Source: Planctomycetaceae bacterium
Lineage (GTDB): Bacteria > Planctomycetota > Planctomycetia > Pirellulales > Pirellulaceae
Assembly: GCA_027487485.1 (NCBI GenBank)
Contig: JAIYDN010000084.1
Coordinates: forward strand, 62,001-126,000
Direction of reading: 5' to 3'
DNA length: 64,000 nt
Shown: positions 1 to 64,000 of the stretch, piece by piece
Numbering within the stretch: the first letter of the stretch is position 1
Layout: the number at the start of each line of letters is the position of its first letter
Made by a program: the position numbers and the translations under genes
The notes under the pieces: generated by a model
The model's input: only the letters and a program-made list of their open reading frames with translations
What the model was told of the DNA's origin: nothing
Database searches by the model: none

Positions 1-343
1 ACCGGGCTACAACGTCATGGGAATTTGCAAAGCAGCTTTGGACGCCACCATTCGTTACTTGGCATACGACATGGGTCCAAAGAACATTCGAGTCAACGCG
101 GTCAGCGCCGGCCCACTGAAAACACTCGCAGGCGTTGCTGCCGGAGTCGGTGAAATGCAAGAATACTATGGCTTTGTTGCCCCGATGGGACGCTGCGTCA
201 CCCACGAAGAAGTGGGACGCTCCGGCGCCTACCTCCTCAGCAACTACAGCAATGGAATCACTGGCGAAATCCTACATGTGGATGCTGGGTACAACATCAT
301 GGGCAGCCCAGGACGACTGCTTTACGAATTCGCCAAGAAGTAA
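1..343 (+). CDS. fabI: Enoyl-[acyl-carrier-protein] reductase FabI, C-terminal part
   Basis: Only the C-terminal ~113 residues are present; the reading frame is open from base 2 at the window edge. It catalyses the last reduction of each fatty-acid elongation cycle (NAD(P)H-dependent reduction of enoyl-ACP) in the cytoplasm. The catalytic pair of the FabI family, Tyr-x6-Lys, is visible as YNVMGICK (Tyr at bases 8-10, Lys at 29-31). It is followed by family-typical [14 protein letters not shown] and, near the end, [14 protein letters not shown]. The spacing and the VNAVSAGP block separate FabI from other short-chain dehydrogenases. The stop is TAA at 341-343. The upstream part of the gene and its promoter are outside the window. 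Confidence 0.93.
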
Positions 344-449
344 TCTGGGTGATTTACGGGCGGTGACTCGAAATGCCCCTAATTCTTGCTTTTGAAACTT
401 GGGCAAGGTAGTTCGCAATTTCCGGATTCACGGTTACACTTGGGCATAA

Positions 450-477
450 CTTTAGGGGACTCGTTGTTCCCCTAAAG
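450..477. other. Perfect 10-bp stem hairpin between fabI and tyrA
   Basis: CTTTAGGGGA (450-459) pairs perfectly with TCCCCTAAAG (468-477) around an 8-nt loop. It lies in the 202-bp gap after fabI and 69 bases before tyrA. It may end or stabilise the fabI transcript. No T-run follows on the plus strand, so a classical intrinsic terminator is not supported. Nothing else was recognised in 344-545. Confidence 0.5.
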
Positions 478-545
478 CATGATTGCGGATTGTTTTCCTC
501 GTGTTTTCGGATGCGTTCCAGCACCACTCGAATCCTTGAGCATCT

Positions 546-1400
546 ATGGTTTGGCAGCGAGTTTGTATTATTGGAGTTGGGTTGCTCGGCGGCTCAATCG
601 GTCTCGCATTGAAACGAAAGCGACTTGCCAAACAAGTCGTTGGGGTCGGCCGCAACATCGCTAAACTGGAAACCGCTATTCATCGCGGCGCAATCGACTT
701 GGCCACCGACGATATCTTGGTGGGGGCCAAAGACGCCGACTTGGTGATTGCGTGCACGCCTGTTCAGTCCATCGTGGACTCGCTTTGCGTCGCTGCAAGC
801 GTGGCCACCTCCAACGCCATCTTAACGGATGTTGGCAGCACCAAACAAAGCATCACGCGATCGGCTCTGGGTAGGCTTTCCCCCAAGCAATTCATTGGCA
901 GCCACCCTATCGCGGGCGGACACCACAGCGGGGTCGAACACGCGGTCGGAACGCTCATCGACGGAGCCCTCGTGGTGATCACGCCGTCCGAAAACACCGA
1001 CCCAGAATTAGTAGATCGAATGTCAGGTTTTTGGGAATCGATGGGAGCAAGAATTTGCATCCTTTCGCCCCAAGATCACGACGAAGCACTCGCCGTCGCT
1101 AGCCACCTGCCTCACATGGTCGCATCGGCCCTTGCTAACTCAACTCCACCCGAAATTCTCCAGTTTGTCGGCAAGGGATGGATGGATTCAACGCGTATCG
1201 CGGCCAGTAACTCGCAATTATGGCGACAGATCTTGGAAGAAAACCATGTGCCTGCCTTACAAGCGATGAAGAACTTTGCCACAATTTGCGATTCATGGGT
1301 CGAAGCTCTAGAAAAAGGAGACTTCGATCAGATCGAACAACTACTCAAAGCGGGAAAAGCAACACGTGAGGCTGTGGCAAGTAGACATTCATCCGGCTAA
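546..1400 (+). CDS. tyrA: Prephenate/arogenate dehydrogenase (TyrA family)
   Basis: 284 residues. It oxidatively decarboxylates prephenate (or arogenate) in tyrosine biosynthesis, in the cytoplasm. The N-terminal Rossmann fold shows the nucleotide-binding GxGxxG as GVGLLGGS (about residues 10-17), followed by the family blocks DVGSTKQSI, FIGSHPIAGGHHSGV and, in the helical C-terminal domain, SHLPHMVASAL and NSQLW. Family-typical length with no ACT or chorismate-mutase domain attached. The ATG at 546 lies just before the first beta strand. It overlaps the following purL by 35 bases, so the two are probably co-transcribed, although the pathways differ. Prephenate versus arogenate specificity cannot be read from the sequence. 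Confidence 0.9.
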   Translation: MVWQRVCIIGVGLLGGSIGLALKRKRLAKQVVGVGRNIAKLETAIHRGAIDLATDDILVGAKDADLVIACTPVQSIVDSLCVAASVATSNAILTDVGSTKQSITRSALGRLSPKQFIGSHPIAGGHHSGVEHAVGTLIDGALVVITPSENTDPELVDRMSGFWESMGARICILSPQDHDEALAVASHLPHMVASALANSTPPEILQFVGKGWMDSTRIAASNSQLWRQILEENHVPALQAMKNFATICDSWVEALEKGDFDQIEQLLKAGKATREAVASRHSSG

Positions 1401-4308
1401 CGGGCAACCGGATTCTCTCGGGCTCGCGGCAGTCAAGTCCGCAACCGAACTAGGTATCGCAAGCGATTTGGCAATGGAGGCGGCATACGGCTTTCTGTTG
1501 CAAGGGGATCTCGATGAGACGCAGGCGAATAAGATTGCCAATGAACTGTTGGCAGACCCTATCGCACAAAAATGTGTGACAGCGATCGTTGGGCAGCCAG
1601 CACTGAACGCTCCTCGTTCGTTCTCATCCAACGACTGCACCTTGATCTATGCGATGCCCAAAGCCGGGGTCATGGACCCCGTAGCCCAAAGCACGTTGAA
1701 CATGTTGCTTGGACTAAAGTATCCAGTGGAAGAGGTACGTACATTCCGCAAGTATTGGGTTCGCAGCGCACAAGGCGCCCCTGAAAAATCAGTGGTCCAG
1801 CGACTCTGCCAAAAGATTCTCGCCAATGACTCGATCGAACAAGTTAATGTCGGGCCGCTTCAGATGGAGCAACTCGCGGTCGGTGCCCCTTATCAATTTC
1901 AATTGGTAATGGTTCCCATTTGCGATCTCGATGAAGACGCATTGATGGTTCTCAGCAAAAGCGGACAGCTTTATCTTTCCATAGCTGAAATGCGAACCGT
2001 TCAAGATCATTTCCGCGAGCAAGGTCGCGAGCCTACCGATATCGAATTGGAAACGATAGCACAGACCTGGAGCGAACATTGCAGCCATAAAACGCTCGGC
2101 GGAAAAATCGAGTACCAAGATGAAAACGGTACTCGCAATTTCAAGAGCATGCTGAAGGAAACCATCTTTGCAGCCACCGTGAAAATTCGTGAAATGCTTG
2201 GGGCTGAGGATTGGTGCGTCAGCGTTTTCAAAGACAACGCCGGAGTTGTCCAATTCGATGACGAAGATCACGTCGTCTTCAAGGTCGAAACTCATAACCA
2301 TCCCTCCGCCATCGAGCCTTACGGTGGGGCCAACACCGGCCTAGGCGGGGTGATTCGCGATCCACTAGGTACAGGCTTGGGGGCAAAGCCGGTTTGCAGC
2401 ACCGACGTCTTTTGCTTCGCCTCTCCGAATTATCCACCTAACGATCTTCCCCCAGGGGTTCTTCACCCACGACGCGTGATGTCGGGCGTTGTCTCCGGAG
2501 TGCGCGACTACGGCAACCGAATGGGCATTCCAACGGTCAATGGTGCGGTATACTTCGATGACCGATACCTGGGTAACCCCTTGGTCTATTGTGGAAACGT
2601 TGGCATCCTTCCCAAAGACAAAGTGGAAAAGAGCGCGAATCCAGGCGATCTGATTGTCGCGATCGGTGGAAGAACCGGCCGCGATGGCATTCACGGGGCT
2701 ACCTTCAGCAGCGTCGAACTGACCCACGAAAGCGAAGCCATCTCCGGCGGCTCCGTTCAGATCGGAAACGCCATCACCGAGAAAATGGTGCTGGATGTTC
2801 TCTTGCAAGCCCGTGACCAAGGACTCTACTCCGCCGTCACCGACTGTGGTGCTGGCGGTTTCAGCAGCGCCGTAGGTGAAATGGGAGAATCCATCGGTGC
2901 CGAAGTTTGGCTCGATCAAGCTCCTCTCAAATACGATGGCCTGAACTACACCGAGATTTGGATCAGCGAAGCGCAAGAACGGATGGTCATGGCCGTACCA
3001 CCTGACAAGCTGGACCGATTGAAGGCTCTGTGCAACGGTGAAGATGTCGAAGTGGCTGTCTTGGGCAAGTTCACTCCGACCGGATTGCTGCGGTTGATGT
3101 ACCAAGGAATCGAAGTCGGCTGCGTCAGCATGGAATTTTTGCATCAAGGTCGACCACCTGTGGTCCGCCAAGCAGTCTACAAGCCAACACCAGAGACCAC
3201 CTGTGAGCTCGGAAAACTGGATCGAGCAGCCATCGAAGGAACTCTTCTAAAGATCTTGGCCCACCCAACGGTTGCCAGCAAACACTGGGTTATCCGACAG
3301 TACGATCACGAAGTACAAGCGGGCAGCGTGGTGAAACCCCTCGTGGGCCCGTCGACGAACGGACCAAGCGACGCCGCCGTCGTTCGGCCTAAACTGAGAA
3401 GCAACCGTGGACTCGTTCTGTCCTGCGGCATGAATCCTCGATTGGGTGATTACGATCCGTACCATATGGCCACCTCCGCCATCGACGAAGCCGTTCGAAA
3501 CGCAGTCTGTGTAGGAGCCGACCCGAAACGGATCGCCATCTTGGATAACTTCTGTTGGGGCAATACCGAAAAACCAGAAACGCTTGGAACTCTAGTTCGA
3601 GCATCGATCGGTTGCCATGACTTAGCGGTCGAGTGGAAGACTCCGTTCATCAGCGGCAAAGATAGCTTGAACAACGAATTTACTTGGTTCAATGCAGACG
3701 GTGGGAAACAAACGATCGCGATCCCATGCTCTTTGCTGATCAGCGCTATGGGGCAAATCGATGATTGCTCCAAAGCGATCACCATGGATCTCAAGCGTCC
3801 TGGCAATCTTATCTATTTGGTAGGAGTGACACGCGATGAATTGGCTGGCTCCTATGCCGCCATGGTGCTTGGGAAAACCGGCGGGAAAATCCCTAAGGTG
3901 GATGCTGCCCTTGCAATGCGAAGCTACCAAGCTTTGCACCAAGCCATCCAACATCGCCAAGTCGTGTCATGTCATGATTTGAGCGAAGGTGGCCTAGCCG
4001 TTTCGCTATCGGAAATGGCATTCGCAGGGGAGCTTGGCGTCTCCATCGATATTTCCAGCATGCGTCAAGCAAGCTTTATCGATGTCGAGGTCGCTCTGTT
4101 CTCAGAATCCAACAGCCGAATCCTTTGCGAAGTCAACGCAAAAGAGGCGACCGCCTTCGAACGAACCATGCAAGACTTGCCCTGCTTCAAGCTTGGCGTA
4201 GTTGCAACACACGACCGAGTTGCGGTTCAATGTGATGGCGAAACCATTCTCGATATGACATGGGCATCGCTTCGAGACACTTGGCTCGCCCCGTTGGATT
4301 GGGAGTAA
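1366..4308 (+). CDS. purL: Phosphoribosylformylglycinamidine synthase, PurL subunit (PurS-like N-terminus)
   Basis: 980 residues from a GTG start. It performs the ATP- and glutamine-dependent conversion of FGAR to FGAM in purine synthesis. The first ~80 residues (LWQVDIHPANG onward) look like a fused PurS-type domain; the two AIRS-like halves follow. Visible family motifs are TWSEHCSHKT (about residue 234), ETHNHPSAIEPYGGANTG (about 307), TDCGAGGFSSAVGEMGE, GKDSLNNE (about 764) and CHDLSEGGLAVSLSEMAF (about 869). At 980 residues it is longer than stand-alone small PurL and shorter than the ~1300-residue form carrying a glutaminase domain. No PurQ domain is seen, so a separate PurQ is expected elsewhere. 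The GTG was chosen because LWQVDI matches the usual family start; it lies inside the tyrA end. Confidence 0.93.
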   Translation: MRLWQVDIHPANGQPDSLGLAAVKSATELGIASDLAMEAAYGFLLQGDLDETQANKIANELLADPIAQKCVTAIVGQPALNAPRSFSSNDCTLIYAMPKAGVMDPVAQSTLNMLLGLKYPVEEVRTFRKYWVRSAQGAPEKSVVQRLCQKILANDSIEQVNVGPLQMEQLAVGAPYQFQLVMVPICDLDEDALMVLSKSGQLYLSIAEMRTVQDHFREQGREPTDIELETIAQTWSEHCSHKTLGGKIEYQDENGTRNFKSMLKETIFAATVKIREMLGAEDWCVSVFKDNAGVVQFDDEDHVVFKVETHNHPSAIEPYGGANTGLGGVIRDPLGTGLGAKPVCSTDVFCFASPNYPPNDLPPGVLHPRRVMSGVVSGVRDYGNRMGIPTVNGAVYFDDRYLGNPLVYCGNVGILPKDKVEKSANPGDLIVAIGGRTGRDGIHGATFSSVELTHESEAISGGSVQIGNAITEKMVLDVLLQARDQGLYSAVTDCGAGGFSSAVGEMGESIGAEVWLDQAPLKYDGLNYTEIWISEAQERMVMAVPPDKLDRLKALCNGEDVEVAVLGKFTPTGLLRLMYQGIEVGCVSMEFLHQGRPPVVRQAVYKPTPETTCELGKLDRAAIEGTLLKILAHPTVASKHWVIRQYDHEVQAGSVVKPLVGPSTNGPSDAAVVRPKLRSNRGLVLSCGMNPRLGDYDPYHMATSAIDEAVRNAVCVGADPKRIAILDNFCWGNTEKPETLGTLVRASIGCHDLAVEWKTPFISGKDSLNNEFTWFNADGGKQTIAIPCSLLISAMGQIDDCSKAITMDLKRPGNLIYLVGVTRDELAGSYAAMVLGKTGGKIPKVDAALAMRSYQALHQAIQHRQVVSCHDLSEGGLAVSLSEMAFAGELGVSIDISSMRQASFIDVEVALFSESNSRILCEVNAKEATAFERTMQDLPCFKLGVVATHDRVAVQCDGETILDMTWASLRDTWLAPLDWE

Positions 4309-4329
4309 AAGACAACACAAAGGTACACC

Positions 4330-4845
4330 ATGACGACCCCTGCCCCCAATCAATCGCAACCCCTTGAGGCTGTCGCAGTATCGATGACTCCGCTTCAGCG
4401 GTTCGACGAGTATCTGCAATCCAAAGGGCTTCGAAATACCGAGCAACGCAAGTTCTTGATAGAACAAGTGTTTAATCGGCACGAACATTTTGATGCCGAT
4501 CAACTCATCGATCAACTGCCTGCCAAAGGCCAGGCGAACTACGTCTCTCGCCCAACCGTGTACCGAACGCTTCGAGAATTTGTTGACGCAGGGCTACTCA
4601 ATCGGTTCGAATTGGACGGACGCAGCGTCTACGAACACGATTATGGCTACCCCGAACACGACCATCTTTATTGCACCAAATGCAGAAAGCTGATCGAGTT
4701 TACGAGCGAGGAAATATTGCAGCTTCGCGAGACCGTCGCGAAACGACATCGATTCCGCGTTCGAGACCACCGGTTTATCATCCATGGCGTTTGTGACGAA
4801 TGCACCAAACTCCGGAACCGCGATCGAAAACAAGACCGCGTTTGA
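4330..4845 (+). CDS. Fur-family metal-responsive transcriptional regulator
   Basis: 171 residues. A winged-helix N-terminal domain (about 20-100) contains the family signature SRPTVYRTLREFVDAGL. The C-terminal dimerisation/metal domain shows HDHLYCTKC (about residue 109) and a second CxxC, CDEC, near 154, the structural zinc site of Fur/Zur/PerR proteins. A short N-terminal tail of about 20 residues precedes the domain. AAGG lies a few bases before the ATG. It starts 21 bp after purL and may share that transcript. Iron (Fur), zinc (Zur) or peroxide (PerR) specificity cannot be assigned from sequence alone. A Fur/Zur-like operator is present at 34823-34837, but no link to this particular gene is shown. 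Confidence 0.9.
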   Translation: MTTPAPNQSQPLEAVAVSMTPLQRFDEYLQSKGLRNTEQRKFLIEQVFNRHEHFDADQLIDQLPAKGQANYVSRPTVYRTLREFVDAGLLNRFELDGRSVYEHDYGYPEHDHLYCTKCRKLIEFTSEEILQLRETVAKRHRFRVRDHRFIIHGVCDECTKLRNRDRKQDRV

Positions 4846-4854
4846 TCGGCCTGC

Positions 4855-5562
4855 CTAACACTTCGCCGTCTTGCGCTTCTTTCCTATCGAACCGCGCTGT
4901 CGAACCTTTTCAATGTATTCGGGAGCGTATGGTGTCTTGCAATCGTTATCTCCCAAGTCTGCCGTAACCGGTCCGATGGACTTACCCACCTTGATGGCCA
5001 TTTCGGTCAGCGAGACGACATACGAACCCACCGAGATGACAAACGCGTTCATCTGATAACGTACCGCATCCGGTTGCTCATGGATCGAACTCTCAACTCG
5101 CTCCATCAACTTTTCTAGCTCTGCCAAATCAAGTTGCTCGTCGGCGACAACAGATACGATGCTCCCTAACGTCGCCCAACCTGCAACCTTCGTAAGCTCC
5201 TTCTTGGAATCAATCCACGAAAGACTCAGCTCCCATCCATGCGGGCTGCCCGCGGCAACCCATGCCACCGTCCATCCGCAGAGCGGCCTGCAGTAAGCCT
5301 TCGCCAACCAATCTTTTAGGTTTTTCTTGGTCATCTTCGCGTCGTCGGCAATCAAGCCCGCCAAATACATCGCGTCATAAATGCCCGTCTCGTAAAGATC
5401 CAACGCAAGTTGATAATCTTTCTTGACTCGCTTGACGATCTTTTGAAGATCTCCAATCTTGACGCCATAACAAGGCTCGGCCACGCCATGCTTCAGAATA
5501 ACACGCTTGTAGCTTTCGCTTCCGAGCGGCTTGATTTCGTCCAGGATCGCTTGAGCATTCAT
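4855..5562 (-). CDS. DNA alkylation repair protein, AlkD-like HEAT-repeat fold
   Basis: About 235 residues from the ATG at 5562 (MNAQAILDEI). The frame also allows 14 more residues upstream (to 5604), but the shorter start matches the usual family beginning. Helical repeat protein with YGVKIGDLQKIVKRVKK near the N-terminus, CRPLCGWTVAWVA in the middle and a Lys/Arg-rich end. This pattern fits the DNA-alkylation-repair family of HEAT-like glycosylases that excise N3/N7-alkylated purines. Several members of this family are not active glycosylases, so the activity is inferred. Its stop lies only 9 bp from the stop of the convergent Fur-family gene. Confidence 0.75.
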   Translation of the reverse strand: MNAQAILDEIKPLGSESYKRVILKHGVAEPCYGVKIGDLQKIVKRVKKDYQLALDLYETGIYDAMYLAGLIADDAKMTKKNLKDWLAKAYCRPLCGWTVAWVAAGSPHGWELSLSWIDSKKELTKVAGWATLGSIVSVVADEQLDLAELEKLMERVESSIHEQPDAVRYQMNAFVISVGSYVVSLTEMAIKVGKSIGPVTADLGDNDCKTPYAPEYIEKVRQRGSIGKKRKTAKC

Positions 5563-5637
5563 CTTGGTGTGGCTTTCTCTCAAAAGGACTTGTACAAGGT
5601 GCACAGCAGTAACAACGTGGCCAGTCGATGAAGGAAC

Positions 5638-6561
5638 TCAGTTACGGAACTGCTCATGGCAACGAATGCAATTATCTTCCATCCGGGTCAATAAGCTGGA
5701 AGACTTTGCTCCCGAATCGGCGGTGACCTGCCCGTCGTACGCTCGCCGTAGCTCACTTTCTAACCTACCACTTAATAGCACACTCTCATTGAGAAGCTGC
5801 TGAAATTCTTTACCCAGGGTCTGCGAGTCTTCTAAACGCCCCAGTTCAACCATGTGTTCTTTTAGCATCAGCGCGTCCGTCGCGCTCTTGTCCCACTTGG
5901 GCCAATTTTCCTTCTTGGCAGCGACCAATTCGCTCATGGCCAGATCAATTGAAACCATCATTTCGGCCATCGGCGGGACTGGCGAAATCTCTTGAAAGTC
6001 TAGCTTCATGGAATCCAAAATCGAATCGGCCACAGGTTGCGACTGGCGTACCGATTCGAAAAGCCCGCGAAACCCTGGATTCGTTCCTGCAAGCTTCAAG
6101 GTCTCCAATGCCTGCTCCGGAGTGATCAACCCCAACGTTCTGCACGCGGCCGCGACAGCTGCCGGACTACGGTGCTTCCCGTGATGGCAATGGACGTAAA
6201 TGGGTTTGGGCAAATCGCGAATGGCTTTCGCCAACTCCACGACACGGTCTGGTGGGATCCCATCGTATCCATTAGGCAAATGCACATAACGCATCCCAAA
6301 CTTCTTTGCCATCGCAACGTCCGGCCGCATCCCGTCCACGCTAAGGATCGTCTTCACCCCAAGCGCTTGCAGCTCCGCAAAACTAGCTTCTTGTTCGGGC
6401 AGTGCGCCCGAAATAATCTCGGGCTGCACCTGAATCGCATTCGACAAATGTTTTGTGTCCAATTTGCGCGCTATCTCAGCTCCCTGCTGGACACCCAAGC
6501 CAGCAGAACAGATCGCGTACAAACCCAAAATGGCAACCCAACCGACTAAGCGTGCATTCAT
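5638..6561 (-). CDS. Exported tyrosine/dual-specificity phosphatase fused to a C-terminal c-type haem domain
   Basis: 307 residues with an N-terminal signal-like segment (hydrophobic residues 5-22). The N-terminal half is a DSP/PTP-like phosphatase: ISGALPEQEASFAELQALG is a typical opening, and the P-loop Cys-x5-Arg is HCHHGKHRS (Cys125, Arg131), preceded by PIYVHC. The C-terminal ~110 residues are helical and end in NCIRCHEQFRN, a CxxCH haem-c motif (Cys298, Cys301, His302) at the very C-terminus, as in cytochrome c'/c556-type four-helix bundles. The protein is presumably periplasmic, where haem would be attached. The start overlaps the end of the HAD gene by 4 bp (ATGA type), implying translational coupling. 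Substrate unknown. Confidence 0.75.
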   Translation of the reverse strand: MNARLVGWVAILGLYAICSAGLGVQQGAEIARKLDTKHLSNAIQVQPEIISGALPEQEASFAELQALGVKTILSVDGMRPDVAMAKKFGMRYVHLPNGYDGIPPDRVVELAKAIRDLPKPIYVHCHHGKHRSPAAVAAACRTLGLITPEQALETLKLAGTNPGFRGLFESVRQSQPVADSILDSMKLDFQEISPVPPMAEMMVSIDLAMSELVAAKKENWPKWDKSATDALMLKEHMVELGRLEDSQTLGKEFQQLLNESVLLSGRLESELRRAYDGQVTADSGAKSSSLLTRMEDNCIRCHEQFRN

Positions 6562-7169
6562 GCTTCAGACCAACTATCGATGGTTTTCATCAGCCGGTCC
6601 GCATTGACAAACACTTCGGCTTGCCATCCCGCTGCGGCTGCTGCAGCGACATTTTCTGCACGATCGTCGGTAAAAAAGATCTTTTCGGCGCTCGTTGCAC
6701 TCAGCCGCTGAGCTTCTGCATAGATATGCCAATCGGGCTTCATGCACTTGACTTCATAAGACAGAATGATCGGATCGAACCAACCCATCACCTGGGGATA
6801 GGCTAGTTCCCTAATCCAATTCCAATGAGCCTCGCACGTATTGGACAAAAGCCCCATGGGAATTCCGAGTTCCTTCACGCGTTGTAGAACAGGAAGGATC
6901 TGCGCGTTAGGCACAAACATATCGGCAGCAGCATGAAGCATGTCCGAAATATCTAAGTCGCGTCCGATCGCATCGGAAATCCGCTGGACAAAAGTCACAC
7001 TGCTGATGCGCCCTGTTTCATACTCAATATGCAACGGTGTTTCCATGACGATCGCATGCATTTGGCTGGCGGATATTCCGGCAACTTGAGCCATCTTTCG
7101 CATTGAAAGATGATGATCGAAGTAGAGAAGCACATTGCCAAGATCGAAGTAAAAGAAATCGGGTCGCAT
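6558..7169 (-). CDS. HAD-superfamily hydrolase, YihX-like
   Basis: 203 residues. Motif I is FDLGNVLL at the N-terminus, with Asp-x-Gly-Asn instead of the usual Asp-x-Asp; this variant is normal in the YihX-type (alpha-glucose-1-phosphatase) branch. Motif II is LLSNT, motif III the Lys of KCMKPD, and motif IV FFTDDRAENVAAA. The cap region lies between motifs I and II (about residues 15-95). A small cytoplasmic phosphatase acting on a phosphorylated sugar or similar metabolite is likely, but the substrate is not predictable. It is followed with a 4-bp overlap by the phosphatase-cytochrome gene and lies downstream of a glycosyltransferase on the same strand. Confidence 0.85.
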   Translation of the reverse strand: MRPDFFYFDLGNVLLYFDHHLSMRKMAQVAGISASQMHAIVMETPLHIEYETGRISSVTFVQRISDAIGRDLDISDMLHAAADMFVPNAQILPVLQRVKELGIPMGLLSNTCEAHWNWIRELAYPQVMGWFDPIILSYEVKCMKPDWHIYAEAQRLSATSAEKIFFTDDRAENVAAAAAAGWQAEVFVNADRLMKTIDSWSEA

Positions 7170-7272
7170 AGGTTCCTGTGCCAGTGAGATAAAAATTGAC
7201 TGAGAAATTGACTAGGAAATTGAATGGAGGAAAAGTATCCACAGTTCAAATTGTACCCTTGCCCCTTCGCCC

Positions 7273-8391
7273 TTACATCCTCCCAGAACGACAAGTTTCT
7301 AAAACGTGTTGATAGAGGTTTTCGTATTTCTTCATCTGAATTTCCAGACAAAACTCGGTTTCAGCCCGAGCGCGATTGAAATGGCACAGACGGGTTCGAA
7401 GGTCTGAATCGTTCGCAACATGAACGACTTGGTCGAGCCAGCGGTCCCAGTCGCCCGCTTCGACTGCTTGCGTTTCTTGAGAATCACCTAGCAAATCGCA
7501 GACCCCTTCAACCCTGGTCGTCACGACTGGCAACCCCTCTGCCATCGCCTCAAGGACAACATTGGGCATCCCTTCATACCGAGTCGGCAACAGAAGCACT
7601 TCCGATCGCCCCATCCAGGCTCGTATGGAGTCGCTTTGGCCAAGCACCTTCATGCGACCCGCGACTTCAGGCAACTTCGATGTCGCATCGGCTCGTGCGC
7701 GAAGCGGACCATCCCCCAGAAGAACCAACTGGTGACTAGGCAGCTTCGCCAAAAGCTCCGGCGCTCGAGCAAGCAGTTCATCAACTCCTTTTTGTACCGT
7801 TAGCCTCCCCACAAACAGCAGGAGCCTAGCATCTTCAGCAAGCCCGAATTGCGAAGGGTTGACGGCGGAAGGTTGCGTCGCGATCTCAATGCCATTCGGG
7901 ATGACTTCCAATTTGGATGGCAAAACCCGCTCGGCCGAGATGCACCATTGCTTCACGGCATTGCTAACGCAAACGACTTTCGCCATACGCCGCGCGGCCC
8001 ATCCCCCCAAAGCATGCCTGTTTCGATTCGGCTCAGCCACCCGTGCGCCCCCCACGACCGGAATCCCAAACGATGGAACGATCCAGGCGGAAAGAACATT
8101 CGCATGCCACAAAAAGGACTGAACCAGTTCCGGCGGGTCAGATCGCAACAGCTTGCGAAACCGTCGTGCAACCTTGGGTAACATCCACCATCGCTGAGCG
8201 TCCAAAAAGTGAGTTTCAATGGCCCGTTGTTCCAGCAAATTGAGAAGAGCAGCCTTAGGGGAAGCCGGACGAGGCCCAAATGCAATCACTCGAACTCGAT
8301 GCCCGCGCGATTGAAGGAAGCAAGCCAACGAAACGCAACATCGCTCGGCCCCGCCCGTGTCCAGTTCGGTAATGACTAGATCAATTCGCAT
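7273..8391 (-). CDS. Glycosyltransferase family 4 (GT-B fold)
   Basis: 372 residues. The N-terminal acceptor domain begins MRIDLVITELDTGGAERC, with the GGAER motif typical of GT4 enzymes. The donor domain carries VIPNGIE, LLFVGRLTVQKGVDELL, VLLGDGP and the donor-sugar block PTRYEGMPNVVLEAMAEG with the E-x7-E pattern, then GLPVV. It transfers a nucleotide-activated sugar to an unknown acceptor, probably in LPS, exopolysaccharide or glycolipid synthesis at the cytoplasmic face of the membrane. No membrane segment is seen. The HAD phosphatase follows about 100 bp downstream on the same strand. The HEAT-like gene is divergent upstream. Confidence 0.9.
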   Translation of the reverse strand: MRIDLVITELDTGGAERCCVSLACFLQSRGHRVRVIAFGPRPASPKAALLNLLEQRAIETHFLDAQRWWMLPKVARRFRKLLRSDPPELVQSFLWHANVLSAWIVPSFGIPVVGGARVAEPNRNRHALGGWAARRMAKVVCVSNAVKQWCISAERVLPSKLEVIPNGIEIATQPSAVNPSQFGLAEDARLLLFVGRLTVQKGVDELLARAPELLAKLPSHQLVLLGDGPLRARADATSKLPEVAGRMKVLGQSDSIRAWMGRSEVLLLPTRYEGMPNVVLEAMAEGLPVVTTRVEGVCDLLGDSQETQAVEAGDWDRWLDQVVHVANDSDLRTRLCHFNRARAETEFCLEIQMKKYENLYQHVLETCRSGRM

Positions 8392-8509
8392 AGTGCATGC
8401 ATTTCATTGGCAATCGACATCTCCTTGAAAACCCAGATTGTGCCACTTCTGCAAATCCTGTATTCACTCGAAACATCGAGGGGAAACACGTAAGCATGGA
8501 GGCTTGTGG

Positions 8510-8959
8510 ATGATCGAACCTAAACAACTCTTGGAATACGCACAGCATCCCGAGCTGGCTCTTCAAAATCTACCCGAATTGTTCGCATTATTGGATAGCG
8601 ACGACGAAACGTTGCAAAACTACGCCACCGAAGCCCTAGAGAACTGCGGTCCGCCAAGACCCCAGGACCATCAAAGCCTGCAGCAACGTCTTCGATCGGA
8701 AAATGCTACGGAAGTTTATTGGTCCAGCACTCTTCTGGGGCGTGCCAAAGAGCAGATGGAAAAACCAGAGCAAGTCGCTTCGGTCCAGCAGGCTTTAGGA
8801 GCCGTTATTCAGCGAGATTCTTTAGATGTTTCAGCGCGCGAACGTGCCGCATGGGCAATCCACGAACTTGGCCCCGCAGACGCGGATCTGAAAAACCAAC
8901 TTCAAAAACTAATTCCCCAAGCCGCCCCTCGCTTGAAACGACTTCTCGAAGCCATTTAG
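8510..8959 (+). CDS. Small HEAT-repeat-like protein of unknown function
   Basis: 149 residues from the ATG at 8510 (MIEPKQLLEYAQHPE). An in-frame start at 8438 exists but GGAGG lies about 8 bases before 8510, so the shorter form is preferred. The sequence is Leu/Ala-rich and helical with alternating patterns such as NLPELFALLDSDDETLQNYA and RERAAWAIHELGP, resembling HEAT or PBS-lyase repeats. No catalytic motif, signal peptide or membrane segment. Probably a cytoplasmic interaction protein. It is divergent from the glycosyltransferase and upstream of the lipoprotein endonuclease gene. Confidence 0.7.
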   Translation: MIEPKQLLEYAQHPELALQNLPELFALLDSDDETLQNYATEALENCGPPRPQDHQSLQQRLRSENATEVYWSSTLLGRAKEQMEKPEQVASVQQALGAVIQRDSLDVSARERAAWAIHELGPADADLKNQLQKLIPQAAPRLKRLLEAI

Positions 8960-9016
8960 TACCTACCAGATCGAATTCATCCATCTGGATGGACCCCACG
9001 CAAGGAGGCGAGGGAT

Positions 9017-10048
9017 ATGATGCGTTTACGCAAACAAAACTGGATAGCCCCATCATTCATTTCGGTCGCTCTTGTTGCGATTGCGTTGACGTTCTCTGGG
9101 TGCGAACCCGGTGCTCCCGGTGACTTCGCTTCAACGGAATCGCCAACCGGTGCACCCGTCTCAACACGTGCACCAAACAATACAAGCCGATCGCAAAGTC
9201 TACCCCCACGAACCAATCAGACCATTCTGATCGCTAGCTTCAATATCCAAGCGTTCGGCGAATCCAAAATGAACGACCCTTGGGTGATGGAACGCATTGT
9301 TGCTATCCTTCGCGAATTCGACATCGTCGCGATTCAAGAGGTACGTGCCAAGGATCAGACTCTGATGACGCGATTGATGCAGCTCGTCAATGCTCAAGGT
9401 GCACGATACGACTATCTACTTGGGCCTCGGCTTGGTCGGACGGTCTCCAAAGAACAGTATGCTTACGTGTACGACACCAATAAAGTCATCACCAGCCCGG
9501 ACGCGTCCTACACCATCCAAGATGAAAAAGATCTGCTTCATCGAGAACCGTTGGTGGCACGATTTGTCACAAAAGTTCCGCCCGACGTAAGACCCTTTTC
9601 ATTCTCGCTGGTGAACATGCACACCGATCCCGATGAAGTGAAGTACGAAATGCCTGTCATGCATGAGGTCCTAAAAAGCATCCGCGAATTCGAATATGTT
9701 TATGCTCAAGAGGACGACGTACTGCTGATGGGGGACTTGAATGCAAGCCCACGCCAGTTCGGACCGCTCGCTCAAGTTCCTGGACTCTATTGGATCATCG
9801 ACCAAGAGCCCACGAATACCATTCGAAAAAGCGTTTACGACAACATCATCTTCGACCGCGGGCTTACTAACGAGTACACCGGACGTTCCGGAGTTCTTGA
9901 CATGACGCAGATGTTTGGCTGCAAAACCGAAGAAGCTTTGAAGATCTCCGACCACCTACCGATCTGGGCCGAGTTTGTCACCGTCGAACAAGTACCCGGC
10001 GTCACGGCTCAATTCTTTGGACAAGCAGGTTCAGGTTCTGTTCGCTAG
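9017..10048 (+). CDS. Lipoprotein of the endonuclease/exonuclease/phosphatase (DNase I-like) family
   Basis: 343 residues. The N-terminus is a lipoprotein signal (basic start, hydrophobic stretch, lipobox LTFSGC with the Cys near residue 29), followed by a Ser/Thr/Pro-rich linker. The catalytic domain (about residues 68-325) shows the family signature set: ASFNIQAFGE, DIVAIQEVR with the metal-binding Glu, SLVNMHTDP with His, LLMGDLNASP (Asp-x-Asn), and SDHLPIWAEF (Ser-Asp-His). It is therefore a metal-dependent phosphodiesterase or nuclease anchored on the outside of a membrane. The true substrate (DNA, phospholipid, other phosphoester) is not known. GGAGG precedes the tandem ATG ATG start; either ATG could be used. 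Confidence 0.88.
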   Translation: MMRLRKQNWIAPSFISVALVAIALTFSGCEPGAPGDFASTESPTGAPVSTRAPNNTSRSQSLPPRTNQTILIASFNIQAFGESKMNDPWVMERIVAILREFDIVAIQEVRAKDQTLMTRLMQLVNAQGARYDYLLGPRLGRTVSKEQYAYVYDTNKVITSPDASYTIQDEKDLLHREPLVARFVTKVPPDVRPFSFSLVNMHTDPDEVKYEMPVMHEVLKSIREFEYVYAQEDDVLLMGDLNASPRQFGPLAQVPGLYWIIDQEPTNTIRKSVYDNIIFDRGLTNEYTGRSGVLDMTQMFGCKTEEALKISDHLPIWAEFVTVEQVPGVTAQFFGQAGSGSVR

Positions 10049-10070
10049 ACAGCAAGCGGCGCTGTAACAG

Positions 10071-10113
10071 TGTAGAGCAGTTGTCCTCAACTGCTCAGAA
10101 CTGCCAACCAGGC
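10071..10113. repeat. Dispersed hairpin repeat, partial copy A
   Basis: Begins TGTAGAGCAGTTG and contains a perfect hairpin GAGCAGTTG-TCCT-CAACTGCTC followed by AGAACTGCCAACCAGGC. It lies in the convergent spacer between the endonuclease-like gene and recA. The same block recurs at 10260-10302 and at 51861-51902. The 451-bp spacer 10049-10499 holds no gene I can support. Confidence 0.8.
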
Positions 10114-10218
10114 ATCCTTCTCGACTAAACCAGACCAAAGCAAAACGCTTCCATTGCGATTGTCGATTCTTGAGTCGCACGTGAAGTGCCGCCAACGGTG
10201 AACTTGAGATGGGGAACC

Positions 10219-10302
10219 GCTGCAAGCTTCATGAACAGTTGAGGACAACTGTTCGACATTGTAGAGCATTTGTCCTTAACTGCTCAGAACTGCCAACCAG
10301 GC
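10219..10302. repeat. Dispersed twin-hairpin repeat, full copy B
   Basis: Reads GCTGCAAGCTTCATGAACAG onward. It contains hairpin 1 GAACAGTTG-AGGA-CAACTGTTC and a decayed hairpin 2 (CATTTGTCCTTAACTG, two changes from CAGTTGTCCTCAACTG). The two 16-base cores of the element are complementary to each other, so the unit can fold as two small hairpins or one long one. The same element occurs at 51820-51902 and 52190-52236. Confidence 0.85.
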
Positions 10303-10499
10303 TTCTTTCCCAACGAAACCAAACTAAAACGATAAAGTTTCCATCGTGATTTTCGCTCGAATATCGCAAACGAGTTCATCGGAATACTCGAATTCTCGCG
10401 CACTCGCTCGAAAATGGCAGAAGATACACCCTATCAAGCTCACCCGCGGTTCAGTGGAAACTACCTGAACCTGCGGGTTGGTTTTGCCCTAGACTTGGC

Positions 10500-11636
10500 T
10501 TAGGAATCTGCTTCGACTTCCTCTTCTTCCACTTCCGCATCTTCTGGCTTTCCTTCCGGCCCGGAATATCCGCCTGCTGCGATGATCGCTTCGCGAATTT
10601 CGTTAGCGACTTGCTTGTTTTCAACCAGATAGTTCCTAGCCTTTTCTTTGCCCTGGCCGATGTAGGTCTCGCCGTACTTGAACCAAGCGCCACTTCGATT
10701 GATGATCTTATGAGCCGTGCCCAAGTCCAACAAATCGCCTTCGAAGCTAATGCCACAGGTGTGCATCATGTCGAACTCGGCCACTCGGAACGGAGGCGCG
10801 ACCTTGTTCTTGACGATCTTTGTCTTGACGCGTTGCCCGACGATATCTTCGCCGTCTTTCAATTGCCCGATCCGTCGAACATCGATTCGGCAAGAAGCAT
10901 AAAACTTCAAAGCTCGCCCACCAGGAGTTGTCTCTGGCGAGCCGTACGACATTCCACCAATCTTGTCCCGAATCTGGTTGATGAAGATGACGGATGTCTT
11001 GCTCTTGGCAATCGCTCCTGTCAACTTTCGCATCGATTGACTCATCAATCGCGCTTGGAGACCAATGTGAGTGTCGCCAATCTCCCCTTCCAATTCCTGC
11101 TTGGGAACAAGTGCAGCCACCGAGTCAATCACGATGACATCCACCGCATTGCTCTTCACAAGCATCTCAGTAATCTGCATCGCTTCTTCGCCGCTACTGG
11201 GTTGACTCACCAAAAGCGAATGCAATTCCACCCCTAACTTTTTCCCCCAGCTTGGATCGAAAGCGTGTTCCGCATCGATGATCGCTGCGATTCCGCCAGC
11301 TTTTTGAGCTTGGGCACAAATATGCAATGCAATGGTGGTTTTACCGCTGGATTCCGGGCCAAAAATCTCAATGATTCGCCCGCGTGGAACCCCCATGCCA
11401 CCCAAGGCCATATCCAGCGAAAGCGATCCGGTGCTGATACCTTCGATCTTCAATTGAGCTTCGCCGCCAAGAGGCATGATCGAACCTTCGCCAAACTGCT
11501 TCTCAATCTGCTGAAGCGTTGTTTTCAGCCCTGGTTCTCGTTTCAAAATATTCTCGAGACCGGTTATCCGCTCGGCTGGCGGGGCGTTCTTATCTACCTT
11601 TTTCTTGCCTGTTGACTTGCTGGATGATGCTGCCAT
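10500..11636 (-). CDS. recA: Recombinase RecA
   Basis: 378 residues. ATP-dependent strand exchange and the SOS co-protease. Walker A is GPESSGKTT, with DAEHAFDP, Walker [13 protein letters not shown], the loop-2 region [20 protein letters not shown] and GRALKFYAS. The N-terminal ~45 residues are a Lys/Ser-rich extension before the family core ([12 protein letters not shown]). The C-terminal ~25 residues are strongly acidic (EEEEVEAD), a normal RecA feature. An AAGGGA-type ribosome site precedes the ATG. It is transcribed alone, divergent from kdsD; no LexA-type operator was recognised in the 11637-11967 region. Confidence 0.98.
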
Positions 11637-12033
11637 TCCGAAAATTCCCTTTTGCTGAATAAAGCTGAAAGATGCTGGTTCTAAAGAAACATATTGGTTG
11701 ACTTGCAGAAGTTTGAATTCAACAACTACGATGCTAACGCATTCCGGTGCCGGCTACAACAATGCTCGCCAATTCGATACCTAAGTTTTCGACACAGCCG
11801 GGACACGTTTGGTCACTCCCCCTAGAGAATCTTTGAAACCCCAGAAAATCTCAGAAACAGCCATTTGCCAGCATTCATGTCGGGGTTGCTGCAACAGCCT
11901 CCTGTCTGTTACCCTGAGAAGTTGTCCAAATTGCTGGCGGCATCTTTGCGAAGACGGCCAGCCTTCGATGGAAAACGAATGGACTGAAACTCGACAAGCC
12001 ACTGAAACTCGACTAGCCAAGGACGGCTTTTAC

Positions 12034-13173
12034 ATGAATATGCGACTTCCATCACGGCGGAATGGAGCAAACGCAACAGCCAAGCGGCGACGTTTGGCGC
12101 GTGGGGCGGACATTCTGACCCAAGCTGCGAATTCCATCCAAGCACTCGCGGAATCAATCGATGAAGATTTCTTGGTTGCGGTCGATAAACTCCTTGCGAT
12201 GCAAGGGTGCTTGATTGTGTGTGGAATCGGCAAGGCAGGTCTGATCGGAAAAAAACTGGCCGCAACCTTTGCCTCGACCGGCACTCGAGCTCATTTTCTG
12301 CACCCATCGGAAGCGGTTCATGGCGACCTAGGATGCGTCGGCCCCTTAGATGTAGTCTTGATGTTGTCCAACAGCGGAGCGACCGAAGAAATTGTTCGAA
12401 TTCTGCCCTTCATGATCCGAAAGTCCGCGGGCGTGATTGCGATCACTAGCGGCGCCAATAGCCCTTTGGCACGGCAGGCGGACATCGCTCTGATTTTGCC
12501 CCCATGCCGCGAAGCCTGCTTGCATAATCTTGCCCCCAGCACCAGCACAACCGCCATGATGGCCATTGGTGACGCGCTCGCCTTGGTCGTTAGCGAGGCT
12601 CGAGGTTTCGGTGTTGAAGAGTTTGCGGAATTGCACCCAGGTGGCTCGCTTGGCAAACGCCTGGCCTCCGTAGATGAAGTGATGCGTTCGGTTCAAGAGT
12701 GTCGAATCGCTTCCAGCAAAGTCTCCATTCGTGCGATGTTGGTCGATGCCGCGAAGCCTGGCAGAAGATCCGGAGCTACCATGCTGGTGGACGATCAGCA
12801 ACGTCTCGAGGGCATCTTCACCGACAGCGATCTCGCACGATTGTTGGAACAACGTCGTGATTGCGATTTGGACACCTGCGTCGCAGACTTGATGACCAAG
12901 AGCTTCTCAGCGATCCAGTCAGGAGCTCGACTCACGGATGCCATCGATATCATGGTGCAACGCAAAATTAGCGAACTGCCTGTGGTGGATGCAGAGGACC
13001 ATCCGATCGGGCTCATCGATATCACCGACGTGTTAGGACTGGACCATGATCTAACGAGCGATGCCACCTGTCGCCCGTCAAGCAATCTCGCCCCGTCCAC
13101 CAAGAACGATTGGCCCAGCGGCCCTTCGTCACTGAGGCTTTTTGGCTCTGACGCCTTTCGAGAGGAATCCTAA
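12034..13173 (+). CDS. kdsD: D-arabinose-5-phosphate isomerase (KdsD/KpsF), SIS plus two CBS domains
   Basis: About 379 residues from the ATG at 12034. ATGs at 11968 and 12040, and a longer frame with a TTG at 11809, are also open, and the exact start is uncertain. It interconverts ribulose-5-phosphate and arabinose-5-phosphate, the first step to KDO for LPS. SIS domain: GIGKAGLIGKKLAATFASTG, HPSEAVHGDLG, LSNSGATEE and LAPSTSTTAMMAIGDALA. It is followed by AELHPGGSLGKRL and paired CBS domains (VDDQQRLEGIFTDSDLAR; VVDAEDHPIGLIDITDVLG). A C-terminal tail of about 40 residues beyond the CBS pair is unusual. The stop overlaps the kdsC start by one base. Confidence 0.92.
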   Translation: MNMRLPSRRNGANATAKRRRLARGADILTQAANSIQALAESIDEDFLVAVDKLLAMQGCLIVCGIGKAGLIGKKLAATFASTGTRAHFLHPSEAVHGDLGCVGPLDVVLMLSNSGATEEIVRILPFMIRKSAGVIAITSGANSPLARQADIALILPPCREACLHNLAPSTSTTAMMAIGDALALVVSEARGFGVEEFAELHPGGSLGKRLASVDEVMRSVQECRIASSKVSIRAMLVDAAKPGRRSGATMLVDDQQRLEGIFTDSDLARLLEQRRDCDLDTCVADLMTKSFSAIQSGARLTDAIDIMVQRKISELPVVDAEDHPIGLIDITDVLGLDHDLTSDATCRPSSNLAPSTKNDWPSGPSSLRLFGSDAFREES

Positions 13174-13700
13174 TGGCTCCGCGCGATACCGAGATTGCAA
13201 AACCCATTCGATTGATCCTGTCGGATGTGGATGGGGTTCTGACCGATGGAAACATCACCATCGATAATGCGGGTGTCGAGAGCAAGTCGTTTTACGTCCG
13301 TGACGGGCATGCCATCAAGTTATGGTGCAAAGCCGGTTTCCAATTCGGTCTATTAACCGCCCGCAATTCGCAAATCGTAAAATTGCGAGCAGCCGAACTA
13401 GGAATCACTTTGGTCCGGCAAGGCTTTCAAGAGAAACTACCAGCCGCTCGCGAGATGATCCAGCAAGCTGGCGTCGAAATGCACGAGGTGTGCTACATCG
13501 GCGACGATCTTCCGGACATGCCTGTCATGCACGAAGTGGGCTTGAGCGCAACCGTCGCAGACGGTGCACCTGAAGTGAAACATGCTGCCAAATGGACCAT
13601 GAATGCCAACGGTGGACGCGGCGCAGTTCGTGAACTGATTGAACGATTGCTCAAAGCAAAAGGTCGATGGGAGGACTTCGTACCCAATCGATTCTCATAA
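13173..13700 (+). CDS. kdsC: 3-deoxy-D-manno-octulosonate-8-phosphate phosphatase KdsC (HAD)
   Basis: 175 residues. It removes phosphate from KDO-8-phosphate. Motif I is LSDVDGVLTDG with the catalytic Asp-x-Asp. Also visible are FYVRDGHAIKLWCKAGF, LLTARNSQIVKLRAAELG and the acidic motif YIGDDLPDMPVM. Length is typical of the capless KdsC tetramer family. AGGA lies upstream of the ATG, and the start shares one base with the kdsD stop (TAATG). The following Lpt-like gene starts on its own last base in the same way, so all three are translationally coupled in a single LPS-biogenesis operon. Confidence 0.95.
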   Translation: MAPRDTEIAKPIRLILSDVDGVLTDGNITIDNAGVESKSFYVRDGHAIKLWCKAGFQFGLLTARNSQIVKLRAAELGITLVRQGFQEKLPAAREMIQQAGVEMHEVCYIGDDLPDMPVMHEVGLSATVADGAPEVKHAAKWTMNANGGRGAVRELIERLLKAKGRWEDFVPNRFS

Positions 13701-16700
13701 TGTTTCTTCGTGATTATCTTCGCATACTTGTTCCCTTGCTTGTTGTGTTCGGTGCGTACCTGGGCATCGCTGTCCCATTTCTTGAACCCGTAGCATCCGA
13801 ACAAAAAAGAGCGGTCGCAAACGCTTCTGCTCCGATCCATCGCACGGAATGGTGGGAAGAACTTTTTCCAGAAGGGGATTGGCAACGTTCCTCGCCCCGT
13901 ATTGTGAAGACGGAAAACGCTATTCTCTTATTTCAGTCACGCGAACAAAAAACGAAGACACGTTGGCATTTCAAACCGCTGACAATCATCATCCCTCAAG
14001 GGGACGCCGAATCGACGAAGCGAGCGATCGTGATCAAGAACTCGAACGGTGCAGAAATCGAATTCAAGTCAGAAGTCGAGTGGAGCAAAGACCTTCCCCC
14101 CGTCGAGACGGGACAATTGATGGGAGCCATCACCATCAACTCGCCTCCCAGCGAACCGGGTAAGAACGATGGTATGTCGATTGAAACCAGAGACGTTCGT
14201 ATCAACAAACGGCAGATATGGACGGACCAAGCCATCGATATGAAACTGGGTAATTCCCGCATCGAAGGGCGCATGCTTGCGATTTATCTGGACAAGGATC
14301 TACTAACCTCCGACGAATCTAATAAGGAACGGCATACGCCCTTCAATGGCCTGGATTACCTGGATCTATTCTATGTGGATCGCGTTAGGATAGAACTGGA
14401 TCCAGGTGGACTTTGGCCAAGTGAAAAGATACCAGACATTCGGTCGCGACCCGCGTATGCAACTCTCAAATGCAAGGGATCGTTTAAGTTCGAATTTCAT
14501 CAATCACAAGCCATCCTGCAAAACGGTGTCCACATGGAGCACCTTGTTCAGGGACTTCCCCCGGATACATTTGATTGCCACGAACTGCGTCTGAACGTAG
14601 GGTGGGACGGTTCCCCAAACACCAAGACCCAAGCAAGCTCCTTGCAATCAAGTACTTCCAATTGGAAGGTCGAACGACTGGAGGCCTTCGGAGCCTCGCG
14701 AGCCGACTCCAAAGATCATTCGGGTTGGCTAAAACTGATTGCACCTGGAATGCAAGCCGAAGCCTTCGGGCAACATCTCGTGATGGATATGATCAATGGC
14801 ATGATCACGCTCAGCAACAAACTGCCAGGCGTGATGGCACGCGAACCATCCCCTGTTTATCTGCGCCGCGAGTCCATTCAAGTTTGGTCGCCCGAAGTTC
14901 AGTATCTGAATCCAGACGCGATCGCAAACGCCATCGCATCACCCACCAACGGATCGAATCCTGCGCTGCCTAACGTCGCGAAAACACCTCGTTTGGGTGC
15001 GATTCAAGCGTCAGGTGCCGGAGTGGCTCAAATGGAGAGCCAAGGAGAATCCTGGAAGTTGTCTTGGGGGAAACGTCTGCTCGTTCGACCCGATGCAGAC
15101 AAAGATCTCCTGATTATCGAGGGAAGTGCCAACGTCAGCAATCCAGCTCAAGGTCGGTTCATCGCGGAACAGCTTTACCTTTGGATGACACCTACTTCCC
15201 CCCAACGAGCGGCCGAACTCGCATCGCTGTATCCGTCCGGAAACGTGCCTCAATTGCTGCCGGACCGCATGAGCGCAGAAGGGGATGTTGTTGTTAATTC
15301 ACCGCAACTGCGGGCTCAAGTTCAAACCCTGCAAGTTTGGTTCTCTTTTCCTTCGCCGATTCAGGCTTCCACCATTGCGACCGCGCCTCTGTCGGGGGCG
15401 TCATTATCGAGTGCGCCTTCGGGCAAAACGAACTCGCTCGCATTGGGCTCACCTGCGGGGCCAGGGCCAAGCCCGCTTTTGCAGCCCACCCTTCCCACCA
15501 CCCAGCTCAACCCAAACGTGCGCAATAACGCTGCTCCGAAACAACCCGTGTCACCCATGAATGTTACCGCCAACTTCCTTCGAGCTCGTGTGATCACGAC
15601 GGCTAGTGGAACGTTGATCGATGACTTAAACCTGGAAGGGAACTTCACCCTGACTAAAGATCAAGTTTCCGTCGATTCGCCTTGGCCTTTTACCGCCACC
15701 GGTGACCGTTTGCAATTGAAACAAAATCAAAAAGAAACAACGGACATTACCATTGTCGGCCAACCTGGCAAAGATGCCAAGGTTGCAATCGGTACGGGAT
15801 GGATCGTTGCTCCAGAATTAAAGTTGTTGCAAAGCGAAAATCATTTTTGGATCGATCATCCCGGCGAATTGGTCATTCCAGTTGAAGTGATGGAGCGGTC
15901 TAACTCCGCGAACCTTTCGGTAGCCACAGGCACCTCCCTGATTAGCAATCCAACGACCCAACGGCCGTCCGGTACCCTGGGCATCTACACCCCAGGATCA
16001 GTGCCTAACTTAGCCTCGCCGAACCAGACTCAGAACGACAAAATGAAATGGAAAGAACCACCTCGCATTCGATGGGGACAACGCATGACCTTCGATGGGC
16101 GAACCGCTCGATTCGGCGGTGGAGTGACCATTGATAGTCGATTGGAAACGGACCCCTCAACACTGTGGCATATCTCCGCTCGCTCCGACACCATGGTCAT
16201 CGACATGGACCAGCCCGTCCCGCTGCGCAGTGAAGGGGTCGAGACGTCGAATACCAAACCACAGGTTTCAACCATTCGGTTGGAAGGCAACGTGGATCTT
16301 CGCACGGTCCAAACCGATCACAAGTTAAACCGACGTTCGCTAGAGCAATTGAAGTTACCTCAATTGGATTTTATGGTGCCAAGCCAAACTTGGATCGGCT
16401 ATGGACCAGGTGAACTTTGGAGCCGACGAATCGGTGCCAACCCCATGCAAGCTAGCCTTCCTGGATCCAATGATCCACGTAGCATGCCTCAAGACGTCCG
16501 AGAAGAAGATCGACTTCAGTGCATCCACTTGACATTTATGGGACGCATGGAAGGGGCTCTTCAGACGCGGATGGCTACCTTCTACGATCGCATTGATTCG
16601 TTGATCGGACCTATTCGCGATTGGGACGATGAAGTCAATGTGCATCGCAGCGGTGAAACCTTGGGACCCAACCAAAGCCGGTTGATTTCCGACCAGTTAT

Positions 16701-17203
16701 CTTTGTTCGACGCGTCGAGCCTAAGCTGGAACCAAAGCGCGCAGAACGGGTCGGCCGGGCCGAACGCTTCTGCATGGGAAGTCGTCGCTCAAAGCCGCGT
16801 TTCTATGTCTTCAAGAACCGATCGAGGAGACTTGACGATCGAGGCAGACCGCCTCGGTTACTCGGCAGCCAAAGACACGGTTCGAATCGACCGCTCCCCT
16901 CGCCAAGCGGCCGTGATAAGACAAGTTCTGAACGATGGCAACGCACCGCTGGAGATGCATGTTAGCACCGCTTCGCTCAAACTGAAAACCAACGAAATCG
17001 ATATTCAAATGACGAAGTTCGAAGGTGGATTGCCAGCCAACTTCCAAACCGCAGGACAAACGCCTGGCGGCTCAGCGCCACCGGGCCCCATGACGGTTCA
17101 ACCGCCTCGCTCTTCCGACGGCTCGAACTCAGGCTCAATCCCTTCTCTTCGGGACTTTAATAATCCTCTTCAACCTAACTCGGACCGCAATCGCCGAAAA
17201 TAG
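13700..17203 (+). CDS. Very large LptC/LptA (OstA)-like LPS-export protein
   Basis: 1167 residues from the ATG at 13700, which overlaps the kdsC stop by one base. One N-terminal membrane segment (LVPLLVVFGAYLGIAVPFL, about residues 9-27) is followed by an LptC-like region (MSIETRDVRINKRQIWTDQ, about residues 155-175). Several long beta-rich stretches then resemble OstA/LptA repeats (SWGKRLLVRPD, LIIEGSANVSNP, RMTFDGRTARFGGGVTI). A Pro/Ser-rich linker (about residues 570-620) and a disordered Pro/Gly/Ser tail are present. Its place after kdsD-kdsC matches lptC-lptA in E. coli. The inferred role is a periplasmic bridge carrying LPS from the inner to the outer membrane. Family LptC plus LptA would be only ~370 residues, so this is much expanded; assignment rests on position and weak motif similarity. 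Confidence 0.6.
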   Translation: MFLRDYLRILVPLLVVFGAYLGIAVPFLEPVASEQKRAVANASAPIHRTEWWEELFPEGDWQRSSPRIVKTENAILLFQSREQKTKTRWHFKPLTIIIPQGDAESTKRAIVIKNSNGAEIEFKSEVEWSKDLPPVETGQLMGAITINSPPSEPGKNDGMSIETRDVRINKRQIWTDQAIDMKLGNSRIEGRMLAIYLDKDLLTSDESNKERHTPFNGLDYLDLFYVDRVRIELDPGGLWPSEKIPDIRSRPAYATLKCKGSFKFEFHQSQAILQNGVHMEHLVQGLPPDTFDCHELRLNVGWDGSPNTKTQASSLQSSTSNWKVERLEAFGASRADSKDHSGWLKLIAPGMQAEAFGQHLVMDMINGMITLSNKLPGVMAREPSPVYLRRESIQVWSPEVQYLNPDAIANAIASPTNGSNPALPNVAKTPRLGAIQASGAGVAQMESQGESWKLSWGKRLLVRPDADKDLLIIEGSANVSNPAQGRFIAEQLYLWMTPTSPQRAAELASLYPSGNVPQLLPDRMSAEGDVVVNSPQLRAQVQTLQVWFSFPSPIQASTIATAPLSGASLSSAPSGKTNSLALGSPAGPGPSPLLQPTLPTTQLNPNVRNNAAPKQPVSPMNVTANFLRARVITTASGTLIDDLNLEGNFTLTKDQVSVDSPWPFTATGDRLQLKQNQKETTDITIVGQPGKDAKVAIGTGWIVAPELKLLQSENHFWIDHPGELVIPVEVMERSNSANLSVATGTSLISNPTTQRPSGTLGIYTPGSVPNLASPNQTQNDKMKWKEPPRIRWGQRMTFDGRTARFGGGVTIDSRLETDPSTLWHISARSDTMVIDMDQPVPLRSEGVETSNTKPQVSTIRLEGNVDLRTVQTDHKLNRRSLEQLKLPQLDFMVPSQTWIGYGPGELWSRRIGANPMQASLPGSNDPRSMPQDVREEDRLQCIHLTFMGRMEGALQTRMATFYDRIDSLIGPIRDWDDEVNVHRSGETLGPNQSRLISDQLSLFDASSLSWNQSAQNGSAGPNASAWEVVAQSRVSMSSRTDRGDLTIEADRLGYSAAKDTVRIDRSPRQAAVIRQVLNDGNAPLEMHVSTASLKLKTNEIDIQMTKFEGGLPANFQTAGQTPGGSAPPGPMTVQPPRSSDGSNSGSIPSLRDFNNPLQPNSDRNRRK

Positions 17204-17310
17204 GAAGCAGTCGGATGGTGCGAGATTATTTTCTATGCGGGTAACCTAACTAGGTGCATTCAGGTACCATATCTGGCAACTCCCCATGTTATGTTCCACC
17301 TGAAAAGCAC

Positions 17311-18570
17311 ATGTTCAAATTCATTCATGCAGCAGACATCCATCTGGACAGTCCGCTACGAGGCTTAGAACGTTACGAAGGCGCGCCAGTCCAGCGAATT
17401 CGCGATGCTTCTAGAACGGCTCTCGAGAATCTAGTGTCGCTGGCGATTCAAGAAAAAGTCGCGTTTGTCCTGATTGCCGGCGATTTGTACGACGGGGATT
17501 GGCGCGAATACCGAACGGGCCTTCATTTCGTGCAACAAGCGAATAAACTTCGCGATGCAAAGATCCCTCTCTACCTGATTGCGGGCAATCATGATGCAGC
17601 CAATCGAATGACGAAGTCTTTGACCCTGCCAGAGAACGTCACTTTCTTCGATAGTAAAGCCGCTCACAGTGTCACTCTGGAATCGGTCAACGTCGCGATT
17701 CACGGACAAAGCTTTGAGACCGTCGCTGTGACAGAAGATTTGTCGTTAGCCTATCCCATGGCCATCCCCGGTTCGTTCAACATCGGCTTGCTGCACACGT
17801 GTGGGAATGGTCGCGAAGGACACGAGCGCTATGCACCATGCTCCATCGAAGGGCTCAAGCTGAAAGGATATGACTACTGGGCGCTTGGACACGTTCATAC
17901 ACGAGAAACTCTTAGCGAAAAACCTTATATTGCATTCCCTGGAAACATCCAAGGACGCCACGCCAGAGAAACGGGACCGAAGGGTTGCTTGCTGGTCTCC
18001 GTAGATGACAACAGTGCCTGCCATGTGCAATTTCAGCCTTTGGACGTTGTTCGATGGGAGGTTGCCAATGTCGATGTCTCCGAAGCCGTTTCATTGGACG
18101 ACATTCTGGCCATCTGCTCGGCTGTCATCGAACGTGCTTACCGTGCTGCCGAAGGTCGCGTGCTTGCCATGCGTCTTCTGATTTCTGGACGAACCACATT
18201 GCACGATACTCTCCTGGCACAACGTCACTCTGTTATCAATGAAATTCGGTCGATCGCGACCGATGTTGGCTCCGGAGATGTATGGCTAGAGAAGATCAAG
18301 ATCGAGACAGCATCCACCCTCGTCTCAGACTTAGATCCGGCGGTGTCGGACGATGCCTTGGGCGAGATCGCTTTGCTTTTCCAGCACGCAAACAATACTC
18401 CTTCACTCCTGATGGATCTGGGACTTGATCTGTCCGATGCCTTCAAGAAACTGCCAGCGGAGTTAAAGGACACGATTCCAATCGAGAGTGACGCCTGGCA
18501 ACGTTCCGTTCTCGAAGAAGCTCAGTCTCGATTGCTTGGCGAGCTACAAGGTACTGAGGCAAGCCAATGA
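17311..18570 (+). CDS. Mre11/SbcD-type DNA repair metallophosphoesterase (YhaO-like)
   Basis: 419 residues from the ATG at 17311 (MFKFIHAADIHLDSPL); an upstream in-frame start at 17254 adds 19 unlikely residues. Calcineurin-like phosphoesterase with all five metal-binding blocks: HAADIHLDSPLRG, VLIAGDLYDGDW, LIAGNHDAANR, LLHTCGN and WALGHVHTRE. This set is typical of SbcD/Mre11 and, with the neighbour, of the YhaO branch. The C-terminal ~150 residues form the cap/interaction region. The stop overlaps the next gene by 4 bp (ATGA), which is the ATPase partner, so a nuclease-ATPase complex for DNA end processing is expected. Confidence 0.88.
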   Translation: MFKFIHAADIHLDSPLRGLERYEGAPVQRIRDASRTALENLVSLAIQEKVAFVLIAGDLYDGDWREYRTGLHFVQQANKLRDAKIPLYLIAGNHDAANRMTKSLTLPENVTFFDSKAAHSVTLESVNVAIHGQSFETVAVTEDLSLAYPMAIPGSFNIGLLHTCGNGREGHERYAPCSIEGLKLKGYDYWALGHVHTRETLSEKPYIAFPGNIQGRHARETGPKGCLLVSVDDNSACHVQFQPLDVVRWEVANVDVSEAVSLDDILAICSAVIERAYRAAEGRVLAMRLLISGRTTLHDTLLAQRHSVINEIRSIATDVGSGDVWLEKIKIETASTLVSDLDPAVSDDALGEIALLFQHANNTPSLLMDLGLDLSDAFKKLPAELKDTIPIESDAWQRSVLEEAQSRLLGELQGTEASQ

Positions 18571-21500
18571 GATTTCGAAAGTTCGATTTGTTGGCCTTTG
18601 GTCACTTCACCAATGTATCGATTGACCTGTCGGCAGGGCAATTTGGATTGCATATGATCTTTGGACCGAACGAAGCCGGTAAAAGCTCCTCGCTTCGTGC
18701 CTTAACGGACTTCCTGTACGGCATCCCCAGCCGAACGAAGGACTCCTTCCTGCATCCTTATAACAAAATGAGGATCGGTGGGACTTTGGAGCGAAGCGAT
18801 GGCCAGTCACTGCAGTGTATTCGCCGCAAAGGAAATCAAGGAACGCTTCGCGACCAAGCTGATACAGCATCCATCGCAGACGCTGAATTGCAATCCTATA
18901 TCGGCAACGTCGATCGCGATTTGTTTTGCTCCATGTTTGGCATCGATCACGCTGCTTTGCGACAAGGGGGCCAGGAAATCGCACAAGGTGGCGGTCAACT
19001 TGGGACAACTCTTTTCTCGAGTGCATCAGGGCTGGCTGGATTGCGGGCGGTGCAAACTCGTTTTACCGACAGCATCGACGGGGTTTTCAAACCCAGCGGC
19101 CGCAGCGGTTCTCTTGTAGACAGTATCAACGAGTACAAAAACAAAAAGGACCTCCAAAAGGAATCCCAAGTGTCGGCAGATGCATACAACAAGCACGTCG
19201 AGAATAAGAATAATGCAGTCGAAAGTCGGAACCATTTGGATCAAGAGATCTACACCAAGCAAATTGAGAAAAGTCGGTTAGAACGCATCGCTAATTCGGT
19301 TCAAACGATTGCGAGTTGGCGTTTAGCAAGAACGCAGTTCGAAGCTGTTGCGGACGCAAAACTTTTACCAGAAGACTTTTGGGCGACTTGCTGCAAGCTG
19401 GTCCCCGAACTTCAGACTCTAGAACATCAGAAGAAAAGCAAAAAAGCGGATATCGAAGCCCTCGATCTGCAGCTTCAAGAACTTCCAAACACGGACCACG
19501 TTTTGCTGCTGGCTGATCGGATCGATGCGATCAAGGTTCGGCTAGGCGAGTATCGAAAGGCAAACCTAGACTTCGGTCGGAACGAAAGCTTTCGCCAACA
19601 GACGGAACGCGAGGTGCGCAGTTTGTTAAAGAGCATGGGACGCAGCGACGATTGGAACGCGATTGAGCAGATGCGTATTCCAGCGGACAAGATTGTTCGC
19701 ATTCAATCTCTCGGAAACAAATACGAAGGTCTTGAAGCTCGCGTTGAATCGAAATCCGATGAACTAGAAAGGCTAAGGCGGGACATCGTCAAAACGGAAT
19801 TGAAAAGAAGCGAAACCCCCGCTATCCAGAACTCGGTAGCCTTTCGAGCTAAGCTCCAACAAATACAGCGTCAAGGCGATTCAGAAACGCAATCCGCCAT
19901 TCTCCAAACAGAATGCGATCGTTTGTCGACCGAGCTTGAAATTGAAATACAGCGATTACCACTCTGGAACGGAACCGCCGATTCGCTCGCCGCTTTGGCG
20001 ATTCCAACGATGACCACGGTCGAGCGATTTGAGAAGGAATGGATGGAGCTCGATTCCGAAATCAAAGCAATCCGCAAACGAAAATTGGATGCGAGTAAAC
20101 AACACAGCGCCTTCACCCGCGAGCTTGCCAATCTGGAGTCCAACCAATCGATCCCCTCACCGATGCAGCTAGAAGAAAAACGCGTGACCAGGGACGGCGG
20201 TTGGAAACTAATTCGTAGCGAGTGGCTTGAAGGCAAAACCGACGAACGGGAACGTACAAATTTTTTAGCACAGTTCTCCAGCACGAATCATCTGGCAGAC
20301 GCTTTTGAACAAAGCATGGTGGACGCAGACAGCATCGCAGATCAACTGCGCACCGACGCTGAACGTGTTGCGAACAAGTCGCGAATCCTACTCGACTTAA
20401 ACCAGCAAAATGACCAAATAGAAGAAGTCGAACGGGAACTTACCTTCGCTTTGGAGAGGCAACAACAATTGGAAGCAAGTTGGAATCTGCTTTGGCAAAC
20501 GCACCAGTTAATACCTTTGCCACCGCGTGAAATGCGATCCTGGATCCTCAGTGTCAACGGGATTGTAGAACGAGTCGTCAATCTCAAGTCCAAGCGAAAG
20601 GAATTAGAAGCTTTGCAACAGAAGATCGACTCCTGTCAAAAGGATTTGCGCCAAGAACTGAGCGGAGTAGGCGTTCTCCTTCCGCCGACGCCATTAACAC
20701 TTCAAGAAATGCTCGAGATCGCTCTGCAAACGGAAAAAGATCTTCAAGCGATCGAGAAAACGCAAACGCTCTATGCAGACACGATCGCAAAAGCAAAGGC
20801 AGATGCCGAAGATGCCGAAGTCGCACTCGGAAAGGCAAAATTGGCGATGGATACATGGAAGTTAGAATGGGCAACGGAAATGCAACGACTTCAACTTGAA
20901 CGCAACGCTCTACCCAATCAAGTGAACGAAGTACTCAGTTCAAACCAAGATTTGTTCGAGAAAGTCAAGGACGTACGCCAGTTTCAAAAACGTAATGAAG
21001 GCATCGAGCGAGATGCCAAACAGTTTGTTGCGGACGCTCAACAAATCGCTTCCCTCGTTTCTCAAAACTTGAGCACGCTGCCTATTGAGGACCTCATCGC
21101 AAACTTAACGTCCGAGCTCGAACAATCACGAAGCCATGTCTCCGTTCGCAATCAATTGGAACAACAAAGAAAGTCCGCAATCACCAGCCTTCAAGCGGCA
21201 GAGCAATCGTATCAAGAGATTTCTCAGCAAGTTGGCAAGTTGTGTCTCCTTGCTGGCTGCAGCCAACACGAAGATTTGCAGAAGGCTGCTGAATTATCAC
21301 GTCAACGCCGCGACGCTTCGGGCAAAATTGAGTTGTTCGAAACGCAGATCCTGAAGAACGCAGGCAACAAAAGCATGGAAGAATTTCTTGAGGAGGTGGA
21401 CAGCGAAGCAGCAAATCTCGACTCCCTCGGGCCACGCATCGAGCACTTGGAACGCGAAATCCATCAATTGCGAGACGCTCGCGACGAAGCGGTGAAGGCG

Positions 21501-22106
21501 ATCGAACGCGAAGCCAATGCACTGGACGCTTTGAACAAGAACGATCAGGCCAACAACTTGGCAACGGAATGCGAGAGCATCGCAGCCACGATCGAAGACC
21601 AATTTCGCGAATTGGCCGTCCTGAGGACCTGCGCTGTTGTATTGGCTGCCGGGGTGGAACGCTTTCGGGAAAAGAATCAGGACCCAGTGCTGCTGGCCGC
21701 CGCTTCTCATTTTCAAGCGATGACTTGTGGAGCTTTCTCCGGTCTTCGAGTGGATTTAGACGAGCAAGGCTCCGCAATTCTGGTAGGCATTCGTACCCAG
21801 ACTGGTGAATCGGTGCATGTCTCTCAAATGAGTGATGGAACGTGTGATCAGCTTTACCTGGCTCTGCGATTGGCCAGCTTAGAATCTTGGCTCGAGCGGC
21901 ACGAACCGATTCCCTTTATCGTCGACGACATCTTGCTGAATTTCGATAACGCACGTGCTTTGGCAACGTTGGAACGATTGGTGAAGCTTTCGATGAAAAC
22001 CCAAGTCATTTTTTTCACCCATCATCACCATCTCGTCGAACTGGCCAAGCACCACCTTGCTGCCGATAAGCTGGTTGTGCATGAGCTGTTGCCGGCCCAG
22101 CTTTGA
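18567..22106 (+). CDS. Rad50/SbcC-type SMC-like ATPase (YhaN-like)
   Basis: 1179 residues. The N-terminal ATPase half begins MRFRKFDLLAFGHFTN with Walker A FGPNEAGKSSSLRALTDFLYG. A long charged coiled coil (about residues 190-1020, many QLE and EIE heptads) separates it from the C-terminal half with the signature-like QMSDGTCDQLYLALRLASLE and Walker B PFIVDDILLNFD, then ITHHHHL-like FFTHHHHLVELA. No central CxxC zinc hook was found, as in YhaN-type rather than SbcC proteins. It overlaps the Mre11-like gene and surely works with it in DNA double-strand-end processing. Confidence 0.88.
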   Translation: MRFRKFDLLAFGHFTNVSIDLSAGQFGLHMIFGPNEAGKSSSLRALTDFLYGIPSRTKDSFLHPYNKMRIGGTLERSDGQSLQCIRRKGNQGTLRDQADTASIADAELQSYIGNVDRDLFCSMFGIDHAALRQGGQEIAQGGGQLGTTLFSSASGLAGLRAVQTRFTDSIDGVFKPSGRSGSLVDSINEYKNKKDLQKESQVSADAYNKHVENKNNAVESRNHLDQEIYTKQIEKSRLERIANSVQTIASWRLARTQFEAVADAKLLPEDFWATCCKLVPELQTLEHQKKSKKADIEALDLQLQELPNTDHVLLLADRIDAIKVRLGEYRKANLDFGRNESFRQQTEREVRSLLKSMGRSDDWNAIEQMRIPADKIVRIQSLGNKYEGLEARVESKSDELERLRRDIVKTELKRSETPAIQNSVAFRAKLQQIQRQGDSETQSAILQTECDRLSTELEIEIQRLPLWNGTADSLAALAIPTMTTVERFEKEWMELDSEIKAIRKRKLDASKQHSAFTRELANLESNQSIPSPMQLEEKRVTRDGGWKLIRSEWLEGKTDERERTNFLAQFSSTNHLADAFEQSMVDADSIADQLRTDAERVANKSRILLDLNQQNDQIEEVERELTFALERQQQLEASWNLLWQTHQLIPLPPREMRSWILSVNGIVERVVNLKSKRKELEALQQKIDSCQKDLRQELSGVGVLLPPTPLTLQEMLEIALQTEKDLQAIEKTQTLYADTIAKAKADAEDAEVALGKAKLAMDTWKLEWATEMQRLQLERNALPNQVNEVLSSNQDLFEKVKDVRQFQKRNEGIERDAKQFVADAQQIASLVSQNLSTLPIEDLIANLTSELEQSRSHVSVRNQLEQQRKSAITSLQAAEQSYQEISQQVGKLCLLAGCSQHEDLQKAAELSRQRRDASGKIELFETQILKNAGNKSMEEFLEEVDSEAANLDSLGPRIEHLEREIHQLRDARDEAVKAIEREANALDALNKNDQANNLATECESIAATIEDQFRELAVLRTCAVVLAAGVERFREKNQDPVLLAAASHFQAMTCGAFSGLRVDLDEQGSAILVGIRTQTGESVHVSQMSDGTCDQLYLALRLASLESWLERHEPIPFIVDDILLNFDNARALATLERLVKLSMKTQVIFFTHHHHLVELAKHHLAADKLVVHELLPAQL

Positions 22107-22252
22107 TCGAACCACTCCCGCCGGTCTTTTTGTTTTGCCATTCTTGAAACTTGCCCATCCTTTACGCCAGGTGCACCAAGGATACATTGTGTATAAAGTA
22201 TGGTTTGAGCCTCAGACATTCACGCCTTGCAGTCACTTGGAGAAACGTCAGC

Positions 22253-23272
22253 ATGCTGTTTACCTCATTGGACCTTGATGCACGCGGTAAACAACAAGGA
22301 TTTATGCAAGTGCCTTATTCGCATAATCTTGGCGGCTGGGCCAATGTCATGATCCCGATCACGGTGATTGCAAATGGCGTTGGGCCGACCGTGTTGGTGC
22401 TTGGGGGGAATCATGGCGACGAATATCAGGGACAAATCGCTGCGATGAAGCTGGCTCGGGAACTGACTCCCGAAATGATTACAGGCAGGATTATCCTGAT
22501 TCCATCGCTCAACTTCCCTGCGGCTCGAGCGGCAACGCGATTGTCACCGCTGGATGGAATGAACATGAATCGGGCTTTTCCTGGTCATCCAGAAGGGTCG
22601 GTCACCAGCCAAATCGCGCACTATTTGACCACCGTGCTTTTTCCGATCAGCGACGTCATCATTGACATCCATTCGGGGGGACGCAGCATGGATTTTGTTC
22701 CGTGCTCGCATATGCACGTTGTCCCCGATAAAGCGCAACGCAAAAAAATGCTGGGCGCCATGTTGGCATGGAATACCGACTTCTCCTTTCTCTACGCCGA
22801 TATAGCTGGTTCGGGTTTACTGCCGGTCGAGGCTGAGAATCAGGGGAAACTAGTTGTTACTACCGAACTTGGGGGTGGCGAAGGCGTACCTGCGAGCGTT
22901 CATCGCATCGCCCAATCAGGGCTTCGCAATGTTTTGATCCACGTAGGTTTGCTCAAAGGTGTCGAACAAACGCGAGCAAGCTTAGGGAAGCCGCCCGCGA
23001 TCCTCGTTCAAGCACTCGATCGCAACGACTACTTATTGGCTCCAGAATCAGGCATCTTTGAAATCGCTGTCGATCTAGGTCAACTGGTCCAAGTCGGTGA
23101 CTGCATCGGAGCCATTCATCATTTGGAACGCCCCGATCGAGCCCCCGAACCCATTGTCGCTCGAAGTTTAGGCTATTTGATAACGGCACGTGTTCCGTGT
23201 TTGACTCAGCAAGGTGATTGCGTCGCCGTGATTGCTCGGCAGGTAGGGATCGACGAGGTCCTTTCCGCATGA
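22253..23272 (+). CDS. Succinylglutamate desuccinylase/aspartoacylase-family deacylase (DoeB-like)
   Basis: 339 residues from the ATG at 22253, with GGAG about 10 bases upstream; the frame is open further up to 22151 but the sequence there is not family-like. Zinc carboxypeptidase-like fold of the AstE/aspartoacylase family: GGNHGDEYQGQIAAM carries His and Glu ligands, IIDIHSGGRSMDF the third ligand, and VTTELGGGEG the likely catalytic Glu. The C-terminal domain begins near LLAPESGIFE. The closest remembered relatives remove N-acyl groups from amino acids (N-acetyl-diaminobutyrate deacetylase DoeB of ectoine breakdown); the true substrate is unknown. Its stop overlaps the MFS gene start by 4 bp, suggesting import followed by deacylation. 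Confidence 0.82.
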   Translation: MLFTSLDLDARGKQQGFMQVPYSHNLGGWANVMIPITVIANGVGPTVLVLGGNHGDEYQGQIAAMKLARELTPEMITGRIILIPSLNFPAARAATRLSPLDGMNMNRAFPGHPEGSVTSQIAHYLTTVLFPISDVIIDIHSGGRSMDFVPCSHMHVVPDKAQRKKMLGAMLAWNTDFSFLYADIAGSGLLPVEAENQGKLVVTTELGGGEGVPASVHRIAQSGLRNVLIHVGLLKGVEQTRASLGKPPAILVQALDRNDYLLAPESGIFEIAVDLGQLVQVGDCIGAIHHLERPDRAPEPIVARSLGYLITARVPCLTQQGDCVAVIARQVGIDEVLSA

Positions 23273-24591
23273 CGACTCACGCCGCCTCGAACCGTCCCTC
23301 TACCGATTCGAGCCCGTCTGCCTATTCGAGCCCCACTGCCGATGCGGGTCCCCCGTCGGCGTCGTTCGAAGCAGTACTGCTTTTGGGCTTCATGTGGTTC
23401 GCGTATTTTCTGAACTATTGCGACCGGCAAGCAGTGTTCGCCATGTTTCCGTCGCTAAAGTCGGACCTTGGGATGACGGACCAACAACTGGGACTGACGG
23501 GGGCTTATTTTCTATGGGTGTATGCTCTGGGCTGCCCGATCGCAGGTCTTATTGGCGACCGAGTTTCGAAACGTATCTTGGTTGTCTTGAGCTTAATCAT
23601 CTGGAGCTTGGTGACCGTCGCCACAGGACTGGCTCGCTCTGGGGTGGAGCTGCTATGGCTTCGCGCCGCGATGGGGATCTCGGAATCCCTTTTTATGCCA
23701 ACCGCAATCGCATTGACGGCCAGCGCTTTTGCACCCGAATTGCGGTCGCGAACCATCGCCATTTTAACCACCGCGCAAATCGCGGGGACCGTAGCAGGAA
23801 GCTGGTTTGGGGGGTGGATGGCGGACCTGGGGGCATGGCGAACCGCTTTCTTCGCGCTCGGTGGAGTTGGCTTGGTATATGCATTCCCTTACTTTTGGTT
23901 CTTAAGCTCCTTCAAAACAAAAAGTTGCACCGAAGACCAGGGGGCAACAGCACCTAAGGTAGGTGTCCTAGGTTGCTTGTTGGCAATCGTCTCCATTCCA
24001 ACTTACCAAATTCTTTGCGTCATTTTTCCTGTTTTTGTTTTTGGTCTGTGGTTATTGTATGGCTGGCTACCGACGTTTTTGCATGATAAGTTCCAGCTAA
24101 GTCAATCGGAAGCTGCCTTCAACGCGACGCTGTATCTGCAAGGGAGTACGGCAGTTGGTTTGCTTAGCGGTGGCTGGCTGGCCGATCGACTTTTGCGAGT
24201 AACGCAAGCGTCGCGATATTATTTGATGCTTGCGAGTTTGATTCTGTGCGCCCCCTGTTTGCACGCGATCGGCAATTGCGAAACCTTGGTTCAATTGCGA
24301 TTAGCGGCCATGGCCTTTGGTTTGTTTAGCGGCCTGTTGATGGGAAATATCTTTCCTTCTGCGTTCGAGGTGGTGCCGGCTCCATTTCGAGCGACCGCGG
24401 TTGGGGTGCTCAATTTGTGCGGTGGACTTGTGTCTGGTTTTGCAACACTCTTTGGTGGGTTATGGAAATCGACGCTTGGGATCGACCGATTGCTAACGTT
24501 GACTGGTGGCGCCTACTTTGCAGCCGGGCTTTTGCTGCTAGTCTGTATTTTGAAATTGTTTCCCCGCGATGTGCTGAAGCAGTCTTCCTAA
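23269..24591 (+). CDS. MFS transporter, probable organic anion/solute symporter
   Basis: 440 residues from the ATG at 23269, which overlaps the deacylase stop (ATGA). A Ser/Pro-rich N-terminal tail of about 30 residues precedes twelve predicted hydrophobic segments. The MFS loop 2-3 motif is GLIGDRVSKRILV. FMWFAYFLNYCDRQAVFAMF near the start is typical of the anion:cation symporter (ACS/hexuronate-like) branch, and a second-half counterpart GGWLADRLL is present. It sits in the inner membrane. The neighbours (deacylase, enolase-superfamily enzymes, M81 peptidase) suggest uptake of a carboxylated organic compound. Confidence 0.88.
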   Translation: MTTHAASNRPSTDSSPSAYSSPTADAGPPSASFEAVLLLGFMWFAYFLNYCDRQAVFAMFPSLKSDLGMTDQQLGLTGAYFLWVYALGCPIAGLIGDRVSKRILVVLSLIIWSLVTVATGLARSGVELLWLRAAMGISESLFMPTAIALTASAFAPELRSRTIAILTTAQIAGTVAGSWFGGWMADLGAWRTAFFALGGVGLVYAFPYFWFLSSFKTKSCTEDQGATAPKVGVLGCLLAIVSIPTYQILCVIFPVFVFGLWLLYGWLPTFLHDKFQLSQSEAAFNATLYLQGSTAVGLLSGGWLADRLLRVTQASRYYLMLASLILCAPCLHAIGNCETLVQLRLAAMAFGLFSGLLMGNIFPSAFEVVPAPFRATAVGVLNLCGGLVSGFATLFGGLWKSTLGIDRLLTLTGGAYFAAGLLLLVCILKLFPRDVLKQSS

Positions 24592-24633
24592 ACGGTATCC
24601 CAACGAATCCAACGAACATCAAAGTAAGCAATT

Positions 24634-25815
24634 ATGAAGATCGATTCGGTCGATTTCTTTTATCTGTCGATGCCTCAGGTCTTGGACATCGGCGATGGCA
24701 GCCAAGATGCTTTGCTGGTTCGAGTTGCAGCTGGCGAGTATGTCGGTTGGGGGGAATGCGAAGCGGCGCCTTTGGTTTCGATCGCAAGCTTGATATGTCC
24801 GATGTCGCACAGTGCCTGCAAGCCTGTGATCGCTTCGGTGCTTGGTCAAGAAATCAACGACATCCGAGATATTCGTCGCATTGGCGACTTGGTGCGAGCC
24901 AACAGCTTGGATTTGCTTCAAGCGGATCATACTCTTTCCGGCATTGATATCGCCCTCTGGGACTTGCTGGGGCATCGATTGAACGATCCGGTTTGGAAAC
25001 TGCTTGGCTACAAGTCTTCGTATCCAAAAACTCCCTATGCATCCGTGTTGTTTGGCGATACGGCACAAGACACGCTGAATAAAGCAAAGGCCATCGCAGC
25101 TCAAGGGTTTCGGGCGGCAAAATTTGGTTGGGGGCCGTTTGGATTGTCGACGGTGGAGAACGATTGCGACCAACTTGCCGCTGCCAGAGAAGGGATTGGT
25201 GAGGATGGAATTCTTCTGATCGACGCAGGGACCGTGTGGAACGCCGACCTCGCTGCTGCACGGCTACGATTGAATAAGCTCAAAGAAGTTCGAGCAACCT
25301 GGCTGGAAGAGCCGTTCGTTTCCGGCGCTTTATCGGAGTATCATGCTCTGTCTCAAGAAAGCGGCGCCGTGGGGATGGCCGGTGGCGAGGGCTGTCACAA
25401 CTTTCATATGGCAAAACACATGGTCGATTACGCAGGACTCAAATACGTTCAAATCGATGCGGGTCGGATTGGTGGCATCACGATCGCCAAGGACGTCGCT
25501 GATTATGCGGCGGCCAAAGGGGTGCTGTACGTCAACCATACGTTCACGTCGAATCTTGCATTGTCAGCATCCTTGCAGCCCTATGCTGGGCTTGAGTCGC
25601 ATACGATATGTGAGTTCCCAACGGAACTGAAATCGCTGGCCAGAGCCATGACAAAGAACCATATTGCCCCGGACGAAAATGGACTGTTGCATGTCCCCGA
25701 TGCACCTGGACTAGGTATTGAACCGGACCTGCAGGGCATCGCGCCCTACTTGGTCGATGTTCAAATCCAAGTCCGAGGTGAAACGCTTTACTCCACTCCA
25801 CCCCTACAAAGATAA
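24634..25815 (+). CDS. Enolase-superfamily dehydratase/racemase (mandelate racemase group), paralogue 1
   Basis: 393 residues. N-terminal capping domain (MKIDSVDFFYLSMPQ to about 125), then the TIM barrel. Candidate catalytic groups are the Lys of AAKFGWGPFG, the metal ligands Asp in LLIDAGTVW, Glu in WLEEPF and Glu in MAGGEGC, and an Asp/His dyad in YVQIDAGRIGGIT and VLYVNHTFTSN. This layout belongs to the mandelate racemase/muconate-lactonizing group, whose members dehydrate sugar acids or epimerise acids and amino-acid derivatives. Lys is followed by GWG rather than a second Lys, so it is not a canonical mandelate racemase. It is related to the gene at 30610-31749, which shares the K-x-GWGPFG block. 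Confidence 0.85.
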   Translation: MKIDSVDFFYLSMPQVLDIGDGSQDALLVRVAAGEYVGWGECEAAPLVSIASLICPMSHSACKPVIASVLGQEINDIRDIRRIGDLVRANSLDLLQADHTLSGIDIALWDLLGHRLNDPVWKLLGYKSSYPKTPYASVLFGDTAQDTLNKAKAIAAQGFRAAKFGWGPFGLSTVENDCDQLAAAREGIGEDGILLIDAGTVWNADLAAARLRLNKLKEVRATWLEEPFVSGALSEYHALSQESGAVGMAGGEGCHNFHMAKHMVDYAGLKYVQIDAGRIGGITIAKDVADYAAAKGVLYVNHTFTSNLALSASLQPYAGLESHTICEFPTELKSLARAMTKNHIAPDENGLLHVPDAPGLGIEPDLQGIAPYLVDVQIQVRGETLYSTPPLQR

Positions 25816-27776
25816 TGATCCCAATCGACCGTCGAGCCGCCCTGAAAATTGCAGTCGCAGCAACTGCGGGTTCTGTTGTTTTTCCCGATCTTGACCTGGC
25901 GGCACAAGAATCCGCACAGCCGTTCGGAACAGAATTCCCGAACTTGGAATCGCTAACGACCGGCCAGTGGTGGAAGCGAGGGCAAGCCAAACAAGACACC
26001 CAAGTTAAACGAGGAGGAGCTTCAGAGGCACCTTCCATGGATGTCCCTCGCGATCAAGTGGTTGTGTTCGCCTACTACCTGCAGCATGCGGGAATTCTTA
26101 AGCTCAGCGCGCAGTTGTATCCATTGAAACCCGGTGAGTCTCGCGAGGTTTATCTGGAATTCTTGCGCGAAGGACAATGGCAACAAGCTGCAACAACGCA
26201 GGTTCTCTATCCAGGCTGGGATGCTCATTTCAGAATCGAAAACTGGGATGCATCCGTGAGTGTTCCATATCGTGTGCGTCATGGTCAGAATGCTACCTTC
26301 GAAGGACTGATTCGACGCGATCCCATCGACAAGAACGAAATTGTTGTCGCCAGTCTTTCATGCAATTCAAGCAAAACAATCGGCGAGCGAACGGAGATCA
26401 TCAACAACCTAAAAGTTCACGATCCAGATCTGCTCTTTTTTAGCGGCGACCAGACCTACCGTCATACGGAGCACACGGCAGGCTGGATCGAGTTTGGATT
26501 GCAATTTCGTGAGATCATTCGCGACCGTCCCACTGTTTGTATTCCTGACGACCATGATGTCGGACACGGGAATTTGTGGGGTGAAAATGGAAAGCGGTCG
26601 ACGACACCGGGCGACGACGATGGTGGATACCGATATCCAGTAGCCTATGTCAATCAGGTACAGCGACAGCAATCCTGGCATTTGCCTGACGCTGTCGATC
26701 CCTTACCCATCGAACGAGATATCCAGGTTTACTTTACGCGATTGAAGCTGGGCGGTGTCGATTTCGCGATCCTTGAGGACCGCAAATTCAAAACCGGCCC
26801 CACCAATAAGATTCCTCGCATGGGCCCGCGTCCCGACCATATCAACGATCCAAACTATGATCCAAAAGCGGTCGACTTGCCAGGCTTGCAACTGCTGGGA
26901 GAGAGACAAGAAAAGTTCTTGCGAGACTGGACACAGGATTGGGCGGGAGCATGGACGAAGGTGGTTTTATCGCAAACAGCATTTTGTGGGGCTGTTCACA
27001 TGCACGGCAATCGGGATGGCCGATTGCTTGCCGATCTGGATTGCAATGGCTGGCCACAAACACCTCGCAAGCGTGCGCTGGAATTGATACGTCAAGCATG
27101 GGCCCTGCATCTTTGCGGTGATCAGCATTTGGCGGTGGTTGTTAAGCATGGCATCGACGAATTCGGAGATGGGCCTTATAGCTTTACCAGCCCGGCGCTG
27201 GTCAACACGATCTATGGCCGCTGGTGGCACCCCCTCGATGAAAAACCAGGCCCCAATCCTGTACCCAACAGCCCATTGCCATGGACGGGGGATTTTCGCG
27301 ACGGACTTGGCAATCGGATCAGCATGATGGCTTATGCCAATCCAGAGAACATTCAAGATGAAAAGAAGCGGGCAGACGGCTATGGCATCGCCCGCTTGAA
27401 CAAAATGAAACGCACGATCACGTTGGAATGCTGGCCAAGGTTTTGCGATGCCAAGCTGGGTGATCAACAACAATTTCCAGGTTGGCCAATCACGGTTGCC
27501 ATGGAGGCCAGCGATGGGCGTCAAGTAACAGGCTGGTTGACGGAACTGCTGTTCGAGGGCGCTGTCGATCCCGTGATTCAAGTCATCGATCAGTCGAATG
27601 GAAACATCCTGTACACAGTCCGAGCAGACGGTGCTAGCTTTCATCCCTGCGTTTACTCGACAGGGCCATTTACGGTAAAGCTAGGTCGGGATCGAGCCGA
27701 CCAGATTACGCTTATCGATCTCGTTCCCCAAACGAAATCGGATTCCGGCCAAAAAACCGTGCGTATTTCCCCGTAG
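25815..27776 (+). CDS. PhoD-like alkaline phosphatase/phosphodiesterase, probably Tat-exported
   Basis: 653 residues. The start shares one base with the previous stop (TAATG). The N-terminus has DRRAALK followed by an Ala-rich hydrophobic stretch, a Tat-like signal. Calcineurin-like metal sites: VASLSCNSS, LLFFSGDQTYRHTEH, VCIPDDHDVGHGNLWG, VVLSQTAFCGAVHMHG and LHLCGDQHLAVVVKHG. This is the PhoD order, but at 653 residues it is longer than typical PhoD, with an N-terminal domain of about 150 residues (NPD-like). It would cleave phosphomono- or diesters in the periplasm. The stop codon TAG lies within the first unit of the tandem hairpin array that follows. Confidence 0.82.
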   Translation: MIPIDRRAALKIAVAATAGSVVFPDLDLAAQESAQPFGTEFPNLESLTTGQWWKRGQAKQDTQVKRGGASEAPSMDVPRDQVVVFAYYLQHAGILKLSAQLYPLKPGESREVYLEFLREGQWQQAATTQVLYPGWDAHFRIENWDASVSVPYRVRHGQNATFEGLIRRDPIDKNEIVVASLSCNSSKTIGERTEIINNLKVHDPDLLFFSGDQTYRHTEHTAGWIEFGLQFREIIRDRPTVCIPDDHDVGHGNLWGENGKRSTTPGDDDGGYRYPVAYVNQVQRQQSWHLPDAVDPLPIERDIQVYFTRLKLGGVDFAILEDRKFKTGPTNKIPRMGPRPDHINDPNYDPKAVDLPGLQLLGERQEKFLRDWTQDWAGAWTKVVLSQTAFCGAVHMHGNRDGRLLADLDCNGWPQTPRKRALELIRQAWALHLCGDQHLAVVVKHGIDEFGDGPYSFTSPALVNTIYGRWWHPLDEKPGPNPVPNSPLPWTGDFRDGLGNRISMMAYANPENIQDEKKRADGYGIARLNKMKRTITLECWPRFCDAKLGDQQQFPGWPITVAMEASDGRQVTGWLTELLFEGAVDPVIQVIDQSNGNILYTVRADGASFHPCVYSTGPFTVKLGRDRADQITLIDLVPQTKSDSGQKTVRISP

Positions 27777-28186
27777 TAGATCTGGCCACAGATCCCGCTC
27801 AACCGTAGCGGATCTGGTCACAGATCCCATCCTGCCCGTAGTGGATCTGGCCACAGATCCCGCTCACCCGTAGTGGATCTGGCCACAGATCCCGCTCACC
27901 CGTAGTGGATCTGGCCACAGATCCCATCCGCCCGTAGTGGATCTGGCTACAGATCCCGCTCACCCGTAGTGGATCTGGCTACAGATCCCATCCGCCCGTA
28001 ATGGATCTGGCCACAGATCCCATCCTGCCCGTAGTGGATCTGGCTACAGATCCCGCTCACCCGTAGTGGATCTGGCCACAGATCCCGCTCACCCGTAGTG
28101 GATCTGGCCACAGATCCCGCTTTCCCGTAGTGGATCTGGCCACAGATCCCATCCGCCCATAGTAGATCTGGCTACAGATCCTGACC
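27773..28186. repeat. Tandem array of 13 hairpin-forming 32/33-bp repeats
   Basis: Thirteen units start at 27773, 27805, 27838, 27870, 27902, 27934, 27966, 27998, 28031, 28063, 28095, 28127 and 28159. The consensus core is GTAGTGGATCTGGCCACAGA followed by TCC. Each unit has the stem GGATCTG and CAGATCC with loop GCCA or GCTA. Units end in one of two tails, CGCTCACCC or CATCC(T)GCCC, mixed irregularly. Changes in the core tend to keep or weaken single pairs only. It fills most of the 587-bp gap between the PhoD-like gene and msrA. There are no spacers of unique sequence, so this is not a CRISPR array. Confidence 0.95.
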
Positions 28187-28224
28187 TACCAAGCTTCTTC
28201 TTAGCTTTACTGGCAATCGTCGTC

Positions 28225-28254
28225 TTGTTTCGGAGATTGACTGAGCGGTATAAT
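28225..28254 (+). promoter_or_regulatory. Candidate sigma-70-type promoter for msrA
   Basis: A perfect TATAAT (28249-28254) lies 18 bp after TTGTTT (28225-28230), downstream of the hairpin array and about 105 bases before the msrA start. The -10 matches the consensus fully; the -35 matches only TTG. Found by eye. The spacer 28187-28363 otherwise shows no gene. Confidence 0.45.
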
Positions 28255-28363
28255 GGAACGCAGATTTGTTGCAGAGACACCGCTGGAGAAAGGTAAGATT
28301 TCCCAGCCCAATTCGTCCAAATAACATGCGAAAAGATTCTCTCCTGAAAAGCAAAACAAGAAG

Positions 28364-29026
28364 ATGAACACAAACAAACATATTGCCACTTGGGCCGCCG
28401 TTTTGACCGGATTCTCTGCACTTCTGCTCGCCGGAATCGTATCGCTTGGGTTTGCTCAAAGCCCTGGCGAAACAGAGAAAAAATCGAACTCACCACTAGC
28501 GGAAAAAACAAAAGTGAAAACGGAAAAAGCAATTTTGGCAGGAGGTTGTTTCTGGGGAATGGAAGATCTATTCCGCAAACAACCGGGAATCGTCTCGACG
28601 CGCGTAGGCTATTCAGGAGGCGACGTAAAGAATGCGACCTATCGCAACCACGGAACCCATGCGGAAGCGATTGAAGTGATTTTCGATCCGAGCAAAACCG
28701 ACTTTCGAAAAGTTCTTGAATTCTTTTTTCAGATTCACGACCCAACCACCAAGAATCAGCAAGGGAATGACCGAGGCATGTCGTATCGATCGGCCATTTA
28801 CTTTACGAGCGATGAACAGAAGCGAGTTGCTTTGGATACTATTGAGGACGTGAACGCATCAGAGATTTGGCCTGGCAAAGTCGTCACGGAAGTGGAAGCA
28901 GCGGGAGACTTCTGGGAAGCCGAACCGGAACATCAGGACTATTTGGAGAGAAATCCTGGTGGTTACACCTGTCATTATCCTCGTAAAAATTGGGTTCTGC
29001 CCAAACGATCCAGCGACAGCAAGTAA
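28364..29026 (+). CDS. msrA: Exported peptide-methionine (S)-S-oxide reductase MsrA
   Basis: 220 residues. The first ~32 residues form a signal peptide or membrane anchor ([20 protein letters not shown], then AQS), followed by a charged linker and the MsrA domain. The catalytic Cys62 lies in [11 protein letters not shown]. Other family blocks are [49 protein letters not shown] and YRSAIYF. It repairs oxidised methionine in proteins, here outside the cytoplasm. A C-terminal resolving Cys is possible in GGYTCHYP. It is a single gene preceded by its own promoter and by the hairpin array. Confidence 0.95.
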
Positions 29027-29107
29027 TTGCCGGAAGCATTGGATGTTGAAGTTGTTTTCGAACTCATGCTGAATCCATCGTTTTCCCAATCGCAATGAGT
29101 CCGAAAC

Positions 29108-30613
29108 ATGCGTCGAATTCTGATTGCTGAATGCAAGCAAGAAGTATCTACCTTCAACCCTCACCTGAGCCAGTATGGTGACTTCCGAGTTCGATATGGC
29201 CAGGATCTGCTTAGCTACCATCGGTCGGTCCGGAATGAAATCGGCGGTGCCTTAAATGTTTTCGATGAGCAACCAAACGTCGAGGTTCGACCTGCCTATA
29301 GTGCCTGCTTTATCACTTCAGGCGGGACGCTAGCGGCAAGCGCGTGGCATAGAATTGCTCATGAATTTCTGGAGAGCATTCGAACTGCGCCGGCAGTCGA
29401 CGGTGTGTACTTGTGCATGCATGGCGCGATGGCAAGCCAAGACGAGCTCGACCCAGAAGGATACCTGATTGCTGAGACTCGCCGTCTGGTCGGCAACGAG
29501 GTCCCTATTGTGGTCTCGCTCGACCTGCACGGAATACTCACCGATCGAATGGTTGAACATTCCGATGCCATTGTTGCCTACCATACTTACCCGCACGTCG
29601 ACTTCTTTGAAACAGGGCAGCGGGCAGCTCGGTTGTTAATCAAAGTCTTGGATGGGGCTCGTCCAGTCACTGCCAAGGTCGCAATCCCTGCATTGGTCCG
29701 CGGTGATGAATTGATTACAGCGACTGGCTTGTTCGGTCAAAGCATTCGCATGGCCCAACAATTGGAATCCGAGCCGGGAGGGCTTTCCGCTGGCGTGTTC
29801 ATCGGCAATCCCTTTACGGATGTTCCTGCTCTTCAAACGTACAGCTTCGTCGTAACCGATAACAACCCATTGATGGCGGAACAGGAAGCGATCCGCATTG
29901 CGGAAAGTTTTTGGCCAAACCGACATCACATGCGAGTTCCATTGATCAGTCTTGATGAAATGGCCAATCGTATGTTGCAAGCTACTGAAGGCACCATCGC
30001 CATAGTGGATGCAGCGGACGCAACCAGCTCGGGCGCTTCCGGGGATAGCAATGCCATATTGAAAAAGCTGATCGAATGTGGATATCAAGGCAGAACGCTG
30101 TTACCGATCGTCGATGCATCTGCCGTACTCCAGGCTTTTGAAGCAGGCGTCGGTGCAACGATTCGAACTCAAGTGGGTGGAACGCTGGATGCTGGTCGTT
30201 TCAAGCCGATCAAGATCGAAGGTAGAGTACGCCATTTGTCAGACGGATTATTTCGCAGCGAGTCGTTTGGCGAGGTCTGGGACTCCGGTCCGTCAGCCAT
30301 TTTGGAATGCGATAACTTTACTCTTGCGATCAGTAGCCGAGCAGTCAGCTTGTACGACCGTTCGTTCTTCTATTCATTGGGACAAAATCCACGAAGCTTT
30401 GATGCCGTGGTGGTGAAGTCGCCTCATTGCCAACACCACATGTTTGCAGAATGGTGCAGGGAGATGCTCAATGTCGATGCACCTGGATCGTCCAGTGCAA
30501 ATTTAGCGTACCTTGGGCATACGCGATGCCCAAGGCCCATTTTCCCATTGGATCAGGATGTGGCGCTGAAGCCAGTTGCAAAAATATTTTCCCGAGGAGA
30601 TAGGAAGTCGTGA
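29108..30613 (+). CDS. M81-family metallopeptidase (MlrC-like)
   Basis: 501 residues. The family opening is RRILIAECKQEVSTFNP. The N-terminal M81 domain (about 1-290) shows MHGAMASQ, IVVSLDLHGILTDRM with metal-binding Asp/His, and AYHTYPHVDFFETGQ. The C-terminal MlrC domain follows, with DAADATSSGASGDSN and a VVKSPHCQHH block. MlrC was named for the last step of microcystin breakdown, but most members act on other small peptides or amides. No signal peptide, so cytoplasmic. The next gene, an enolase-superfamily enzyme, starts inside its stop (GTGA overlap), so the two act in one pathway. Confidence 0.88.
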   Translation: MRRILIAECKQEVSTFNPHLSQYGDFRVRYGQDLLSYHRSVRNEIGGALNVFDEQPNVEVRPAYSACFITSGGTLAASAWHRIAHEFLESIRTAPAVDGVYLCMHGAMASQDELDPEGYLIAETRRLVGNEVPIVVSLDLHGILTDRMVEHSDAIVAYHTYPHVDFFETGQRAARLLIKVLDGARPVTAKVAIPALVRGDELITATGLFGQSIRMAQQLESEPGGLSAGVFIGNPFTDVPALQTYSFVVTDNNPLMAEQEAIRIAESFWPNRHHMRVPLISLDEMANRMLQATEGTIAIVDAADATSSGASGDSNAILKKLIECGYQGRTLLPIVDASAVLQAFEAGVGATIRTQVGGTLDAGRFKPIKIEGRVRHLSDGLFRSESFGEVWDSGPSAILECDNFTLAISSRAVSLYDRSFFYSLGQNPRSFDAVVVKSPHCQHHMFAEWCREMLNVDAPGSSSANLAYLGHTRCPRPIFPLDQDVALKPVAKIFSRGDRKS

Positions 30614-31749
30614 AGATCACCGAGATACGTTGTGCAGGCTTGAGGGGTGCAACGCCGGAGGGAGGTTGGAGCAACGAACTTCGGCCGGAGGATTGCGTCC
30701 ACACCTTGATTGCTGTGCATACCGATTCAGGCATGGTGGGGCTGGGCAGTGTGTTCACCAACGACGCGTTGGTCCGCGCCTCGCTGGCGTTGCTGGAGCC
30801 GTTGTTCCTGGGCGAGAGTGCATTGGAGCCTGAACGGGTCAGCGAAAAGCTTCATCAGCACATGTTCTGGCTTGGGCGAGGCGGATCGATCACTCATACA
30901 ATCAGCGGGATCGATATCGCATTGTGGGACTTACTAGGCAAGGCCACCGGACAGTCGGTCGGTCGATTGCTGGGCGGTCGTTATCGCGAGCGAGTGCAGC
31001 CCTATGCATCCTTGTTGATGCAAGAGCCGTCAAAAATGCGAGACAGTCTGTTAGCCGTCAAGGATCAGGGGTTTCGAGCGTTCAAGATAGGCTGGGGCCC
31101 ATTCGGTCGCGAAAGCAATTCGATGGACGAAGCCATTGTCCAAGCGGCTCGAGATGCCATTGGCCCGGAGTCCTATTTGATGGTGGATGCAGGTGGGAGT
31201 GATGCCTACTGGACCAACGGTTACAAGTGGGCATTACGTTCTGCAAGGATGCTGGCAGATTATGACGTGTATTGGTTCGAAGAACCGCTGCAACCCGATG
31301 CGATCGAAGATTTCGTATTGCTGCGCGAACATTCGCCAATTGCGATCGCTGGCGGTGAGGTTCTAACACGCAGGCAATCGTTTCAACCATGGTTACAAGC
31401 GCGAGCATTTGACATTGTACAACCCGATGTGACCAAGGTCGGTGGAATTAGCGAAGAACGGCGCATCGCCTGGATGGCGCAGGATTATGGAGTTCGATTC
31501 ATACCTCATGGCTGGAATACAGCCGTCGGTTTAGCAGCAGACCTGCAACTGGCATCAGCCTTCTCCGGTACCAATTTCGTCGAATACTTAACTGGATCAC
31601 CTTTCATCGACGAAATCACTGTCGGAGGCTGGACGTTAGATTCGGAAGGAATGCTGAGCATCCCGAACAAACCTGGCCTTGGACTGGAGCTCGATCCCGA
31701 CGTAATCGCCAAATACTCCGGGATCAAAACACTTTTGCAAAACGGATGA
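30610..31749 (+). CDS. Enolase-superfamily dehydratase/racemase, paralogue 2
   Basis: 379 residues from a GTG that overlaps the MlrC-like stop by 4 bp. The barrel shows FKIGWGPFGRES with the candidate catalytic Lys, metal ligands Asp (LMVDAGGSDAYW), Glu (WFEEPLQPD) and Glu (IAGGEVL), and the acid-base dyad VQPDVTKVGG (Asp) with FIPHGWNTAVGLAAD (His). These are the classic mandelate racemase-group positions, clearer than in paralogue 1. Probable role: dehydration of a sugar acid or epimerisation of a carboxylate derived from the substrate handled by the MlrC-like enzyme. Substrate not predictable. Confidence 0.88.
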   Translation: MKITEIRCAGLRGATPEGGWSNELRPEDCVHTLIAVHTDSGMVGLGSVFTNDALVRASLALLEPLFLGESALEPERVSEKLHQHMFWLGRGGSITHTISGIDIALWDLLGKATGQSVGRLLGGRYRERVQPYASLLMQEPSKMRDSLLAVKDQGFRAFKIGWGPFGRESNSMDEAIVQAARDAIGPESYLMVDAGGSDAYWTNGYKWALRSARMLADYDVYWFEEPLQPDAIEDFVLLREHSPIAIAGGEVLTRRQSFQPWLQARAFDIVQPDVTKVGGISEERRIAWMAQDYGVRFIPHGWNTAVGLAADLQLASAFSGTNFVEYLTGSPFIDEITVGGWTLDSEGMLSIPNKPGLGLELDPDVIAKYSGIKTLLQNG

Positions 31750-31780
31750 AAGCAAGCTCCCCCTTGAGGGCACTCTTAGC

Positions 31781-32173
31781 TCACTTCAGTTTCGGAATTT
31801 TCAAATCGAGTGCCAGGTCGCCTTCCTTCCAAGTCGCCTTCAGAGGCGATTTCGAGGCATTCGTATAAGCGGCAGGCAAAGGTGGAGGAACCGGCCCGAG
31901 CGATTCGAGCGTGAACACGTAATCGCCGGGCGTTAACCAAAGAGGCCCCTCTCCTTTGGGCGACACCAACCGGAATTTCCCTTCGTGATTGGTCGCGCCA
32001 AAACCTAGGGGTGTGGAATCTCCGACAGCATAGATCTTGACCTCGACATCAGGAACCGGAGTCTCGCCTGCCATAAGACTGCCTGCTGTCCCACCCTCGA
32101 CGAGAGAGGGACTTGGTTCACACCCCGCTTGAAACAGCAGGCATAAAATCACGAAAGCGATGCAATTTCTCAT
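31781..32173 (-). CDS. Small lipoprotein with a carboxypeptidase-regulatory/transthyretin-like domain
   Basis: 130 residues from the ATG at 32173 (MRNCIAFVILCLLFQAGC). A longer frame to 32221 exists, but the signal peptide defines this start. The lipobox is FQAGC, with the lipidated Cys at residue 18. The mature part shows VPDVEVKIYAVGD, GFGATNHEGKFRLVSPKGEG and GDYVFTLE, the seven-strand pattern common in small planctomycete lipoproteins that accompany DUF1559 proteins. Binding partner unknown. It is the last gene of a leftward three-gene group behind the AztD-like and DUF1559 genes. Confidence 0.78.
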   Translation of the reverse strand: MRNCIAFVILCLLFQAGCEPSPSLVEGGTAGSLMAGETPVPDVEVKIYAVGDSTPLGFGATNHEGKFRLVSPKGEGPLWLTPGDYVFTLESLGPVPPPLPAAYTNASKSPLKATWKEGDLALDLKIPKLK

Positions 32174-32245
32174 GGTTCCGGCTTCCCCAGTTCTTTCGTT
32201 CGCCTTGACTCGGTATTCCAATTCGGAATCGCAATTCAGGACGGC

Positions 32246-33286
32246 TTAGTTCTCGATGCTACCCCTGTCCCCAGCATTGGAGGTGTGCAGTGCAACGTGA
32301 ATCGTCCGATCGATGCTGTCGCTGACCAAATGAGTACTTCCGTCACCCATAGTGACTTGAGCTCCACCAGTATGCATGCTCCGAGGGGCAAACCAGCCGC
32401 GACCGTGCACATTGATATCTGGAATGCGGCTGTTGGGCGTTAAGTAACCATTCGTTACGACGGAATAAGGCACGCCCCGGATCCAATTCTCACCGCGAAG
32501 CCCACGCCAAGAGGTAATCGTGGCTGAGATAACTGCTAAGTTCGGATCGCGAATGGTAGCTCCGCCTGTCGCGAAACCTGGTGTACCAACTGGATTGCTG
32601 GAGGACCCGCCCCACGAGCCCATTCGCCGATGCGGCGGCAAGGGCATCGGTCCCGTCGATACAATCTTGTCCCCCTTCAGCGATTCGGACAACATCACGG
32701 TGTTGCTAAGACCATCCGTGATAATAGCGATTCTTGCGAACGAATTCTCCCAAACAAATCCATCGGTCGGATATCGGTCATCGTAATTGGTACCGGTACC
32801 ACTGCCATAGGAGTACATGTAATTGAGGCCAGCAACTTTCGCGACGGTTCCGTCCGGCATCAGCGAATCATAAAAGTGATCCATGGCATCGCTCGGGCAT
32901 TGGAAAATCGGAATCACCGTTCCCGCAGCAACTCGATGCACCGGATTGAGCCGAGCTGCAAAAGCAGGTCCCACATAGAGCGGTATGCTGTAATCGATCA
33001 AATTCGAAAGGTTCGCTTGTTCGATGTATGGCAAGATTCTGGCCTGGGGCGAAAACGAACTAGAACCAGTCAGGCCAGGAAGTCGCCGAAAAGCCGACTC
33101 GTAGTTCAAAGTCGCGAGACCGATCTGCCGGAGATTGTTGGAACACTGCATCCGTCGAGCCGCTTCACGAGCAGCTTGAACGGCAGGCAAGAGTAGCCCA
33201 ACAAGAATGCCGATGATGGCAATCACCACCAGCAACTCCACCAAGGTAAATGCTTTGCGTTTCGGAAATGAAATGATGTTCTTCAT
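32246..33286 (-). CDS. DUF1559 protein with type IV pilin-like N-terminus
   Basis: 346 residues from the ATG at 33286. The prepilin cleavage/methylation segment is [20 protein letters not shown], with Glu at +5. It is followed by [20 protein letters not shown], the hallmark of the large planctomycete DUF1559 family, and a Cys-containing globular head. The C-terminus has the typical [21 protein letters not shown] block (cut here to its key part HTGG and GDGS). These proteins are thought to be pseudopilin-like surface or periplasmic components; their role is not established. Here it lies between a His-rich AztD-like protein and a lipoprotein on one strand. Confidence 0.92.
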
Positions 33287-33341
33287 AGTACAAGTTCTCA
33301 ATTGTATGTGAATGGTAAATGGGTTGTAGACTTCTTGGGTA

Positions 33342-34715
33342 TCAGCCACCGATTGCCAAGATGCGCGATGGAACTCCGTTGACTTGAAACTTGCTTTCCA
33401 ATTCCAAACTGGCCAGCGATAATACCCAGATCGATCCATCACCGGGATTGGTAATGCAGGCAAGTCGACGATTGGCTGAAAAGCACAATTCATGGTGACC
33501 GCCATGCCCGACGATCTTGCTCGCACCTACAGGGATGGTCTTGGCGATCTTTGCATCCGACAGATTCCCGTCCGAGTTAGGATCTAGATCCACCACGATG
33601 AGAGATTCTTCCAGTTCACTGCCACGCCGGTCACTGAACAGGAATGCATAATGTTTGCCAGTTGGAGTTTTTATGCACTTCGGCGTTATCAACGTCAGCC
33701 CTTCCGGAACAGGTACTGAAAGCCGCTGCACGGTCGGCTTAGGGGACTTTGCATCAATCATGCATAGGGTGGCGTTATCGTTCGCTCCGGTTGTAAACAG
33801 AACAAAGTTTTCATGGTTCGAAAACGCTCCTGTACGCAATGGCTTGCCTGTAGTTGGATCGTTGCCCAGCGAAAGATGGTGGACTTCAGCTGTCTTTGGG
33901 GTCTTTACTAAAGAGGTGTCCGCATCGACCCAGCAGATACCATCCGACGGCGCAAAAAACACTCGGCCTGAATTGGAAGTCGCACCGTGCAAGCCGCCTG
34001 TCGGTAGCCTCAGCTGATATCCACCTTTACCAGATTCGCTACTGATGGGCACCACATCGACTCGCCCAATATTTTCGCCTTCGCGGTCTGCCCAAGTGGC
34101 ATAACAGACCTTGCGTCCCACCGAGGCCAACGTGATATGATTGCCACCGCCGGAATAAAACCGTGCGACTGATGCCGAGGTAGATTTCAAGAGTGCCAAC
34201 GATGGCAAAATGGTAAACCCATTCTTCTTGTCATTCGCCAACAGAATATCCCTTTGGTATTCATAGACGTGAGCGGGATTGCCTTGATCCTTCCCGAGCT
34301 GCGATACCATGACCGAAGGTGGTTTCTTGTAATGCCAATGCGAATGATTTCCGTGCTCCTCCTCTTCCACCCCAGCATGCACAGCAACCCAACCGCTTTG
34401 GAAGTTCCCGTTGTCTTGGTCATGAATTCCAACGACCACGACGCCGTTGGCATCTTCCATCTGCACAAAGCTCTGCTGCATTGCATCTAGGCTAGGAAAG
34501 CCACTGACCGATTGTGGTGTGAGGACAAAACCGGCCTCGCCACGAGTCAGATCCGCCCACCGAACGGTGAGATTGGACTCGTCTTGCCACATCAGACGCG
34601 TGATAGGACGCGCCGCTTTTAAACCATGGCCCTCTTCGGCACGGGATTGTGAATACGCGGTTGCCGCAGTGGCGGAAACGACCATCAAGAGCATTCGTAA
34701 CGGATTGGTCTTCAT
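33342..34715 (-). CDS. Secreted His-rich protein resembling the zinc metallochaperone AztD
   Basis: 457 residues from the ATG at 34715, with AGGA upstream; a signal peptide ends near residue 26. A His-rich loop HGNHSHWH (His121, 124, 126, 128) is preceded by a Glu run. Further His pairs occur in [20 protein letters not shown] and [10 protein letters not shown] (His404, 407, 408). The beta-propeller-like repeats and the order of the His motifs recall AztD (loop HGDH, then HHG, then LHGE), a periplasmic zinc chaperone partnering AztABC importers. No importer genes lie in the window. The role in zinc (or other metal) binding is inferred. A Fur/Zur-like site sits on its promoter. Confidence 0.55.
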
Positions 34716-34810
34716 GTTTTCTGGTTCCTGAATTTGGAAAAGCTTCCAAGACGCATCACTCGCATTTGGTAAACGATTCTTCCGTTTAGACACCCATCTG
34801 CGATCCAAGA

Positions 34811-34838
34811 ATAATAAACAAATGCAAATGATATGCAA
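34811..34838 (-). promoter_or_regulatory. Promoter with Fur/Zur-like 7-1-7 operator upstream of the AztD-like gene
   Basis: On the minus strand TTGCAT (34838-34833) and TATTAT (34816-34811) are 16 bp apart, a plausible -35/-10 pair. TGCAAAT-G-ATATGCA (34823-34837) is a 7-1-7 inverted repeat with one mismatched pair covering the -35 and spacer, where a Fur-family repressor would block transcription. The 5' leader to the ATG at 34715 would be about 90 bases. Nothing else was recognised in the 302-bp gap 34716-35017. Confidence 0.5.
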
Positions 34839-35017
34839 GAGCACATTCGGCACAAGTGATGTTTTATCGCTTTTGCGAATCGAAGGCAGGTTTCAGCAGG
34901 AAATTGCCAGACCAATCCAAGGTACGTGTGGGGCCACCAGCGCGATGACCAAGAAATTTCACCCTTTCGCGACTTGTTTGGCGAAGGGCCGAACAACCGA
35001 ATAGTTGGACCTTGGGG

Positions 35018-35704
35018 CTATTCGTCCATGCGACGCAGAATCAGGCGCCACATATCGATTTCGGATAGCTGGGTACCACCAAAACGACTAGTCACTTCCC
35101 AGTGGTAGAATTGCCTAAGCGCTTTCAGGAATTCCGTTTCGTCGGCGAACTGTTGCACGCTTGGATTGTCACCATAGTCCGTACGCACAAATCGATTGCC
35201 ATTCCAGGCGAGGTGCGTGCCACCTTCCTTGTGAGAGGTCCGAAAGGCTGTGCCGCGTTTCATGGCCGCGATGATTGCGGCTTGCACGGCAGTTACGGAT
35301 TCGAGATGCTGATCTGCGTTTAAAGCATCGTCGCACAACAACTGGTACCGTTGCGCAGAATCCTCGCATGGACCTGGAGGTTCGGCAGGCGTGAGCTCGC
35401 GTGTCCACAGTTCAAACCAACTGTTCGAGGTCTTGCTGTAGTACTCAAAATTGCCTGATGTTGGATCGACCCAGGTCACGTTCATCGTAAGCAGGTAAAA
35501 ATTGCCTGCAGGCAAAGCAGCTTCAAAGACAACCTGAAAATCGTACTCAGCTCCCACGAGAGTTGACTTCGCTCGCATGCACAGTTTGTTGTTTTCCAAC
35601 ACAACCTCGAACAGAGTCTTCGTGTCGCGCTCCAAGGACAACTTCACTTCGCGTGGAGACCGAATATCTTGGAAGCGTATTTCGCGTCGTGAACCGAATT
35701 TCAT
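35018..35704 (-). CDS. Uncharacterised protein of the ECF-sigma sulfur locus
   Basis: 228 residues. I do not recognise a family. The N-terminal half is beta-rich (FEVVLENNKLCMRAKST, YDFQVVFEAALPAGNFYLL). The C-terminal half is helical and polar, with FRTSHKEGGTHLAWNGN and LKALRQFYHWE. It has no signal peptide, no membrane segment and only a few Cys residues, so it is probably cytoplasmic. It lies 90 bp downstream of the TsdA-like cytochrome gene on the same strand and may be the last gene of the sigma/anti-sigma/cytochrome transcript, or may have its own promoter. Confidence 0.7.
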   Translation of the reverse strand: MKFGSRREIRFQDIRSPREVKLSLERDTKTLFEVVLENNKLCMRAKSTLVGAEYDFQVVFEAALPAGNFYLLTMNVTWVDPTSGNFEYYSKTSNSWFELWTRELTPAEPPGPCEDSAQRYQLLCDDALNADQHLESVTAVQAAIIAAMKRGTAFRTSHKEGGTHLAWNGNRFVRTDYGDNPSVQQFADETEFLKALRQFYHWEVTSRFGGTQLSEIDMWRLILRRMDE

Positions 35705-35794
35705 GATGACAATGAGATTGGTAGTTCAATGTTGCCAAGGGACTGATGTTTTGGGCACCATGGAATCATAGGCTGAGTTCGAAAATACGTTCGT

Positions 35795-36634
35795 TCATTT
35801 TGCAATTGACCCGTTGTATTCGCCAAGATTCTCTTTGGGCGGCAAATGCTCCCGCAGATTAAAATGGGGCCGTTCTTTGGAATTGATATAGGCAGCGATA
35901 TCGAACGCCTCAAGATCGGTTAGGTTCGAATCATCAAGCGGCATAGCGACCTTTAACCAGGCGGCGAGATTTTCTACGGAGGACAAGCCTGCACCGTCGT
36001 TGTAGGATCGCTCGCCCCAAACAGGCGGATTGCTATTGTCACCCTGTCCATCTTCTTGATGGCATTCTGCACAACGAGACACATACAACGACGCACCTTG
36101 CACGAGATCAGCCTGATCGATTTTCGCAGAAAGTTGCTGGAGCCCTCCAGGCCCAATCGGACGAATGGGGTTCATTTGCATGGGTAGCCCCTGTGATAAC
36201 GAAGTGATGTAGGTTGTCACCGCCACAGAGACTTCGCTCCCCAAGGGTGGCCGAGTACCGTTGCAACTGCGCATAAAACAATTGAGCACTCGGTCTTCAA
36301 GAGTGATGACGCGGTTCTCACGAGGAGACCATGCGGGATAGGCGGTTGCTGTCCCAAGAAAAGTACCAGCCTTCGGGTGCCGTCCATTGTCCAGGTGGCA
36401 GCTTGCGCAGTTCAAAGCATTGCCGACATAATTCTTCGACAATGGGTGCGAGACTGTATTGTTGACGATCGCTTCACCTAACCGACTTATGGCCGCAAGC
36501 TTATCATCCGATCGTTCGACAGAAATAGGGGACTGGGCAATCACAGACCATGCGGAGCCAAAGAAGCATGCACCCGCAAAAGCAACCTTGAAGATGTTTT
36601 GCTGAATCCGCCCTAACGATCGTTGAAAAATCAT
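35795..36634 (-). CDS. Dihaem c-type cytochrome, thiosulfate dehydrogenase (TsdA)-like
   Basis: 279 residues with a signal peptide (about 1-34, ending VIAQS). Two haem-c sites: NCASCH (first domain) and CAECHQEDGQG (second domain). Around the first site, YVGNALNCASCHLDNG and LEDRVLNCFMRSCNGTRP match the TsdA pattern, in which a Cys can be an axial haem ligand. The second domain has PPVWGERSYNDGAGL and the likely Met ligand in VAMPLDD. TsdA oxidises thiosulfate to tetrathionate in the periplasm. Placement beside persulfide dioxygenase, rhodanese and SQR genes supports a sulfur role. Another c-type electron carrier is the alternative. Confidence 0.72.
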   Translation of the reverse strand: MIFQRSLGRIQQNIFKVAFAGACFFGSAWSVIAQSPISVERSDDKLAAISRLGEAIVNNTVSHPLSKNYVGNALNCASCHLDNGRHPKAGTFLGTATAYPAWSPRENRVITLEDRVLNCFMRSCNGTRPPLGSEVSVAVTTYITSLSQGLPMQMNPIRPIGPGGLQQLSAKIDQADLVQGASLYVSRCAECHQEDGQGDNSNPPVWGERSYNDGAGLSSVENLAAWLKVAMPLDDSNLTDLEAFDIAAYINSKERPHFNLREHLPPKENLGEYNGSIAK

Positions 36635-36666
36635 TCCCTACTCATTCCAGGTCGTCGTGGGAGAAA

Positions 36667-36933
36667 TCACCCAAAAGTTGCTGAGGCTCCAGAGCCACCA
36701 TGCTTTTCTTCCCAACGTTGTTTTAAGCTCTGTTGAAGTCGCTCTTCGAAAGATTTAGGCATCGCGTAAGGTTGACCTGCTCGGTACAGCGAAATCGTCT
36801 GACGAATGTTATCAACAACGACTTGGCAAGGGTCGCAGCCTGCAAGATGCTGCGAAAATTCTTCGCATATCTCAGTAAGCTGCGCTCCGTCGACATAGTC
36901 GTTGAGAGCTTTCAGTAATTCTTCGCAGGTCAT
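36667..36933 (-). CDS. Soluble zinc-binding anti-sigma factor (ZAS type)
   Basis: 88 residues. The zinc-anti-sigma motif His-x3-Cys-x2-Cys is HLAGCDPC (His29, Cys33, Cys36); Cys23 just upstream may be a further ligand or redox partner, and Cys3 is also present. No membrane segment follows, so this is a cytoplasmic ZAS of the RsrA/ChrR kind rather than a membrane anti-sigma factor. It ends in a Lys/Glu-rich helix and a Gly/Ser tail. It lies 65 bp after the ECF sigma gene with a promoter-like motif in that gap, so it can be made separately from the sigma factor. Likely sensor of a thiol-reactive signal such as persulfide or sulfide; the signal is inferred from the neighbours. Confidence 0.82.
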   Translation of the reverse strand: MTCEELLKALNDYVDGAQLTEICEEFSQHLAGCDPCQVVVDNIRQTISLYRAGQPYAMPKSFEERLQQSLKQRWEEKHGGSGASATFG

Positions 36934-36960
36934 ATTGTTTTCCTCGACAATGGTACTTGA

Positions 36961-36994
36961 TGGGGCAGATCCACGAGCATCAAAAAGGTTACAA
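36961..36994 (-). promoter_or_regulatory. Candidate ECF-sigma promoter upstream of the anti-sigma gene
   Basis: Read on the minus strand: TTGTAACCTTTTT (36994-36982), then 9 bases, then GGATCTGCCCC (36972-36962). The same motif occurs without gaps at 37699-37730 on the plus strand. The AAC-containing -35 is like those used by ECF sigma factors. The expected start of transcription is about 30 bases before the anti-sigma ATG. Confidence 0.55.
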
Positions 36995-36998
36995 GAAA

Positions 36999-37637
36999 CT
37001 AGGAATGTTTATGGTCGGGAATCATGGCTTGAAGTGCATCGCCAAATTTCTTCGTCAAACGTTCACGCAGTATTAGGCGCGCCCTAAGGAGACGCACCTT
37101 GACGTTGGATTCTGTCAGCTCCAACGCATGCGCTGTATCGCGCACCGAAAGCCCCTCGACATCGCGCAGGATGAAAACCAAACGGTATTTGTCGTCCAGT
37201 TCCAGAAGGGCTTTTTGTAGTTCTTCTTGGACTTCCGATTGCTGAGCAATCTCCTCTGCAGTCTGACTCCATGGAGCAATGAATTCCGGGTGCGGAACGT
37301 CACTGTAGCTATCTTCCGACGCCATTTCTGACATCGAAACCATTTTCACCGTTCGCTTTTTGCGAAGGATTTTTAATGCATTATTCGTCGCGATTCGCAA
37401 CACCCAGGTAGCGACAGAGGATTCTTCGCGAAAATCGGCTATGTGCTCGATCAAAGCCATAAAAGTTTGCTGAGTTGCGTCTTCCGCGTCTTGAGCTTGA
37501 TGAAGAATCCGAAAGGTCAAGCCGTAGACTCGCGGCTGAAGCTTGGTAACAAGTTGCTGAAACGCAGCAAAATTGCCCTCTTTGGCTTCGTGCAGCAAAT
37601 CAGTCTCTGTGCGCTCATCTAGTAGTTGATTCTCCAT
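36999..37637 (-). CDS. ECF-type RNA polymerase sigma factor
   Basis: 212 residues. Region 2 (about 25-95) has LVTKLQPRVYGLTFRIL, QDAEDATQQTFMALIEHI and VATWVLRIATNNAL. Region 4 (about 145-200) has ALLELDDKYRLVFILRDVEG and the helix-turn-helix LSVRDTAHALELTESNVKVR. It has no extra domain. It would direct RNA polymerase to a small regulon, held inactive by the anti-sigma factor encoded next. It is divergent from the persulfide dioxygenase gene with a 147-bp spacer that carries the candidate ECF promoter. Confidence 0.95.
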   Translation of the reverse strand: MENQLLDERTETDLLHEAKEGNFAAFQQLVTKLQPRVYGLTFRILHQAQDAEDATQQTFMALIEHIADFREESSVATWVLRIATNNALKILRKKRTVKMVSMSEMASEDSYSDVPHPEFIAPWSQTAEEIAQQSEVQEELQKALLELDDKYRLVFILRDVEGLSVRDTAHALELTESNVKVRLLRARLILRERLTKKFGDALQAMIPDHKHS

Positions 37638-37698
37638 TTTGCCATCCCGGTCCAGCTCGAGAAAATGTCGTCGGTTGTCCGATTTCGACTAGAAAGCA

Positions 37699-37730
37699 TT
37701 GTAACCTTTTTTGGCGTTGCGGCTCTACCC
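37699..37730 (+). promoter_or_regulatory. Candidate ECF-sigma promoter for the persulfide dioxygenase operon
   Basis: TTGTAACCTTTTT (37699-37711) is followed after 9 bases by GGCTCTACCC (37721-37730). It aligns without gaps to the motif at 36994-36961 on the other strand, sharing the 13-base upstream block and GGnTCTnCCC. It lies about 55-85 bases before the dioxygenase ATG at 37785. Confidence 0.55.
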
Positions 37731-37784
37731 TAACATACGGAAGCAAGAAATCCACGGAACTCGATCAACGCTAGGGACTAAAGA

Positions 37785-39209
37785 ATGTTGCTCAAATACT
37801 TCTACGACAAATCACTCGCTCATGCCTCCTACATGGTTGGCTGCCAACGTACCGGTGAGGCAATCGTTATCGACCCTAGCCGTAGTGTCGAGCAGTATCT
37901 TGAAGCAGCTGCGGCGGAAGGTTTGCGAATCACCGGTTCTGCAGAAACGCATATTCATGCCGATTTCGTTTCGGGATCCCGCGAACTAGCCGACCGAGTC
38001 GGTGCAAAGCTTTACCTATCTGACGAAGGGCCCGCGGATTGGAAGTACCAGTTCGCGGACAAGCATAGCTCTCAATTGCTAAAGGATGGTGATGTCATCT
38101 GGGTCGGAAAAATCAAGCTGGAGGTAATGCATACTCCAGGTCACACTCCCGAGCACATTTCCTTTGTGTTAACGGATGAGGGAGGCGGCGCTAATCTCCC
38201 GATGGGTATTTTCACGGGTGACTTTGTTTTTGTGGGTTCGATTGGACGCCCCGATTTGCTTGAAACGGCCGCAGGAGTCGTTGGCAGTGCTGAAAAAGGT
38301 GCTCGTCAGCTTTACCATTCCATCGAACGATTCAAGAACCTTCCAGACCATCTTCAAGTTTGGCCTGCTCACGGTGCCGGTAGTGCATGCGGCAAAGGCC
38401 TGGGAGCGATCCCATCAACCACTGTTGGGTACGAAAAGCTCTTCAATCCATCGCTTCAGTATCAAGACGAACAAGAATTCGTGGATTACATCCTGGCTGA
38501 CCAGCCTGAAACACCGTTCTACTTTGCGGTCATGAAGCGAGTGAATAAAGTCGGCCCTGAGTTGGCTCGAAATCTACCCGCTGTTCATCCAGTTCCTGCA
38601 GGCGACTTAGCAGCAAGCTCGCTTGATCAAATGGTCATCGATATTCGAAACGCCGCAAGTTTCGCAGATGGCCACGTTGCAGGGGCGATAAACGTTCCTT
38701 CCAATTCGCTTGTGCAATGGGCTGGATTCTTCGTCGATTACAACAAATCACTCCTTCTGTTAACCGATTCCGATTCTTTAGCCGCAAACCTGCGCAGCCT
38801 TCGTTCTATTGGGATCGATAATGTTCAAGGTTACTTTGACATCAACGCATCTGAAGTGCAGAAACAATTTACGGAATCCTATCCTTCGGCCACACCGCAG
38901 GAACTGGCGGCAAGTATCGAGAACGGGTCGGTGCGGCTGATCGATGTCCGTGCGGCAACGGAATTCAACGAAGGGCATATTCAAAATGCCGAACACCATT
39001 TCTTGGGAAACCTGCTAAGGCAGCTATCCCAAATGGACAAGTCCAAGCCACTCGTTGTCCAATGTCTAGCCGGAGGTAGATCCGCGATTGGTACCAGCAT
39101 TCTCCAGCGGGCCGGGTTCAAGGTCACGAATATGTCTGGCGGATATAAAGCATGGCGCGCCTCTGGGCTGCCCAATCACCTTGAAGAACCCACCACGGTT
39201 GGTTCTTAA
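37785..39209 (+). CDS. Persulfide dioxygenase fused to tandem rhodanese domains
   Basis: 474 residues. The N-terminal metallo-beta-lactamase fold (about 1-245) is of the ETHE1/persulfide dioxygenase type: ETHIHADFVSG (His56, His58, Asp60), VMHTPGHTPEHISF, FTGDFVFVGSIGRPDL and WPAHGAGSACG. Iron-dependent oxidation of persulfide to sulfite is expected. Rhodanese domain 1 (about 255-350) has lost the active-site Cys, since the loop reads LLLTDSDSLAA. Rhodanese domain 2 (about 375-465) keeps Cys427 in VVQCLAGGRS. The fusion resembles the PDO-rhodanese (CstB/PRF) proteins that turn persulfide plus sulfite into thiosulfate. First gene of the rightward arm; cytoplasmic. Confidence 0.9.
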   Translation: MLLKYFYDKSLAHASYMVGCQRTGEAIVIDPSRSVEQYLEAAAAEGLRITGSAETHIHADFVSGSRELADRVGAKLYLSDEGPADWKYQFADKHSSQLLKDGDVIWVGKIKLEVMHTPGHTPEHISFVLTDEGGGANLPMGIFTGDFVFVGSIGRPDLLETAAGVVGSAEKGARQLYHSIERFKNLPDHLQVWPAHGAGSACGKGLGAIPSTTVGYEKLFNPSLQYQDEQEFVDYILADQPETPFYFAVMKRVNKVGPELARNLPAVHPVPAGDLAASSLDQMVIDIRNAASFADGHVAGAINVPSNSLVQWAGFFVDYNKSLLLLTDSDSLAANLRSLRSIGIDNVQGYFDINASEVQKQFTESYPSATPQELAASIENGSVRLIDVRAATEFNEGHIQNAEHHFLGNLLRQLSQMDKSKPLVVQCLAGGRSAIGTSILQRAGFKVTNMSGGYKAWRASGLPNHLEEPTTVGS

Positions 39210-39264
39210 AACCCGCTCTGGCTCCGATTGACATTCGTCCCTTGTTGAAACTGAGTATCCCCCT

Positions 39265-40086
39265 ATGGACTCTATCACAATTTTGACCATCGTGCTTGGA
39301 GCCTTCGTTGGCTTCTCGCTCGGGCTGACTGGTGGTGGTGGTGCGATATTTGCCGTCCCCATTCTGATTTATGCATTAGGGGTGCCCGCGAGAGAGGCTG
39401 TTGGGATATCGCTGCTTACGGTGGGTAGCACCGCTTTTGTCGGATTTGTTCAGCGAGCTCGACGGAAAATGGTCGAGTTCCCCACGGGCCTGCTGTTTGC
39501 TTTCGCAGGAATGATTGGAGCACCCATTGGTTCAAGGCTGGCCGACTTCATTCCAGAGCCTGTGATGCTTGCTCTGTTTGCTGGCCTAATGATTCTGATC
39601 GCTGTTCGAATGTGGTGGAAGGCAAACGAAAAGTCCGCCAACCTGCCCATTCTTGATAGCGACAACGCTGGCCCAACCTGCCGACGAGATCCAGAAGGAC
39701 GTTTGCGTCTAACGTCCCAATGCGCGATGTTACTAGGCATCGTCGGTCTGAGCGCCGGCATCTTGACGGGCATGTTTGGTGTCGGTGGTGGTTTCATCAT
39801 CGTCCCTGCTTTGGTTTCGTTCGCATGCATGGGAATCCAACGCGCGATAGGAACGTCCCTACTTATCGTCACGCTGGTAAGCTTATCAGGTACGACAAGC
39901 CACCTGATATCCGGCAAGGAGCTATCACTTTCAACGGCGGGCTTGTTCACCCTGGGTAGCCTTATTGGTTTGTTCCTCGGTAGCTGGCTTGCCCAGCGAA
40001 CAGCAGGACCCATGCTGCAACGGGTATTCGCAGTTTCAATCGTGCTGGTTGCTACCTACGTTATTCTTCAAACAGTCACTGGGTAG
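39265..40086 (+). CDS. TauE/SafE-family sulfite/sulfoacetate exporter
   Basis: 273 residues with about eight hydrophobic segments in two pseudo-repeats. Each repeat starts with the Gly-rich family motif, GFSLGLTGGGGAIFAVPIL near the N-terminus and AGILTGMFGVGGGFIIVPAL in the middle. Family role: export of sulfite or other sulfonates, or transport of anions, across the inner membrane. Positioned 55 bp after the persulfide dioxygenase, which would make sulfite, so sulfite export to relieve toxicity is the natural reading. Confidence 0.88.
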   Translation: MDSITILTIVLGAFVGFSLGLTGGGGAIFAVPILIYALGVPAREAVGISLLTVGSTAFVGFVQRARRKMVEFPTGLLFAFAGMIGAPIGSRLADFIPEPVMLALFAGLMILIAVRMWWKANEKSANLPILDSDNAGPTCRRDPEGRLRLTSQCAMLLGIVGLSAGILTGMFGVGGGFIIVPALVSFACMGIQRAIGTSLLIVTLVSLSGTTSHLISGKELSLSTAGLFTLGSLIGLFLGSWLAQRTAGPMLQRVFAVSIVLVATYVILQTVTG

Positions 40087-40168
40087 CATCGATGGATGGC
40101 AAAATTTTCAAAAGAGTTTTAAGTCGAAAAATCATCGCCCTAGGAAATCGAAATTGAGGACAGCATTT

Positions 40169-41296
40169 ATGTACACGACAAACCATGCCCTATTTCTCCG
40201 GCTAACGACTACGGCCCTCGTTGGCTTTGCCTGCCTGTCGTTTTTGAGTGATATCAACGCGCAAAGCGGCCAAGGACGAGGTCAGGGATTTCGTGGCGGT
40301 CAAGGCCCTGGCGGTCCAGGGAATGGCGGTCCAGGAAAAGGTGGCCCAGGGCGAGGACCTGGAATGCACGGAAAAGGGCCAGGGGCAGACCTGCACGACG
40401 ACCGACATGATTCAGATCGTGACGTGTTTCAGTTTCTTCTAACCAACCACGAGAAAATCAAACGCACTGTCAAGGAGCTTCCCAACGGTGTGGAGACTCT
40501 GACGGAATCCGAAACTCCTGAAGTCGCTGCCAAGATTCAGGAGCACGTGGAATGGATGAACGTTCGCATTAAAGACACAAAGCCAATCCGTATGCGAGAT
40601 CCGCTTTTTGCGGAAATCTTCAAACATACCGACAAGATCAAAATGCATCATAAAGACACGGACATGGGCGTCCTTGTTACCGAGACATCCGACGATCCGG
40701 TAGTTGTCAAATTGATTCAAGCACACGCAAAGGTTGTCTCGGGATTTGTCGAACGTGGCTTCGCAGAAGCCATGAAGAACCACCCCGTCCCTGACACCAA
40801 GGGAACCGACGTGGCTCCCGCGACGCCAGCCAATCCCGTAATTTCAAATCATGGCTCCGTAGTTCGACTACCCAATGCCGCTCACCAACCTCGGGAAGGA
40901 ACCAAGATTCTTATCGACGTCACGCGTGGTAGCGAACCAGCCGAACTGAATGCGGCGATTGAAAAGGTCGCCAAATATCTAAACATCTATGCGGGGGGAG
41001 GAGCAAAGCCCGCAAAAGGGCAATTCGCTGTGATCTTTCATGGCGACGCTACTCTGGCTGTCTTGAATGACGATGCATACGCCGCAAAATTCAAGACAAA
41101 CGGCAACCCAAACCTTGACCTGCTTCACCAACTGCATGAACAAGGGGTGGAGTTGTTCGTCTGTGGCCAAACACTGATCAGTAAAGACGCAAAGCCTGAG
41201 GAAGTGGCCGTGTTTATTGATACCGCCGTTTCAGCGCTGACGGTGGTTGTCAATTTGCAGGCTGATGGCTACGCGCATGTGCCGCTCGGGAAGTAG
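40169..41296 (+). CDS. Exported DsrE-domain protein with a Gly-rich N-terminus and duplicated helical modules
   Basis: 375 residues from the ATG at 40169, with GAGGA upstream; the open frame to 39965 runs inside tauE. Signal peptide to about residue 33 (SFLSDINAQS), then a Gly/Pro repeat region, then two related modules (VFQFLLTNHEKIKRTV... and FAEIFKHTDKIKMHHK...) with recurring SDDP and PEVAA pieces and many His. The C-terminal ~110 residues are DsrE/DsrF-like (ILIDVTRGSEPAELNAAIEK, FAVIFHGDATLAVLND, GVELFVCGQTL) with the conserved Cys at residue 332. DsrE proteins carry sulfur as persulfide, usually in the cytoplasm; this one appears exported. The helical part is not recognised. Confidence 0.75.
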   Translation: MYTTNHALFLRLTTTALVGFACLSFLSDINAQSGQGRGQGFRGGQGPGGPGNGGPGKGGPGRGPGMHGKGPGADLHDDRHDSDRDVFQFLLTNHEKIKRTVKELPNGVETLTESETPEVAAKIQEHVEWMNVRIKDTKPIRMRDPLFAEIFKHTDKIKMHHKDTDMGVLVTETSDDPVVVKLIQAHAKVVSGFVERGFAEAMKNHPVPDTKGTDVAPATPANPVISNHGSVVRLPNAAHQPREGTKILIDVTRGSEPAELNAAIEKVAKYLNIYAGGGAKPAKGQFAVIFHGDATLAVLNDDAYAAKFKTNGNPNLDLLHQLHEQGVELFVCGQTLISKDAKPEEVAVFIDTAVSALTVVVNLQADGYAHVPLGK

Positions 41297-41416
41297 GACC
41301 ATGCGGCCGCGTGGATGGTTCTGGTTTGAATTGCTTGATTAATTTTCCTCGTTCCTCTTACATTCTGTTACCCTTACAGCCTGGCACACTGGCAACCTGA
41401 CGCATTGGAAATTCCT

Positions 41417-42622
41417 ATGACTTCCATACCATCGACCAAAGACCATTACCAAATCCTTATCCTTGGCGGTGGTACTGCAGGCATCACCGTCGCCGCCCAA
41501 CTTCGACGCAAGCTCAAGCGTTACGATCTTGCGATCATCGAACCGTCCACCAAACACTATTACCAGCCGCTTTGGACTCTGGTGGGTGCCGGTGTCTTCC
41601 ACAAAGAACAAAGCGAACGCGAGGAAGCAGCTTTCATTCCAAAGGGTGCCGACTGGATTCAGGATTCTGTCGCCGAATTACAACCCGAACAGAACTGCGT
41701 GGTCACTCAGACTGGACGACGTATTTCTTATGACTATCTTGTCATCGCTCTTGGTATTCAGGTCGACTGGAACAAAATTCCTGGGCTTGCCGAGGGGTTG
41801 GGCCGGCAGCAAATCTGTAGCAATTATTCGTATCAGCAAGTGGATTACACCTGGGAATGCGTCAGCAAGTTCCAAGGGGGAACGGCCCTGTTCACGATGC
41901 CCAACACGGCAGTCAAATGTGGCGGTGCTCCGCAGAAGATTATGTACTTGGCCGATGACCACTTCCGCAAATCAGGCGCACGTGACAAATCAAATGTTAT
42001 CTTTGCGTCAGGCCAGAGTGCTTTGTTTGCCGTTGAGAAGTATCGTAAGACTCTCGAAGTCGTCGCTGCTCGCAAATCGATCGATATCCGTCTCAAACAC
42101 AACTTGGTCGAGATCAAACCGGACCAGAAAGAAGCGATCTTTGAACACTTGGATACCAAAGAACGAATAACGATTCCGTTCGATATGATCCACGTAACTC
42201 CACCGATGAGCGCTCCCGATCTCATCAAGTCGAGCACACTTGCCAACGCCGCAGGCTGGGTAGACGTCGATAAGTACACGCTGCAACATCCTAGATACCT
42301 AAATGTATTTCCCATTGGCGATTGCAGTGGTTTGCCTACTTCAAAAACGGGTGCAGCCATTCGAAAGCAAGCGCCGGTACTGGTCAAGAACTTGATCTCT
42401 GCCATCGCAGGACTGCCGCTAGAGGCCAAGTATGATGGCTACACTTCTTGCCCGCTGGTAACAGGCTATGGAAAGCTAGTTCTGGCAGAATTCGATTACG
42501 AAGGCAAACCGCAAGAAACCTTCCCTTTCGATCAATCGAAGGAGAGGCTCTCCATGTACTTGCTCAAAGCATACGCTCTCCCTCGGTTATATTGGCACGG
42601 GATGCTGCGTGGGCTAGGGTAA
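41417..42622 (+). CDS. sqr: Sulfide:quinone oxidoreductase, type II (mitochondrial-like)
   Basis: 401 residues from the ATG at 41417 (a TTG four codons earlier is in frame). FAD-binding ILILGGGTAGITVAAQLRR. The active-site cysteines are in NTAVKCGGAPQKIMYLAD (Cys168) and YDGYTSCPLVTGYG (Cys345). VTPPMSAPD, AGWVDVDKYTLQH, GDCSGLPTSKTGAA and the end FPFDQSKERLSMYLLKAY closely match the human SQRDL-type family. It oxidises hydrogen sulfide at the membrane, passing electrons to quinone and sulfur to a thiol as persulfide, the substrate of the dioxygenase encoded upstream. It lies 120 bp after the DsrE gene. Confidence 0.95.
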   Translation: MTSIPSTKDHYQILILGGGTAGITVAAQLRRKLKRYDLAIIEPSTKHYYQPLWTLVGAGVFHKEQSEREEAAFIPKGADWIQDSVAELQPEQNCVVTQTGRRISYDYLVIALGIQVDWNKIPGLAEGLGRQQICSNYSYQQVDYTWECVSKFQGGTALFTMPNTAVKCGGAPQKIMYLADDHFRKSGARDKSNVIFASGQSALFAVEKYRKTLEVVAARKSIDIRLKHNLVEIKPDQKEAIFEHLDTKERITIPFDMIHVTPPMSAPDLIKSSTLANAAGWVDVDKYTLQHPRYLNVFPIGDCSGLPTSKTGAAIRKQAPVLVKNLISAIAGLPLEAKYDGYTSCPLVTGYGKLVLAEFDYEGKPQETFPFDQSKERLSMYLLKAYALPRLYWHGMLRGLG

Positions 42623-42632
42623 GGTTCGCACA

Positions 42633-43283
42633 ATGAATGGATCGCAAATGGCTGATGAAGGACGGGATTTTGATCGAGTAGCCCATTGGGAGAATGTTTA
42701 CTCCACCAAAAAGACAACGGAAGTAAGTTGGTTCGAAGCAGAACCGACCACTTCGCTTGATCTGATAGATCGCTTTTTGCCACAGGGCGGGCATATCATT
42801 GATGTCGGCGGCGGCGCTTCGTTTCTAGTCGATAGGCTTGTTGCGAAAGGCTCTTGGGATGTTACGATACTCGATATCGCATCGTCTGCCATGGAACACG
42901 CAAGAAAGCGACTTGGCGAAAACGCATGGAAGGTCCATTGGATTTGCGATGACATTACTAAGACAACGCAACTGGCAAAATACGACTTTTGGCATGACCG
43001 AGCCGTGTTTCATTTTCTTACTAATTCGGATGATCGCCAAGCGTACCTCAGCCGATTGAACGAGTCCCTTGTCATTGGCGGCTACTTTGTCGTCGCAACG
43101 TTTGCACCCGATGGACCAGAGAAATGCAGTGGTCTACCTGTTTGCCGCTATAGCTTCGATCAACTCGAGAACGTCCTCGGAAGAGGATTCAAGCTGGTGT
43201 CGAACGCTCAGTTCGGCCACGTGACACCAACAGGGAAAACACAACAATTCACCTTGGCCGTATTTCAAAAGATCGAATCTTAG
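42633..43283 (+). CDS. Class I SAM-dependent methyltransferase
   Basis: 216 residues. It starts 10 bp after the sqr stop. ENVYSTKKTTEVSWFEAEP is a common opening of small-molecule methyltransferases of this type. The SAM-binding motif I is IIDVGGGASFLVDRL, followed by VTILDIASSAMEHAR and the acidic WICDDITKT, then FWHDRAVFHFL. A substrate cannot be named. Its tight coupling to sqr makes a thiol or sulfide methyltransferase a reasonable guess, but many homologues methylate other small molecules. No signal peptide. Confidence 0.85.
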   Translation: MNGSQMADEGRDFDRVAHWENVYSTKKTTEVSWFEAEPTTSLDLIDRFLPQGGHIIDVGGGASFLVDRLVAKGSWDVTILDIASSAMEHARKRLGENAWKVHWICDDITKTTQLAKYDFWHDRAVFHFLTNSDDRQAYLSRLNESLVIGGYFVVATFAPDGPEKCSGLPVCRYSFDQLENVLGRGFKLVSNAQFGHVTPTGKTQQFTLAVFQKIES

Positions 43284-43318
43284 ATCATGTGCATTCTTGA
43301 GTTCACGCAAGGAAAACA

Positions 43319-44491
43319 ATGCAGATGAACAACATGGAGACATTTCGTCAGTGGGCGTGGAGAGTATCGCAGCTAGCCATTGTTGTCGCAATGATCGGTG
43401 GAGTTGCTTACTGGAACTTCGCTGCGGTCAGCGTGATCGAACACAAAAGTTCCTCCGGTGAGATCATCGCCGAGGTTTTGGGGACTGGCACTTTAGAGGC
43501 TAGAGTGAAGTCAATCATCAGTCCAAAAATCGCTGGTCGTATTCACGAGATTCTGGTCGATCAAGGCTCGAATGTAACGAAAGGCCAGCCTCTATTCACT
43601 TTGGATGACGCCGAACTCAAGCAGCAAGTCGAGATTGCACAAGCGACCACCGCCATGTGCCAAGCATCCCTCGCGAGATTGCAGGCAGACCAAGATCAAT
43701 CCAAGGCGGTACTCGACAGCGCCCAAAAGGAGATTAACCGGATTCAGCAGCTGCTTCGATCGAACTCGATATCGGAGGATGAAGCGGAGAAATCGACGGA
43801 ACGATTGCGTATCGCTGAAGCAGGGTTGTCGCGTGCCAATGCTGCATTGTTGGAGGGGCAGCGCCAGATAATAACTTCGGAAAAGACCCTTGCTTTTAAT
43901 GAAGCAAGGTTGGCAGATACTCGCGTCTCGGCACCCTTCGATGGTTTGATCATTAAACGCTATCGGGATCCAGGCGATATTGGTGTGCCCGGCAGCCCTA
44001 TCTTGATGTTGGTGTCCACCAATGAAATATGGGTGAGTGCGTGGGTCGATGAAACTGAGATGTCTCGAGTTCATGCAGAGCAGCGGTCCAGGATTCTGTT
44101 CCGCTCCGAGCCCCGAGAAGCGTATCAAGGTACCGTCTCTCGACTGGGGAGAGAGGCAGATCGGGAGACTCGCGAATTCGTGGTCGATGTTCGCGTCGAA
44201 TCGTTGCCTAAGAACTGGGCCGTGGGGCAACGCGCCGAAGTCTTTATTGAAGTAGAGCGGAAAGTCAATGTCTTGCTTATACCCACTAAATACATCGTAT
44301 ATCGCGAAAACCAGCCTGGTGTTTTCTGCAAGGTCAGCGGTCGTGCTATCTGGCGGTCTATAACACTAGGAATTCGAGGACGGGAGACCACTGAAGTGAT
44401 AGAAGGCCTTCAAATGGGCGAATCCGTATGCATGCCTGTTCATGGAAAAGATGTACTGCTCGAAAACCAACGTGTTAAGGTGGTTCCATGA
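43319..44491 (+). CDS. HlyD/RND-type periplasmic adaptor (exporter 1)
   Basis: 390 residues, with GGA before the ATG. N-terminal membrane anchor (LAIVVAMIGGVAYWNFAAV). Lipoyl-like half-motifs GTGTLEARVKSIISPKIAGRI and SAPFDGLIIKRYRDPGDIG flank a coiled coil (about 100-205), then a beta-barrel domain (IWVSAWVDETEM) and the end ENQRVKVVP. It would bridge an inner-membrane ABC pump to an outer-membrane channel. It overlaps the permease gene by 4 bp; no TolC-like gene is nearby. Confidence 0.9.
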   Translation: MQMNNMETFRQWAWRVSQLAIVVAMIGGVAYWNFAAVSVIEHKSSSGEIIAEVLGTGTLEARVKSIISPKIAGRIHEILVDQGSNVTKGQPLFTLDDAELKQQVEIAQATTAMCQASLARLQADQDQSKAVLDSAQKEINRIQQLLRSNSISEDEAEKSTERLRIAEAGLSRANAALLEGQRQIITSEKTLAFNEARLADTRVSAPFDGLIIKRYRDPGDIGVPGSPILMLVSTNEIWVSAWVDETEMSRVHAEQRSRILFRSEPREAYQGTVSRLGREADRETREFVVDVRVESLPKNWAVGQRAEVFIEVERKVNVLLIPTKYIVYRENQPGVFCKVSGRAIWRSITLGIRGRETTEVIEGLQMGESVCMPVHGKDVLLENQRVKVVP

Positions 44492-45702
44492 ACCTAGCCT
44501 TTAAGGATGTACGGCACAACTTAGGTCGGTTCAGTTTGACTGCCGTCGGTATCGGGATGATGCTCATGATCGTGATGGGTATGGCTGGCATCTATCGTGG
44601 TCTCATTGAAGATGCGACCCTGGTCATCGACCGCATAGGAGGTGACCTATGGGTTGTGCAACGCGACACGCGAGGCCCGTTTGCGGAAGTGTCACGACTT
44701 CCCAAAACTATGGTCCATCGAGTGGAAGCTGTCCCTGGAATCGAGACGGCACGCGAATTTGTCTATCACACGATCCAGCGGCAACACGACGGAAAGCCAC
44801 TTAGAATGTCGATTCTCGGCTTGAGTTGGCCGACCGACAAAGGCGAATGGCTACCCTTGGTAGCGGGAAGGCCTCTCGCTCAAAATCATTTTGAATTGAT
44901 CGCCGACCAATCGCTCGGCTTTCAGCTCAATGAATCAATCCAACTTGGAAAAGAGAAGTATGTCGTTGTTGGCATAACCAATGGCATGGTGAGTTCCGGG
45001 GGCGATGGGATGAGCATTGTTACCCTGAGCGATTCTCAAGCGATCCAGTTCGATAGCGTGGGTGAGGCTCTGCGGCTTGAGCGTTCTGCTCGCGCGCGTC
45101 GAGCGTTAGATGTGGACTTGTTTCTCAAGCAACCTCAGTTGGTTGAGCAACTCTCGCAACCTACTTCACAGCTGCCCGCCGTCTCTTCGCCACAGATCAG
45201 TGCCGTCGTTGCTCGCATCAAGCCTGGCTACAATATCGAAGAAGTTCAGCAAACGATCACGAACTGGGGCGATGTCTCGGTATTCACTAAGCCAGGCCAG
45301 GAAGACCTTTTACTTCAAGGAATGGTAGATAAGGCTAGACGGCAGTTGGGGATGTTTCGTGCTCTCCTTACGATCATCGCCGCAGTTATTATGGCTCTGA
45401 TCCTGTATACGCTGACCTTAGACAAACTGCACTCGATCGCGTTATTGAAATTGCTCGGAGCGCCGGACCGAACGATTCTTGGAATACTCTTGCAACAAGC
45501 AATCGGTTTGGGGGGGATAGGATATGGTATCGCGTTTCTTATCGGACAACAGCTCTTCCCATTCTTCCCTAGACGCGTAGTGATCACGAACCAGGATCTA
45601 GTTCAGCTCCTAGTCATTGTTTTGATCATATCGGTGCTGTCCAGCTTGCTCGGCATCTGGCGTGCAATGCGAGTGCAACCCACAGAAGCGTTAATGGGAT
45701 AA
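44488..45702 (+). CDS. ABC transporter permease, MacB/DevC (FtsX) type (exporter 1)
   Basis: 404 residues. N-terminal membrane segment (FSLTAVGIGMMLMIVMGMAGIYRG), a large periplasmic domain (about 45-270), then three C-terminal segments (LLTIIAAVIMALILYTLTL, AIGLGGIGYGIAFLIGQQLF, LVQLLVIVLIISVLSSLLG) and the typical end RVQPTEALMG. This is the FtsX topology of macrolide/DevC-type exporters, which expel hydrophobic molecules or lipids rather than import. It overlaps the adaptor gene (ATGA) and is followed 5 bp later by its ATPase. Confidence 0.92.
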   Translation: MNLAFKDVRHNLGRFSLTAVGIGMMLMIVMGMAGIYRGLIEDATLVIDRIGGDLWVVQRDTRGPFAEVSRLPKTMVHRVEAVPGIETAREFVYHTIQRQHDGKPLRMSILGLSWPTDKGEWLPLVAGRPLAQNHFELIADQSLGFQLNESIQLGKEKYVVVGITNGMVSSGGDGMSIVTLSDSQAIQFDSVGEALRLERSARARRALDVDLFLKQPQLVEQLSQPTSQLPAVSSPQISAVVARIKPGYNIEEVQQTITNWGDVSVFTKPGQEDLLLQGMVDKARRQLGMFRALLTIIAAVIMALILYTLTLDKLHSIALLKLLGAPDRTILGILLQQAIGLGGIGYGIAFLIGQQLFPFFPRRVVITNQDLVQLLVIVLIISVLSSLLGIWRAMRVQPTEALMG

Positions 45703-45707
45703 GTAAA

Positions 45708-46412
45708 GTGACCGAACCGCTAGCCATAGAAACTCGCAATCTCAACAAAGTCTACAATAGTGGACGCACGGAGGTTGTGGCTCTACGGGAAGCGACGCTG
45801 CAAATACCCAAAGGCCAAGTGGTCGCACTGTTGGGCCCAAGTGGTTCTGGGAAATCGACTTTGCTTACGATCATCGGCCTCGTCATCCCACCGACGTCCG
45901 GACAAGTCTTCATCAATGGTGAGTTGATCGTTGATGGTTCGCTCGCAAAAACGAATCTTCGAAACTACCGACGTAAGAATGTGGGTTTTGTCTTCCAGAA
46001 AGCCAATTTGATTCCATTTTTATCGGCAATCGAAAACGTTCAAATTGCCATGGAGTTAAACCACACTAGCAGTTTCAATGCACGTCGACGAGCGGCGGAA
46101 TTGCTCGATGAATTTGGTGTCTTGGAACGATCTTATGACAAACCATCGAGGCTTTCCGGCGGTGAACAACAGCGAGTCGCCGTTGCGCGAGCATTGGCCA
46201 ATAACCCAGCTGTGATACTCGCCGACGAGCCGACGGCTGCCCTCGACAGCCACCGCGCTCAACAAGTCATGGAACTATTTGCTAAAATTGCTCACGAACA
46301 AAATGCTGGCGTCATCGTTGTCACGCATGACCATCGCTACTTAGAGGTATTTGACGCGATCTTTGAAATCGAGGATGGTGTACTACGACAACGAGTAGCA
46401 GTCGTCAAATAA
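45708..46412 (+). CDS. ABC transporter ATP-binding protein (exporter 1)
   Basis: 234 residues from a GTG at 45708. Walker [12 protein letters not shown], signature [15 protein letters not shown], Walker [13 protein letters not shown], and the switch His in [14 protein letters not shown] LolD/MacB-type subunit matching the permease before it. Gene order adaptor-permease-ATPase on the plus strand. It follows the sulfur genes with no obvious terminator between, so export of a sulfur-linked or methylated product is conceivable but unproven. Confidence 0.93.
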
Positions 46413-46428
46413 CTATCGAGTCGGGCTG

Positions 46429-46902
46429 GTGCAAGGTCGGCGAAAGCGAGCGGAATTCCAACAAGTGAACCACGACAATAATCTTCCTGAAAAAGCCACG
46501 TCTCCAAACCAAGTGGGAGCAGGAAATCCAGCGTCTGCCGAGATAGATGCTCGAATTTATATGGCTGCTGAACGGACTTTTCTTGCATGGATTCGCACTG
46601 GGATCGCGTTAATGGGGTTCGGCTTCGTCGTGGCTCGTTTTGGGTTGTTTCTTCGGGAGTTAACCATCGCCGGAACGCAACAGAAATTGCCAAGCACCGG
46701 ATTCTCGCTTCCCATCGGAATTGGCTTAATCGCCTTTGGAATCATCGTGAACATTGTTTCCGTTATACGTCATCGCAGATACATTGATGCCATTGATCGC
46801 AATAGCTTTAGGTCGGCATTCGGATCGACATTCGCAATTTGGGTCGCTTTCTTGCTGGCTCTCGTCGGACTGGCGATGGCTTTGTATCTCGCAAGTCTTT
46901 AG
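46429..46902 (+). CDS. DUF202 (YidH-like) membrane protein
   Basis: 157 residues from a GTG at 46429; a second GTG 13 codons later is also possible. After a polar N-terminal tail of about 40 residues comes the DUF202 hallmark AAERTFLAWIRTGIALMGFG, followed by three membrane segments (VVARFGLFL, SLPIGIGLIAFGIIVNIVSV, FAIWVAFLLALVGLAMALYL). Function of the family is not known. It is 16 bp after the exporter ATPase, the last gene of the rightward run. Confidence 0.85.
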   Translation: MQGRRKRAEFQQVNHDNNLPEKATSPNQVGAGNPASAEIDARIYMAAERTFLAWIRTGIALMGFGFVVARFGLFLRELTIAGTQQKLPSTGFSLPIGIGLIAFGIIVNIVSVIRHRRYIDAIDRNSFRSAFGSTFAIWVAFLLALVGLAMALYLASL

Positions 46903-46978
46903 ATTTTGCCAGGGGGCTACACTTCCAAGGTTACATTGGCACCGGTCACTGCAACCTAAGGGATCGGCGGAGTTGCTG

Positions 46979-47737
46979 CTACTTGCTAAATCGAAGCAGA
47001 TAGTTCTCGGTGAATCCATCGATTGCGACTTCCTCTTCAAACTGGAACCCCGCATCGATGATCTCTTGCTTGAAAGTTTCGAGCGGTGCGCGAATATGTC
47101 CTAGAAGCCATTGCTTGCGCTCGCGGCTCACATCGGGCTCGCGATTAAAGTCGACGACAACCAGCTTGCCCCCTGCACGCATGGCGTGGTAAATCGATTT
47201 CAGGGAACTCTCCGGATACTCGAAATGATGGTAAACGTCACAAATGAAAGCACGGTCAATGACATTCTCCTTCAAATTGACATCGCGATCAGAGCAAAGC
47301 ACCACTTCCACATTCTCTAATTTTTCTTCTTTGGCTCGATCGCGCAGATGCTTAAAGAACTTGGGGGAGATGTCGATTGCAAAGACCTTTCCCTCGTTGC
47401 CCACACTGCGGGAAAGCGGACGTAGATAAAGTCCGGTACCAGAGCCTACGTCGGCGACCGCCATTCCAGGCTGAAGTTGCAGGGCTGCCAAGATCTGTTC
47501 GCGGCAAGCGAAGACCTCCCGACTTTCGACCTCAAATCGCTTAATGAAGTCTTCCACGTTCATGTTGGGATCGAGAAAACTATCGTTGATCCCAGAGGGA
47601 AGATTGGCAGCCCGTTTCCCCTCTTCTTGGGTCGCGCTGTTGTCACCAGCATCTTGCCCAAACCCGCAGGTTCCAAGGAGTGACACGAAAACAAAGACCA
47701 GCGTGATTGATTTTGAAAGCGAAGCAAACATTGCCAT
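46979..47737 (-). CDS. Exported class I SAM-dependent methyltransferase-like protein
   Basis: 252 residues. The N-terminus has a signal peptide (SITLVFVFVSLLGTCGFGQ), with either of two near Met starts (47737 or 47731). The methyltransferase fold has motif I VADVGSGTGLYLRPLSR, VFAIDISPKFFKHLRDR, VLCSDRDVNLKEN and HHFEYPESSLKSIYHAMRAGG. The core is of the UbiE/ArsM-like kind. Methyl donor outside the cytoplasm is not expected, so an exported copy is odd; either it stays as a membrane-anchored cytoplasmic enzyme or it has lost catalysis. Convergent with the DUF202 gene. Confidence 0.78.
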   Translation of the reverse strand: MAMFASLSKSITLVFVFVSLLGTCGFGQDAGDNSATQEEGKRAANLPSGINDSFLDPNMNVEDFIKRFEVESREVFACREQILAALQLQPGMAVADVGSGTGLYLRPLSRSVGNEGKVFAIDISPKFFKHLRDRAKEEKLENVEVVLCSDRDVNLKENVIDRAFICDVYHHFEYPESSLKSIYHAMRAGGKLVVVDFNREPDVSRERKQWLLGHIRAPLETFKQEIIDAGFQFEEEVAIDGFTENYLLRFSK

Positions 47738-47850
47738 TCTCGTGTGCAGTGAAAGTGCGTATCGGTGAAGGCATCCAGTATAGCAGTTCCTGCAACTTTC
47801 GTCCTACCATACCGAAGAGGAAGATTATCGCACGGCGATCGGGCCATACG

Positions 47851-49014
47851 TCAGGGGGTGCATTCTTCGATGTAGACGTCCACTTGCTGGCCCGTGATTG
47901 CGTCGATTTCTGTTGGTAGCACGGAATAGATGATTTGAAGAACTCGGGTATCCACTCGTTCGCTGACGCCACCATTGAGCGTCTTTTTAGGTATGACGTA
48001 GGGTTCAATGCGTACAAAGTCCAATGCCACTTTCACCTCCGGGCGACCTCGAACCGACGCATAGGCCTTGGCCTTGGATTGAAATCGAGGAATCTCCGAT
48101 TCGTCAATGTCCACACGAATATGCAAAGGGTTGGTAACGCCCAGGGTCACCAAGGGCGTTGCAAGAATTGCCGCTGGCGCAAACTCACCCGCCCGAATTT
48201 TGACTTGCAAGACGGTCGCATCGATCGGAGAAAGGATGGTTCTGAGCTGCAGCTCGACTTCTTCTTTAGCGACCTGAGCGGCAGCTTGATCGACAGCGGA
48301 TTGCTGAACCAGAATGGTCGGCGAAGAATCCTTACCGTCAAGGAGATCCAGCTTTCCCTTGGCATCGCGAAGATTGGCTTCGGCTTCCAAGACACGCGAG
48401 TCCGCCAAAAGCACGTTCAGCCTACGCATCTCAAGTTCTTCCATGGATAGCCCCTTGTCGCCGATTTTCTCAGCTCGCATCAGTTCCTGCTTAGCGTTCC
48501 AACGAGTCGCCGTGCTTTGATCGACCATGGCTTGAGCGGATTCCACTCGCGCTCGTGCGGGCGCGATTTGCCCCTGGGATTCAAGGAGCTTGGCTCGCTG
48601 AGCCGCAAGATTCGACTTAGCAACTTGCAAATTCGCTTGCGCTGCGCGATCGTCGATCACCAGCAATGCATCCCCTTTCTTTACTTGATCGCCTGTCTTC
48701 ACTTTCACCGAAGTGACGATTCCTGGCACTTGCGAGCCGATCGAAATGGCTTCACCCGCTGGTTCAATCAATCCGATGCCGCCGATATATCGAGTTTGGT
48801 TGTTAGCATCGCCTGCACCACTTGCCGATGTCAGCTTCATTTCTTTGGAGACGGCCACAGGCTCGCTACCAGGCAACGTCGGCGGCGAAAACCGAACGTC
48901 GGTCTCTTTGGATTGGGGCGAGTTCTTGCGAATCAAGATTGTTCCCCATATCAACATGGCCAGAGCCAATCCGACCGTTCCGATTGCGAATGCCTTCTTC
49001 AATAAAGCGACCAT
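47851..49014 (-). CDS. HlyD/DevB-type adaptor (exporter 2)
   Basis: 387 residues from the ATG at 49014 (MVALLKKAFAIGTVG), with GAAGG upstream; the longer frame to 49089 is unlikely. One membrane anchor, then GLIEPAGEAISIGSQVPGIV and ILSPIDATVLQVKIRAGEF as the two lipoyl half-motifs around a coiled coil (about 115-225). The DevB pattern continues with FRIEPYVIPKKTL-like text near the end and TGQQVDVYIEE. It completes the DevBCA-type exporter with the two genes upstream, whose order here is permease-ATPase-adaptor. Confidence 0.9.
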   Translation of the reverse strand: MVALLKKAFAIGTVGLALAMLIWGTILIRKNSPQSKETDVRFSPPTLPGSEPVAVSKEMKLTSASGAGDANNQTRYIGGIGLIEPAGEAISIGSQVPGIVTSVKVKTGDQVKKGDALLVIDDRAAQANLQVAKSNLAAQRAKLLESQGQIAPARARVESAQAMVDQSTATRWNAKQELMRAEKIGDKGLSMEELEMRRLNVLLADSRVLEAEANLRDAKGKLDLLDGKDSSPTILVQQSAVDQAAAQVAKEEVELQLRTILSPIDATVLQVKIRAGEFAPAAILATPLVTLGVTNPLHIRVDIDESEIPRFQSKAKAYASVRGRPEVKVALDFVRIEPYVIPKKTLNGGVSERVDTRVLQIIYSVLPTEIDAITGQQVDVYIEECTP

Positions 49015-49039
49015 GATCGAACCTTCAAAACTGTGATTG

Positions 49040-49789
49040 TTAGATTTCTTGAGACGAACGTCCCGATTGAACCGATAGGATTTGACCATCGGACATGGTC
49101 ACAATTCGATCGGCGAACGAATAGATTCTGGAGTCATGCGTCACCACGACGACAGCTCGCCCGGGCGCACTGGCCAGTTCTTGCAACATGGTCATCACGG
49201 CATGCCCAGTCTGAGCGTCCAACGATGCCGTGGGCTCGTCGCATATCACCAATCGCGGTTCATGGACCAATGCTCGCGCGATGGCAATCCGCTGTTGCTG
49301 CCCACCTGAAAGTTGATTGGGATACTTGGTTCTGTGCTTGCCCATTTCTAGACGCTCCAATAGCTCGCTCGCCTTCCGAACCGCTTTGCTTAAAGACATG
49401 CCTTGTACTACTAAGGGAACGGCAGCGTTCTCGGCCGCGGTTAAGGCCGGCAGTAGGTTGAACTGTTGGAAAATGAACCCGAGTTGCGTAGATCGAAAAC
49501 GCACTAATTTCCCGCTGGCCATTTTGCTTGTCTTTTCACCAAACAGCTCGACGGTTCCTTCGTTAGGCCGAAGCAAACCCGCGATAACGGAAATAAGAGT
49601 CGTCTTGCCGCATCCACTGGGTCCGACCAAAAAAGTGGTTTCTCCCGTTTGGATATCCAGATCGATGCCTCGAAGGACGCGAATTTTAGCCTGGCCCGAA
49701 CCGAACTCTTTTACCACGCCTCGGCAGTGGACGGCCAATTGCGTTGCCGAATCCTTTTCGTTAGCGAGCATCTCGTTTTCTATTTGCAT
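49040..49789 (-). CDS. ABC transporter ATP-binding protein, DevA-type (exporter 2)
   Basis: 249 residues from the ATG at 49789, 4 bp past the permease stop; an alternative start at 49825 would overlap that gene. Walker A VGPSGCGKTTL, signature LSGGQQQRIAIARAL, Walker B LVICDEPTASLD, and the switch His in VVVVTHDSRIY. N-terminal ~30 residues are polar and may be dispensable. It powers the adjacent FtsX-type permease. Confidence 0.93.
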   Translation of the reverse strand: MQIENEMLANEKDSATQLAVHCRGVVKEFGSGQAKIRVLRGIDLDIQTGETTFLVGPSGCGKTTLISVIAGLLRPNEGTVELFGEKTSKMASGKLVRFRSTQLGFIFQQFNLLPALTAAENAAVPLVVQGMSLSKAVRKASELLERLEMGKHRTKYPNQLSGGQQQRIAIARALVHEPRLVICDEPTASLDAQTGHAVMTMLQELASAPGRAVVVVTHDSRIYSFADRIVTMSDGQILSVQSGRSSQEI

Positions 49790-49793
49790 CAGG

Positions 49794-50963
49794 CTAACCT
49801 CGAAATACGATTGCGGGTTCGACAAACAAAACTCGGCGAAGGGCCACCATCGAAGCTAAAGCGATGATGGCAGCAGCGACGCCCCCAGAGGCGATTGCGA
49901 TTTGCCATGGCAAATAGAAGCCTGCAAAATTTGCATCTCGACCCGCAAACTCGAAGAACATTGCGGCTGCACCGAGCCCGAATCCGTAGCCCACGAACCC
50001 CACCACCAGGGCTTGCAAGGCAACCATCCCAATGAGCACGTAGTTGCTTGTGCCAATAGCTTTTAGGACAGCGAAATGCTTCAGGTTTTCAAGCACGAAT
50101 AGATTGAACATCAGGCCAACAACGCAAACGCCGACAATGATCCCGAGGGCAATGACCGTCCCGAAACTGATGGGTATACCGGTGTTGTCGATAATGTACT
50201 GGATCGCTTTGTCCCGAAACTCGGTTGACGACAAAGCCATGAGCCCAGTTTGCGATTCAATCCGATCCGTGACTTCTTGGATCGAGTAGGAAGGTGCGGT
50301 TCGAACCAGCAAAAAAGACAACTGATTGCGTCCATTGTTGGTATACGAAAGCGCTTGGGAATAGCGAGTGTAGAAGGTGATGGACGAAGTGAACTTGGGC
50401 GAGTCTTTAATGATCGCAACAACGACAGCCCTTCGATCGTTCAGTTCCACGGTGTTCCCGATCGAAATTTCTTCCCCTTTCCAAACCTTGCCAAAACCAT
50501 CTTGATTCACCGCCACAGCGTCTGGCTTCCGCAAATCTTCAGCAGATCCTAAGACAAAGTTCGCGGGAATACCGATCATCGACTGATCGTCGGCTCCCAC
50601 CAAAAGTGCAGATTCCAGTTGCCCGGTTTGCGTGCGAACCGTCGCCATCGCTTTGAAATAAGGGACCGCCCATTGCACCCCTTCGACACCCCGAACGCGC
50701 CCCAGTTCGGTATCTCGGAGCGGGAAAACCGTGTCCAGGTTTTTGACGCCTGGATCCATCACCCAAACGTTGGCTTCCGGAACATCATCGATCAAAGCGC
50801 CGCCCCGCGATAGCAGTCCAAGGAAGATGCCCATCTGCTGATTGATGAGCAAAGTCGAAAACGCCACGCCGATCACCAACCCCATATACTTGGCTTGGTC
50901 GTTGAAGAGCATTTTTAGGGCGATTCGCCACATGTTGCTTGCATTTCCAGAAGTTGGTACCAT
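49794..50963 (-). CDS. ABC transporter permease, DevC-type FtsX protein (exporter 2)
   Basis: 389 residues from 50963; an ATG at 50933 with a better ribosome site (GGAAA) is also possible. N-terminal membrane segment (YMGLVIGVAFSTLLINQQMG), a periplasmic domain (about 45-260), then C-terminal segments (IALGIIVGVCVVGLMFNLFV, ALVVGFVGYGFGLGAAAMFF, IAIASGGVAAAIIALASMVA). Closer to the cyanobacterial DevC pattern than to MacB. Expression is probably controlled by the TetR-family regulator encoded divergently, through the palindrome 12 bp upstream. Confidence 0.9.
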   Translation of the reverse strand: MVPTSGNASNMWRIALKMLFNDQAKYMGLVIGVAFSTLLINQQMGIFLGLLSRGGALIDDVPEANVWVMDPGVKNLDTVFPLRDTELGRVRGVEGVQWAVPYFKAMATVRTQTGQLESALLVGADDQSMIGIPANFVLGSAEDLRKPDAVAVNQDGFGKVWKGEEISIGNTVELNDRRAVVVAIIKDSPKFTSSITFYTRYSQALSYTNNGRNQLSFLLVRTAPSYSIQEVTDRIESQTGLMALSSTEFRDKAIQYIIDNTGIPISFGTVIALGIIVGVCVVGLMFNLFVLENLKHFAVLKAIGTSNYVLIGMVALQALVVGFVGYGFGLGAAAMFFEFAGRDANFAGFYLPWQIAIASGGVAAAIIALASMVALRRVLFVEPAIVFRG

Positions 50964-50974
50964 GCTTACTTACT

Positions 50975-51001
50975 ACACCGAACTATGACATAATACGGTG
51001 T
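50975..51001. promoter_or_regulatory. 27-bp palindromic operator between devC-like and tetR genes
   Basis: ACACCG (50975-50980) and CGGTGT (50996-51001) are the arms of a nearly symmetric 27-bp sequence; the inner TATGACATA is also symmetric, and only two base pairs break the symmetry apart from the central base. It lies in the divergent spacer and overlaps possible -10 sequences of both directions (CATAAT on plus, TATTAT on minus). It is the expected kind of site for the TetR-family protein encoded next to it. Confidence 0.7.
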
Positions 51002-51015
51002 TTAAATCGAATCAG

Positions 51016-51702
51016 ATGACACAATTACGGAATTCAGACGAAAAAATGCAAAATTCGGAATCCCAAGGAGCCCGTCGTCCACGCGGCCGCCCCAAAGACG
51101 ACTCGTTGCGTCTGCGGATTCTGAAATGCGCCACAGACTCCTTTTTGGAGCATGGCTACCAAGCGGTTTCTATGGATGCTATCGCGGAAGCGGCAGAGGT
51201 TTCCAACAGAACCGTCTATAGCCATTTTGAAAACAAAGAGCGACTGCTTGCTGCGGTCTTTCGGCACGAGGCAGAACGGCTTCGGCCTCATTTTTCGGGA
51301 AACGCGATTAGCACCTCTTCCGAATTCGAATCGGCTCTTCAAAATTTTGGCGAGCAGTTTGTCGGACTGCTGACGCATCCAACGATCAACGGGATGGGCA
51401 GAGTGATGGTCGAGGAGGCACGGAGGCACCCTGAGATGGCAAAAGAGTTTTACGCATGGGGGCCAACCCAAACCGAGAATCAGCTAGTGGACTTTATCGA
51501 GTTCGGTAAGCAACACGGTTGGCTATTTACAGCAGATTGTAGGCTTGCGGCACAGCAACTGCTCGCACTTTGGCAAGGCATTTGGCACTTCAAGCAACAG
51601 CTTGGCCTTGCCAAGAGATTGAGCACGAAGAAGATTACAGTTCATGTGAAGGAGTCGTTGCAGTTATTCCTTGATGGTGTAGGTCGACCGGGCCACGGCT
51701 GA
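51016..51702 (+). CDS. TetR/AcrR-family transcriptional regulator
   Basis: 228 residues from the ATG at 51016; a GTG at 50998 lies inside the operator and an ATG at 51046 is also possible. Basic arm RRPRGRPKDDSLR, then the TetR helix-turn-helix DAIAEAAEVSNRTVYSHFENKERLL (core AEAAEVSNRTVYSHF, about residues 55-70). The C-terminal ligand-binding domain (about 80-225) is helical. Probably represses the divergent DevBCA-type exporter until an exported compound or signal binds. Ligand unknown. Confidence 0.92.
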   Translation: MTQLRNSDEKMQNSESQGARRPRGRPKDDSLRLRILKCATDSFLEHGYQAVSMDAIAEAAEVSNRTVYSHFENKERLLAAVFRHEAERLRPHFSGNAISTSSEFESALQNFGEQFVGLLTHPTINGMGRVMVEEARRHPEMAKEFYAWGPTQTENQLVDFIEFGKQHGWLFTADCRLAAQQLLALWQGIWHFKQQLGLAKRLSTKKITVHVKESLQLFLDGVGRPGHG

Positions 51703-51713
51703 CCCTCAACTGC

Positions 51714-51866
51714 ATTGCCTTGTGTCTTCCTTCCGTGCGTTCCGTGGTTCCCCAATAGGTTCTTGGATCAAGCGAGTGGCCTGTGTAGTGCCGGTGCATA
51801 TAATTTGAGTTGTAGAGTCGCTGCAAGCTTCATGAACAGTTGAGGACAACTGTTCGACATTGTAGA
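51714..51866. repeat. Direct repeat copy 1 in the tetR/DUF4139 spacer
   Basis: Starts ATTGCCTTGTGTCTTCC and runs through TATAATTTGAGTTG into the twin-hairpin element. A related copy lies at 52073-52236. It differs in that copy 1 lacks the long left arm of the inverted repeat seen before copy 2. Part of the 535-bp convergent gap 51703-52237, in which I see no gene. Confidence 0.8.
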
Positions 51867-51902
51867 GCAGTTGTCCTCAACTGCTTGGAACTGCCAGACA
51901 GG
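51820..51902. repeat. Dispersed twin-hairpin repeat, best copy C
   Basis: CAGTTGAGGACAACTG (51837-51852) and CAGTTGTCCTCAACTG (51868-51883) are exact reverse complements separated by 15 bases. Each is also a hairpin on its own (stem CAGTTG/CAACTG). Flanked by the same GCTGCAAGCTTCATGA start and AACTGCCA end as copy B beside recA, about 41.6 kb away. Confidence 0.9.
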
Positions 51903-52035
51903 TTCCCATCTCAAAAACACTAACGAGATCTTAACGTTTCCATTGTGTTTTCGAACATTCAATCTGGCGTCTAGTGCCTCCAGTCGTGATTGCAAAATGG
52001 AGGATGACTGCAAGCTTCAGGATGAGATAGTAATG

Positions 52036-52117
52036 ACCACAGAACACACCGAACACACGGAAAAAGAGCCTGATTGCCTTGTGTCTTCCTTCTGTGTGTT
52101 CAGTATGTTCCGTGGTT
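52036..52117. repeat. Long imperfect inverted repeat ACCACAGAACACAC type
   Basis: 52036-52062 (ACCACAGAACACACC start) pairs with 52091-52117 (ending GTTCCGTGGT) at 23 of 27 positions, around a loop of about 28 bases. The right arm belongs to direct-repeat copy 2. Reminiscent of noncoding repeats seen in many environmental planctomycete genomes, but the family was not checked. Confidence 0.75.
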
Positions 52118-52236
52118 CCCTAATCGGTTCTTGCACCGACCGAGTGGTCTGTGTGTACTGCCGGTGCGTATAATTTGAGTTGGAACATCGTTGCAAGCTT
52201 CATGAACAGTTGAGGCCAACTGTTCGACATTGTAGA
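52073..52236. repeat. Direct repeat copy 2 with twin-hairpin remnant D
   Basis: Starts ATTGCCTTGTGTCTTCC like copy 1 and ends with GTTGCAAGCTTCATGAACAG and one hairpin (CAGTTGAGGCCAACTG, 52207-52222 region) at 52190-52236. The second hairpin of the element is missing. It ends one base before the TAG stop of the leftward DUF4139-like gene at 52238. Confidence 0.8.
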
Positions 52237-52237
52237 T

Positions 52238-54370
52238 CTATGGCGTGGGTATTGACTCTCTTTCAAGCTTTACTGCCTTTAGCTCACTACTTGCATTTTC
52301 TAATTCGTCCTCGAGTGCAGATAGTCTTTTGACGTAGCGTGCACGAAGATCATCGTCCCCTATCAGGGCTTTTAGAAGCTCTTGAATTCTCTTCTGCTGC
52401 CGCTCGATCTGATCGATCGATTCCATCAGCGTTCTGATCTTTTTATCCAAGGCCAAGATCTTGGCTGCTGTAGATTTATGGCTTTCTTGCCGCTCGATCC
52501 AGCCGGTTACTAGCTCGGCCATGGCTATCGGCAGATCCCTACGTTTTTTTAGATCGACAAGTCTCTCATAAGGTGAATCGGCGTTCCATTCGCTAAGGCT
52601 TGATCGCGTTTCACGAACATCCAAATTGGTTTTGCTGTTACCTTTGGCGATTGTCTCGTATCGAAAAATGTCTTTTTGCTTACCAATGGTATCCGCCTTA
52701 GCCGGATCAGGCCCCCACGTTCCGTCGCGCTGAGCATGCTCGATCACGACCGTCTTGGACTCTGGACTTTCGTTCTGCAGAACGTAGCGATACACTCGCT
52801 CATAGCTTGTGCGTTCGTAAATCCATTCCGACTTCTGATTCGTGGCAATCTCCCATTTGGAAGGAAGCTGCTTCTCGACCAACGCCTCGCTAGAGACAGA
52901 AATGGATCGATCTAAAGCGTAGGTTACCAATTGAGGTACGCCGGACACCAATCTCGGAAACATTACGTCCCCCAAATATCCTTGATCATTCCAAACGGAC
53001 CCTGGCCCTGGCATCAATTGATAGCCATCGAGCAAAGTGATTTCGAATGCAGCAAAGGCATGTTCGCGATGCATCTGGGCAAGGTGAACCGCAACAGGTC
53101 GGATTTGATGGGGAATCTTTGGAAGAAAGACCGTCTGGGATGCCATCGCTTTCAAAGAAACATTGGGGACGCAAATTTTCACACGTTCGCCAATCAGCTC
53201 GCTCGCCATCGCATCCACGGTGAAGCTCATACCCAGCCGTTTTGAAAAGGGATCATTCGAATCACTCGCGCCGAGCTTCGTCCCCGTTTCTTGTGGGGCG
53301 GTAACCACCAGACTCAATCCAGTAGCACCACCCATGTTGCCCGCCATACCGCCCATGCCACCCATACCACCGCCAAAACCAGAGTTCCCAGAGCTAGAAA
53401 TGAAAGGGTCCAGCTTGGAATTGGAAGCATCCGCCACAATCTGAAGTGGGCGTTCCTGTTTTGAGCCTGCTGATAATAAAGGAGGAGCGGCTGAAAAAAG
53501 TGTGGGCACTTCTATATTGTCTCGATAGGTTTGCTGCACTTGAGACAACGCGGAATGAAAACCAAGCGGTTGGTCAATCACTAACACCAGTTCGATATCG
53601 TTCCAATCGATACCCGAATTGTTGTCGATGACTGCCGAGGCGACCAACTGAAAATGATCATCGATCTTTGCAATACGGTACGAGCAACGCCAAGGAGCCG
53701 ATTCCGTTTGAAAAGCAACAGCGGCAGGCCCTGGATCTTTCTTCGTGAGCTTCAGGTTAACAGGCAGGCGATCCACACCGGATCGCCCTAGTTTGAGTAG
53801 AGCTCGCTCAAAACCTTCTTTCATTTTCGGGTCGGCCAGCGTGACAATGGACTCATGATTCATCTCCATTTGTTCGAGACCATTTTCCGTACTAAGCGTC
53901 AGAAGCTCAATTTCTATGTTGCCGTTGGGTGTCGCTTGGGTTTGTAATTCCAGCGAGACAATTCTACCAACACGAACTTTGGATCCGTCCTGAACCGATA
54001 CTTCAACGCCGATCATGCCTTGAAGGATCTCCGAACGCGTTGCTGTTGAATCCGTTTGGAATGCCAAATGATTATGGTCGGTTTGATTGGCTTCTATATT
54101 GTAATGGACTCGCCCACTTTCAAACCCTTTCAGCACGAGCGACTTCAATAGATCATCCAGTTCATGCGGCAACAGATCTAAAGATAGCTCCGTCTCCGAA
54201 GTATTCTTCGATTGATATTCAAGGATCCCTAGCCCAGCTGGAAACAGTTCGACACGTCTGAGACCAAGCGGTTCATTAGGTTCAGAGCTCCTTAGTTCGC
54301 AAATGGCATACGGCCTTAGTATCGCAATCACAAGTATCAAAACAAACCATGGTGATGCACTTTTGAACAT
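52238..54370 (-). CDS. DUF4139-like secreted protein
   Basis: 710 residues from the ATG at 54370 (MFKSASPWFVLILVIAIL), with GAGG upstream; an extension to 54418 is possible but the signal peptide fits this start. After the signal come the family-like blocks RRVELFPAGLGILEYQ, LLPHELDDLLKSLVL and SAPWRCSYRIAKIDDHFQLV, which recall DUF4139 (mucoidy inhibitor MuiA-like) proteins. A Gly/Met-rich stretch (GFGGGMGGMGGMAGNMGG) sits in the middle, and a C-terminal coiled coil of about 90 residues ends it (DKKIRTLMESIDQIERQQKR). Cell-envelope location likely; function unknown. It is divergent from the STN-like gene. Confidence 0.7.
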   Translation of the reverse strand: MFKSASPWFVLILVIAILRPYAICELRSSEPNEPLGLRRVELFPAGLGILEYQSKNTSETELSLDLLPHELDDLLKSLVLKGFESGRVHYNIEANQTDHNHLAFQTDSTATRSEILQGMIGVEVSVQDGSKVRVGRIVSLELQTQATPNGNIEIELLTLSTENGLEQMEMNHESIVTLADPKMKEGFERALLKLGRSGVDRLPVNLKLTKKDPGPAAVAFQTESAPWRCSYRIAKIDDHFQLVASAVIDNNSGIDWNDIELVLVIDQPLGFHSALSQVQQTYRDNIEVPTLFSAAPPLLSAGSKQERPLQIVADASNSKLDPFISSSGNSGFGGGMGGMGGMAGNMGGATGLSLVVTAPQETGTKLGASDSNDPFSKRLGMSFTVDAMASELIGERVKICVPNVSLKAMASQTVFLPKIPHQIRPVAVHLAQMHREHAFAAFEITLLDGYQLMPGPGSVWNDQGYLGDVMFPRLVSGVPQLVTYALDRSISVSSEALVEKQLPSKWEIATNQKSEWIYERTSYERVYRYVLQNESPESKTVVIEHAQRDGTWGPDPAKADTIGKQKDIFRYETIAKGNSKTNLDVRETRSSLSEWNADSPYERLVDLKKRRDLPIAMAELVTGWIERQESHKSTAAKILALDKKIRTLMESIDQIERQQKRIQELLKALIGDDDLRARYVKRLSALEDELENASSELKAVKLERESIPTP

Positions 54371-54557
54371 GAAAGACCTCGCGATGCAACAAGAAACCGA
54401 ACCGATGCGTGAACTCACGCCCCAGGAAACCTATCAATCGCAAGTTGAGTGCCAAAGCCATCTCGTGTTCTTGAACTTTCGACAACTGGCGCATCATTTG
54501 CATAACTCCCTCGTCCATCAGGATGGCTATCAATAACTACGCGAGGAGAACCTATAC

Positions 54558-55325
54558 ATGTTTTTCAATGCTCGGTTAACGACTTTTGCGGTGTGCAGTT
54601 GCTTCTTCTGGTTAACGCTTTACCCATTGGATGCGTACGCGCAACCCAAAGTGACTTGGCGCTGGTCGCATACTACCGAGGAATCGGAAAGCATTGAAAG
54701 AACTTTAGAGCAATTGAACCAGCCAGTCCCAAGCTTGAAGGGCAAAAGATCTTTGGCGGAAGCACTTCGGATGCTACCCCTGCCGATCCGCGTTGACCCA
54801 GTGGCACTGGAAGAGGAGAGTCTAACGCTTGACGAAGTCATCGAAAGTGACTCGTATTCCCCTCAGACGATCCGAATGTATCTGGAGACCATTCTAAATC
54901 CATTGCAACTCACCTGGCGTCCTGAGGTAGGGTTTGTGACGATCACGTCCAGACAGGGGGCCGCAAATACGCTCTGCATTTATGACGTAACCAGTTACAT
55001 TCAATACAACAGCAATTCAAAAGCTGAGTATGCCGAGGCGGGCGCTCGGTTCCAATCTCTTTCCCACGTGATTCAGAGTTCTATCTCACCGGATCAATGG
55101 GCCATAGCTGGAGGCAATTCGCAATTGCTCCCCTGGAAAACGCAGAACAACATACGGATGGTTGTTACAGCCCCTTACGAGACCCAATTCGCAATACAAG
55201 CACTTTTCGCGACGGAAGCGAAGTTACTAGCCAACGCAACACGTCACGCGAGAGCCCCCAACGTACAATTGAATCAAGTCGGCAAACGCTCAACCGTAAG
55301 GCACTCTCAACTGAAGCGGCCCTAG
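54558..55325 (+). CDS. Secreted STN/secretin-N-terminal-like protein of unknown function
   Basis: 255 residues, with GAGGAGA upstream and a signal peptide to about residue 29 (YPLDAYAQP). The middle has RSLAEALRMLPLPIRVDPVAL and YLETILNPLQLTWRPEVGFVTITS, which follow the STN pattern seen at the start of secretins and TonB receptors. Next comes YDVTSYI with SSISPDQWAIAGGNSQL and the LFATEAKLL helix, a module common in planctomycete secreted proteins. The Lys/Arg-rich C-terminal tail is low complexity. No pore domain, so not itself a secretin. Confidence 0.65.
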   Translation: MFFNARLTTFAVCSCFFWLTLYPLDAYAQPKVTWRWSHTTEESESIERTLEQLNQPVPSLKGKRSLAEALRMLPLPIRVDPVALEEESLTLDEVIESDSYSPQTIRMYLETILNPLQLTWRPEVGFVTITSRQGAANTLCIYDVTSYIQYNSNSKAEYAEAGARFQSLSHVIQSSISPDQWAIAGGNSQLLPWKTQNNIRMVVTAPYETQFAIQALFATEAKLLANATRHARAPNVQLNQVGKRSTVRHSQLKRP

Positions 55326-55373
55326 AACTTAAGCTAGCCGCACGAATTAATGCCCCGAACCAAATACCCCGAG

Positions 55374-55583
55374 CTAGATTGTATAGCTTGGACGGTATCT
55401 TGCCGCGTCGATGGTCGCCCAGATATGCATGATCCAGCCCAGAAGCACAAACCATAGCAAGGTGGCGGTTACAAAGAAAACGGCGGCTGCGATGATTCGC
55501 CCTTGGCAAAGTTGACCCAATCCAGGGTACACAAAACTAGCGATTGCACAGATTACGTTCGCCGTCGAACCTTGCCCACTCAT
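55374..55583 (-). CDS. Small TM2-like inner membrane protein
   Basis: 69 residues. Two membrane segments: VICAIASFVYPGLGQLCQGR, with the Tyr-Pro-Gly-Leu-Gly-Gln motif of TM2-domain proteins, then AVFFVTATLLWFVLLGWIMHI, and a charged end (WATIDAARYR). Despite its small size it is convincing because the motif and the two segments agree with the family. Function unknown. It lies in a 373-bp gap between the convergent STN-like gene and the giant surface protein and is read leftward. Confidence 0.8.
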   Translation of the reverse strand: MSGQGSTANVICAIASFVYPGLGQLCQGRIIAAAVFFVTATLLWFVLLGWIMHIWATIDAARYRPSYTI

Positions 55584-55698
55584 TTGAAGATTCCTGTCTC
55601 ACCGTTTCTTAGTTGCATCAATTTGCCACAATCTTTACTCATTCGTCGGCCAGACACGAATCTTGGAAAATTCTCTCGCGATCGTAAAGCTTGACTGG

Positions 55699-58600
55699 CT
55701 ACGTTACTTCAAAGGCAATCTGGGGTAACCGAATAGTATTTCCTGCCGCGTCAACCGCTTCGACGATCACCCCGTAAGTTCCAGCCGGCAAATCCAATCT
55801 GGTCTCTCTTGCAGCGACATTGCTTTTCCGAAGTTCGGGCGCTGAACCATTGCTGGTCGTATACACGTTGTATCTTGCCCCCGAGCCTGCGTTTGACCAT
55901 TGAACACGCGTCTGCGTTCCAATCTTCACGACCGAAGTGACTTGAAAATCTTCTAGGCTATCGGTCATCCGATAGAACCGACGATCCATGGCACTAGAAA
56001 AAGACGTACCCGTTTTCGTATAAAGTGATAATGTATGCGAGCCATCGGGTATGCTTCCAAAAAGCTCGATGATGGCCGAGTCTTGGATGGTAAATGTCCC
56101 GTCCGCTCGAACAAACCTGGACGCATCTTTTTTAGTCGTTCCATTGAGGGAAGCAAACAATTGAGTCGTATCCGAGTTGATTTTCCCTTCGACGGAAAGG
56201 TCATTGGTGATACCAAAGGCAGTCCCCGAATTCGCCATGACCAAGTCCCGCAGGGGAGCGATTCTCTGGTCTGGATTTGTATTGATGAAGTTAATCACTG
56301 CCAGTACATCCAAAGGGCTGATTGAGCCGTCTCGGTCCACATCGCTCGTCAATTGGTATGGAACAGGGGCATTCGGTGGACGATCGTTCAGGCGATTGAT
56401 AATGGCTAGAACGTCCAACGGGGATACCGAGTTATCGCGATCTGCATCCAACGAAGTAAGCCAATTTTCGTTAGCCGTCGTGGAGGAAGCGACATCGATC
56501 ACGGTTGCTCCATACGCCACAACAGAACCATTTCGTTCTGCTTGAACCAGAATCGACCGGCTTCCGGGGGTTGAGAATAATTCATTAAGCAATTGCACAG
56601 AGGCCCCGCCAACGATGGTTCGATCAAAGATCCCGTCGCCATCGATGTCCACTTTGTAAGTTACACCCGTCGAGGGTGGTGGCGTAATGCCACTCAATTG
56701 CACCTGGATTCTAAAACTCTCATTGGTGCGGACCGTAGCTGGCGCTGTAACGTTTAGACTGCCAGTCGGAACGGGAGAGACAACACTGATACCCGATGAT
56801 CGGAAGTCAACTCCCGAAACATTGGTTACTTTGGCTTTTGTTTTGGTCCCATCGACTAGCACGCGGTAGGTACCATCGACAAGCCCATTCGCATTGACAA
56901 GCGAACCTGTGAACGTGAGATCAACTTGAGTTCGATTGTTGATGGTAAACTCTTCGTATGTGTACGGGACCAACAGATCCCCTACATCCGCTTTCACGAA
57001 CCGAATGGCATCCGGGGTAAAGGTAACGGGTGCATCCCAGGTGATACGGGCCTTGCGCACTTGATTGCCAAGTGCATTTCCCGAGACGTCGGTAACACCG
57101 ATCACTTCAGGTCGATTTGTAATGTTCAGGCGGTAGTTTGTTTTAGGACTTGTGGCCCCAGGCAATGATGAATCTACGACTTCCAACACCAAATCGTAAA
57201 CAGCCTTGGTTTCGAAATCAAACAGAGTCCCCGCTTTGACCTTTAACTGATTGCCGATGATTTCGAAGCTGGAGGCTTCATCGCCTAAAATTCTAATTTC
57301 GTTAGTGCCAAGGGCATCGTCTGTAACTGTAATGGTTGCCAAAGACTGGCCGACACTGGTCGAAGCCATCTCCTCCAAAGTGTTTGTTACAGAACTCAGC
57401 TGAATCGCCGTTGGAGCTTCGTTAGCATCCGTGATTGAAAGGGAAAGCTCAATCGAAAGTTCGTGAGAAGTCCCCAAAGTGGCATCATCGACCTGAACGT
57501 TGAATCGGTAACTGGGTTTGGACTCGAAATCGAGAGTACTACCGGGACGAAGCCAAACACCCGATTCCTTCACCTCAAATTGAGCCGCATCCGGCCCTGA
57601 AAGAAGGATCGAGTTCAAGCCCAGAGCGTCATCGGTCACGACCACCGTTGCCACTTGTAGACCATTTGCGAGATTGGTCGATTCTGAAAGCGAGGCGATC
57701 GCATTTGACAACCGAACACTCGATGGAGCTTCGTTGGAATCCGTAATCGAGAGTGTAAAATTGGAATTTGCGGCAGGTGCAGACGGGAAAGCAAAATCAC
57801 TTGCAGAAACGGTGACTACATAGCTGGACTTCGCCTCGAAATCCAGCAAAGCATTGGGCTTGAAACTTAGCTGAGTGCCAGACAACGAGAACAACTCGGA
57901 GTCCGCTCCGCTTAGGGCTAAAGTATTCGAGCCAAGTCCATCGTCAACGACGTGAATATTGGCGACAAAAACAGGCGTGTCGATCGAGGTCGATTCCGAA
58001 ACGGATACAACATCTCTAAATTGAACGCCGGCAGGCGGGTCGTTCACGTTCGTGATATTCACGATCACATTCGTGGTGCTAGACAGGCTCGGCGAACCTT
58101 GGTCGGTGACTCGAACAGGAATCGTCCAAGTCGCTCGTGTTTCAAAGTCAATGGAGGATGGATTCATAACAAAAAGAAGCCCCGTCGACGGATTGATTCC
58201 AAACACATTAGTCGGTCCGCCTGGTGCGATGCTGAACTGAAACATGCCTGCCGGGCCAGCGTCTGGGTCGGTAGCCGTAAGTGTTCCGACCTCCATACCG
58301 ACCGTCGTGTTCTCCGAAATGGTGAAAGATCCGATTGTCAGCGCCGGTGGCTCATTGATATCGGTCGGAGCAATGGTGATTGTCTTGGTCGTTGAAGCGG
58401 GAACTCGAAACGAGTCTGTTACCCTCACTACGACTTCAATCGGAAGTGTCCGTTCGAAATCCCATTGGCCTACTTGCCTGACCTTGACGGCTCCAGTCGC
58501 AGAGTCGATTGAAAACGGACCGGAATTTCCAACGAAACTGTAGCTAAGGCTTTGACCTTCATCTGGGTCGGATGCAGCGATCGACGTCACTACAGCGTTG

Positions 58601-60321
58601 AGCAAGGGGTTTTCAGGGATCTCGAGACGACTTGTTTCAATAACAGGGGCTAAATTCTGACGAAACCCGAAGTCTGCATTTAAGAGATGCTCATTCTTGG
58701 AAACGAGAATGTTATGAAAAGTGTTTCCGATAGGAATATGAGCAGCCGCACTTCCATCGGCATATACGGTGTAATTGCCGGCCGAAAGCTCTTCAATGGC
58801 GTATTTGCCCTCAGAATCAGAGAATGTTTGGAACTCGGGGTAGGTGTATTGCAATCGGTCAAACATTCCAAACGGACTCGAGTCAAAAATCTCTTCGTTC
58901 GAAAAAATCAATGCATACTTGATGTCGGCTTGTGGCCTCTGGATGCTGATGGTCTCGCGCTGAAGCCCTCGAAGAGCGTTGGTCTGAGCAAACCCGAGCA
59001 ATTGGTCATTGCGATCGTAAATCTCAATGCGACCAAACGAAGATCTCAGTGTCTCCGCAGCAATCGCTTCCACGGAAACGCTATCTGCTTCATGGTAAAA
59101 AAGCACTTTTAACTTGTCGGATGTATCGAACCAAGGAATGCCTTCACTGGACAGTACGGTAATCACGTTAAAGTCATTATCAAACGTGCTTCGAGTCCGT
59201 ACAACATGACCAATGTTCTCACCGTTGCTGGCCGCCACAGTCAATGTGGCGTTAGGAAATCGGTTGGTTAGTTCGGTCCTTTCGGGGTAATTGATGGCAA
59301 CAACCTCCTGCTGAAGGCTATCTCGGAATCCGTTGCCATTGCCATCTGCAAAGACTTGAACACCGCTCGCTAAGTAATCCGCATTGGTCAGCTTTCCGTC
59401 CTGATCAAGATCCTGCCCCATCGTGCCGCGAACGCCGCCATCAAAGTTAAAAGTGCCGACGTGATTCAAGGATCTGCCGGCATAGACCAAAGGACTTGGG
59501 TCTCCAAAGGTCCCGAAGGTAAACCGATACAACTCTTCTGCCGTTGCCGAATCATCTATCGTATTTCCAGCCACCCAGTCGGCAGCATTCCAACTCATCG
59601 AGGCGCCGATCCGTCCAGCATAAATTGGACGTTCCGTTTTGATTAACGAGGTTCCTGCGGGAACTGTGTAGCTGGTGTTTTCCGAGAAGGTAATCTTTCC
59701 GTAGGACACACCGACTCCAGCGGTTGAGTTCAGCAGTCCAACAGAGTCCAGTTCGTTCCAAGGGATCGATGCGCCGTCCCTGACACCATCATTATTTTGA
59801 TCGACATCGGTTCCAGGAATCGGCTTGGAGGGTGCTTGCACTAGCATGAAGGTGGCACATCCGAAGATAAATGTCAGTCTGTCCGACAAGGTAGAGTTAT
59901 CGCTCCAACGATTTCCTGGGAGTCCTGAAAAGCCCGCTGCGGAACTCTTGAGACTGGTTGCTGCCGAATCGATCTGATAGGGATTCTCGAATTGACTCAC
60001 CACGAGAAATCCATTGTTGCCGAAGCGGAGCCCTGAAAGGTCGATAACCGACTCTATCTGCCCAGGATTGCTCCAACCATCGAGTGTTACAAAATATGTG
60101 CCTTGTGGAAGCTCTGCATTTGGCTCCCCTCGCAGTTCAACGTACTGGTCGTTATCGACATTACCGAATAGTGGTGCCGCGTGAATTTCGCTGATGTAGG
60201 ACGCAAGAACTCGTCGTGACTCCAGCGATTCGAAACCTAAGCGATTTCGGTTTCTCCGCGAACCTAGTCTCTTAGGATTTCTATTCAAAAGTCTTTGTAA
60301 CCGTGCAAGTAACTTGGCCAT
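55699..60321 (-). CDS. Giant surface protein: cadherin-like repeats, dockerin, planctomycete-type N-terminus
   Basis: 1540 residues. A basic N-terminus (RLGSRRNRNRLG) runs into FESLESRRVLAS, the secretion-associated motif of large planctomycete proteins. Then a lamin-tail-like domain (YISEIHAAPLFGNVDNDQYV), an SdrD-like module with Asp/Asn-rich loops (GNGNGFRDS), cadherin-like repeats (LEIPENPLLNAVV, DPDEGQSLSY, ENTTVGMEVGTLTATDPDAG) and three related VVDD/LSGAD modules (about 780-1090). A dockerin type I pair sits near 1285-1345 (DRDNSVSPLDVLAIINRL, then DVDRDGSISPLDVLAVINFI), followed by Fn3-like beta sheets. Calcium-binding, extracellular or cell-wall adhesin-like protein; partner unknown. 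Confidence 0.88.
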   Translation of the reverse strand: MAKLLARLQRLLNRNPKRLGSRRNRNRLGFESLESRRVLASYISEIHAAPLFGNVDNDQYVELRGEPNAELPQGTYFVTLDGWSNPGQIESVIDLSGLRFGNNGFLVVSQFENPYQIDSAATSLKSSAAGFSGLPGNRWSDNSTLSDRLTFIFGCATFMLVQAPSKPIPGTDVDQNNDGVRDGASIPWNELDSVGLLNSTAGVGVSYGKITFSENTSYTVPAGTSLIKTERPIYAGRIGASMSWNAADWVAGNTIDDSATAEELYRFTFGTFGDPSPLVYAGRSLNHVGTFNFDGGVRGTMGQDLDQDGKLTNADYLASGVQVFADGNGNGFRDSLQQEVVAINYPERTELTNRFPNATLTVAASNGENIGHVVRTRSTFDNDFNVITVLSSEGIPWFDTSDKLKVLFYHEADSVSVEAIAAETLRSSFGRIEIYDRNDQLLGFAQTNALRGLQRETISIQRPQADIKYALIFSNEEIFDSSPFGMFDRLQYTYPEFQTFSDSEGKYAIEELSAGNYTVYADGSAAAHIPIGNTFHNILVSKNEHLLNADFGFRQNLAPVIETSRLEIPENPLLNAVVTSIAASDPDEGQSLSYSFVGNSGPFSIDSATGAVKVRQVGQWDFERTLPIEVVVRVTDSFRVPASTTKTITIAPTDINEPPALTIGSFTISENTTVGMEVGTLTATDPDAGPAGMFQFSIAPGGPTNVFGINPSTGLLFVMNPSSIDFETRATWTIPVRVTDQGSPSLSSTTNVIVNITNVNDPPAGVQFRDVVSVSESTSIDTPVFVANIHVVDDGLGSNTLALSGADSELFSLSGTQLSFKPNALLDFEAKSSYVVTVSASDFAFPSAPAANSNFTLSITDSNEAPSSVRLSNAIASLSESTNLANGLQVATVVVTDDALGLNSILLSGPDAAQFEVKESGVWLRPGSTLDFESKPSYRFNVQVDDATLGTSHELSIELSLSITDANEAPTAIQLSSVTNTLEEMASTSVGQSLATITVTDDALGTNEIRILGDEASSFEIIGNQLKVKAGTLFDFETKAVYDLVLEVVDSSLPGATSPKTNYRLNITNRPEVIGVTDVSGNALGNQVRKARITWDAPVTFTPDAIRFVKADVGDLLVPYTYEEFTINNRTQVDLTFTGSLVNANGLVDGTYRVLVDGTKTKAKVTNVSGVDFRSSGISVVSPVPTGSLNVTAPATVRTNESFRIQVQLSGITPPPSTGVTYKVDIDGDGIFDRTIVGGASVQLLNELFSTPGSRSILVQAERNGSVVAYGATVIDVASSTTANENWLTSLDADRDNSVSPLDVLAIINRLNDRPPNAPVPYQLTSDVDRDGSISPLDVLAVINFINTNPDQRIAPLRDLVMANSGTAFGITNDLSVEGKINSDTTQLFASLNGTTKKDASRFVRADGTFTIQDSAIIELFGSIPDGSHTLSLYTKTGTSFSSAMDRRFYRMTDSLEDFQVTSVVKIGTQTRVQWSNAGSGARYNVYTTSNGSAPELRKSNVAARETRLDLPAGTYGVIVEAVDAAGNTIRLPQIAFEVT

Positions 60322-60439
60322 CGCTCTGTCAAACCGTTAAAACTAGTCACGAAATTCACCTACTAAGTAGACCGTAACATAGTCAACTGTCATTCTGAAA
60401 TCAACCTGGCCTAAGCTGTCGCCCTCGTAGCGAACTGAT

Positions 60440-61294
60440 TTGAATGATAGAATTTTGCTACTAAGACTCCCGAATGAGGTCCAGTCTACGCGTGACCTCA
60501 AGCAAGACGCTTTTCGACTGAGAATACGAATGAATCGATTGAAAGACTGTCGCCATGGCAAAATGCTATACAATGAACACGACATCTACATTGGCCGTTC
60601 GCTCGACCTTTACGGTGAGTTTTCCGAGGGCGAATGCGATGTTTTTCGCCAGTTGATACAACCGGGCTCGACTGTTTTAGAACTAGGGGCAAACATTGGA
60701 TCGCATACGGTGTTTTTAGCCAATCGGGTTGGCCCCTCAGGCCGAGTAATCGCTTTTGAACCGCAGCGCGTCGTTTTTCAAACGCTATGCGCAAACATCG
60801 CCTTGAACAATCTTCTGAATGTGGAAAGCCACCAAAAGGCGGTTGGACAGCAGGCTGGTTCATTGATCGTGCCGCCTTTGGACTATACGGTGGACAACAA
60901 CTTTGGCGGGCTTGGCTTAGGTGCCTACACCCAGGGGGAATCGGTTCCGGTGGTCGCCATCGACGATCTCAAACTGAATGCTTGCCACTTCGTAAAAATC
61001 GATATTGAGGGGATGGAGCGGGAGGCGATTCTCGGTGCCAAGCAGACTCTGGAGCGTTGGAAACCTGTCTTGTATGTGGAAAACGACAGGGCCGATCGGT
61101 CGGACGCTTTGGTCGAGACCTTGAATGATCTTGGTTACGCCCTTTATTGGCACAAACCGCCGATGTACAGTCCGCAAAACTTCTTCGGAAACCCACAGAA
61201 CATCTTTGGCGGGATTGTTTCAATGAACATGATAGGGATCCATTCCTCGATCCCGCACAACGTGGACTGCCCGAAAGTCGAATTGCCTAGATAG
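60440..61294 (+). CDS. FkbM-family methyltransferase
   Basis: 284 residues from 60440; an ATG at 60530 (MNRLKDCRHGKM) is an alternative. The SAM motif I is VLELGANIGSHTVFLANR, followed by VIAFEPQRVVFQTLCANIAL, VAIDDLKLNACHFVKIDIEG and MEREAILGAKQTLERWKP, all typical of FkbM O-methyltransferases that act on polyketides or glycans. No signal peptide. It lies divergently from the surface protein gene, so glycan methylation on the surface protein is possible but unproven. Confidence 0.88.
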   Translation: MNDRILLLRLPNEVQSTRDLKQDAFRLRIRMNRLKDCRHGKMLYNEHDIYIGRSLDLYGEFSEGECDVFRQLIQPGSTVLELGANIGSHTVFLANRVGPSGRVIAFEPQRVVFQTLCANIALNNLLNVESHQKAVGQQAGSLIVPPLDYTVDNNFGGLGLGAYTQGESVPVVAIDDLKLNACHFVKIDIEGMEREAILGAKQTLERWKPVLYVENDRADRSDALVETLNDLGYALYWHKPPMYSPQNFFGNPQNIFGGIVSMNMIGIHSSIPHNVDCPKVELPR

Positions 61295-61424
61295 CTCGTT
61301 TCCCGGTCGAGCTTGATTCAGACTGAAAAGATCATGAATTTTTAAGAATTCCGATTACAATCGACCCTTCTCTCGACTGTATTTCCACATTTGATGCCAG
61401 ACCTCCGAGTTAAGCGAGTAGTCC

Positions 61425-64000
61425 ATGCGATTTCTGTTTTTCGTTGTTGCCGTTTCATGCCTTGCGACTGGACTAATTGATTCTGCTTTTACAGGGCGAG
61501 TGCGCGGTGACGAAAAAGCCGACGACACGGGAAGCAAGTCCGAAGAGAAAAAAAGCTGGAATGTCGAGACACCTCCGGGCGACTCCTACCAGCAAAAAAT
61601 TGATTCACGCGAGGGGACATGGATCAACTTGGATGTCTCGCCCGATGGGACCGAAGTGGTGTTTGATTTCCTTGGAGATATCTACACCATGCCAATCACA
61701 GGTGCCGATGGAACCGACGGGGTTCATCCCAAAAATCTCGCTAGCGGAATTGCATGGGACATGCAACCGAGATACAGCCCTGACGGAAAATGGATTTCGT
61801 TTACAAGTGATCGGACTGGAAAAAGCGAACGCGGCGGAGACAACCTATGGGTCATGCACCGCGATGGATCAAACCCCAAGCAAGTCACGAACGAAACCTT
61901 TCAGCTCGTTAACGGAGCAGCCTGGTCACCCGATGGTGATTACTTAGTCGCTCGTAAGCATTTCACAGGCAGACGTTCGTTGGGTGCGGGTGAGATCTGG
62001 ATGTACCATCGTTCGGCTATCGATGCGAATTCAACCACGGGTCTTCAGTTAACGAAACGCGCCAATGACCAGAAGGATGTGAATGAACCAATTTTTTCCC
62101 GCGATGGGCGCTTCTTGTTTTACTCCCAAGATTCCACCCCTGGCGACTCGTTCGAATACGACAAGGATTCCAACAAGCAAATCTACGTTGTCAAACGGAT
62201 CGATCTTCAAACGGGTGAATCATCGAACTACATCACAGGCCCAGGAGGAGCGTGTCGACCTGTCCCCTCGCCCGACGGGAAGTCGATCGCATTTGTACGA
62301 CGCGTGGGTGCGAAAACGGGCCTGCACGTGCTCGATATCGAATCCGGAGCGATCCGACTTGTTTACGATGAACTTGAACGGGACATGCAAGAAGCATGGG
62401 CGATTCACGGGGTGTATCCGACCTACGCATGGACACCCGATGGCGAACACGTCATCGCTTGGGCGAAAGGAAAAATTCGAAAGATATCCATTTCGGAAGG
62501 AACTGCACAAGAAATACCGTTTCATGTGGTCGACTCTCGTGAAATGCGGAAGCCGGTTCGATTTCCCGTCGAAGTGGCTCCGGAGAATTTCACAGCCAAG
62601 ATGCTTCGCTGGGTACAAGTTTCACCGCAAGGAAACCAAGTCGTTTTCCAATCCTTGGGGTATCTATATGTACGAGACTTGCCTGAAGGGGAACCACGCC
62701 GACTGACAACCCAGTCGGATCATTTCGAGTTTTACCCTAGCTATTCGGCAGATGGCAAACACATCGTTTACACCACTTGGGATGATGAGAAACTTGGAAC
62801 GGTCCGCGTCGTGAATTCGGACCCTGACGATGCCGAATCCTGGAAAGTGACCTCGCAGCCAGGTCATTACGTTGAACCCACCTTCTCGCCTGATGGACAA
62901 ACCATTGTGTACCGCAAATCTTCGGATGGGTACTTGCGATCGCCACTTTGGTCGCGAGAGCCGGGTTTGTACCGAGTGCCATCGCGCGGAGGCGAACCAA
63001 CGAAGATACGCTCCGCAGGTTCCAATCCGCAGTTTGCCACCGATAACGACCGTGTATTCTTCATCGATAGCAGCGGAACCAAAGACGTCGACAATCTTGG
63101 ACTCCATTCGATTGGCCTGGACGGCAAAGACGAACGAAAGCACTGCAATAGTCAATGGGGAACGAATTATAGAGTATCTCCGGATGGCAAATGGATTGCA
63201 TTCATCGAGCGTTTCAATGTGTTTCTTGTTCCGCTGTTGCATACCGGAAGCACACTTGAAATTGGGCCATCCAACACTTCATTACCAACCGCCAAGATGA
63301 GTCAAGCGTCTGGGGACTTTGTCCATTTTTCGGGCGATAGTCAATCGCTGCACTGGACGGTTGGTCCCACCCTTTACACTCAGTCGATGAAACAAGCATT
63401 CCCTTTTCTCCGAAGTGAAGGTCAAGGTGAGGATGGACAGGAAAAGATCGAACCGGTGAAAACAGAACTAGGGTTCGAACATCCTACGGCAAAACCAGAG
63501 TCGACGATCGCCTTTCTTGGCGCGAAGATCATCACCATGGGAGAGCAAGGAGTGATCGAGAACGGAACCATCGTGATCGAAAACAATCGAATTCTGGCCG
63601 TTGGCAAAAAGGGTGAAATTGAGATTCCAGAAGGGGCAACCAAAGTGAAGGTTCCCGGAATGGTCATCATGCCAGGATTTATCGACACACACGCGCACGG
63701 TCCCGCGGAAACGGATGGTATCCAACCCGAAGCGAATTGGGTGAACTACGCCAGGCTCGCTTTCGGCGTCACAACCATCCATGACCCATCCAACGATACG
63801 CAAGGGATTTTTTCCGCAAGCGAAATGGTGAAAGCCGGAACAACGCTTGGCCCTCGTATTTTCTCCACCGGAACGATCATCTACGGGGCTGCCGGCAGCT
63901 TTAAGGCCGAAATCGATAGCCTAGACGACGCGAAGTTTCATTTGAATCGTATGAAAGCCGCTGGAGCCTTGAGTGTTAAGAGCTACAACCAGCCAAGACG
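61425..64000 (+). CDS. Exported amidohydrolase with N-terminal TolB-like beta-propeller (incomplete)
   Basis: Open from the ATG at 61425 (MRFLFFVVAVSC) to the window end, about 858 residues, and truncated by the window. Signal peptide of about 28 residues. Residues ~60-660 are PD40/WD-like propeller repeats (LDVSPDGTEVVFDFLGDIY, YSPDGKWISFTSDRTG, WSPDGDYLVARKH). From about 690 the amidohydrolase starts (TIAFLGAKIITMG, VIENGTIVIENN) and reaches the first metal-binding motif GFIDTHAHGPAETDG at about 751-765. The remaining catalytic His and Asp residues lie outside. It belongs to the propeller-amidohydrolase group that hydrolyses cyclic amides or peptides outside the cytoplasm; substrate unknown. 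Confidence 0.88.
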   Translation, partial: MRFLFFVVAVSCLATGLIDSAFTGRVRGDEKADDTGSKSEEKKSWNVETPPGDSYQQKIDSREGTWINLDVSPDGTEVVFDFLGDIYTMPITGADGTDGVHPKNLASGIAWDMQPRYSPDGKWISFTSDRTGKSERGGDNLWVMHRDGSNPKQVTNETFQLVNGAAWSPDGDYLVARKHFTGRRSLGAGEIWMYHRSAIDANSTTGLQLTKRANDQKDVNEPIFSRDGRFLFYSQDSTPGDSFEYDKDSNKQIYVVKRIDLQTGESSNYITGPGGACRPVPSPDGKSIAFVRRVGAKTGLHVLDIESGAIRLVYDELERDMQEAWAIHGVYPTYAWTPDGEHVIAWAKGKIRKISISEGTAQEIPFHVVDSREMRKPVRFPVEVAPENFTAKMLRWVQVSPQGNQVVFQSLGYLYVRDLPEGEPRRLTTQSDHFEFYPSYSADGKHIVYTTWDDEKLGTVRVVNSDPDDAESWKVTSQPGHYVEPTFSPDGQTIVYRKSSDGYLRSPLWSREPGLYRVPSRGGEPTKIRSAGSNPQFATDNDRVFFIDSSGTKDVDNLGLHSIGLDGKDERKHCNSQWGTNYRVSPDGKWIAFIERFNVFLVPLLHTGSTLEIGPSNTSLPTAKMSQASGDFVHFSGDSQSLHWTVGPTLYTQSMKQAFPFLRSEGQGEDGQEKIEPVKTELGFEHPTAKPESTIAFLGAKIITMGEQGVIENGTIVIENNRILAVGKKGEIEIPEGATKVKVPGMVIMPGFIDTHAHGPAETDGIQPEANWVNYARLAFGVTTIHDPSNDTQGIFSASEMVKAGTTLGPRIFSTGTIIYGAAGSFKAEIDSLDDAKFHLNRMKAAGALSVKSYNQPR

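Follow-up and report, generated by a model that had tools for sequence, protein, structure and literature searches.

A planctomycete ECF sigma factor and a small cysteine-zinc anti-sigma factor appear to control sulfide-detoxifying genes

How are sulfide-detoxifying genes controlled in planctomycetes? The question is raised by a locus in a 64,000-nucleotide stretch of a Planctomycetaceae genome (the window), where such genes diverge from genes for an ECF sigma factor and a zinc-type anti-sigma factor. Our analysis suggests that in some planctomycetes they appear to be switched on by a sigma factor of their own, held by a small cysteine-zinc protein. A preliminary description of the window had proposed a sulfide-oxidation locus of mitochondrial type; Pfam and NCBIfam profile matches recover every gene that it named, with some details corrected below.

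35795–36634, minus strand: TsdA-like exported dihaem cytochrome c, 3′ of the anti-sigma gene (PF21342, 47 bits)
36667–36933, minus strand: soluble zinc-type anti-sigma factor, 88 aa (PF13490, 29 bits, cut-off 22.2)
36967–36994, minus strand: predicted ECF-type promoter, TTGTAACC-N14-GGATCT, 61 nt 5′ of the anti-sigma ATG
36999–37637, minus strand: ECF sigma factor, 212 aa (PF04542, 60 bits; PF08281, 50 bits)
37699–37726, plus strand: predicted ECF-type promoter, TTGTAACC-N14-GGCTCT, 86 nt 5′ of the dioxygenase ATG
37785–39209, plus strand: CstB-type persulfide dioxygenase-rhodanese (metallo-beta-lactamase domain, rhodanese domain without Cys, rhodanese domain with Cys427)
39265–40086, plus strand: TauE/SafE exporter, putatively of sulfite or thiosulfate (PF01925, 169 bits)
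40169–41296, plus strand: DsrE-domain protein with a signal-peptide-like start, as judged by eye (PF02635, 45 bits; ATG set at 40169)
41417–42622, plus strand: human-SQOR-like sulfide:quinone oxidoreductase (SQR), from the human SQOR match and cysteine alignment
42633–43283, plus strand: SAM-dependent methyltransferase (PF08242, 43 bits), adjoining SQR also in related loci L049 and L050

Positions 35018–35704 were considered as a further member of the locus and rejected, as they match nothing in Pfam or NCBIfam and have no homologue at the loci of 21 relatives. No CsoR-family gene was found among the window proteins scanned.

The mitochondrial label suits SQR and fails for the dioxygenase. SQR scores 493 bits against human SQOR, which we take to be a type II SQR, and at most 69 bits against flavocytochrome c and other SQRs. 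Both active-site cysteines of human SQOR are covered by aligned residues, Cys168 and Cys345 (counted from the ATG at 41417; 172 and 349 if the start is the TTG at 41405), as expected for the type II enzyme with these two residues that had been described, while the NCBIfam model for type III selenoprotein SQR gives a score of 257, below its cut-off of 525. The dioxygenase is a fusion with rhodanese, as had been noted, but it contains two rhodanese domains, the first without cysteine, and is of CstB rather than ETHE1 type. It matches 3tp9 (483 bits) and 3r2u (391 bits), presumably S. aureus CstB, across nearly its whole length, combining a lactamase fold with an inactive and an active rhodanese domain, and its only cysteines (20, 202 and 427) align with 3r2u. 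Because these matches far outscore BpPRF (95 bits versus 483), which we take to be of ETHE1 type and which supplies all remaining solved chains at E ≤ 1e-20, we regard the enzyme as CstB-like and not mitochondrial. The cytochrome has haem motifs CASCH at 76 and CAECH at 188 and matches 5lo9, presumably TsdBA, at 133 bits and TsdA 4wqd at 114 bits. Its Cys119 aligns with 5lo9, the counterpart being, on our assumption, the axial Cys of haem 1 in TsdA, and its sequence thus predicts the two CxxCH haems and axial Cys of a TsdA. Orthologues lie 3′ of the anti-sigma gene in L048–L051 (68–71%).

The sigma factor (TIGR02937, 108.2 bits against a cut-off of 42.9) contains no Cys. Its putative partner carries C3-x25-H29-x3-C33-x2-C36 and an extra C23; C3, H29, C33 and C36 are present in 26/26 aligned members and C23 in 24/26. 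The H-x3-C-x2-C part had already been recognised, but C3, the upstream fourth ligand of a zinc anti-sigma factor, had been left out, although redox release in RsrA depends on its counterpart. RsrA requires that N-terminal zinc Cys for oxidative release (PMC4960319), and this ligand is likewise a Cys here (CHCC), as in RsrA-like redox sensors. The protein is not RsrA proper (27.8 bits against an equivalog cut-off of 62.5), and its AlphaFold model, with four predicted helices, is poor (pLDDT 65, pTM 0.29). Given the CHCC zinc site and C23, a thiol switch is plausible, and the protein may sense persulfide or general disulfide stress. As a candidate sulfur-specific sensor C23 fares badly: L054 and L055 alone lack it, and these have no nearby sulfur genes, yet seven other members without sulfur neighbours keep it, so its link with sulfur is weak.

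Sigma and anti-sigma genes occur together. The sigma (E < 1e-50) and the anti-sigma were found in the same 5 genomes, with 392 searched for the former (scoring the best 7 or fewer candidates per genome) and 384 for the latter (best 14 or fewer). Exactly one anti-sigma gene is present in each of 15/15 sigma-bearing genomes tested (4 of those 5 plus 11 others), standing apart from sigma in 7. Two sigmas considered as orphans without sulfur genes (G357 and G167, 45–50% identical) have their anti-sigma genes elsewhere. This co-occurrence suggests that the two proteins would bind each other.

Whether the pair lies away from sulfur genes in most relatives had been posed as a check on the preliminary description, and it does not: sulfur genes are found near 17/26 anti-sigma genes, with none in the DNA examined for 9/26 (among these loci the L053 contig is 3 kb long and L116 was examined over 7 kb), versus 0/38 chosen control loci. 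The controls are of two kinds: 20 come from the 67 remaining sigma-region-2 matches of this genome (0/20), and 18 from the 25 next-nearest sigma loci listed, L014–L038 (0/18). The sulfur query set was assembled after inspecting these loci, and some queries come from loci that are counted (L046, L049, L050, L057, L058 and L102), each of which is also matched by a query from elsewhere. Near sigma genes that stand apart from the anti-sigma gene, sulfur genes were found in 0/7 cases, though in three of these the contig is shorter than 5 kb. Some unlinked anti-sigma genes adjoin nitrite-reductase-type cytochromes (L115) or an efflux pump (L118), and because of these neighbours the regulon may extend beyond sulfur.

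A shared promoter pattern, TTGTAAC[CT]-N14-GG[AC]TC[AT], precedes both the anti-sigma gene and the dioxygenase operon. From the two window copies the pattern led to a third (1 mismatch) on another contig, where a rhodanese-YgaP gene starts 73 nt further on. With it this genome has three sites in front of genes, the other two being those of the anti-sigma/TsdA-like genes and the dioxygenase operon; one of 4 exact matches to the generalised pattern falls within an unrelated ORF. A search for a wider regulon allowing 1 mismatch showed no enrichment (7 extra matches versus 18 in the control). These sites support a predicted regulon that joins both arms of the locus and the distant rhodanese-YgaP gene under one ECF-type promoter, which the sigma itself would read. 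The earlier proposal that the locus is under its own ECF sigma factor thus gains strong comparative support, the pair lying in a sulfur locus with a common promoter on both arms.

The pattern follows the sigma across genomes. In 11 sigma-bearing genomes there are 20 exact matches to its generalised form (2 for the reversed control), versus 1 in 12 relatives without the sigma (control 1). We chose those 12 at family, order and class level; weaker ECF matches (1e-21 to 1e-29) occur in 7 of them and the anti-sigma in none. Among 7 matches newly found in the 11-genome search, 3 precede dioxygenase, Sulf_transp (YeeE) and rhodanese-YgaP genes; the dioxygenase and Sulf_transp copies are not on the sigma's contig. 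Another 2 stand before genes for a DUF2202 protein and a Tll0287-like haem protein, and the remaining 2 fall within ORFs. TGTAAC[CT] occurs within 200 bp upstream of 20/26 anti-sigma genes, including 7/7 unlinked ones, compared with 1/26 sigma genes (one, L065, with 31 bp of upstream sequence) and 408/26,400 random windows. The other 6/26 anti-sigma genes lack this -35, and several that have it diverge from the GG[AC]TC -10. For the dioxygenase, a match was found in 138/384 genomes, and the sigma-less comparison covers 29 homologues among the matches listed, besides the window's own. Within 400 bp upstream, TGTAAC[CT] precedes 0/29 of these and a site precedes only 2/6 in sigma-bearing genomes (the window and L049); within 1200 bp the figures for TGTAAC[CT] are 3/29, with the full pattern in 0, versus 6/6. 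The site lies 739–949 bp upstream, with genes in between, in L048, L050, L051 and L057, its -10 being divergent in L051; L048–L053 are close relatives and not independent. An ArsR gene adjoins 6/29 of the sigma-less dioxygenase homologues among the matches listed (1.5 kb flanks), and a tblastn search with three planctomycete ArsR proteins found relatives at 0/32 sigma, anti-sigma and rhodanese-YgaP loci.

The explanation that we consider probable is that an anti-sigma-held ECF sigma factor is released by reactive sulfur and drives the sulfur genes together with the anti-sigma gene. The sigma would be expressed from a promoter that it does not itself drive and would be held by the soluble CHCC zinc anti-sigma factor. 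As sulfide, persulfide or polysulfide accumulates (we infer a signal of this kind), anti-sigma cysteines would be oxidised or sulfurated (C3 with C33 or C36, perhaps via C23); zinc would leave and the sigma would be freed. Free sigma would then read TTGTAAC-N15-GG[AC]TC promoters at three units: the genes from the CstB-type dioxygenase through TauE, DsrE and SQR to the methyltransferase; the distant rhodanese-YgaP gene; and the anti-sigma gene with the TsdA-like one. With the anti-sigma gene among the targets and the sigma gene outside them, the circuit would be a self-stopping negative feedback. Comparison among genomes shows the promoter pattern, the predicted regulon, the sigma/anti-sigma co-occurrence and the sulfur link.

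Other explanations share parts of this evidence. The pair could resemble RsrA in sensing disulfide or oxidative stress in general, with the sulfur genes as part of a thiol-stress regulon; its CHCC motif is that of RsrA, which responds to disulfide stress, and in L053 (full pattern) and L067 (looser) a thioredoxin-family gene that has a site upstream comes after the anti-sigma gene. However, the three gene-preceding sites of this genome are those named above, and catalase, peroxiredoxin and msr are absent among the identified site-bearing genes, which leaves this reading a serious contender but an unlikely one. We think it distinctly unlikely that zinc gain or loss is the signal, sulfide or thiols stripping zinc from the anti-sigma factor while its cysteines undergo no persulfide chemistry. 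The four zinc ligands are indeed kept more strictly than C23, and sulfide lowers zinc availability in S. aureus and elicits a zinc-limitation response, as reported in one study (PMC5480029), but no zinc transporter appears among the identified site-bearing genes.

It is less probable still that the TTGTAAC element, known by its sequence, is the site of another DNA-binding regulator and not this sigma's promoter: it is a two-part element with nearly fixed spacing, its -35 is identical to that reported for ECF16 promoters, its frequency tracks the sigma across genomes, it is kept before anti-sigma genes even when these are unlinked, and ArsR relatives are missing from all 32 loci searched. Finally, an unrelated ECF pair might stand beside sulfur genes by chance, since with 68 sigma-region-2 matches in this genome some ECF genes must fall near any gene. 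The absence of the sulfur set from all 38 chosen other ECF loci, together with the common promoter and the sigma/anti-sigma co-occurrence, makes such a coincidence barely credible.

Planctomycete genomes carry dozens of ECF sigma factors, as the number of sigma-region-2 matches here illustrates, and to our knowledge few of them have a known job; one can now be assigned a predicted promoter and partner, a regulon of three units and a likely class of signal. If the anti-sigma factor answers persulfide, the RsrA redox paradigm would extend to reactive sulfur, and unrelated regulators (ArsR repressor versus sigma/anti-sigma) would have been exchanged over one pathway between close relatives. Sulfide-gene control elsewhere is done by quite different regulators, and our literature search found no ECF regulator of this kind for sulfide oxidation. 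A joint reading, which we offer tentatively and would not yet bet on, is that a sulfane-sulfur-sensing zinc anti-sigma factor with an ECF sigma gives bacteria another, distinct response to persulfide alongside CsoR-, ArsR- and FisR-type regulators, taking the place of the ArsR repressor in part of the planctomycetes and inducing only the anti-sigma and sulfur genes, not the sigma gene.

Among known systems, FisR is an activator protein that works with sigma-54 and is unrelated to ECF/anti-sigma pairs. In Cupriavidus it offers a case of an alternative sigma driving sulfide-oxidising genes, and SqrR/BigR ArsR-type repressors govern SQR or sulfurtransferase/dioxygenase genes (PMC9774590). SqrR and BigR resemble the present system in their sulfur targets, and at the family level ArsR genes recur at the sigma-less planctomycete dioxygenases counted above (6/29, among the matches listed), but they are repressors acting without a sigma, and the loci described here have no ArsR relatives (0/32). 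The S. aureus cst system (tauE, cstA, cstB and sqr under CstR) likewise puts a CstB-type dioxygenase together with TauE and SQR under a single control linked to persulfide (PMC5480029), a link that is conjectural here; it uses the repressor CstR instead of an ECF sigma with a zinc anti-sigma, and has CstA where the planctomycete set, as annotated, has an exported DsrE protein, a TsdA-like cytochrome and a distant rhodanese-YgaP gene. TGTAAC is also the -35 deduced from a 5′-RACE-mapped ECF promoter of another group (PMC8315932). ECF16 systems (Bradyrhizobium EcfF, Brucella BcrS) have a -35 of TGTAAC or GTAAC with similar spacing and are reported to be induced by hydrogen peroxide or hypochlorite, but their -10 is CGAA in place of GG[AC]TC. 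Streptomyces SigR-RsrA shares a sigma restrained by a small zinc anti-sigma factor of CHCC type (predicted here), and differs in its genes, in that the promoter here stands on the anti-sigma gene and not on the sigma gene, and in that the anti-sigma gene here lies apart from the sigma gene in 7/15 genomes.

Two operons diverge within a 7.49-Mb genome that holds 68 sigma-region-2 matches, and the sulfide-oxidation genes named in the preliminary description stand:

37638-37784: divergence point of the two operons
leftward, - strand: ECF sigma factor (36999-37637), then 88-aa zinc anti-sigma factor (36667-36933), then TsdA-like dihaem cytochrome
rightward, + strand: CstB-type persulfide dioxygenase with two rhodanese domains (37785-39209), then TauE, DsrE, SQR and methyltransferase
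43319-46902, after the methyltransferase: HlyD, MacB/FtsX-type permease, ABC ATPase and DUF202 genes

Both intergenic gaps, upstream of the anti-sigma gene and of the dioxygenase gene, carry the same element, TTGTAACCTTTTT-N5-T-N-G-N-GG-N-TCT, whose two copies also come up as an inverted repeat. A whole-genome search with a pattern built from these copies (≤3 mismatches, reversed pattern as control) returned both of them, one site with three mismatches, and one with a single mismatch, 73 nt upstream of a rhodanese-YgaP gene on another contig (control, 1). The generalised pattern, TTGTAAC[CT]-N14-GG[AC]TC[AT], matches this genome exactly four times, and allowing one mismatch adds seven sites vs. 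18 in the control, again the reversed pattern. Because three of the four exact sites precede genes (the other lies within an unrelated ORF) and the 1-mismatch sites fall below control, the visible regulon comprises three units. Across 11 sigma-bearing genomes the pattern has 20 exact matches, found in 9/11 (control, 2); 12 relatives without the sigma factor give one (control, 1). Seven matches were new in the 11-genome search, two within ORFs and five upstream of same-strand genes: dioxygenase, Sulf_transp, rhodanese-YgaP, a Tll0287-like haem protein, and a DUF2202 protein. For the dioxygenase, Sulf_transp and Tll0287-like sites, the contig, judging from its length, differs from that of sigma. 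One possible further regulon member is the Tll0287-like haem protein at L079:661-1275 (L-numbers denote loci in other planctomycete genomes), which has a promoter-like site upstream and lies in the genome of L049 on a contig other than sigma's.

The closest relatives of the window sigma factor come from Pirellula and other planctomycete MAGs. Scanning genome contigs yielded 21 planctomycete relatives (identity 49-87%) plus eight weak matches elsewhere, with an anti-sigma gene downstream in 16/21 (gap 43-587 nt). At E < 1e-50 the sigma factor occurs in five of 392 planctomycete genomes (next match 1e-32), and an anti-sigma profile run over 384 genomes matches exactly the same five. All 15 sigma-bearing genomes tested (four of those five and 11 from the scan) have exactly one anti-sigma gene, which lies apart from sigma in 7/15. 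The short -35 string, TGTAAC[CT], occurs within 200 bp upstream of 20/26 anti-sigma genes, including all seven unlinked ones, at -53 to -71 in 16/20; random windows contain it in 408/26,400. The six anti-sigma genes lacking it are L046, L047, L056, L058, L066 and L067, with L046 having the -35 before sigma instead. In several distant members the -10 does not fit GG[AC]TC, whether as GCATC or in some other form. Since the same string precedes just 1/26 sigma genes within 200 bp, the autoregulated member of the pair looks to be the anti-sigma gene, an arrangement that would form a negative feedback loop.

Sulfur-handling genes, sought with a single query set, lie within ~10 kb of 17/26 anti-sigma loci, vs. 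0/20 further ECF loci from this genome and 0/18 next-nearest ECF loci in other planctomycetes. Together with the shared promoter and co-occurrence, this comparative evidence suggests that the earlier proposal of a sulfide operon under its own ECF sigma factor was right on regulation. At L048-L052 and L057, varying sets of dioxygenase, rhodanese-YgaP, SQR, TauE, YeeE, DsrE or TsdA are kept. No sulfur-handling gene was found within ~10 kb of the seven sigma loci lying apart from anti-sigma, nor at nine anti-sigma loci: L053 (a 3-kb contig), L054, L055, L059, L067, L103, L115, L116 (covered over 7 kb) and L117. Thioredoxin-family genes with a site occur at L053 and L067, and the L059 genome has a site before a dioxygenase, apparently on another contig.

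The anti-sigma gene adjoins HlyD and an RND pump at L118 and, by eye, at L068 and L058. Genes for a cytochrome bd-like subunit I lie near unlinked anti-sigma genes at L102:4713-8093 (Pfam), L119:6547-9813 and L103:10025-12579 (both by eye); L102 and L119 each encode a YgaP-TM protein too, alongside a small membrane protein containing PTCMSG. Downstream of an unlinked anti-sigma gene at L115:7452-9578 lie a NapC/NirT-like gene and one for a cytochrome c552 (NrfA-type). Upstream of sigma at L059:6231-9628 are SCO1-like and formate/nitrite-transporter family genes and, by eye, an oxidase-like gene; the transporter family includes hydrosulfide channels. Proteins at L056:8150-8704 and L066:6007-6558 resemble part of the window DsrE protein and have no Pfam match.

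CstB-type dioxygenases occur much more widely (138/384 genomes at E ≤ 1e-60) than the sigma factor does. In the best 29 dioxygenase loci of sigma-less genomes, TGTAAC[CT] is found in 0/29 within 400 bp upstream and 3/29 within 1200 bp, where the full pattern is found in 0/29; the corresponding counts for the short string in sigma-bearing genomes are 2/6 and 6/6. An ArsR-family gene adjoins the dioxygenase in 6/29 sigma-less loci (L166, L168, L169, L179, L180 and L181; PF01022 above cut-off in the three scanned, four cysteines per protein in the three inspected) and occurs at 0/32 sigma, anti-sigma and rhodanese-YgaP loci. From this distribution, regulators appear to have been exchanged on one operon, and the ArsR-family gene is likely the counterpart regulator in sigma-less planctomycetes.

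Judging from the composition of the regulon, the signal may be sulfide, persulfide or polysulfide. All 26 anti-sigma members share C3-x25-H29-x3-C33-x2-C36, C23 is present in 24/26, and the window sigma factor has no cysteine. In RsrA, oxidative release hinges on the N-terminal zinc cysteine (PMC4960319). The zinc motif alone is no proof of sensing, since among soluble anti-sigma factors of class I ~72% carry one and its role can be purely structural (PMC7406223).

Reactive-sulfur sensors listed in one review are CstR, SqrR/BigR and FisR, with OxyR, LasR and OhrR also responsive (PMC9774590). In a literature collection lacking most subscription papers, titles and abstract openings offered no ECF or anti-sigma regulator of this sulfide-oxidation pathway. 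The -35, TGTAAC, agrees with the ECF16 consensus (PMC8315932, PMC3420878), but the -10 is different. Describing the enzymes as of mitochondrial type proved half right. Among solved chains the window SQR is nearest human SQOR (493 bits; runner-up an ATP synthase subunit, 101 bits; next enzyme flavocytochrome c, 69 bits), with which both its active-site cysteines align. The dioxygenase, whose first rhodanese domain lacks cysteine, instead matches the CstB kind over nearly its full length (3tp9, 483 bits; 3r2u, S. aureus CstB, 391 bits) and BpPRF at only 95 bits. The enzymes are therefore no less similar to the S. aureus cst system (tauE, cstA, cstB and sqr; PMC5480029) than to that of mitochondria.
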